Source: a virus
Length of the DNA stretch: 22,250 bases
IMG/VR virus record: IMGVR_UViG_3300005548_000040
Span: 1-22,250 of that record
Direction: 5' to 3' (one strand)
The position numbers and the translations under genes are program-made. Position 1 is the first letter of the stretch. Every line of letters starts with the position of its first letter. The notes beneath the pieces are model-generated. The model ran no database searches and was not told the DNA's origin. It saw only the letters and a program-made list of their open reading frames with translations. Below are positions 1 through 22,250 of the stretch, one piece after another.

Positions 1-897
1 GCGGTCCCCTCGACGCCGACGTTTCCGGCGGTCCATCCCGAGACGTACCAGGATCGCGAGCGCATGAAGGCTGCGGCATTCGAGGAGTCGGGGCAGTCGC
101 GTCTCGCCGCGCAGTCGGTCAAGCCGCCCGGCGTCGACAGTGCCGTCGCGCTGCGCGAGTACCGCGACCAGACCACGCAGCGGTTCGCGCTCCAGGAGAA
201 GGGCTTCGAGCAGCTGTGGCTCGACACGATGGTCCTGATCCTCGACTGCTGCAAAGACCTCGGCGATCAGGCGCCGGTGGTCATGAAGAAGACCAAGTTC
301 GGCTCACGTAAGATCAAGTGGTCGGACGTCGACATGCAGGACATCCGCGGGATGATCCAGGCTGCATCGACGTTGCCGCTGACACCGTCAGGTCGTAGCC
401 AGACGGTCGTCGAGTGGGCGCAAGCCGGCCTCGTCACGACCGACGAAGCTCGCGAGCTCACCGACCACCCCGACCTCGAGCGCGCCATGTCGATCAACAC
501 GGCGTCTTTGGAGGACATCGAGCGAACGATCCAGGCGATCGAGGACGGCGAGGTCTGTATGCCCGAGCCGTATCAGAACCTCAAGCTCGGCGTCTGGCGA
601 ATGCAGGCCGAGTATCTGCGCATCCGCGACCTGGACGCTCCCGAGGAGATTCTCGAGAACCTGCGCCAGTGGATCGTCCAAGCGGGCGCGATCCTGAACC
701 CGACGCCGCTTCCTGGCCCGATGAACGCCGGCCTCCCTGCAAACGGCAACGTGGCGCCAGGCGCCGCGAACCAGAACATGGGGCCGCCGACACCGAACCA
801 AGGCGGCCCCATGCCAATGACCGACATGCCGCAAGGCGCGCCGCCACAAGCTGCGTTCGCCGCGCCTGCGATGCAGCTCGTCGCCGGCGCTCCGTGA
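1..897 (+). CDS. Phage portal protein, C-terminal part (5' end outside window)
   Basis: The frame is open from base 1, so this is the last 298 residues of a longer protein. The portal forms the dodecameric ring at the capsid vertex through which the terminase pumps DNA. The main support is a portal-type segment near residues 43-65 (AQSVKPPGVDSAVALREY, followed by a stretch like that in many tailed-phage portals that end in a helical C-terminal region), then a helical body with acidic and aromatic residues. The last 65 residues are rich in Pro, Gly, Asn and Met and look disordered, as portal tails often are. The stop codon overlaps the GTG of the terminase gene (GTGA), so the two are translationally coupled. 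The family call is from recognised sequence style and from the terminase neighbour; the N-terminal part cannot be judged. Confidence 0.75.
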   Translation, partial: AVPSTPTFPAVHPETYQDRERMKAAAFEESGQSRLAAQSVKPPGVDSAVALREYRDQTTQRFALQEKGFEQLWLDTMVLILDCCKDLGDQAPVVMKKTKFGSRKIKWSDVDMQDIRGMIQAASTLPLTPSGRSQTVVEWAQAGLVTTDEARELTDHPDLERAMSINTASLEDIERTIQAIEDGEVCMPEPYQNLKLGVWRMQAEYLRIRDLDAPEEILENLRQWIVQAGAILNPTPLPGPMNAGLPANGNVAPGAANQNMGPPTPNQGGPMPMTDMPQGAPPQAAFAAPAMQLVAGAP

Positions 898-2495
898 ATA
901 ACCGCTCGCGCGGCAAGGCCGAGGCTCGGTTCGCGGCGACCGACGAGTACGAACCGGAATGGATCGAAGAGAAGTCGCGAATCATCCTCGCGAGCTGTCA
1001 CCCGAAGCAACGGGCGTTCGTGACCGACCCGCATCGGCGCGTCTCGGCGCTCGTGGGTCGACGTGGCGGCAAGACCACCGGACAGCGCGCTCGATTCCTG
1101 TTGCGCATGATCCGCAACCCCGGATCGAAGTGCCTCTACATCGCTGAGACGCGGCCCCACGCCGAGAACCTCATGTGGGAGCCGCTCAAGAGCACATGCG
1201 ACCGGCTCGGGCTGAAGATCGGGCGAGACGTCGACTTCAACGAGACGAAGCTGCGCATGACGCTGCTGCGCAACGGCTCGCAGCTGCGGCTCGTCGGCGC
1301 GAACGATAACTCCGAGGTCAACAAGCTTCGCGGTGACAAGTTCAACGAAGTGGGCCTCGACGAGGCGGCGAGCTTCCCGCCGAGGCGTCTCGATAACCTT
1401 GTCCATCGCGTCATCGGTCCGACGCTCGGCGACTTCCGCGGCGTGCTGTCGATGTTCGGGACGCCCGGTCACATCCTGAGCGGGCAATTCTACGACTCGA
1501 CGCGACAGGGCTCGCCGCATCACTATCCGTTCGGGACCGCGCCGGAAGATTGGCTCGGCTGGAGCTCGCATGCATGGACGCTGAAGGACGGCGCCGATGC
1601 CGGTGTACCGGCAATGATCAACGCCTGGGCCGAGGCGCTCGTTGAGAAGGAGGCGAACAAGTGGAGCGACGACAACCCGATCTGGATGCGCGAGTGGCTG
1701 GGGCGCTGGGCAACCGACTCAGGTTCGACCGTCTTTCGCTACAAGCCGTACCTCGACGACGGGATGCCGTGGAACGCGTGGGACCCGGAACGCGTCGGGC
1801 CGCTGAAGTTCGCGAAGCTGCCGAGCGGATTCAAGGACTGGCTGCACGTCATCGGCATGGACCTCGGCGCCAGCGATCCGTTCGCGTTGACCGTGTGGGC
1901 ATTCTCGCCCTCCGATCCCGAGCGGAACATCTACCAGCGCTACGAGTTCCTTCAACGCGAGATGTACGAGCGATCGATCGCCGAGCTGCTGCTGGGCGTC
2001 GCGCGAAACCACACCCGGCCAGGTGGCGTCATCGGCGAGATCGGCGAGTGGCCGACCGCGATGGTGGCCGACCTTGCCGGCAACGGCGACACGATCCTGA
2101 AGGAGCTTGGCCAGGTCTACGGCATCCGCATCGCGGGCGCCGAGAAGGGCTTCAAGTACAAGCTGCCCGCCATCGAGCTCGCCAATGGCGACTTGCTCGA
2201 CGGCCGTATCAAGGTGCTCAAGGACAGCCAGCTCGAGCAGGAGATGCTTCAGCTGCAATGGGAGGAGGACGAGTACGGTCGCCTCCACGAAGACCGGCGC
2301 ATGGCGAACCACCTCACCGATTCGTTCATTTACGCTCGCAACGTCATCGCCAAGCTATTCGAGGGTGGTGCGATTACGTACGACCCGCCGAGTGCTGACG
2401 ATGATGACGACGAAATCACGGACAGTCCTGCGGAGGACTTCAGCGATATGCTCGCTTCGCCCGAGTTTTCCGACCCATGGGGGGCGGACGACTGA
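894..2495 (+). CDS. terL: Phage terminase large subunit (packaging ATPase and nuclease)
   Basis: This 533-residue protein has the full two-domain layout of TerL. The Walker A motif is GRRGGKT at residues 55-61, and the Walker B motif is hydrophobic residues ending in D156-E157 (EVGLDEA). The C-terminal RNase H-like nuclease carries three acidic positions of the expected triad: D323 in GMDLGASDP, D393 in MVADLAGNGD and D476 in HLTDSFIYA. It would cut concatemeric DNA and drive it into the capsid through the portal. The GTG start at 894 overlaps the portal stop and lies just before the conserved region; a longer open frame upstream only shadows the portal gene. The tail is very acidic (a run of Asp near residue 504). 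No small terminase subunit is recognisable in the window. Confidence 0.93.
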   Translation: MNNRSRGKAEARFAATDEYEPEWIEEKSRIILASCHPKQRAFVTDPHRRVSALVGRRGGKTTGQRARFLLRMIRNPGSKCLYIAETRPHAENLMWEPLKSTCDRLGLKIGRDVDFNETKLRMTLLRNGSQLRLVGANDNSEVNKLRGDKFNEVGLDEAASFPPRRLDNLVHRVIGPTLGDFRGVLSMFGTPGHILSGQFYDSTRQGSPHHYPFGTAPEDWLGWSSHAWTLKDGADAGVPAMINAWAEALVEKEANKWSDDNPIWMREWLGRWATDSGSTVFRYKPYLDDGMPWNAWDPERVGPLKFAKLPSGFKDWLHVIGMDLGASDPFALTVWAFSPSDPERNIYQRYEFLQREMYERSIAELLLGVARNHTRPGGVIGEIGEWPTAMVADLAGNGDTILKELGQVYGIRIAGAEKGFKYKLPAIELANGDLLDGRIKVLKDSQLEQEMLQLQWEEDEYGRLHEDRRMANHLTDSFIYARNVIAKLFEGGAITYDPPSADDDDDEITDSPAEDFSDMLASPEFSDPWGADD

Positions 2496-2522
2496 AGGGA
2501 CTTGCGCGCCGCTACGCTCAGC

Positions 2523-2774
2523 ATGATTATCCGAGCCATGCGAATGCTGGGCGTGGCGATGCTGCTTTTTGTTGCATGCACAAAGGGGCCGACGAACGAT
2601 AAGACGACGTCATGCGGCCCAGCTCCGCTAATGCCCGGGACCACGGTCAGCTTCGGATCCGGCGTTGCCTCGCTTCCTGAAGATCAGTGGGAGGCGTTTC
2701 AAACGTGGGCCGATGACATGGACGATTGGTCCAACTGCATCAACGCGATGTACGGCGTCAGCAGTTCAGACTAG
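2523..2774 (+). CDS. Small predicted lipoprotein downstream of terminase
   Basis: An 83-residue protein begins with a short basic stretch and a hydrophobic segment (MRMLGVAMLLFVAC), with a candidate lipobox FVAC that puts the lipidated Cys at about residue 19. The mature part is about 65 residues, mildly acidic, with two further Cys and a Trp-rich segment near the C-terminus. It would be exported and anchored in the inner or outer membrane. The start is uncertain: TTG 2502 has a GAAGGGA stretch close upstream, and ATG 2523 and ATG 2538 are both possible. It follows terL by 6-42 bases and is probably co-transcribed. A spanin-type lysis role is possible by size and lipid anchor, but there is no proline-rich body to support it. 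The family was not recognised. Confidence 0.55.
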   Translation: MIIRAMRMLGVAMLLFVACTKGPTNDKTTSCGPAPLMPGTTVSFGSGVASLPEDQWEAFQTWADDMDDWSNCINAMYGVSSSD

Positions 2775-3074
2775 CTTCGGGTACCAGCCCTTCGCTTCCT
2801 GCTCATGGACATAGTGACGCTCGACTTGGCGCATCCTGTCCGAGGGGAAGAACGTGATCTCGAAGTGGCGAATTGCGGGGATGAAATCGCACGTCCAGCG
2901 GTTTGATACGCAGTCCGGTTCCTGAATGCAACTGAGGCTGGTCTCGCCGCTGCGTCCCGGGACCTCGAGCGGGCGCCCCCACATCACGGACTTCACCGCG
3001 ATGCGTTCAGGGCGCTTCGATCCATCAGCGATCGAAGGTGGTACGTGTCGCGGCTTGATAACAGTGTCGGTCAT
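2766..3074 (-). CDS. Hypothetical phage protein, last gene of leftward operon
   Basis: This encodes 102 residues with no recognised family. The N-terminal third is basic and Pro-rich, and two Cys flank the middle (SCIQEPDCV, then WTCDF). The ATG at 3074 overlaps the stop of the acetyltransferase gene by 4 bases, which fixes the start. Its stop lies inside the end of the oppositely oriented lipoprotein gene, with a 9-base overlap, so the leftward early operon and the rightward packaging genes collide here with no room for a terminator between them. The coupling and clean codon use support a real gene. Confidence 0.6.
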   Translation of the reverse strand: MTDTVIKPRHVPPSIADGSKRPERIAVKSVMWGRPLEVPGRSGETSLSCIQEPDCVSNRWTCDFIPAIRHFEITFFPSDRMRQVERHYVHEQEAKGWYPKLV

Positions 3075-3508
3075 CGTCGATATCCTTGCCCTTCTGGAAA
3101 CTTCAAGATGTTGTATTGGTGCTGAGCGTGCGGAATCTTGCGCTCGAGGTCTACGACCTTTTGCGTCTTGAACGCGTAGTCAAACGGCAATCGCGGGTTG
3201 ATGTTGAGTGCAGCGAACAGCTTCGTGGCTATCCCTCGGCGACGGTATGGCGCCTTGACGTTGACGTAGAACACGAGTGGCGGTCGGACGCTGACATCGC
3301 CGGCGATGAAGCCGAGGAGGAGCTGGTCCTCGGCCACGAACGTCGCGCAGTTGGGCCTATCAAGATGCGCAGCGAACTCGTTCCAGAACAACTTGTACAT
3401 GCGATCGAACGCGACCGGTGGACACCACGGCGACTCGCGAAACGAGTCGATCCACGTCGACAGAATGAAGACGCGGTCTTCTGGTGTGGCCGGACGACAC
3501 ACGATCAC
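3071..3508 (-). CDS. GNAT-family N-acetyltransferase
   Basis: A 145-residue protein has the Gcn5-related acetyltransferase layout. An N-terminal strand and helix (VRPATPEDR style, here CRPATPEDRVFIL) is followed by a central strand FYVNVKAPYRRRGIA, in which R89-A94 matches motif A (R/Q-x-x-G-x-G/A), the acetyl-CoA pyrophosphate loop. GNAT proteins of this length are common beside phage terminase genes. The substrate is unknown and may be a host or phage protein or a small molecule. The start is a GTG at 3508 that overlaps the upstream stop. The C-terminal part lacks a clear motif B signature, so the acetyl-acceptor side is not predictable. Confidence 0.72.
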   Translation of the reverse strand: MIVCRPATPEDRVFILSTWIDSFRESPWCPPVAFDRMYKLFWNEFAAHLDRPNCATFVAEDQLLLGFIAGDVSVRPPLVFYVNVKAPYRRRGIATKLFAALNINPRLPFDYAFKTQKVVDLERKIPHAQHQYNILKFPEGQGYRR

Positions 3509-3810
3509 GCCACTCGGCTCCGGTTCTGCTTGCGCCGCGTATCAAGGTCTTTCTTGGCTTCCTTAGCGCGCCACTCGGCGTATGGCATGCCATCGGCTAG
3601 CGGTCGCGTGTCGAGCTGATTGGGACGGTGCGGATCGCTCTTGGCGCGAGTAACGGCTTCGGCGATCTTGGCCCGACCGAGCGGCGCCGAGATGACCCAT
3701 GGCGACGGGACGCCGCATTCGCACGGAGCATCGTCAGGGATCGGCCGCTCGACCATCGCTTCGAACCGGCCGTGAAGCGGACACTGATATTCGGCAATGG
3801 CGTAGCTCAC
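3505..3810 (-). CDS. FmdB-like zinc-ribbon phage protein
   Basis: This is a 101-residue protein. The N-terminus has a split zinc-ribbon pattern: Y-x-C-P-x-H-G-x-F-E at residues 8-17, and P-C-E-C-G at 29-33. This resembles FmdB-type regulatory ribbons and similar small phage proteins (YxCPxCGxxFE). The first knuckle uses Cys and His rather than two Cys. The C-terminal half is basic and helical, ending in KKDLDTRRKQNRSRVA, which suggests nucleic acid or protein binding. GTG 3810 overlaps the stop of the preceding gene, and its own stop overlaps the acetyltransferase start. The function is not known. Confidence 0.65.
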   Translation of the reverse strand: MSYAIAEYQCPLHGRFEAMVERPIPDDAPCECGVPSPWVISAPLGRAKIAEAVTRAKSDPHRPNQLDTRPLADGMPYAEWRAKEAKKDLDTRRKQNRSRVA

Positions 3811-4133
3811 CCGAGCACCGACTCGCCTTTGAGGGTCGTTTGGATCTGGCGGAGGAGATGTCGCCGCACCGTGTCTGGTTGGTCTTCGAGCCAGGCCATC
3901 ACGGTCGCCGCAGTCATCGCCTCTTGCGCCTTCGCTGCGGCGCGAGCTCGAGCGCGGATCTCGGCCGAGACGACTGCCATTGCGCTCGTCGCCTTGCAGA
4001 GAAGCAGGACCGTACGAGCGTGCTCGCCATCGCCATGCAGCTCAATCGACTCGACGACATCGAAAAGCTTATCGAGTGCAGCGGATAGTTCACGATCGCC
4101 GCGAACTTCGTTTGATTTTAGCGAGTTGGCCAT
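3807..4133 (-). CDS. Hypothetical phage protein, Ala-rich helical
   Basis: This encodes 108 residues and is predicted largely helical with an Ala-rich centre (ARARAAAKAQEAMTAATVMAW). There is no signal peptide, membrane segment or metal site. It overlaps the preceding gene by 17 bases and the next by 4 bases, as an operon member should. The family was not recognised. A small-terminase or DNA-binding role cannot be shown: a clear helix-turn-helix is not visible. Confidence 0.55.
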   Translation of the reverse strand: MANSLKSNEVRGDRELSAALDKLFDVVESIELHGDGEHARTVLLLCKATSAMAVVSAEIRARARAAAKAQEAMTAATVMAWLEDQPDTVRRHLLRQIQTTLKGESVLG

Positions 4134-4357
4134 ACTGAATTTCGGTTTCCTACGTCAAAACTCGTCTTTGGCTGCGTGCGAGTCCCCACCCCCCTGGTCG
4201 ACCGCGGGGATACCCCTCCCCTTGGCATGCTTTGTGGCTGCAACGAGCGCTCAATAAACATCACATGCTCGAAGCATGGATCATATCGACTCGCCAGATA
4301 CAGCATCACCTCGACGTACTTGCCTCGCGCCACGTCGGCCTCTTTTGTGTTCTTCAT
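4118..4357 (-). CDS. Hypothetical small protein
   Basis: This is a 79-residue ORF with a plausible folded N-terminal half (VEVMLYLASRYDPCFEH) and a C-terminal half of low complexity that is basic and rich in Ser, Thr and Arg. The DNA of the second half contains runs of C/G and the palindrome-like GGGGTATCCCC near 4205. The ATG at 4357 overlaps the upstream stop by 4 bases, which supports translation. The odd second half raises the chance that the frame has been altered near 4150-4230. Confidence 0.45.
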   Translation of the reverse strand: MKNTKEADVARGKYVEVMLYLASRYDPCFEHVMFIERSLQPQSMPRGGVSPRSTRGVGTRTQPKTSFDVGNRNSVWPTR

Positions 4358-4794
4358 GATTCGCCAGCTCCTTTGTCATCGACAAACTTCGGTCCATCTT
4401 CCGTCGCGATAAACGCTCGCCTCGGCCATTCGCACGTCGGCTTGCTGTCATGGCATACAAAGCTGCGCTCGTTGAGGTCGATCGCTCGCATCGGCTGTCT
4501 GCATGTCGCGCAGCGATTGCCAACGGCCATGTGAAACGCATCAGGACCAGCGGCAGCCGTGCATTTCATGACTTTCGCAACCGATTTGATTTCGTAGTCG
4601 ATCAGCTCGTCGGCCGCCTCATCATCCTCGATTGAAGACGTCATGCCGGAGCTGAGCAGAGCTGAGCCATACACACCCTCATGAAAGAGCATGAACTCAG
4701 TGCCGAAGTCACTGATGACGATCTTGCTAAGCTTCACGCCGTGCTCAGCGACAACCGCGGACCATTCATTGAACACGCTGCGATATTTCATCAT
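4354..4794 (-). CDS. Hypothetical protein with C-terminal zinc knuckle
   Basis: A 146-residue protein from ATG 4794, which overlaps the stop of the HNH gene (ATGATGA). Longer starts at 4812 and 4821 are possible. The N-terminal part is an acidic alpha/beta region. The C-terminus has Cys residues spaced as a zinc ribbon, with CATCRQP followed about 20 residues later by C-H and C-E-W (FVCHDSKPTCEW). The family was not recognised. By context it is an accessory early protein. Confidence 0.58.
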   Translation of the reverse strand: MMKYRSVFNEWSAVVAEHGVKLSKIVISDFGTEFMLFHEGVYGSALLSSGMTSSIEDDEAADELIDYEIKSVAKVMKCTAAAGPDAFHMAVGNRCATCRQPMRAIDLNERSFVCHDSKPTCEWPRRAFIATEDGPKFVDDKGAGES

Positions 4795-5159
4795 CTCTTG
4801 CTTCTCTGACATTCCCTGCACAATCTACCACCTTCCGGTGTGACCATTGCGTCTTTCATATCGTGACCTCGTGGGCATGTCGCAATCCGCAACCGCTTTC
4901 CCCAGCACTTCCTCAACTCATTCTCCTGCTTCGTTACGGCCTCGAGATGCTCTGCGTTCACGCACAGCACGCGTCGACACAGATGGTCCACGACCTGTCC
5001 ATCCGGCACACGACCGTGCGCAGCTTCGTACGTGAGCTTGTACGCATTCACCGGCGTTCTGCCGCGCCACACAATCGGCCTGCCGTTGTTGCCCAGCTTG
5101 CCGTTCCAGATGTGACAGCCATAGATGGCGTCGACGTCGTAGGAGTCGAGCTGGCTCAT
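4791..5159 (-). CDS. HNH endonuclease (HNH_3-like, zinc-bound)
   Basis: This is a 122-residue nuclease. The first segment has the C-x-I/V-W-x-G pattern seen at the N-terminus of many phage HNH proteins (GCHIWNG, residues 14-20), then a strand NAYKLTYEAAHG. The HNH core follows: H59 in VVDHLC, N68 in CVNAEHL and H71, with flanking Cys 61 and 66. A C-terminal zinc knuckle comes next, C95-P-R-G-H99 and C114-x2-C117, which would assist DNA binding. Such proteins cut DNA as homing or packaging-associated nucleases. The gene overlaps both neighbours, and these are intact. A free-standing homing role is inferred from its isolated position among unrelated genes, not shown. Confidence 0.8.
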   Translation of the reverse strand: MSQLDSYDVDAIYGCHIWNGKLGNNGRPIVWRGRTPVNAYKLTYEAAHGRVPDGQVVDHLCRRVLCVNAEHLEAVTKQENELRKCWGKRLRIATCPRGHDMKDAMVTPEGGRLCRECQRSKR

Positions 5160-5359
5160 GCCGACTCAACCGCCTGTGCGAACACCTCAATGGGCCCGAA
5201 CCGTGTCTCGGCGAGATACGACGCGTAGGGGCCATCGATCTTCAGCTTGGCTCCCAATCGTCCTTGTGACGCCCAAAACTCAGCCGGCAGCACTTCGATG
5301 GCGATGACCTCCGGACATAGGCGCTTGATCTCGGTTAGTCGTTCTTCGAGTGTTCTCAC
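5156..5359 (-). CDS. Hypothetical small phage protein
   Basis: This encodes 67 residues: an N-terminal helix (TLEERLTEIKRLC) followed by an alpha/beta segment (AIEVLPAEFWASQ, AKLKIDGPYASYL). The start is taken as GTG 5359, which overlaps the upstream TGA (GTGA) and has GGAGG five bases before it. A further GTG at 5371 is possible but overlaps more. The family was not recognised. It sits in a string of small coupled genes. Confidence 0.58.
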   Translation of the reverse strand: MRTLEERLTEIKRLCPEVIAIEVLPAEFWASQGRLGAKLKIDGPYASYLAETRFGPIEVFAQAVESA

Positions 5360-5580
5360 CTGTCCTCCCACATCTTCCGCTCCTCAACTCTCCTGCCCGC
5401 TGCGACCAGCAACTCGCGCACGTCGCTGATTACGTTCTGCTGCGGCTGCGTCAGGTAGCTATTCATCGGCACGAGCCTCAGCAGCTTGTCCAGTAGCTCG
5501 AGGGCGCGGTCACGCCTGGCATCGGCGTGCTCGCAGCGCTCGCAGGGCTGAGAGCGCTGGATGGTGGTGACGGTGGGCAT
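5356..5580 (-). CDS. Hypothetical small protein with CxxC
   Basis: This is a 74-residue protein with an early Cys-x2-Cys (PCERCEH) and a basic, helical remainder (LELLDKLLRLV, then ISDVRELLVAAG). It may bind a metal only as a dimer, because there is a single Cys pair. ATG 5580 shares one base with the preceding stop (TAATG). Codon use and coupling support a real gene of unknown function. Confidence 0.55.
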   Translation of the reverse strand: MPTVTTIQRSQPCERCEHADARRDRALELLDKLLRLVPMNSYLTQPQQNVISDVRELLVAAGRRVEERKMWEDR

Positions 5581-5783
5581 TAGCGAACACCTCGCCGGAC
5601 CCAAATCTTAGGCTTAGCCATTTGCTCGACGTCCTTGCTGATTGCAGCGCGTCGACCCGACCAATACCAAGCGAAATCCAGTCCGTATTCTTTATCGGAG
5701 GGCGTATCTCGGTATCTGTTGCCGAACTTGCAGCGCCAGTAGATTTCAACGAACCACCATAGTCGCTTGATGTGCCACTTCAC
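5580..5783 (-). CDS. Hypothetical small basic, Trp-rich protein
   Basis: This is a 67-residue protein with an aromatic N-terminus (KWHIKRLWWFVEIYWRCKFG) and a basic remainder. It could be a short amphipathic membrane-associated peptide, but the hydrophobic stretch is broken by charged residues. GTG 5783 overlaps the upstream TGA. The family was not recognised. Confidence 0.5.
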   Translation of the reverse strand: MKWHIKRLWWFVEIYWRCKFGNRYRDTPSDKEYGLDFAWYWSGRRAAISKDVEQMAKPKIWVRRGVR

Positions 5784-6319
5784 ATCGTCTCCTTCCCGCC
5801 GACGGCGCGGAGTGCGGCGATGCGCATGTCCTCTTGCTGAGTGCGCAGGCTGATGCGGTCAGGCAGTTTGCGATCGTCTGCAATCTGCGCCAGTTCGTTT
5901 CGCGCGGCTGTCATCGCGGCGAGCTGGGCTTCGAACTCCTGTGCCTTTCGCTTCCAATCAAGCAGCGGCGACCATTCGGCGACCTTAAGCTCGATCCGCA
6001 ACTTCTCGCACTCGGCCTGGAGCTGGTCGCGGTCGGAAGTCAGCGTGCCAATCTTCGCGAGCAGGGCACCGCGCTGCGCAAGCGCCTCTTGCACCTCGGA
6101 CTCGAGCGGCGCGGACTGCGAGATGTTCGCCACGAGACGCAGAAGCTCTTGCTGCCGCTCCGTCAGTCTCACCACCTCGGCCGCGAGCTTCGGTTCGCGG
6201 ATCAATGCGCGCTGCACACGTTCACTTGCCGCCACAACCGTGGCGATTTCCACCTCGTTCGTCGCCCGCTTGTCGTCCTCCAAGGCCTCTCTGGCGAGCT
6301 GCAAGATGTCGGCGGTCAT
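5780..6319 (-). CDS. Coiled-coil phage protein
   Basis: This encodes 179 residues. From about residue 40 to 150 there is a long heptad-like helical region rich in Glu, Leu, Arg, Gln and Ala (for example LTERQQELLRLVANI, and TLTSDRDQLQAECEKLR), typical of small phage coiled-coil proteins. It has no export signal and no enzymatic motif. It probably oligomerises or bridges a partner. ATG 6319 overlaps the preceding stop, and its own stop overlaps the next GTG. A role in DNA replication or host takeover is possible only by context. Confidence 0.6.
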   Translation of the reverse strand: MTADILQLAREALEDDKRATNEVEIATVVAASERVQRALIREPKLAAEVVRLTERQQELLRLVANISQSAPLESEVQEALAQRGALLAKIGTLTSDRDQLQAECEKLRIELKVAEWSPLLDWKRKAQEFEAQLAAMTAARNELAQIADDRKLPDRISLRTQQEDMRIAALRAVGGKETM

Positions 6320-6510
6320 GGCTTGTCATCCTGGGCGCACAAGCCGGCCGGTTCGAACGCGAGACAGCAGGCGCTAGGACTGCCACCGCGCTGGATGCAT
6401 GACTCGACGCGATCTGCCTCACGATCGCAGTGCCTCAGCAGCATCACGAGCAGCACGACAACGGCCGCGATCGTGGCCACGGCGACAACGGTTTCGTTGC
6501 GTTCGCTCAC
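6316..6510 (-). CDS. Small single-pass membrane protein
   Basis: This is a 64-residue protein with one strong transmembrane helix at residues 8-25 (VVAVATIAAVVVLLVMLL), a basic edge after it (RHCDRE), and a C-terminal domain with five Cys (positions in ESCIQ, SACCLAF and GLCAQ). If the C-terminus is periplasmic these could form disulphides. A holin or superinfection-exclusion role is conceivable from size and topology, but its early-operon position argues against a late lysis gene. GTG 6510 overlaps the upstream TGA. Confidence 0.58.
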   Translation of the reverse strand: MSERNETVVAVATIAAVVVLLVMLLRHCDREADRVESCIQRGGSPSACCLAFEPAGLCAQDDKP

Positions 6511-6725
6511 GTCGGACTCCATCCGCAGCGCAGCAACGCCTCGGCTTCGGCGTAACCGACGATGCCGTTGTATGGCTGCGACAACCAGGCATCGATCGCG
6601 ATCGACCAGGCGACCCTTGGTAGGTCTAGACCGTCGGTGGCCCTGCTTAGATTTGTCTGATTGCTCGCCGCGATCTGACAAATCAACGCCGCCTGCTCGC
6701 GGAGTCGGTGGGAGATTTTCTTCAT
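6507..6725 (-). CDS. Hypothetical small phage protein
   Basis: This encodes 72 residues with a soluble helical N-terminus (HRLREQAALICQIAAS) and a C-terminal motif Y-A-E-A-E-A-L-L-R-C-G-W-x-P. Similar C-terminal sequences (AEAEALLRxGW) occur in other small phage proteins of unknown role, as far as I recall. ATG 6725 overlaps the upstream stop (ATGA). No function is assigned. Confidence 0.55.
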   Translation of the reverse strand: MKKISHRLREQAALICQIAASNQTNLSRATDGLDLPRVAWSIAIDAWLSQPYNGIVGYAEAEALLRCGWSPT

Positions 6726-7000
6726 GGTGACTCCTTGAACACGATCGCGGCTCCGTCGCGGTCGTGATTCATGCGCACAACCCAGCCGGCGCGCTCATAC
6801 ATGGAGAGCAGCGCCGAGACAGCACCGGGATGCAATCCGTTTACGGCGAAGAACCACTCGCCGCTTCCCGTTGGCGCGGTTGTGGACAGATACCGATCGA
6901 TGCGCGGCACGTAGGTCGAGATCACCTCTTGAACCGCCGCGTACTCGCGCGCCTTGCGTGCTTCGCTCGGCGTTACTGGAGACAGCTTCGTATCGCTCAT
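6722..7000 (-). CDS. Hypothetical phage protein
   Basis: This is a 92-residue protein. After a polar N-terminus come a helix (AREYAAVQEVISTYV), a strand (GEWFFAVNGL) and a helix followed by a strand (AVSALLSMYERAGWVVRMNHD, then AAIVFKE). The pattern is a compact alpha/beta fold in which a sheet packs on helices. The family was not recognised. ATG 7000 overlaps the stop of the upstream nuclease gene. Confidence 0.55.
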   Translation of the reverse strand: MSDTKLSPVTPSEARKAREYAAVQEVISTYVPRIDRYLSTTAPTGSGEWFFAVNGLHPGAVSALLSMYERAGWVVRMNHDRDGAAIVFKESP

Positions 7001-7482
7001 CCCTGCTCCCTGCGGACGGTGTCCGCGAACATGCCGACGGTGATTGGCTCGATGCGGAGCGTCCACGTCTTGCGCTTGCCGCGAGGGCCAGTCTTGCTGA
7101 AGCTCCAGATTTCGAGTCGGGCTCCGGCTTCGAGCCATTGCTGTGCACGAGGCTCGGCGAGGATCTTGGCGCGACGGGCAGCATGCGACGCACCGGCGCA
7201 GGCTTGGATGCCAACAATGACACCCGGACGAAATGTGTTCTGCGTCAGACATGACGGGCACGTAAACGAACCGTCGCCGAACGTCGTCGCGTACGGCCGT
7301 TTGAGAACGCAGCACACGCCACCGATGTCCTCGTATTTTGGCGTTAGCGCCACGACGTCGATCACGCCGAACAGGTCAATCCGCCGGCGCGAGAACGACT
7401 GCCAATGCTCGACGACTTGACGCGTCCAACCGCGACGCTTCAGCTCCGCGAGGGTTCGTTGGGTCGGCGTTGTCTTAGCCAC
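6997..7482 (-). CDS. PD-(D/E)XK-like phage nuclease with inserted zinc knuckle
   Basis: This is a 161-residue protein. The N-terminal helix and strand (TQRTLAELKRRGWTRQVVEHW) and the block R-R-I-D-L-F-G-V-I-D-V-V-A-L at residues 33-46 match small phage proteins built like restriction-type nucleases, where the Asp of DLFGxxD (D42 here) is the first metal ligand. The later G91-I-Q-A block and the C-terminal ARLEIWSFSK strands also fit. Between them, at residues 57-78, an extra segment carries C57-C58 and C75-x2-C78, a zinc-knuckle-like insertion. Substrate and partner are unknown; processing of recombination or replication intermediates is likely by family. GTG 7482 overlaps the preceding gene by 8 bases. 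Confidence 0.6.
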   Translation of the reverse strand: MAKTTPTQRTLAELKRRGWTRQVVEHWQSFSRRRIDLFGVIDVVALTPKYEDIGGVCCVLKRPYATTFGDGSFTCPSCLTQNTFRPGVIVGIQACAGASHAARRAKILAEPRAQQWLEAGARLEIWSFSKTGPRGKRKTWTLRIEPITVGMFADTVRREQG

Positions 7483-8014
7483 GACGCGGACTCCAAAGCC
7501 TCGCGAGCACTGCCTTGCTCGGTCGCTGATTGCGGCGCTGTGTTTTGTAATCCGCCCAGCGGCAGTTTCCAGGTTCGTAATTGCCGTTTGGATCGATGCG
7601 ATCGATCGTTGTTCCATCTGGCCGCGGTCCCATGTCGGTCAGAAAGTCTTCGAACGATCCAAGCCACCGCTCGCAGACCGTGATACCGCGACCGCCGTAA
7701 TAGTCCCACTGGCTAGCGTTTGGGTTGGTGCAGCGATTAGCCATCGCTTGCCACGTTCTGTATTCGCGAGATTTGGGGCCAGTGGCATGGCCATGCGTCG
7801 TCGCCCTTCTGCCTCTCTGATCGTTGGCGCACGCCGGGCATGTCTTGGTTCTGCCCTTCGCGACGTCGTAAGCGTATGTCGTGAAAACATCGCCACATTC
7901 ACACGCACAAACTATGCGCCGATTACGACTGGCGCCCCGTTTCGGGCCTTCGGCAATTATGCGAAGTGAACCGATAACCGCTCCTGGCCTGACCTCGACT
8001 GAAGGTTTAGCCAT
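7475..8014 (-). CDS. HNH-like protein with N-terminal zinc ribbon (putative homing-type endonuclease)
   Basis: This encodes 179 residues. The N-terminal domain begins with a G-x-x-I-G-x-L-x-I-I strand pattern and a zinc ribbon: C36-x-C-x-C40-G and C59-x2-C62. The C-terminal domain is the conserved block Y-G-G-R-G-I-T-V-C-x-R-W at 106-117, [17 protein letters not shown] at 136-141 and N-Y-E-P-G-N-C-R-W-A at 145-154. This block is widespread in phage proteins annotated as HNH or homing-type endonucleases. The same block occurs in the 16803-17387 gene on the other strand. The gene overlaps the methyltransferase upstream by 8 bases and the nuclease downstream by 8 bases, and both neighbours are intact. 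Catalytic activity is inferred from the family. Confidence 0.72.
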   Translation of the reverse strand: MAKPSVEVRPGAVIGSLRIIAEGPKRGASRNRRIVCACECGDVFTTYAYDVAKGRTKTCPACANDQRGRRATTHGHATGPKSREYRTWQAMANRCTNPNASQWDYYGGRGITVCERWLGSFEDFLTDMGPRPDGTTIDRIDPNGNYEPGNCRWADYKTQRRNQRPSKAVLARLWSPRRG

Positions 8015-8477
8015 GATGCGGCCTCCAGAGTCTTGCCGTGATCGCCCTCGACGGTTTCCAGCCGCCGCCCCAGACGAGCACGCTTGGAAAGTTGGCGGTC
8101 ATCGGCGGCTTGTCAGGACGCTCGAACTTCAGGCGCGCACGGAAAGGCGCCCAGGTCGCGCCAGAATCAACGAGCAGTGCGAACCACCGCGTGGTGGGGT
8201 CGAGCTTCAAAAGCGCGCAGAACGCATCTGGATGCTCCACGAGACGTGTGCACCACGGCATCGGCGCGGAGTACGGACAATTCACAAAGACGCTGCCGAG
8301 CCACGGCACCGTGAGTCCGTTCTTGACTACCGAATAGCGCGTTGCGGCATGAATGTGACTCCTGTTGTTACTGCAGGGGTCGACGTTGAACGGACCAAGG
8401 TCATGCGCCAGATCCGCTGGCGTGCACCACTCGTCCGAGCTGAATCCGGCCGGATCTGAAGTTGCCAATTCCATCAT
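8007..8477 (-). CDS. Phage DNA N6-adenine methyltransferase (Dam family, PF05869-like)
   Basis: This is a 156-residue protein. It has the pattern of small phage adenine methyltransferases: W-C-T-P near residue 17, F-N-V-D-P-C-S at 30-36 (the SAM-binding, motif I-like part), and V-F-V-N-C-P-Y-S at 63-70 in the place of the catalytic (D/N)PPY motif. Here the first Pro of NPPY is Cys, giving NCPY. The rest (TTRWFALLVDSGATWAPF) follows the family order. It would methylate adenine in phage DNA, for example to evade host restriction; no cognate restriction enzyme is seen. The ATG at 8477 overlaps the upstream stop; a second ATG follows directly. Confidence 0.75.
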   Translation of the reverse strand: MMELATSDPAGFSSDEWCTPADLAHDLGPFNVDPCSNNRSHIHAATRYSVVKNGLTVPWLGSVFVNCPYSAPMPWCTRLVEHPDAFCALLKLDPTTRWFALLVDSGATWAPFRARLKFERPDKPPMTANFPSVLVWGGGWKPSRAITARLWRPHHG

Positions 8478-8881
8478 CGCGGCAGCAGCCCTTTCAGGAT
8501 CGGGTGCAACTCAAGCGAGCGGTCAGGCTCGACCTCGTCGCTCAGCTTCGAGCGGTCCGGCTCGATCGGCGGGCGCCTGGCCTTCTCGGCCAGCCATGAC
8601 AAGACTCGCGCGTCATCGCGCAGCGTCTCGCCGAAGTCGTTGCAGGTCTCGCAGTGCGGATGCGACACGAGCGCATCCCACGTCACCATGCCGGCGTTGA
8701 AGCAGGTCGAGTAACCGCGACCGTCATCGCAGTTGTCAACGTGACCAGCAATCTTGAACTTCGGGCACGTCTCGCGCTCCCAGGCTGTCTCGCGACGTCC
8801 ATCGACGACGTACTGCTTGATGCGTTCGCCGGGCATCGGGTAGTAGTCCTTGTAGATACAGGCGATGGTTGTGATGCTCAT
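8474..8881 (-). CDS. Hypothetical Cys-rich phage protein
   Basis: This encodes 135 residues. Six Cys residues fall within about 60 residues (ETCPKF, DNCDDG, STCFNA, HCETCND), suggesting a zinc-binding core, and the C-terminus is charged and repetitive (EPDRSKL, then EPDRSLE). The family was not recognised. ATG 8881 overlaps the stop of the upstream gene by 4 bases. It lies between the replication genes and the methyltransferase in the same leftward operon. Confidence 0.55.
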   Translation of the reverse strand: MSITTIACIYKDYYPMPGERIKQYVVDGRRETAWERETCPKFKIAGHVDNCDDGRGYSTCFNAGMVTWDALVSHPHCETCNDFGETLRDDARVLSWLAEKARRPPIEPDRSKLSDEVEPDRSLELHPILKGLLPR

Positions 8882-9219
8882 GCCGCCCTCTTCGCCTCTC
8901 GCTTCACGCGGTCGACGCAGTCCTCGCACCGCGGAAACGGCGCGTGCTGCTGCTCGAGGAACTCGACCAGGTACGTGAACATTTCGAACTCGCGCTCGCA
9001 CACCGGACACTCGACACGCGTCATCGGTTCGGCTTCGGCTGCCTTGCGCTGCTCAGTGGTTCGCATCGGCGTGCTGCGAACCCACGATTGCGCGGTGCCG
9101 ATGAGCGACTCGACGCGTGCGATCTGCGTCCACTGCGCCGGTGTCAGTTGCAGGATGTACGCGCACGGCTTGCCGTCACGGCAGCAGCCACACGGCGCGT
9201 TGGGCGATGCGCAGGTCAT
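8878..9219 (-). CDS. Hypothetical protein with multiple zinc-knuckle Cys
   Basis: This encodes 113 residues. The N-terminus carries C-x5-C-G-C-C-x4-C (SPNAPCGCCRDGKPC) and the C-terminal half has ECPVCEREF followed by RCEDCVDR, so two CxxC pairs that could form a zinc ribbon across a helical spacer. ATG 9219 overlaps the stop of the helicase-loader gene (ATGA). A DNA-binding accessory role is plausible but not shown. Confidence 0.58.
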   Translation of the reverse strand: MTCASPNAPCGCCRDGKPCAYILQLTPAQWTQIARVESLIGTAQSWVRSTPMRTTEQRKAAEAEPMTRVECPVCEREFEMFTYLVEFLEQQHAPFPRCEDCVDRVKREAKRAA

Positions 9220-9794
9220 GGCGCCGCTTTCTTCGCGAGCGCGAGCCTCGCAACCATGGCGCCGGCGTCGATGACTTCTCCAGTGTCGGCGAGCTCGCGT
9301 GTTCCACGTGAAGCATCGAGTCGCTTCTGGTTCGGCAACTGGCCGGCGTTCTGCGCCTTGCGCTCGCTTGCTGCGAGGCGGTCGTACAGGTCCACGAAGC
9401 GCGCGCGGTCCGAGGTCTGGCTCTCGGACAGACACAGCGCTTGCCAGCTCAGCGCTTGAATACAGCGCATCGTGATCGCATCAGGCACCTCGAAGTCCGC
9501 ACCCGGCGTGCGATACGCGCCGTAGCGGCTCACGAGCTTCAGCAGCTCACCCCACGCTTCGCCGCCCTGCTTGCTGTCGCCGACGCCGACGGACAGGCAC
9601 GCTTCGCGAATCTCGGCGATCGTCGGCATGAACTTGCTCGTGGCGAGCAGTTTCTCGACGGCCGCAGCAGCGACGGCGCTGTCTTGGTCAAGCAGCATGC
9701 GCTCGTAGATTTCAGCCGTCGCCGGCGATGACCGCGTGCCGGGAAAGGCGGCGAAGATCATCGCGACGAGCTTGCGAACTTCGACGGTGGTCAC
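9216..9794 (-). CDS. Replicative helicase loader/inhibitor, G39P-like
   Basis: This encodes 192 residues. The N-terminal 70 residues match the style of the SPP1 gp39 (G39P) helicase-loader domain: VRKLVAMIFAAFPG, a helix with ERMLLDQDSAVAAAAV, and the block F-M-P-T-I-A-E-I-R-E-A near residues 55-65. Such proteins bind the hexameric replicative helicase and deliver it to the origin complex made by a phage initiator. The initiator gene lies immediately upstream and overlaps it by 4 bases (GTG 9794 on the TGA). No phage DnaB-type helicase is present in the window, so the host helicase is the likely partner. The C-terminal 100 residues are less conserved. Confidence 0.72.
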   Translation of the reverse strand: MTTVEVRKLVAMIFAAFPGTRSSPATAEIYERMLLDQDSAVAAAAVEKLLATSKFMPTIAEIREACLSVGVGDSKQGGEAWGELLKLVSRYGAYRTPGADFEVPDAITMRCIQALSWQALCLSESQTSDRARFVDLYDRLAASERKAQNAGQLPNQKRLDASRGTRELADTGEVIDAGAMVARLALAKKAAP

Positions 9795-10708
9795 AGTGCT
9801 TTCTCCTCGAGCAAGTCATGGCGTTCGGCTTCCTCGGCCTCGCGGACGCGCTGCAGCTGCCAGCCGAGCAGATCGCCAGCGCGGGTGTCGTTGCCGACCG
9901 CCTGCCTCGACGGTGCAGCCACCTGGTCAAAGCGCGATGCGAACGTGAGGAAATCCCACGGCATCGGCGGAAACTTCGGCGGCGACGTCGTGAGCACGCC
10001 GATGCGCCGGATGATTTCCTCGACCGGATGCCGACCAAGCAGCCCCTTGAGCTGCTTCCCGGTCTTGCCGTTCCAGGTGGGCTTGGCCCCGTTCGCTGCG
10101 GTCGCGAAGTACGACTCGAACGCGTCCGTGACTTGCCGGGTGGACGAAAGCGAATCGAGCTGGGTCGTGAGCTGGCGCGCGGTCCCGCGAGGGACGCGCG
10201 GATTCTCTTCCTGATCGTGTTCGTGTTCCTGATCGTGTTCCTGATCCTGATCTTGTGTGAAACCCCTTGGGATAGGGTATCGGATGGGTTCAGGAAACCC
10301 CTTGGCAAACAGCTTATCCCAGGTTTTGCAAGCAATCTTGAGTGATTGCCAAAGCTCGTGCTTGAGGTTCGATTCGGGAATGTCATCCCAAATCTTGGAC
10401 ATTCCGATGATGGCTTTTGGCCCCGCTACGGACTGGTACTTGAGCCCGTTCTTGAGCCACAGAAGCTTGCCTTCGCGGGCCACAGCAAACCCCTTGGCAA
10501 CCAGTTCCGCATACCCTATCTGATACCGTTTCAGGGTCCAGCCGAGCTCGTCAGCGAGCGCGACCTCGCTGGCCACAATCACGCCAGGGATGGGCTTCGT
10601 GAACGACGTCGTGAGCAGGAACAGCCACAGCATGCGGCCGTCATCGCTCAACGATAGGAACTTGCGATCGCTCCAGATGCGCTGGTCGACCGGACGATAC
10701 TTCGCCAC
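9791..10708 (-). CDS. Phage replication initiator / replisome organizer-like protein
   Basis: This encodes 305 residues. The N-terminus (KYRPVDQRIWSDRKF, then LSDDGRMLWLFLLT) is the winged-helix type opening of phage O-like and DnaD-like initiators: one or two wHTH domains to about residue 110, with K-x-L-x-W-L-K-N-G-L-K-Y at about 80-91. A low-complexity linker of Asp, Gln, Glu and His at about 150-167 follows, encoded by a tandem DNA repeat. A C-terminal helical domain (about 185-275) would bind the helicase loader. It should recognise the phage origin and open it. The origin itself is not identified; the A/T-poor repeat in the linker could be part of it, as in lambda. GTG 10708 follows GGAGG and shares a base with the upstream TAG. 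Confidence 0.75.
   Translation of the reverse strand: MAKYRPVDQRIWSDRKFLSLSDDGRMLWLFLLTTSFTKPIPGVIVASEVALADELGWTLKRYQIGYAELVAKGFAVAREGKLLWLKNGLKYQSVAGPKAIIGMSKIWDDIPESNLKHELWQSLKIACKTWDKLFAKGFPEPIRYPIPRGFTQDQDQEHDQEHEHDQEENPRVPRGTARQLTTQLDSLSSTRQVTDAFESYFATAANGAKPTWNGKTGKQLKGLLGRHPVEEIIRRIGVLTTSPPKFPPMPWDFLTFASRFDQVAAPSRQAVGNDTRAGDLLGWQLQRVREAEEAERHDLLEEKAL
10208..10257. repeat. Imperfect 6/12-bp tandem repeat in initiator linker
   Basis: The unit CTGATCGTGTTC occurs at 10211-10222 and 10229-10240 with partial units (GTGTTC, CTGATC) around them. In the gene it encodes the Asp/Gln/Glu/His linker. Units are multiples of three, so copy changes keep the frame. Initiator genes of lambdoid phages carry the origin iterons inside the O gene, so these repeats could be iterons, but no adjacent A/T-rich stretch is visible. 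Confidence 0.6.
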
Positions 10709-11256
10709 TACACGTCCTCCAGCTGATCAACCTCGATCACCGTCGGCTCCGGCTCGCTTGACCTGTACAGCGTCTCGCCGAGACGGCGGATGAAGTCCTG
10801 TTCCGACTCCGCGCAGTCGATGGCGAACTGCTCTAATGCGCGCTGGAACCCGTCGGTTCGAGGGGCTGGATTCGAACCAGCAAGCCCAACAGACCGCGAC
10901 GGCGAGAGGCTCGAGCACTCATCCGGCGCGCTGTTGTTAGGCAGCCCGTCATCGGGGCCGCGTCTACCACTTCCGCCACCCTCGAGAATCGTCGCCGAGG
11001 CCGCAGGACTTGAACCCGCATCTTTCCGCTTTGGACGCGGACGCTCTACCGATTGAGCTAGACCCCGATTGTTCTGTCGCATCCGCTCCAGCTCGCACCC
11101 ACCGCACCGCTCGTTCTCCGGCGGGTCCGCGCTGATCGTGTACTCGTCGTCGGCGTCCCAGCGGCCGCGGCAGGCTGTGACCACCGATGCGTTGATGTCA
11201 TCGACGATGCACCACAGGCGAGCGGCGACGTGGCGAGCCCAGAGAGGAGCGGTCAC
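10708..11256 (-). CDS. Hypothetical ORF that reads through two RNA genes (possibly interrupted)
   Basis: The frame is open for 182 residues. Residues 1-63 look like a real small protein (a basic N-terminus, then PENERCGGCELERMR with a CxxC), and the GTG at 11256 overlaps the upstream stop. The last ~47 residues also look genuine (EQFAIDCAESEQDFIRRLGE, acidic end), and the TAG shares a base with the replication gene start. Between them the frame passes through tRNA-Trp and the tRNA-like element, giving the low-quality reads typical of translated tRNA (GSSPAAS, GSNPAP). No ATG, GTG or TTG start lies in frame between the RNA genes and the last segment. Either an RNA cassette entered one gene, or two gene ends remain. 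Its function is unknown. Confidence 0.5.
   Translation of the reverse strand: MTAPLWARHVAARLWCIVDDINASVVTACRGRWDADDEYTISADPPENERCGGCELERMRQNNRGLAQSVERPRPKRKDAGSSPAASATILEGGGSGRRGPDDGLPNNSAPDECSSLSPSRSVGLAGSNPAPRTDGFQRALEQFAIDCAESEQDFIRRLGETLYRSSEPEPTVIEVDQLEDV
10857..10985 (-). ncRNA. 129-nt tRNA-like RNA with oversized variable arm
   Basis: The reverse strand folds as a cloverleaf. The 7-bp acceptor stem is perfect (TCGAGGG, bases 10985-10979, with CCCTCGA, 10864-10858), followed by discriminator A. The D arm reads GCGGAAGTGGTAGACGC, as in tRNA-Leu. The T arm is GCTGG-TTCGAAT-CCAGC (10881-10865). The anticodon-like stem is GGCCC/GGGCT with the loop CGATGAC, which has G where U33 is expected. 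Some 60 bases then form a long arm: CAACAG pairs with CTGTTG and CGCG with CGCG, with a further inner hairpin. Normal long-variable-arm tRNAs are 85-95 nt. It could be a divergent tRNA, a tRNA mimic or a decayed gene. It starts 9 bases after tRNA-Trp. Confidence 0.5.
10995..11067 (-). tRNA. trnW: tRNA-Trp (anticodon CCA)
   Basis: A 73-nt cloverleaf is visible on the reverse strand: acceptor CGGGGTC (11067-11061) pairs with GGCCTCG (11002-10996) with two G-T pairs, discriminator G. The D arm is GCTC-AATCGGTA-GAGC. The anticodon arm is TCCGC-GTCCAAA-GCGGA, so the anticodon is CCA, and the T arm is GCGGG-TTCAAGT-CCTGC. Discriminator G agrees with bacterial tRNA-Trp. CCA is not encoded. It lies in the leftward early operon and would be cut out of the mRNA, so processing should split the operon transcript. 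A phage tRNA-Trp may help translate Trp-rich phage genes. Confidence 0.85.
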
Positions 11257-11492
11257 TTGATTTCTCCCTCGTCGGGGACGATGGGTGCATCGGCGAGCAG
11301 CGCGGAAATCTTCTCGAACGAATTACGCGACACGAGCAGCATCGGGCCGGCGTGTCGGCTCTTGACCGGCACGATCACTTCGATCGTCGTGAAGCGATGT
11401 CCGCATGCGCAGTGGCGACGACGACGCATTCCGGCTGGCGAGATACGCGTCTCGCTGACGGTCGTCTCGGCTTGGCAACGCGGACAGTTCAC
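11253..11492 (-). CDS. NrdR-like zinc ribbon protein (ribbon only)
   Basis: This encodes 79 residues from GTG 11492, the start that opens directly into the zinc ribbon and overlaps the upstream stop. The motif C3-P-x-C6 ... R-R-R-R-H-C28-x-C30-G-H-R-F-x-T is the same as the N-terminal ribbon of the ribonucleotide reductase repressor NrdR. Full NrdR is about 150 residues and has an ATP-cone after the ribbon; here that domain is absent, and a short helical tail follows. So it is a ribbon-only DNA-binding protein, not a working NrdR. It may act as a phage transcription factor like small Ogr-type activators. The next gene's GTG overlaps its TGA. Confidence 0.68.
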   Translation of the reverse strand: MNCPRCQAETTVSETRISPAGMRRRRHCACGHRFTTIEVIVPVKSRHAGPMLLVSRNSFEKISALLADAPIVPDEGEIK

Positions 11493-12016
11493 GCGGCCTG
11501 CCTTTGGGCAGCGCGCTCCGGTGCCCACATGTAGAGCTTTCCGCGGACCTCGCGGTCATTCGTCCATCCGGCGAGCCGATAACACTTGCCGGGGTCGTCC
11601 GACTTGACCTCTTTGATTCCGATCTCGGTGCGGAGCCGCTCCAACGGAAGCGAGCCGTAGCGCTTGAGCCACTCCTCGTACGTGCGCTCAGTCGCTTCCT
11701 CGATTAGCGTCGAGGCTGTGCCGGCGTAGAGATTGCGGAACATCATATTCCGCCAAATGAACCGCGCAGACGGCTGCGCACCAGCGCGTCCGCGGCTCGA
11801 TCCGCTATTGCGAGCGTGCGGCGTGCGCTGGTAGATGCACGCCCAAACGGCGCGTCCAGTCGAATGCAGAAGCACGATCTCCTGGCCGCATCCAGTGAAC
11901 GTCTTGGAGCCCGGCGTGCGACGCGAGTAATGCGCACCGAACCGCTTGAACTTTCCGAGCCCGTCGACGACGGCGAGTGCATTCGGGTCCGATGACGACG
12001 ATAGGAGCCAGCTCAT
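11489..12016 (-). CDS. Conserved phage protein, first gene of leftward operon
   Basis: This encodes 175 residues. ATG 12016 has a strong Shine-Dalgarno (GGAGGAG at 12032-12026) eight bases upstream. Recognisable blocks are F-R-N-L-Y-A-G-T-A-S at about 102-111, a Y-E-E-W-L-K-R-Y-G segment and P-G-K-C-Y-R-L-A-G-W near 148-157. They look like a conserved phage protein of unknown role: aromatic and Gly-rich blocks joined by a helix (LERLRTEIGIKEV). The function cannot be assigned. Its lead position in the replication operon suggests an early regulator or host-interaction protein. Confidence 0.6.
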   Translation of the reverse strand: MSWLLSSSSDPNALAVVDGLGKFKRFGAHYSRRTPGSKTFTGCGQEIVLLHSTGRAVWACIYQRTPHARNSGSSRGRAGAQPSARFIWRNMMFRNLYAGTASTLIEEATERTYEEWLKRYGSLPLERLRTEIGIKEVKSDDPGKCYRLAGWTNDREVRGKLYMWAPERAAQRQAA

Positions 12017-12111
12017 GGCGCAACTCCTCCGCGCTCCGGACCACCCTGCCCATGCTCGGGCTGCGACGAGGGAGAGCGCATCTAGCCGACCTCCGACATG
12101 CCGCAGTGCGA

Positions 12112-12123
12112 TACAATCCGGCG
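12112..12123 (+). promoter_or_regulatory. Probable -10 element giving a leaderless mRNA for the lipoprotein gene
   Basis: The sequence GATACAAT ends six bases before the ATG at 12124; TACAAT (12112-12117) is a good -10 hexamer. Transcription starting seven bases downstream would begin at or next to the start codon. No Shine-Dalgarno is seen before this ATG. The expected -35 position (about 12089) has no TTGACA match, so the promoter may need an activator. Confidence 0.4.
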
Positions 12124-12588
12124 ATGCGTCGTACGCGGTGGGTCTTGGTCTTCGCGCTTGTCGGCTGCGTGCACGAAATTCCACTTGCACCCGTCGAGCA
12201 GTGCGCAACGCAAGCCATGGTCGTTGACGGCGTGTCGTTCTCGAGCGGCGAGTCCCGCGGCATCGCCTACAGCGGTGGCACATGGGCTGGCGCTCGAGCT
12301 GTGAGTTACGGGCAAGGCGTCAGCTGTCGTCGGCCGACGGCGCCACAGGACATGTGCGAGGTCCGAGCGGCACAGGCAAGCGGCACCATCAAGGCCAGCT
12401 GGGACCCGTCCTGGCGAAACCTCGTGATCGGACTTGGAACCGTCGCGCTCGTCCTGCCCGGAATCGTCGCGTCGATCGTGTTCCACGTCAGCCGCGATAA
12501 CGCACAGGACGAGGCTGCTGCCGCGTACACAAGCAGCATCAATGCGTGCGTGAACGTGACCGCGCCGCCGGCCAGCTACACCAAGTAG
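12124..12588 (+). CDS. Lipoprotein with a second hydrophobic segment; probable prophage moron
   Basis: This encodes 154 residues. A basic N-terminus (MRRTR), hydrophobic core (WVLVFALVG) and lipobox L-V-G-C put the lipidated Cys at residue 15. The mature part has conserved-looking Cys (EQCATQ, VSCRRP, MCEVR, NACVN) that could form disulphides, and a hydrophobic stretch at about 99-122 that may be a second membrane segment. It is placed alone between the leftward operon and the repressor, on the opposite strand to both, with its own probable promoter. That is the setting of genes expressed in the lysogen, such as superinfection-exclusion lipoproteins. The stop is two bases from the repressor's. 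The function is inferred from context. Confidence 0.65.
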   Translation: MRRTRWVLVFALVGCVHEIPLAPVEQCATQAMVVDGVSFSSGESRGIAYSGGTWAGARAVSYGQGVSCRRPTAPQDMCEVRAAQASGTIKASWDPSWRNLVIGLGTVALVLPGIVASIVFHVSRDNAQDEAAAAYTSSINACVNVTAPPASYTK

Positions 12589-12590
12589 TG

Positions 12591-12785
12591 TCACGAGACC
12601 AAGTCCTCGACGGTCGTCCTGAGCGCCCTAGCCCACACCGGAAGGTCGTCGGTTCTGACCTTTGTGTGTCCGTTCTCGGTCCGCAGAACTTTCTGACGCG
12701 AGAAGCCAACGCGTTCGGCCAAGCGGCCTTGCGTCCATCCCAGCGCCTTGCGCCGTTCGCGGATGCGAAAACCTGTGGACTTCAC
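12591..12785 (-). CDS. XRE-type helix-turn-helix repressor (short CI-like)
   Basis: This encodes 64 residues. Nearly the whole protein is an HTH_3 domain: R-I-R-E-R-R-K-A-L-G-W-T-Q, then R-L-A-E-R-V-G-F-S-R-Q-K-V as the recognition turn, then the R-T-E-N-G/L-P-V-W-A-R-A-L end. It lacks the C-terminal dimerisation and RecA-cleavage domain of lambda CI, so induction would have to go another way. GTG 12785 is chosen because a promoter-like element ends nine bases before it (leaderless, as with lambda cI from PRM); longer starts would run into the operator. It faces a divergent regulator, the usual genetic switch layout. Self-repression through TGAGAC sites is likely. Confidence 0.75.
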   Translation of the reverse strand: MKSTGFRIRERRKALGWTQGRLAERVGFSRQKVLRTENGHTKVRTDDLPVWARALRTTVEDLVS

Positions 12786-12872
12786 CCGTCCGGTAGTATC
12801 AAACTCTGAGACAGGGTGCAAGGTTCCTTGAGACGCGGTGAGACCGCTTTTGCTTTTACCGTTGGAGATCCA
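12786..12872. promoter_or_regulatory. Divergent operator/promoter region with TGAGAC repeats
   Basis: The 87 bases separate the repressor start from the divergent regulator start. On the + strand TGAGAC occurs at 12807-12812, 12829-12834 and 12839-12844, so spacings are 22 and 10 bases, one or two helical turns. CTGAGACA at 12806-12813 is identical to the octamer of the second promoter at 13535. On the - strand TTGCAC (12821-12816), 15 bases, then GATACT (12800-12795) form a promoter-like unit for the repressor with the octamer in its spacer. A TTGAGA (-35-like) at 12828-12833 may serve the rightward gene. The binding protein is presumably one of the two flanking regulators. Confidence 0.6.
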
Positions 12873-13298
12873 ATGGATAAGCAGAAGCAGCCGCCGTCGA
12901 GTGCGGGCAAGAAGCCGAACGCGGCACCCCGAGATCTCGTAGATGGACTGGTAAAACGGATCGCCGCTCTCGGCATGACGATCCATGATGCCGTTGAGAA
13001 GGCCGGCCAGGGGCGCGCCACCGGCTATCGCTTTCTGAGGTACGAAGCGAGCCTGGCGTCGTACAGCGAGCTCGACGAATGGGTGAAGCGCGAGGAGCTG
13101 AAGAAGCCGCGCGCCTCAGAGCAGAAGCTCGACGGCAAGATGCGCGAATGGGCGCAACTCGGACAGGAGCTTCACGACATGGATGTGGACCGATTTGACA
13201 CAGCGCTCGATGAGCTTCGCCGGGTTGTGGACGCGCTCCACACGCTGTCAGGCGGAAAGGTCCTTGCGTTTCGCGTTAATCCGGATCGGTCGCGCTGA
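12873..13298 (+). CDS. Divergent HTH regulator with C-terminal REW domain
   Basis: This encodes 141 residues. ATG 12873 has GGAG five bases upstream. Residues 22-75 look like a HTH DNA-binding domain (GMTIHDAVEKAGQGRATGYRFL, where the Y-R-F-L end is typical of the recognition helix of small phage regulators). Residues 89-134 form a second domain (K-M-R-E-W-x-x-L-G-x-x-L ... R-F-D ... V-D-A-L). This C-terminal domain is repeated as a separate 60-residue protein just downstream. The gene faces the XRE repressor over a 87-bp operator, so it is the Cro-like or second switch regulator. The C-terminal domain probably mediates dimers. Confidence 0.65.
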   Translation: MDKQKQPPSSAGKKPNAAPRDLVDGLVKRIAALGMTIHDAVEKAGQGRATGYRFLRYEASLASYSELDEWVKREELKKPRASEQKLDGKMREWAQLGQELHDMDVDRFDTALDELRRVVDALHTLSGGKVLAFRVNPDRSR

Positions 13299-13329
13299 GA
13301 CGTCAGATCGAACCGTTATCGTCGTCTGC

Positions 13330-13512
13330 ATGGACGACGACAAGAAGCGCGAGTGGTTGGAGTTGGGCGAACAGCTCCGCGCTCTGAGCGAAGAGAAGTT
13401 CGACGAAGTTGCTGACGGGCTAAAGGACGTCATCGATGCCCAGCGCGTGCTCGCGCGGTTCGATTGGCAGCTGATGTTTCGCGGACGACCGCGGAAGCGT
13501 TATCTCGCTTGA
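13330..13512 (+). CDS. Stand-alone copy of the upstream regulator's C-terminal domain
   Basis: This encodes 60 residues from ATG 13330. It aligns with residues 89-134 of the upstream regulator: K-R-E-W-L-E-L-G-E-Q-L versus M-R-E-W-A-Q-L-G-Q-E-L, then K-F-D versus R-F-D, D-V-I-D-A versus V-V-D-A and a final F-R. About a third of the positions agree by eye. It has no HTH and a basic C-terminus. A protein with only the putative pairing domain could form mixed, non-binding dimers with the regulator, a possible antirepressor or brake. It lies 32 bases downstream of its paralogue, probably in the same operon, and before the second operator-bearing promoter. Confidence 0.6.
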   Translation: MDDDKKREWLELGEQLRALSEEKFDEVADGLKDVIDAQRVLARFDWQLMFRGRPRKRYLA

Positions 13513-13525
13513 GGTTTCGGTCGGT

Positions 13526-13584
13526 TCTCATTTTCTGAGACAAAATCTCTTGCGCGTGTCTCAGGTATCAGATACTGATACTGC
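13526..13584 (+). promoter_or_regulatory. Second operator-bearing promoter with 17-bp palindrome
   Basis: CTGAGACA (13535-13542) and its inverse TGTCTCAG (13557-13564) flank a 14-base spacer, and a smaller inverted repeat TCTCA-N5-TGAGA lies at 13526-13540. The promoter-like unit TTGCGC (13550-13555), 15 bases, GATACT (13571-13576) has the same layout as the repressor promoter, with TGTCTCAG in the spacer. GTATCAGATACTGATAC (13565-13581) is a perfect palindrome with 7-base arms. The ATG follows GATACT by eight bases and no Shine-Dalgarno is present, so the mRNA should be leaderless. It should drive the rightward early operon. Confidence 0.6.
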
Positions 13585-13995
13585 ATGGACGCCGCATTCA
13601 CCCCGGAAGACTTCCGGTTCTTCCGCGAGACGCTCGATAAATCCCCTGGCTGCGACCTCGAGAACCTCCGCGCCCGTTGCGACGCGCTCGAGTCGGCACA
13701 CCGCAACGACGTCCGCGAGCTTGCCGCGGCCGAGCTGGCCCGGGACGAAGCGCTCGACGAAATCTCCGACCTCCGCGAACAGCTGCGGCAGGCGCAACGT
13801 CGCTGCTCGAAGCTAGTCGAGCGCGACTTCAGCATCCCGGCGCTGAAGCTCACCGTCGCGAAGGTGGTTGCGCAGGAGATGCGGACGCTGCTCGGCGTGG
13901 AGCTGGGCCACGACAGGGCGATGCACGCGGCGGGAAACGTGCTCATGGCGATCGTGATGATGCTGGATACGGGTGCGGTGAAGGAGGCGGCGTAG
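13585..13995 (+). CDS. Coiled-coil protein, first gene of rightward early operon
   Basis: This encodes 136 residues. The middle (about 23-75) is a charged helix with heptad-like spacing (LENLRARCDALES, then EISDLREQLRQAQ), and the end has a hydrophobic helical part (NVLMAIVMMLDTGA). There is no enzyme motif. ATG 13585 starts right after a palindromic operator and has no ribosome-binding site. Its position as first gene after the switch suggests a regulator or host-takeover protein. The family was not recognised. Confidence 0.62.
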   Translation: MDAAFTPEDFRFFRETLDKSPGCDLENLRARCDALESAHRNDVRELAAAELARDEALDEISDLREQLRQAQRRCSKLVERDFSIPALKLTVAKVVAQEMRTLLGVELGHDRAMHAAGNVLMAIVMMLDTGAVKEAA

Positions 13996-13997
13996 TC

Positions 13998-14390
13998 ATG
14001 GGCGACCGCGGCAACATCTACGTCAAGGACGCTGACGTCTACCTGTACTCGCACTGGGGCGGCTACGACCTGTCGCTCTGTGCTCGCGACGCGCTCAAGA
14101 AGGCGCCGGACCGCTGGACGGATGCCATGTACCTGGCGCGCGTGATGTTCCAGTCGATGCTGTGCGGCGACGACAGCTCGACGGGATTCGGCATCTCGCA
14201 CCTCATCGGAGACAACGAGCGGCCGGTCATCGTCATTGACCCGGATGCGCAGACCGCGTCGGTTACAAAGTGGCGCGGCCACGATTCGAAATCCGTCGAC
14301 GATGTTCGCAGCGTCATCCCGTTCTCTCGCCTCGTCGAGATGAACGACGACGAGTGCCGCGAGTGGCACCTCGGAAAGGACGAATCGTGA
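13998..14390 (+). CDS. Conserved phage/bacterial protein of unknown function (GNIYVKD...YSHWGG family)
   Basis: This encodes 130 residues. The blocks G-D-R-G-N-I-Y-V-K-D, V-Y-L-Y-S-H-W-G-G-Y at about 14-23, then Y-L-A-R-V-M-F, T-G-F-G-I-S and D-N-E-R-P-V-I-V-I-D match a recurrent family of uncharacterised proteins in phages and bacterial genomes (GNRANVxVKD ... YLYTHWGG ... TGxGIS ... DNExPLLVVD). The fold looks compact and beta-rich. The role is unknown. ATG 13998 lies two bases after the preceding stop, and the stop overlaps the next GTG. Confidence 0.72.
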   Translation: MGDRGNIYVKDADVYLYSHWGGYDLSLCARDALKKAPDRWTDAMYLARVMFQSMLCGDDSSTGFGISHLIGDNERPVIVIDPDAQTASVTKWRGHDSKSVDDVRSVIPFSRLVEMNDDECREWHLGKDES

Positions 14391-14491
14391 CCGACTCCGA
14401 CTTCATCGCCGACTACATGCCGTTCGCGCGCTGGCTCGCGATCTGGTGGTGGATCGGGCGGCAGTACGCGAGCAGGACGGAGGAATCGTGA
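14387..14491 (+). CDS. Very short Trp-rich peptide
   Basis: This encodes 34 residues from GTG 14387, which overlaps the upstream TGA, and ends with a TGA that overlaps the next GTG. The core FARWLAIWWWIGRQYAS is amphipathic and Trp-rich, as in a short membrane-surface peptide. Because both ends are coupled by GTGA overlaps and an AGGA-type site lies near the next start, it probably is translated. Its function is unknown. Confidence 0.5.
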   Translation: MTDSDFIADYMPFARWLAIWWWIGRQYASRTEES

Positions 14492-14859
14492 TCAAGACAC
14501 TCACCATCGACCGCTCGAAGTGGGCGTGCAAGACGAACAATGAGGCGCGCGAAGGCGGCTCGTGGCTGTGTGACAAGGACGGCTTCAAGTGCTGCCTCGG
14601 TTTCCTCGCCGTTGGATGCGGCGCTAGTAGGAGCGACATTGTTGATGCGGCGACGCCTGAGGATTCGCCGCATGCGATTAGATGGCCGAAGGAATTTCGA
14701 ACGAGCCTGTATGCGAATACGGCTCTCGCCGGTAAGGCGATGTCGATCAACGACAAAGAGAAGTCCAACTCTCGCCGTGAATCCCGCCTGACGAAGCTGT
14801 TCGCCAAAGCCGGCATCAAGCTGCGGTTCAAGGGCGAGTACCTGAAGAGGTCCAAATGA
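14488..14859 (+). CDS. Hypothetical phage protein
   Basis: This encodes 123 residues from GTG 14488; GGAGG is seven bases upstream, and the stop of the previous gene is overlapped. The N-terminal part (LTIDRSKWACKTNN, then GSWLCDKDGFKCCLGFL) has four Cys within about 35 residues; the KDGFKCCLGFLAVG stretch resembles a recurrent motif of small phage proteins (xMCCLGFL). The C-terminus is basic (SRRESRLTKLFAKAG). The function is unknown, and a metal-binding core is likely. Confidence 0.6.
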   Translation: MIKTLTIDRSKWACKTNNEAREGGSWLCDKDGFKCCLGFLAVGCGASRSDIVDAATPEDSPHAIRWPKEFRTSLYANTALAGKAMSINDKEKSNSRRESRLTKLFAKAGIKLRFKGEYLKRSK

Positions 14860-15002
14860 CCCGCCGCTCTCGCCACATCGCTCGCGAGCAGTACGCCGCC
14901 GAGTGCCACGCCTTCTACGCGCCGCTGGAATCGATCGTCTGGTGGCAGGAATTCCTCGCGAGCTGGCGCGCCATCGGGCGAGCGGTTGGAGGTGCCAAGT
15001 GA
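14856..15002 (+). CDS. Short hypothetical protein
   Basis: This encodes 48 residues from ATG 14856, which overlaps the previous stop (ATGA), to a TGA that overlaps the next GTG. The sequence is helical, starting basic (MTRRSRHIAREQYAAE) and aromatic in the centre (FYAPLESIVWWQEF). There is no known family. The coupling at both ends is the main evidence. Confidence 0.5.
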   Translation: MTRRSRHIAREQYAAECHAFYAPLESIVWWQEFLASWRAIGRAVGGAK

Positions 15003-15244
15003 ACTCCACCGCCAAACTCCTCGGCGTTCTCGTCGAGGAATCCAACTGGCGTCCATTCGAGCCGTCGCGTGAAGCAGTCGCGGAAGCGCAGCGCGCTCGC
15101 GACGAGAACACGTGCAATCGGCACGACGACTGCGAGGCCGCGACGCTCGCGTACATGCAGCGCCACGAGATCAAACACCGCTGGCAAGTGCCGTTCCGCC
15201 TCCACTGCCACGATGAGAACTGCGAGGAGTGCTTCGGATGCTGA
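14999..15244 (+). CDS. Small Cys/His-rich protein
   Basis: This encodes 81 residues from GTG 14999. A helical N-terminus (LLGVLVEESNWRPFEPSRE) is followed by Cys and His (NTCNRHDDCEAA) and a C-terminal cluster H-C-H-D-E-N-C-E-E-C-F-G-C, which is a plausible zinc site. Its stop overlaps the next start. The function is unknown. Confidence 0.55.
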   Translation: MNSTAKLLGVLVEESNWRPFEPSREAVAEAQRARDENTCNRHDDCEAATLAYMQRHEIKHRWQVPFRLHCHDENCEECFGC

Positions 15245-15417
15245 CCATCATCCCGATCTGCATCGGCATCGTCGCCCTGCTCATCGTCCTCGCGTACATC
15301 CTCCACACCGTCGACCGCGTTCGGCCGTGGTGGCAGCCGACGCGGAGGCAGAGGAAAGCGCGGAGACGGCGGCAGGTGATCACGTTGACACCGAATCGCA
15401 AAAGGAGCGTGTCGTGA
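15238..15417 (+). CDS. Small single-pass membrane protein
   Basis: This encodes 59 residues. One strong transmembrane helix runs at residues 3-22 (TIIPICIGIVALLIVLAYIL), followed by a very basic tail (R-R-Q-R-K-A-R-R-R-R-Q), so the tail is predicted cytoplasmic. ATG 15238 overlaps the preceding stop (ATGCTGA). Its position among early genes argues against a late lysis role; it may act at the membrane during takeover or exclusion. Confidence 0.55.
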   Translation: MLTIIPICIGIVALLIVLAYILHTVDRVRPWWQPTRRQRKARRRRQVITLTPNRKRSVS

Positions 15418-15659
15418 ACTGTCCAAACTGCGATACGGAACGTCCCGAACAGGAGCTGATGCCGGCCAACTCGGCGCGCAGATGCACTCGCTTCGACGTG
15501 TGCGATTGCGGAGCAATGATTCGTCTTGCGACGGCCGAAGGCTGGGAGCGCTGGTACGCAACGCATTGGTCGGCCTTTCAGCCAAGCGAGATGGCGTGGC
15601 ACAGGCTGTCCGAGGCCGACGAGTTCTATGCGCGCTGGAATGCGGAGCACCCGTCATGA
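15414..15659 (+). CDS. Small zinc-ribbon-like protein
   Basis: This encodes 81 residues from GTG 15414, overlapping the upstream TGA. C-P-N-C at residues 3-6 and C-x6-C-D-C-G (about 24-33) form a ribbon-like Cys set. The C-terminus is Trp-rich (GWERWYATHWSAF). No known family. Both ends are joined to neighbours by overlaps. Confidence 0.55.
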   Translation: MNCPNCDTERPEQELMPANSARRCTRFDVCDCGAMIRLATAEGWERWYATHWSAFQPSEMAWHRLSEADEFYARWNAEHPS

Positions 15660-15805
15660 CCAAACGTCGCCCCAAGAAACGCCCGACCTATCTGCGCCAG
15701 CTCTCGGTCACTGCCGAGACCTACGATCGTCTCAAGGCCGAAGCAGAACGTCGCGGCGTCTCGGTTGGATCGCTCGTCGCGGAGATGGTGGCGAATGCTG
15801 AGTGA
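15656..15805 (+). CDS. Ribbon-helix-helix (Arc/MetJ-type) DNA-binding protein
   Basis: This encodes 49 residues. After a basic arm (KRRPKKRPTYLR) comes the pattern R-Q-L-S-V-T-A-E-T-Y-D-R-L-K-A-E-A-E-R-R, then G-V-S-V-G-S-L-V-A-E-M-V. A beta strand followed by two helices is the ribbon-helix-helix layout of Arc, CopG and similar dimeric repressors. Size matches. It may repress its own operon or a host gene. ATG 15656 overlaps the preceding TGA. Confidence 0.7.
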   Translation: MTKRRPKKRPTYLRQLSVTAETYDRLKAEAERRGVSVGSLVAEMVANAE

Positions 15806-16046
15806 CCCGTTCGTCTCGCACTGGCGCGCTCCTCGCGAACGCATCACCGACCCAACCGATCGCATCAAGGCAGTGACGCACAAGCAGAAATGTCGCGATG
15901 CTGGGCTGTGCATCTGCGGACCCACGCATAGCGGGCCGAGCAAGCGCGGAATCCAACATGGGCCGGTAGTGCGCGGCGGCAAGTGCCAGCGGTGCATCGA
16001 TATCCACGACGACAAGCTAACCGTCGCTCACGTCGAGCGGCTGTAA
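15795..16046 (+). CDS. Small Cys-rich protein
   Basis: This encodes 83 residues from ATG 15795, which overlaps the previous gene by 11 bases. The centre has C-x5-L-C-x-C-G (CRDAGLCICG) and then C-x2-C (KCQRCIDIHDD) with several His residues between, a zinc-binding pattern. It could be a degenerate HNH-like or regulator ribbon; the evidence does not decide. It ends 16 bases before the recT start. Confidence 0.55.
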   Translation: MLSDPFVSHWRAPRERITDPTDRIKAVTHKQKCRDAGLCICGPTHSGPSKRGIQHGPVVRGGKCQRCIDIHDDKLTVAHVERL

Positions 16047-16062
16047 CCAACGGAGTCAACCA

Positions 16063-16806
16063 ATGGACAAGCACAATGCGAGCACCGCGCTCGCCATCAT
16101 CCCTTCCTCGCTAGAAGACGTTCGCGCGCTCGCCAAGAGCGTTGCTGGCTCGATCCTTCTCCCCGACGCCCTCAAGCGCGAGCCCGACCTCATCATGGCC
16201 GTGATGGCTGGGCTCGAGCTCGGCCTGCCGCCGATGGCATCGCTGCGCGGTGTGAACGTCATCAAGGGCAAGCCGTCGCTGACCGCTGCGACCATGGTGG
16301 CCGTCGTGCTTGGCCGCGGTGTCGCCGAATACTTCGAGTGTGTCGACGACCAGCCCGAATCGGTCACGTACGAGACGAAGCGCCACGGCGGCAAGAATCC
16401 GCAGCGCGCGACGTGGACAATGGCCGATGCCAAGCGCGCTGGGCTCGGCGGTGACAACTGGAGCAAGTACCCGTCGGACATGCTCCACGCGCGATGCATG
16501 GCTCGGCTCGCTCGCCGGACATACCCCGACCTCCTCGCCGGCATCTACACGCCGGACGAGATCGACCACGAATCGTATGCGGCCGACGAAACCCGAAGCC
16601 CCGCCGTGGAAGCGATCGACGCGGAAATCATCAGCGAGGCCAAGTCCGACGACGCGACACTCGCCGCAATCGATTCGGCCGCGACGCTTGATGACTTGAC
16701 CGCGCTCTCGCAGTCACTGGCCAAGCTGCCCGAGGGGGTCAAGGCGGAGGCTCGTAGGCGCTACGGCGACCGCAAGCGGCAGCTCCAGCAGGTGAGCGCG
16801 CCGTGA
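16063..16806 (+). CDS. recT: RecT-family single-strand annealing protein
   Basis: This encodes 247 residues. The block [18 protein letters not shown] at about 45-62 and the following [17 protein letters not shown] at 66-82 are close to the RecT signature (GLELGLxPxxAL, then GKPxLxxxxMxAL). These are the conserved core of oligomeric annealases that bind 3' overhangs and pair homologous strands. The C-terminal 60 residues are acidic and helical and probably bind the exonuclease or host SSB. The Shine-Dalgarno GGAG is near 16052. The partner exonuclease lies two genes downstream, with an HNH-like gene between. Confidence 0.85.
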
Positions 16807-17387
16807 AGCCAGAGTGGCCATGCGCTGTCTGCGGCGCGATGTTCCGTGCGTATCCATCAGAGATCAAACGCGGCCGCAAGTACTGCTCGAAGGACTGCGA
16901 CGATGACCGCAAGATCAAGCACGGGCTCTCAAAGAGAGGGCAGGTATCCAAGCTGTTCTGGGTCTGGCGAGCAATGATCCACCGCTGCGAGAATCCAAAG
17001 GATGCGCGTTATCCGAACTACGGCGCGCGCGGAATCACCGTTTGCGACCGCTGGCATGACCTGTCTAACTTTCTGGCGGATATGGGCCCTCGCCCCGACG
17101 GCCTGACGATCGAGCGGATTGACAACTCGAAAGGATACTCGCCGGATAACTGCAGATGGGCGACGTATCAGGAGCAGCTCAGAAATACGCGTCGCTCTAT
17201 ACTGACCCGCGACGCCGTTCAGGAGATTCACGGTCGATATGAGCACGGTGAAGCTCCAGTCTCAATATCCGAGAGAATGGGTATTCGTCAGCACACTGTT
17301 CTCGTGGTGCTGCGAGGTGATAAATGGCCAGAACTCGCAACGTCTGGGTACGTCGGTCGTGGTCCATACAAGCTGAGGGCCGCATGA
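16803..17387 (+). CDS. HNH-like putative homing endonuclease with C-terminal HTH
   Basis: This encodes 194 residues. A zinc finger at the N-terminus (C7-x2-C10, C28-x3-C32) is followed by the block [13 protein letters not shown] at 72-84, [17 protein letters not shown] at 102-107 and Y-S-P-D-N-C-R-W-A at 112-120. This central block is the one in the 7475-8014 protein on the other strand. The C-terminal 60 residues form a probable HTH ([16 protein letters not shown], then [19 protein letters not shown]), resembling the targeting part of the 19342 gene. It sits between recT and its exonuclease, overlapping both by 4 bases (GTG 16803, and stop on ATG 17384). Confidence 0.75.
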
Positions 17388-18589
17388 TCACCGCCTCATC
17401 CCTCGGTCGATCCTTCGCCTGCGAAGGCTCCAACGCCGTCGAGCACGTCGACGAGACGAACGAGTATCAGGAGCCAGGCAACGAACGGCACGCCAACGAG
17501 GAGGCTGCGATCAAGCGAGGCGAAATCCAGGAGTGGATGACGCAACGCTGGCTCGGCTACACGTGGCGCAGCGAAGTAAAGTTCGCCTATAGCCCAGCGA
17601 CGCGGACCGCGCGTGAGCTGACCGAGCCTGGGCACCGCAACTACAGCGGTGCTCGACCCGGCGAGCTATGCGGCCAGACGGACGTTCTCGGCATGCCAGG
17701 CGTTCCGGCGCTTGGCGTCGTGGCAGCGGGCCCAATCGTCATTGGCGATTGGAAGGGTCACGACCCGAACGTCCCGCGCGCACACGTCAACGCCCAGCTT
17801 CATATCGGCGCGCTTGCGTGGTCGAGAATCTTCAACATCGACGCTGCCGATGTGTTTCTGTCCACCGAAGGCCGCAAGCCCGACGTCGCCTCACTCGACG
17901 TCATGGATCTTGACGCGTTCGCCGCGGATGTCGCGGTCGTGCTTGCCAAGGGCGAATCGTCCAAGCGTCGCTACCTAGCCGGCGAGCCAGTCGAGTTCGT
18001 TGAAGGCCCCTGGTGCCGCTGGGCGCCATGCTTCGCGGCGTGCCCCAAGAAGAACGCGCTCGTTGCGTCAGTCGCCAACGGCAGCGCCTCCAACCGAATC
18101 GAGCTGCTGTCGCTCCACGATGACGAGGTGGCCGAGGATGCCTGGGAGTTCCTGGCTAACCTCAAGATGCTCACAAAGCGCCTGGAGGCTCGTTGTCGCG
18201 CACGCATCGCCGAGCGCCCGATCAAGCTCCGTAGCGGCAAGTACCTCGGCGTCGTCGAATCGCAGGGCAACCGCGTGCTCGACGGCCGCAAGGTCCGCGA
18301 CATCGTGCGGGGCAAGTACGGCGAAGCGGTCGCCGATGCCTGTGTCGAGCTGGAGACGTCGCAGAAGCTCATCAAAGAGCAATTCGCAGCGCACCTGCCA
18401 CGCGGTCAGGTTACGGGTGCGATGGAGAAGCTACTCGCCGAGCTCGAATCCGTGGGCGGTGTGACGCGCAAGAAGTCCACCGACATCATGGAGGTCGACG
18501 ACGTGCGGAAGTGCAAGACGGTGCAGCGGATCGCGAACGAGGACATTGTGCCGGCGCCTGAGGCGTCGCTGGCTGGAGGGAAGCGATGA
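17384..18589 (+). CDS. PD-(D/E)XK exonuclease, partner of RecT
   Basis: This encodes 401 residues. The nuclease core has D100 in GQTDVLG and D122-W-K124 in I-V-I-G-D-W-K-G, the PD and D/E-x-K ligands of Cas4/RecB-like nucleases, with E residues upstream (about 40-50) as the possible first acid. The C-terminal part has DUF2800-like helical features (about 300-380), typical of phage alkaline exonucleases found beside RecT. It would chew one strand to leave the single-stranded ends that RecT coats. ATG 17384 overlaps the preceding stop. No close full-length family is claimed; the recT context is the main support. Confidence 0.75.
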
Positions 18590-18804
18590 GCAACGCGCGC
18601 TACCTAGAAGCCAACTTGATGTCGCAGTCCGACGGCAACGTGTTCATCGAGGCGAATGACATCGTGATGATTGTCCGCGGCGCTAGTACGATGGCGCTTT
18701 TGAGCACGGTGCTCACCGCCGTAAGAATCGAGGGCGACACCGAGAAGATGCGAGCTTGCGCAATGATGTGCATGGCGACGCTCGGAAGAAGCCGATTTCA
18801 ATGA
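18586..18804 (+). CDS. Hypothetical small protein
   Basis: This encodes 72 residues from ATG 18586, overlapping the exonuclease stop by 4 bases. It is polar with a hydrophobic helical centre (VMIVRGASTMALLSTVLTAV), and two Cys flank a Met-rich helix near the end (CAMMCMA). No known family. The end overlaps the next ATG. Confidence 0.52.
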   Translation: MSNARYLEANLMSQSDGNVFIEANDIVMIVRGASTMALLSTVLTAVRIEGDTEKMRACAMMCMATLGRSRFQ

Positions 18805-19124
18805 CCGACACCAACCGCAATTCTGCGGCGTCGGTCCCTGGCACCCAACAGGGCGACTCGCTCGCGCCGGCCGAGTCCAGGGAAGCCGGCAACCTTTTCG
18901 ACAACCAGCGAGACATGCTGGAGAGACTGGCCGCTGCCGAGCTGGCGGGCCTGTCTGCGTCGACCGTCAACGGCTGTGACTGCGACTTCTGTACGGGCCG
19001 CAAGAAGCACGACGACAACTGGTGCGCGTGCTGCGGCGAAGTGAAGCTCCGCGACGATCAGTGGTGGGAGAACATGGACGTCTGCGATGCGTGCGACGCG
19101 CGGCTTCGAGAGGCCGTGCCATGA
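18801..19124 (+). CDS. Cys-rich zinc-binding protein
   Basis: This encodes 107 residues. The N-terminal half is polar and disordered. The C-terminal half has C-D-C-D-F-C, W-C-A-C-C-G and C-D-A-C-D: eight Cys in about 45 residues, enough for two zinc sites. ATG 18801 follows the previous gene with a 4-base overlap. The function is unknown; nucleic acid binding is likely. Confidence 0.58.
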   Translation: MTDTNRNSAASVPGTQQGDSLAPAESREAGNLFDNQRDMLERLAAAELAGLSASTVNGCDCDFCTGRKKHDDNWCACCGEVKLRDDQWWENMDVCDACDARLREAVP

Positions 19125-19345
19125 CCTCCTCCGAACACGCCCAGCTCCTCCACTGCGCCCAGACCAACTCGGCGCTGCGCACGCTCATGGATGAGCACGA
19201 GGCGATGGCGGCGGAGTTGGTGAAGTTGCGGTCCGCGTTCGCAGCGCTCGCTGACAGGATGGGCAACGACTGCGACTGCGGGTCATGGGCCAACGACATC
19301 GACGACATTCTCAAGCTGGAGCGGGCGTGCAAGGAGGCGAAGTGA
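19121..19345 (+). CDS. Small helical protein with DCDCG motif
   Basis: This encodes 74 residues, mostly a long helix (EHEAMAAELVKLRSAFAAL), with a Cys pair (DCDCGSW) near the end. ATG 19121 overlaps the preceding stop. The C-terminus encodes the AAGGAGG that serves as the ribosome-binding site for the next GTG. No known family. Confidence 0.52.
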   Translation: MTSSEHAQLLHCAQTNSALRTLMDEHEAMAAELVKLRSAFAALADRMGNDCDCGSWANDIDDILKLERACKEAK

Positions 19346-19935
19346 AGACCGATACGAAACACCTCCGCGAGCTGTGCGCGAAGGCGCCTGGATATGCAGT
19401 GTCGAGAGATGGTCGCGTGTTCTCGTTGGTCAGCAACTGGCGAGGGTACGGTGAGCGCGAACTGGCCACGGGTCGGAACTCTGACGGATATGCGTCTGTT
19501 CGAGTGATGATCGATGGACGTCGCAAGCAGCTCACGGTTCATCGTTTGGTGGCAGACGCGTTCCTTGGACCGCGTCCATCGCCCACGCATCAGGTTCGCC
19601 ATCTCGATGGCGATCGGATGAATCCGTCGGCGGCCAATCTTGCGTGGGGCACCGCCAAGGAGAACGCCGAAGACAGAGACCGTCATGGAACGACTGCTAT
19701 CGGCGACAGGAATGGCACGCGGACAAAGCCCGAATCGATTGCACGCGGCACAAAGCACGGGATGTTCGGGCGGCCTGACCTCGTCGCTGGAGCAAAGCTG
19801 ACGTTCGAAATCGTCACCGAGATCAAACATCGGATCGCGTCAGGCGAGTCGCAGAGCGCGATCGCGAGGAGTCTCGGTGTCAGGCCAAGCACGGTGAACC
19901 GTGTTGCCAACCAGAAAGCGTGGAGGACGCCGTGA
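19342..19935 (+). CDS. HNH homing endonuclease (HNH_3 plus HTH)
   Basis: This encodes 197 residues, and GTG 19342 has a GGAGG site upstream. The N-terminus (APGYAVSRDGRVFSL) is a NUMOD4-type opening. The core has H67 in TVHRLVADAFLG, H87 in VRHLDGDRMNPSAANLAWGT and Asn 94/99, which is the HNH pattern of phage homing enzymes of the I-HmuI type. The last 45 residues (FEIVTEIKHRIASGESQSAI, then ARSLGVRPSTVNRV) are a HTH that would choose the target. No intron or intein is seen, so it is free-standing. The neighbours are intact and overlap it on both sides. Confidence 0.82.
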   Translation: MKTDTKHLRELCAKAPGYAVSRDGRVFSLVSNWRGYGERELATGRNSDGYASVRVMIDGRRKQLTVHRLVADAFLGPRPSPTHQVRHLDGDRMNPSAANLAWGTAKENAEDRDRHGTTAIGDRNGTRTKPESIARGTKHGMFGRPDLVAGAKLTFEIVTEIKHRIASGESQSAIARSLGVRPSTVNRVANQKAWRTP

Positions 19936-20351
19936 ACTCTGACGAGATTTCTAGGCTGCGCGAGCTTGCCAGTGCGGCGACGCCGGGGCCATGGATCAAG
20001 GCTGGTCCATGGCCCCATGTCGCCATCTGGAAGCCGAATGGCGAATTCGATTACGAAACCAACTCGGACACCGAAGAACCAGATCACGTTTGCGATGTTC
20101 ATCGTTCGTCGATGAACGAGCACGGCGAATGGCAACTGTCATCGCCAGAGCAAGACGCCAACGCCGCCTTCATCGCCGCCGCCCGGACCGCCCTGCCCTC
20201 GCTTCTCGACGAGAACGATCGGTTGCGGGCGGCGCTGAGGGAGGCGTGCAATTACACGATGAGCGCACTGCTTGCGTGTCCGCGCGAAGGGCACTTCCTC
20301 GATGTCGAACGAGAGACCGAGCGACTGCTCAAGCTGGCCGGTGAGTCGTGA
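19932..20351 (+). CDS. Ead/Ea22-like phage protein
   Basis: This encodes 139 residues from GTG 19932. The N-terminus ends in A-A-T-P-G-P-W at about 14-20 and the middle has D-A-N-A-A-F-I-A-A-A-R-T-A-L-P-S-L-L-D-E-N-D-R-L, both hallmarks of Ead/Ea22-like proteins common in temperate-phage early operons. The role is not established for the family. The segment between is acidic and low in conserved residues. A long C-terminal helix may pair. The stop overlaps a GTG that begins a 15-codon reading frame. Confidence 0.68.
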   Translation: MNSDEISRLRELASAATPGPWIKAGPWPHVAIWKPNGEFDYETNSDTEEPDHVCDVHRSSMNEHGEWQLSSPEQDANAAFIAAARTALPSLLDENDRLRAALREACNYTMSALLACPREGHFLDVERETERLLKLAGES

Positions 20352-20391
20352 TCCGTCCGCACGCGAAGCATCGCTGCGTTGGGGGTGGGGA

Positions 20392-20769
20392 GTGATTCCT
20401 TCGGTTCGCCATCAGGCCGCGATACCCGCCGGGCGTCGTCAAAAGGGGTTCGCAAAGGCGCTCCGGTCGGCCACCGGAGTCAGCCTAGGCACCGACTGTC
20501 GATTCGTGCCCGACGCTTTCGATGTCGAGGAGCACAAGCGAATCATTCGTATTTGGGAAGTCGAGGCAACGCATCCCATCGGAGACAAGAAGATCGAGAA
20601 GCTGCGGTTGCTCGCCGGACTACTCGATGCGCTTGGCTGGAAGCTGCGCGTCGTGTGGGTTCCGGCCTGCGATCGCGGGCGTCCGCGTCGGTTCGATCTC
20701 GAAACCGGCCAGCCGCATATCTCGACGCGGGCGCTTCACGCAGCGGTTGCGCTACTGGACAAACGGTGA
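20392..20769 (+). CDS. Hypothetical protein, possible PD-(D/E)XK-like fold
   Basis: This encodes 125 residues from GTG 20392, preceded by a G-rich stretch and overlapping the stop of a 15-codon frame (20348-20395). The block P-D-A-F-D-V-E-E-H-K-R-I-I-R-I-W-E-V-E at about 43-61, then helix L-R-L-L-A-G-L-L-D-A-L-G-W and strand R-V-V-W-V, matches the order of a small restriction-like fold (PD ... E-x-E), but the second Lys is not seen in the usual place. The family was not recognised. The next frame starts on its stop. Confidence 0.5.
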   Translation: MIPSVRHQAAIPAGRRQKGFAKALRSATGVSLGTDCRFVPDAFDVEEHKRIIRIWEVEATHPIGDKKIEKLRLLAGLLDALGWKLRVVWVPACDRGRPRRFDLETGQPHISTRALHAAVALLDKR

Positions 20770-21044
20770 GGCTGCATCCGGCCGACATCGAAGCAATTGC
20801 GGATGCGCTTGAACGGCGACTCCGCTCCGGACAATCGTCACCGTTGGAAACGGCGGTCGTCGATGGAGACGACCCATGGACGAAAGACCCTATGGACCTT
20901 ACAAGCACGGAGACCTCTTCCGAGTCCACTGCGTTAGAGGACGCGGAAAAACTCGCTCGACTCGATATCGCACGTTTGCGACGCGGGCTGAAGCCGATGC
21001 CTATATCGCGACGTTCACGATCGAGGGGAAGGGCGTCACGCTGA
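20766..21044 (+). CDS. Small ORF overlapping the integrase start
   Basis: This frame runs 92 residues from GTG 20766, which overlaps the upstream TGA, and it extends about 170 bases into the integrase gene in another frame. The first 35 residues (LHPADIEAIADALERRL) look like a real helical protein and resemble the small proteins placed just before integrases. The remainder, in the overlap, is basic and of low quality. Either it is a short excisionase-like gene that in truth ends by frameshift, or only the first part matters. The exact extent is uncertain. Confidence 0.4.
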   Translation: MRLHPADIEAIADALERRLRSGQSSPLETAVVDGDDPWTKDPMDLTSTETSSESTALEDAEKLARLDIARLRRGLKPMPISRRSRSRGRASR

Positions 21045-21910
21045 TGCAGGCCGTCGACAAGTTTCTCGACTGGAAGCGCGACGCCAAGGGCTGCGTTGGC
21101 CACACGATCGAGAACTACGAGCACCGGCTTTGGCGGCTGCTGGGCCTGCCCGAGAACGGCAACCGCTCCGTGCGCTACGTCGAGCGTCGCGGGAATGAGC
21201 TGTACCAGGCATCGGTCTACGGCGCCGGCGACACGCACATCAACGGGCTCAACGTCGGTCGAATGTGGGGCGCATACTGCGTCAAGCAGAAGCTGCTCCG
21301 CACGAACCCATTCGCCGAGGTCGAGGCGCAGGGCAAACGTCGCAAGGGCTCGACCAAGTCACGGCTCACTGTGAACGAGTCGAGGCTGCTCGAGGCGTAC
21401 TGCTTCGAGCATGGCGGACCGGAGTGCGTCCTGACGTACGGCTACATGATGCTAGGCAAGCGGGCCTCCGAGCTCGCACGCGTGCTCGTTCGCGACTTGG
21501 ACGACGACGGGTGGCTGCTGCGCATCAACGAAGCCAAGACCGAGGCGAGTGTGGGAACCGTGCCGCTCAACGCGGCGCTGCGCGAGATGCTGCTGGCATT
21601 GACGAAGGATCGGCCGGCGACTGCATCGATCTTTCTCGACTCGTACGGCGATCCGATGTCGCGCTGGGCGGCTCGGGACCGGGTGCGCACGGTGACCAAG
21701 GCTGCGATCGGCCGGGCCGTCCCTCCGCAGGAGCTGCGCCGGACGTTCACGGACAACGCGCAACGGCAAGGCGTGGCGCTCAAGACGATCGCCGAGATGA
21801 CCGGCCACACGTCCACGGCGGTCACGACGCGCAGCTACATGGCGCGCGAGGTTGTCGATGCAGCGGCGGTGGAGAGAAACTTCACGGTGATGCAGGGAGG
21901 GAAGAGATGA
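20876..21910 (+). CDS. int: Tyrosine-type phage integrase
   Basis: This encodes 344 residues. The N-terminal arm-binding part (GPYKHGDLFRVHCVRGRGK, then FATRAEADAYI) is of the AP2-like kind of phage integrases, followed by a core-binding helical domain (about 55-155). The catalytic residues are R196 in G-K-R-A-S-E-L, K221 in N-E-A-K-T-E, R288 in Q-E-L-R-R-T-F, H311 in M-T-G-H-T-S and nucleophile Y321 in T-R-S-Y-M. The usual His of H-x-x-R is Gln 285. The Shine-Dalgarno GGAG is at about 20864. It cuts and joins attP to attB, here probably the nearby tRNA-Leu gene. It is the second last gene before the tRNA. Confidence 0.9.
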   Translation: MDERPYGPYKHGDLFRVHCVRGRGKTRSTRYRTFATRAEADAYIATFTIEGKGVTLMQAVDKFLDWKRDAKGCVGHTIENYEHRLWRLLGLPENGNRSVRYVERRGNELYQASVYGAGDTHINGLNVGRMWGAYCVKQKLLRTNPFAEVEAQGKRRKGSTKSRLTVNESRLLEAYCFEHGGPECVLTYGYMMLGKRASELARVLVRDLDDDGWLLRINEAKTEASVGTVPLNAALREMLLALTKDRPATASIFLDSYGDPMSRWAARDRVRTVTKAAIGRAVPPQELRRTFTDNAQRQGVALKTIAEMTGHTSTAVTTRSYMAREVVDAAAVERNFTVMQGGKR

Positions 21911-22161
21911 TCAAACTTGAGCTGACTGTCGACACGCCCAAGGGCGAAGTCCATCTCGTCGTCGGCGAGGTCTCTGCTGTGCCAGCGGTAGGCGATTGGG
22001 TCGATCGCGAAGACTCGGGATGGCGCGGACTTGTCACGAAGCGCTGGTGGCATTTCGACAGGCGGGGCCGCGCCTCATGCCGACTCGTACTCGACGATGG
22101 TCGCTTCCGTGGAAACGCCCATGGAAACAGCTCCGAAGTTTCCAAGCCCGATGATGTGTAA
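21907..22161 (+). CDS. Hypothetical small protein next to the attachment site
   Basis: This encodes 84 residues from ATG 21907, which overlaps the integrase stop (ATGA), so it is coupled to it. The sequence is beta-rich (IKLELTVDTPKGEVHLVVGE, then WRGLVTKRWWHFD, then SCRLVLDD), like a small SH3/OB-type barrel. It might be an excisionase or integrase helper, by position only. It ends seven bases before the 3' end of tRNA-Leu. Confidence 0.5.
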   Translation: MIKLELTVDTPKGEVHLVVGEVSAVPAVGDWVDREDSGWRGLVTKRWWHFDRRGRASCRLVLDDGRFRGNAHGNSSEVSKPDDV

Positions 22162-22168
22162 CTAGGCG

Positions 22169-22215
22169 TGCGATCGGGGGGACTCGAACCCCCACGGTGT
22201 TACCCACTGGCACCT
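22169..22215. other. Predicted attachment-site region (tRNA-Leu 3' half)
   Basis: Phages that use tRNA genes usually carry a copy of the tRNA 3' half as the att core, so the core should lie within this stretch (anticodon to discriminator). Only one copy is in the window, so it cannot be delimited. The other copy should lie at the far prophage end, to the left of base 1. Confidence 0.35.
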
Positions 22216-22250
22216 GAGACCAGCGCGTCTACCAATTCCGCCACGATCGC
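22169..22250 (-). tRNA. trnL: tRNA-Leu (anticodon CAG), probable integration target
   Basis: An 82-nt tRNA-Leu is visible on the reverse strand: acceptor GCGATCG with CGATCGC, discriminator A, D arm GCGGAATTGGTAGACGC, anticodon arm CTGGT-CTCAGGT-GCCAG (anticodon CAG), a short variable arm and T arm GGGGG-TTCGAGT-CCCCC. CCA is not encoded. It is a complete gene ending at the last base of the window. It has the normal form of a host tRNA, and its 3' end faces the integrase, as expected when a phage inserts into the 3' end and restores the gene. Confidence 0.92.

Follow-up and report, generated by a model that had tools for sequence, protein, structure and literature searches.

The tRNA content of phages is usually taken as codon supply, and tRNA-shaped RNAs that do not decode are missed or misassigned by tRNA finders. 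The locus analyzed here, in a 22,250-base IMG/VR virus record (hereafter the window, by which we mean this whole stretch of DNA), raises the question of what a phage RNA can be that combines the acceptor stem, D arm, and T arm of a tRNA with a loop unsuited to decoding. We address this question by dissecting the element itself and its genomic neighborhood, by a survey of similar elements in viral and bacterial contigs, and by weighing the explanations that these data allow.

Results

Anatomy of the Element

The RNA gene (129 nt including the discriminator A73; positions 10857–10985) lies on the minus strand, a point on which the first-pass annotation had been silent. Folding the minus strand from 10985 to 10857 gives, at minimum energy, a cloverleaf in which the 5' acceptor strand TCGAGGG (10979–10985) forms 7/7 pairs with CCCTCGA (10858–10864; 10857–10864 together with A73) and the D stem comprises 3 bp. 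Between the two acceptor strands follow, all on the minus strand, a leucine-type D arm carrying A14, A15, G18 G19, and A20a (10960–10976, read from the sequence); an anticodon-like hairpin of exactly 17 nt, GGCCC-CGATGAC-GGGCT (10943–10959); a giant variable arm that begins right behind this hairpin, is closed by GCCTAACA/TGTTGGGC in the fold, and stops exactly 2 nt 5' of the T stem (10884–10942); the dinucleotide TT (10882–10883), the second T of which is position 48 (U48, pairing with A15); and the T arm GCTGG-TTCGAAT-CCAGC (10865–10881), which as GCUGG-UUCGAAU-CCAGC folds with 5/5 pairs. The sequence CC at 10855–10856 stands directly after A73.

Thus, the tRNA-like acceptor (7 pairs), D arm, and T arm that had been claimed for this locus are all present in the minus-strand fold, and the anticodon-like loop CGATGAC, described as lacking U33, is indeed seen as CGAUGAC on the 5-bp stem GGCCC/GGGCU with a G at position 33. 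The paired arm proposed for a variable region of about 60 bases stands in part: the region measures 61 nt (within a whole body of 78 nt) and the CGCG/CGCG pairing is there, whereas the CAACAG/CUGUUG helix gives way to a favored outer helix of 8 bp, GCCUAACA/UGUUGGGC, in the minimum-energy fold.

The acceptor, T-arm, and D-arm matches of the element exceed chance, and its D arm is identical at 20/21 positions to that of the tRNA-Leu at the end of the window. The fold energy is unremarkable (z of −1.94, with 10/200 shuffles equally stable), and the argument is therefore based on the tRNA-like anatomy and the relatives described below. For the middle of the window copy, hairpin-plus-arm and pseudoknot come out equally strong by computation (−26.8 vs. 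−26.2 kcal/mol), so that either may be the actual fold.

Standard tools do not pick out this element. ARAGORN and Rfam (RF00005, E ≤ 1) called only a tRNA-Trp and a tRNA-Leu in the window, and ARAGORN with introns allowed forced onto the element a tRNA-Gly with a mismatch and a 47-nt intron. Rfam has no family dedicated to the window element, to eight related loci, or to a similar element in a Leuconostoc phage (see below). Nor was a tmRNA detected in the window by ARAGORN or by a tmRNA profile search, with neither a tag reading frame nor a profile match.

Genomic Context

An ordinary tRNA-Trp (CCA; 10994–11067, minus strand; called by ARAGORN and Rfam) lies immediately upstream of the tRNA-like RNA, and a 182-aa ORF (10708–11256, minus strand) encloses both RNA genes in frame. 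Both ends of this ORF look coding, and its third-position GC is 0.84 before the RNA genes, 0.54 within them, and 0.86 after them. Its start codon shares bases with the upstream stop (GTGA) and its stop codon with the following start (TAGTG), which makes it translationally coupled on both sides. Either part of the protein is translated from the RNA genes, or a single transcript is contested by ribosomes and RNA-processing enzymes. A consensus scan of this locus found no sigma-70-type promoter and no promoter-like or terminator-like site.

Elsewhere, the window encodes a terminase, a DnaD-like helicase loader, a RecT-like match below Pfam's cutoff, and, within its 22 kb, three HNH endonuclease genes (4791–5159 and 7475–8014 on the minus strand, 16803–17387 on the plus strand). 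At the contig end, an integrase gene (20876–21910, plus strand) adjoins the tRNA-Leu (CAG; 22168–22250, minus strand; ARAGORN, Rfam), probably marking the attachment site of an integrated prophage. Searches of viral contigs by replication protein or terminase returned no relatives of this phage, and a search of cultured phages with the terminase gave 17 distant records, all below 60% identity and reaching at most 37% of the query among the matches listed. No relative with the same acceptor, TCGAGGG, was found either; since both a same-acceptor relative and a related phage are missing, family properties are carried over to the window copy by anatomy.

A Family of Elements With Shared Ends and Unrelated Middles

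Viral contigs were scanned for Leu D-loops lying 55–85 nt from a T-loop, and the hits, together with the eight related loci, amounted to at least 131 rows. At least 103 of the 131 rows have ≥ 6/7 acceptor pairs and 5/5 T-arm pairs, and of these T-stem pairs the scan pattern prescribes no more than the last two; the conservation of GGTAGACGC and of the T loop is a product of the search pattern. The same test applied to bacterial genome contigs was passed by 29/116 rows, some of which, on visual inspection, are ordinary or mis-assembled tRNAs. Among the matches listed, 76 distinct members preselected for 7/7 acceptor pairs and 5/5 T pairs carry 29 different acceptor stems, and 512/532 of the pairs are Watson–Crick, i.e., the acceptors covary.

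The acceptor AGTCAGG is found in 43/76 of the preselected members, and scans for it with shorter and longer middles yielded a set of 196 distinct middles of 22–112 nt, as compared with bodies of mostly 30–36 nt in class II long-arm controls and 78 nt in the window. Pattern scans of viral contigs bring up many RNAs whose tRNA ends agree and whose middles are unrelated. The bodies have no universal sequence motif, only a weak TAAGTCC; GATGAC was rejected as a family motif, being the feature by which its eight loci had been chosen and not general in the viral scan set. Some relatives pass RF00005, and short-bodied ones receive scattered ARAGORN isotypes: 102 genes with an agtcagg start were distributed over nearly every isotype and tRNA-???, a scatter expected if the isotype label is arbitrary. 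Blastn searches for the AGTCAGG type in 50,697 cultured-phage records showed none in the best 60 of 753 and the best 25 of 805 records, and searches of open-access PMC papers gave, among the matches listed, no description of a non-decoding Leu-type tRNA-like family.

Several individual loci deserve a separate mention. The cultured Leuconostoc phage phiLM33_01 contains an unannotated candidate (~2999–3105, plus strand) with an acceptor, a D arm, and a divergent T loop, and with a tRNA directly 3' of it. Four loci in bacterial contigs (L139, L149, L164, and L224) combine Leu-type ends and a normal-looking variable arm with a very long hairpin where the anticodon arm would be, and these hairpins may be introns or belong to a different RNA. 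Near-identical middles occur under two different acceptors, GTCAAGG and AGTCAGG, and one element is shared by a viral contig and a Paenibacillus chromosome contig (pairs L103/L106 and L108/L140). Finally, at locus L009 a tRNA-like element is followed, on its own strand and after ~110 nt, by a freshwater-1 RNA (RF02979; 3895–4171, plus strand).

Absence of a Decoding Arm and Structure of the Middle

A canonical anticodon arm, defined by ≥ 4/5 pairs, a 7-nt loop, U33, and a purine at 37, is possible in 4/196 middles vs. 6.3 in shuffles and 14/14 ordinary long-arm (Leu/Ser) tRNAs. The window element fails this test (G33), and in some members the helix adjacent to the T arm starts 5–10 nt after the D stem, so that an anticodon arm cannot fit. 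The suggestion that the RNA is a tRNA mimic and not a translating tRNA is supported by a large family that retains the top half of a tRNA without a decoding arm.

In 38/115 clusters vs. 13.8 expected (18/73 vs. 7.0 in the first set), and in the window too, the middle contains a helix that stops, on its 3' side, exactly 2 nt ahead of the T stem. Two-helix arrangements at p ≤ 0.05 were counted in 120 clusters as crossing (pseudoknot, 34), anticodon-hairpin (24), and nested (29), with 6 expected; for middles of ≤ 56 nt the respective counts are 20/59, 6/59, and 13/59. The crossing helix is weak once the first helix is fixed (9/74 at p ≤ 0.05). Covariation was scored in tight groups only, larger clusters being chained by shared 8-mers and misaligned, which bears on their balance of broken cells to double changes (109 vs. 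23 for helix 1 and 135 vs. 40 for helix 2). In the L256 group, three pairs show double changes, all in one helix, with a covariation score matched by 0/500 shuffles. The pair L288/L319 shows both crossing helices with three double changes and no broken pairs, in a comparison of two sequences only that was equaled by 67/500 shuffles.

These data suggest that several architectures share one frame, the window copy being predicted by its minimum-energy fold to be of the hairpin-plus-giant-arm kind. The "giant variable arm" of the first-pass annotation fits the predicted fold of the window copy and does not extend to many relatives, which have a pseudoknot or one large arm as their middle. The same annotation had named decay without compensatory changes among homologues as the finding that would speak against its proposal; at the family level we see covarying acceptors and double changes in the middle helices.

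Leucine Identity Positions

Positions left free by the search pattern are also retained. In the 76 preselected members (among the matches listed), A14A15 occurs in 74/76, U48 in 71/76, A73 in 61/76, and C74 in 71/76, with A73 being less constant outside AGTC-type acceptors (19/30). The window sequence carries A73, A14, A15–U48, G18G19, and A20a. In PMC9976931, the leucine set of E. coli is given as A73, A15–U48, G18G19, A20a, and D–T loop contacts, and E. coli tRNA-Leu deprived of both the anticodon arm and the variable arm is described as still leucylated; the window element has the complete set. As it retains positions read by bacterial LeuRS, the window RNA is probably leucylatable; the proposed role as a synthetase substrate finds its support in these positions.

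Expression Context, Body Replacement, and Alternative Explanations

Neighboring tRNAs were counted up to 3 kb from 98 members: 98 share the strand of the element and none has the opposite orientation (such a neighbor being present for 32/98 members). C74 is seen in 340/345 elements and, in the same phages, in 447/461 ordinary tRNAs, and a T at position −1 precedes 298/345 elements vs. 301/461 ordinary tRNAs. The box TAnnTTTG, which we take to be the Bacteroidota −7 box, is found within 60 nt upstream of 33/317 elements with a peak at 10–14 nt, as compared with 8–14 in other stretches of equal length.

One alternative explanation is transcript punctuation, with the tRNA-like tops as processing signals between phage genes and the body as filler, in the way that tRNAs punctuate mitochondrial transcripts. 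Upstream stops within 20 nt are indeed more common for AGTCAGG-type elements (98/313) than for ordinary tRNAs of the same loci (55/433), as are downstream ATG codons within 30 nt (91/315 vs. 47/436), and up to nine elements alternate with small ORFs over 12.5 kb in one locus. However, filler would not retain a positioned helix, compensatory changes, and U48/A73; the TAnnTTTG box 10–19 nt upstream of ~20/317 elements looks as if some of them start their own transcript; and the window RNA is located within a coupled ORF and not in a gap between genes. We therefore consider punctuation rather unlikely.

At a few sites the body itself has been replaced. With any D arm allowed, the AGTCAGG acceptor and T arm define 433 elements with 337 distinct bodies on 245 locus-strands. 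Orthologous sites were required to have both flanks aligned over ≥ 200 nt and reaching the element, and identity was computed on middles alone, since the shared D arm inflates it. Where flanks are 90–95% identical, middles are less than 50% identical in 13/18 element pairs vs. 0/28 ordinary tRNAs at the same loci, and among independent sites with any flank divergence an unrelated middle occurs in 3/6 vs. 1/31 ordinary tRNAs; these counts are small, the pairs are not independent, and 73/99 element pairs are uninformative, as their flanks hardly differ and their middles are the same or nearly so. The most telling site (L281, L277, L022, L365, L265, and L346) has the same flanks around four different middles. 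Body exchange is shown here for elements of other phages. Two of the arrays (L400 and L257) combine one acceptor and T arm with several types of D arm, and they have in common a small ORF with DPW(Y/H)VKLRRW.

Constant ends with fast-changing bodies, and several different bodies per phage, would also suit a regulatory small RNA built on a tRNA handle, whose body pairs with RNA or binds a protein while the ends only stabilize it. A precedent is tRNAOther of Bacillus cereus, a pseudo-tRNA reported to have regulatory effects (PMC3399842). Against this, bodies had limited matches beyond the masked elements (64 queries at E ≤ 0.01), and several of the 15 matches listed are family copies missed by the mask, so that we judge this explanation unlikely. 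Decay of a tRNA-Leu into a functionless relic with an insertion is very unlikely: the window copy is the only one found with its acceptor type and has a D arm like that of tRNA-Leu, yet its acceptor pairs, T-arm pairs, and tertiary positions are all intact, and the RNA type recurs widely with covarying acceptors. An ordinary tRNA-Leu with a small intron, as hinted at by the 47-nt intron that ARAGORN can force and by intron-like extended hairpins in some bacterial contigs, can practically be set aside, because removal of one segment restores a canonical tRNA-Leu in 1/168 bodies longer than 40 nt (0.07 in shuffles) and never in the window.

Discussion

The reading that we prefer, with a probability of roughly 60%, is that the window RNA is a non-decoding, tRNA-processed, probably leucylatable phage RNA derived from tRNA-Leu and equipped with a fast-changing folded body. 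Such an RNA would be transcribed together with neighboring genes and the upstream tRNA-Trp, excised by the enzymes of tRNA maturation (RNase P, 3' trimming, CCA completion), folded into a tRNA elbow, and possibly leucylated via the retained LeuRS identity positions. The folded body would replace the anticodon and variable arms, as a hairpin plus giant arm here and often as an H-type pseudoknot in relatives; changing fast, and at times swapped whole between constant ends, it would be the functional part. Displayed on a stable tRNA-like handle, it may mimic a tRNA or serve as a decoy, engaging host factors that bind tRNA or act in defense. A decoy or mimic appears to be the likeliest role since bodies are replaced and multiplied, and a decoy for readers of the elbow or acceptor is more likely than one for anticodon nucleases because the anticodon loop is gone. 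Taken by itself, the decoy role is put forward tentatively, with the odds somewhat against it.

A comparison with known systems reveals partial likenesses. With bacterial tRNA-Leu, and class II tRNAs in general, the family shares a Leu-type D arm, a T arm, A73, A15–U48, and an arm in the variable region, and it differs by the absence of a decoding loop, with the anticodon hairpin often lacking or drawn into a pseudoknot. In tmRNA, the top half of a tRNA is likewise joined to pseudoknots in place of the anticodon arm, but the window element is far shorter and has identity positions for Leu, not Ala. In artificial tRNA scaffolds, a foreign RNA body replaces the anticodon arm on a stable tRNA, whereas the phage elements are natural and evolve by body replacement. 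The rnaC and rnaD genes of phage T4 (species 1 and 2 RNAs) lie next to tRNA genes and encode, according to PMC12685909, small stable RNAs to which no function has been assigned, and rnaC resembles the family in its T arm, GGTTCGAATCC, and large hairpin; both were rejected as members, as they have no Leu D arm, the rnaC acceptor reaches at best 5/7 pairs, and rnaD is devoid of the T-arm motif. The B. cereus tRNAOther is a tRNA-like RNA outside translation as well, and according to PMC3399842 it is set apart by a Trp anticodon, by being reported in the B. cereus group only, and by being part of a larger transcript.

Overall, the middles of a few elements are replaced while the adjacent DNA stays 90–96% identical, and it is a serious possibility, placed at a little under even odds, that these elements are tRNA-scaffolded cassettes, a previously undescribed class of phage RNA with constant, possibly aminoacylatable ends and a hypervariable folded body swapped by recombination, sometimes in arrays of up to nine different bodies. 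If so, they would constitute a diversity-generating RNA system, probably engaged in an arms race with host tRNA-binding or defense proteins, and the window RNA would be a GC-rich single-copy member of it. Should host factors charge or bind these RNAs, the latter would represent a new tool of phage–host conflict and a natural counterpart of the tRNA scaffold of biotechnology. For phage genomics, the finding means that part of what is counted as "tRNA-Leu" or "tRNA-???" genes in phages consists of other RNAs.
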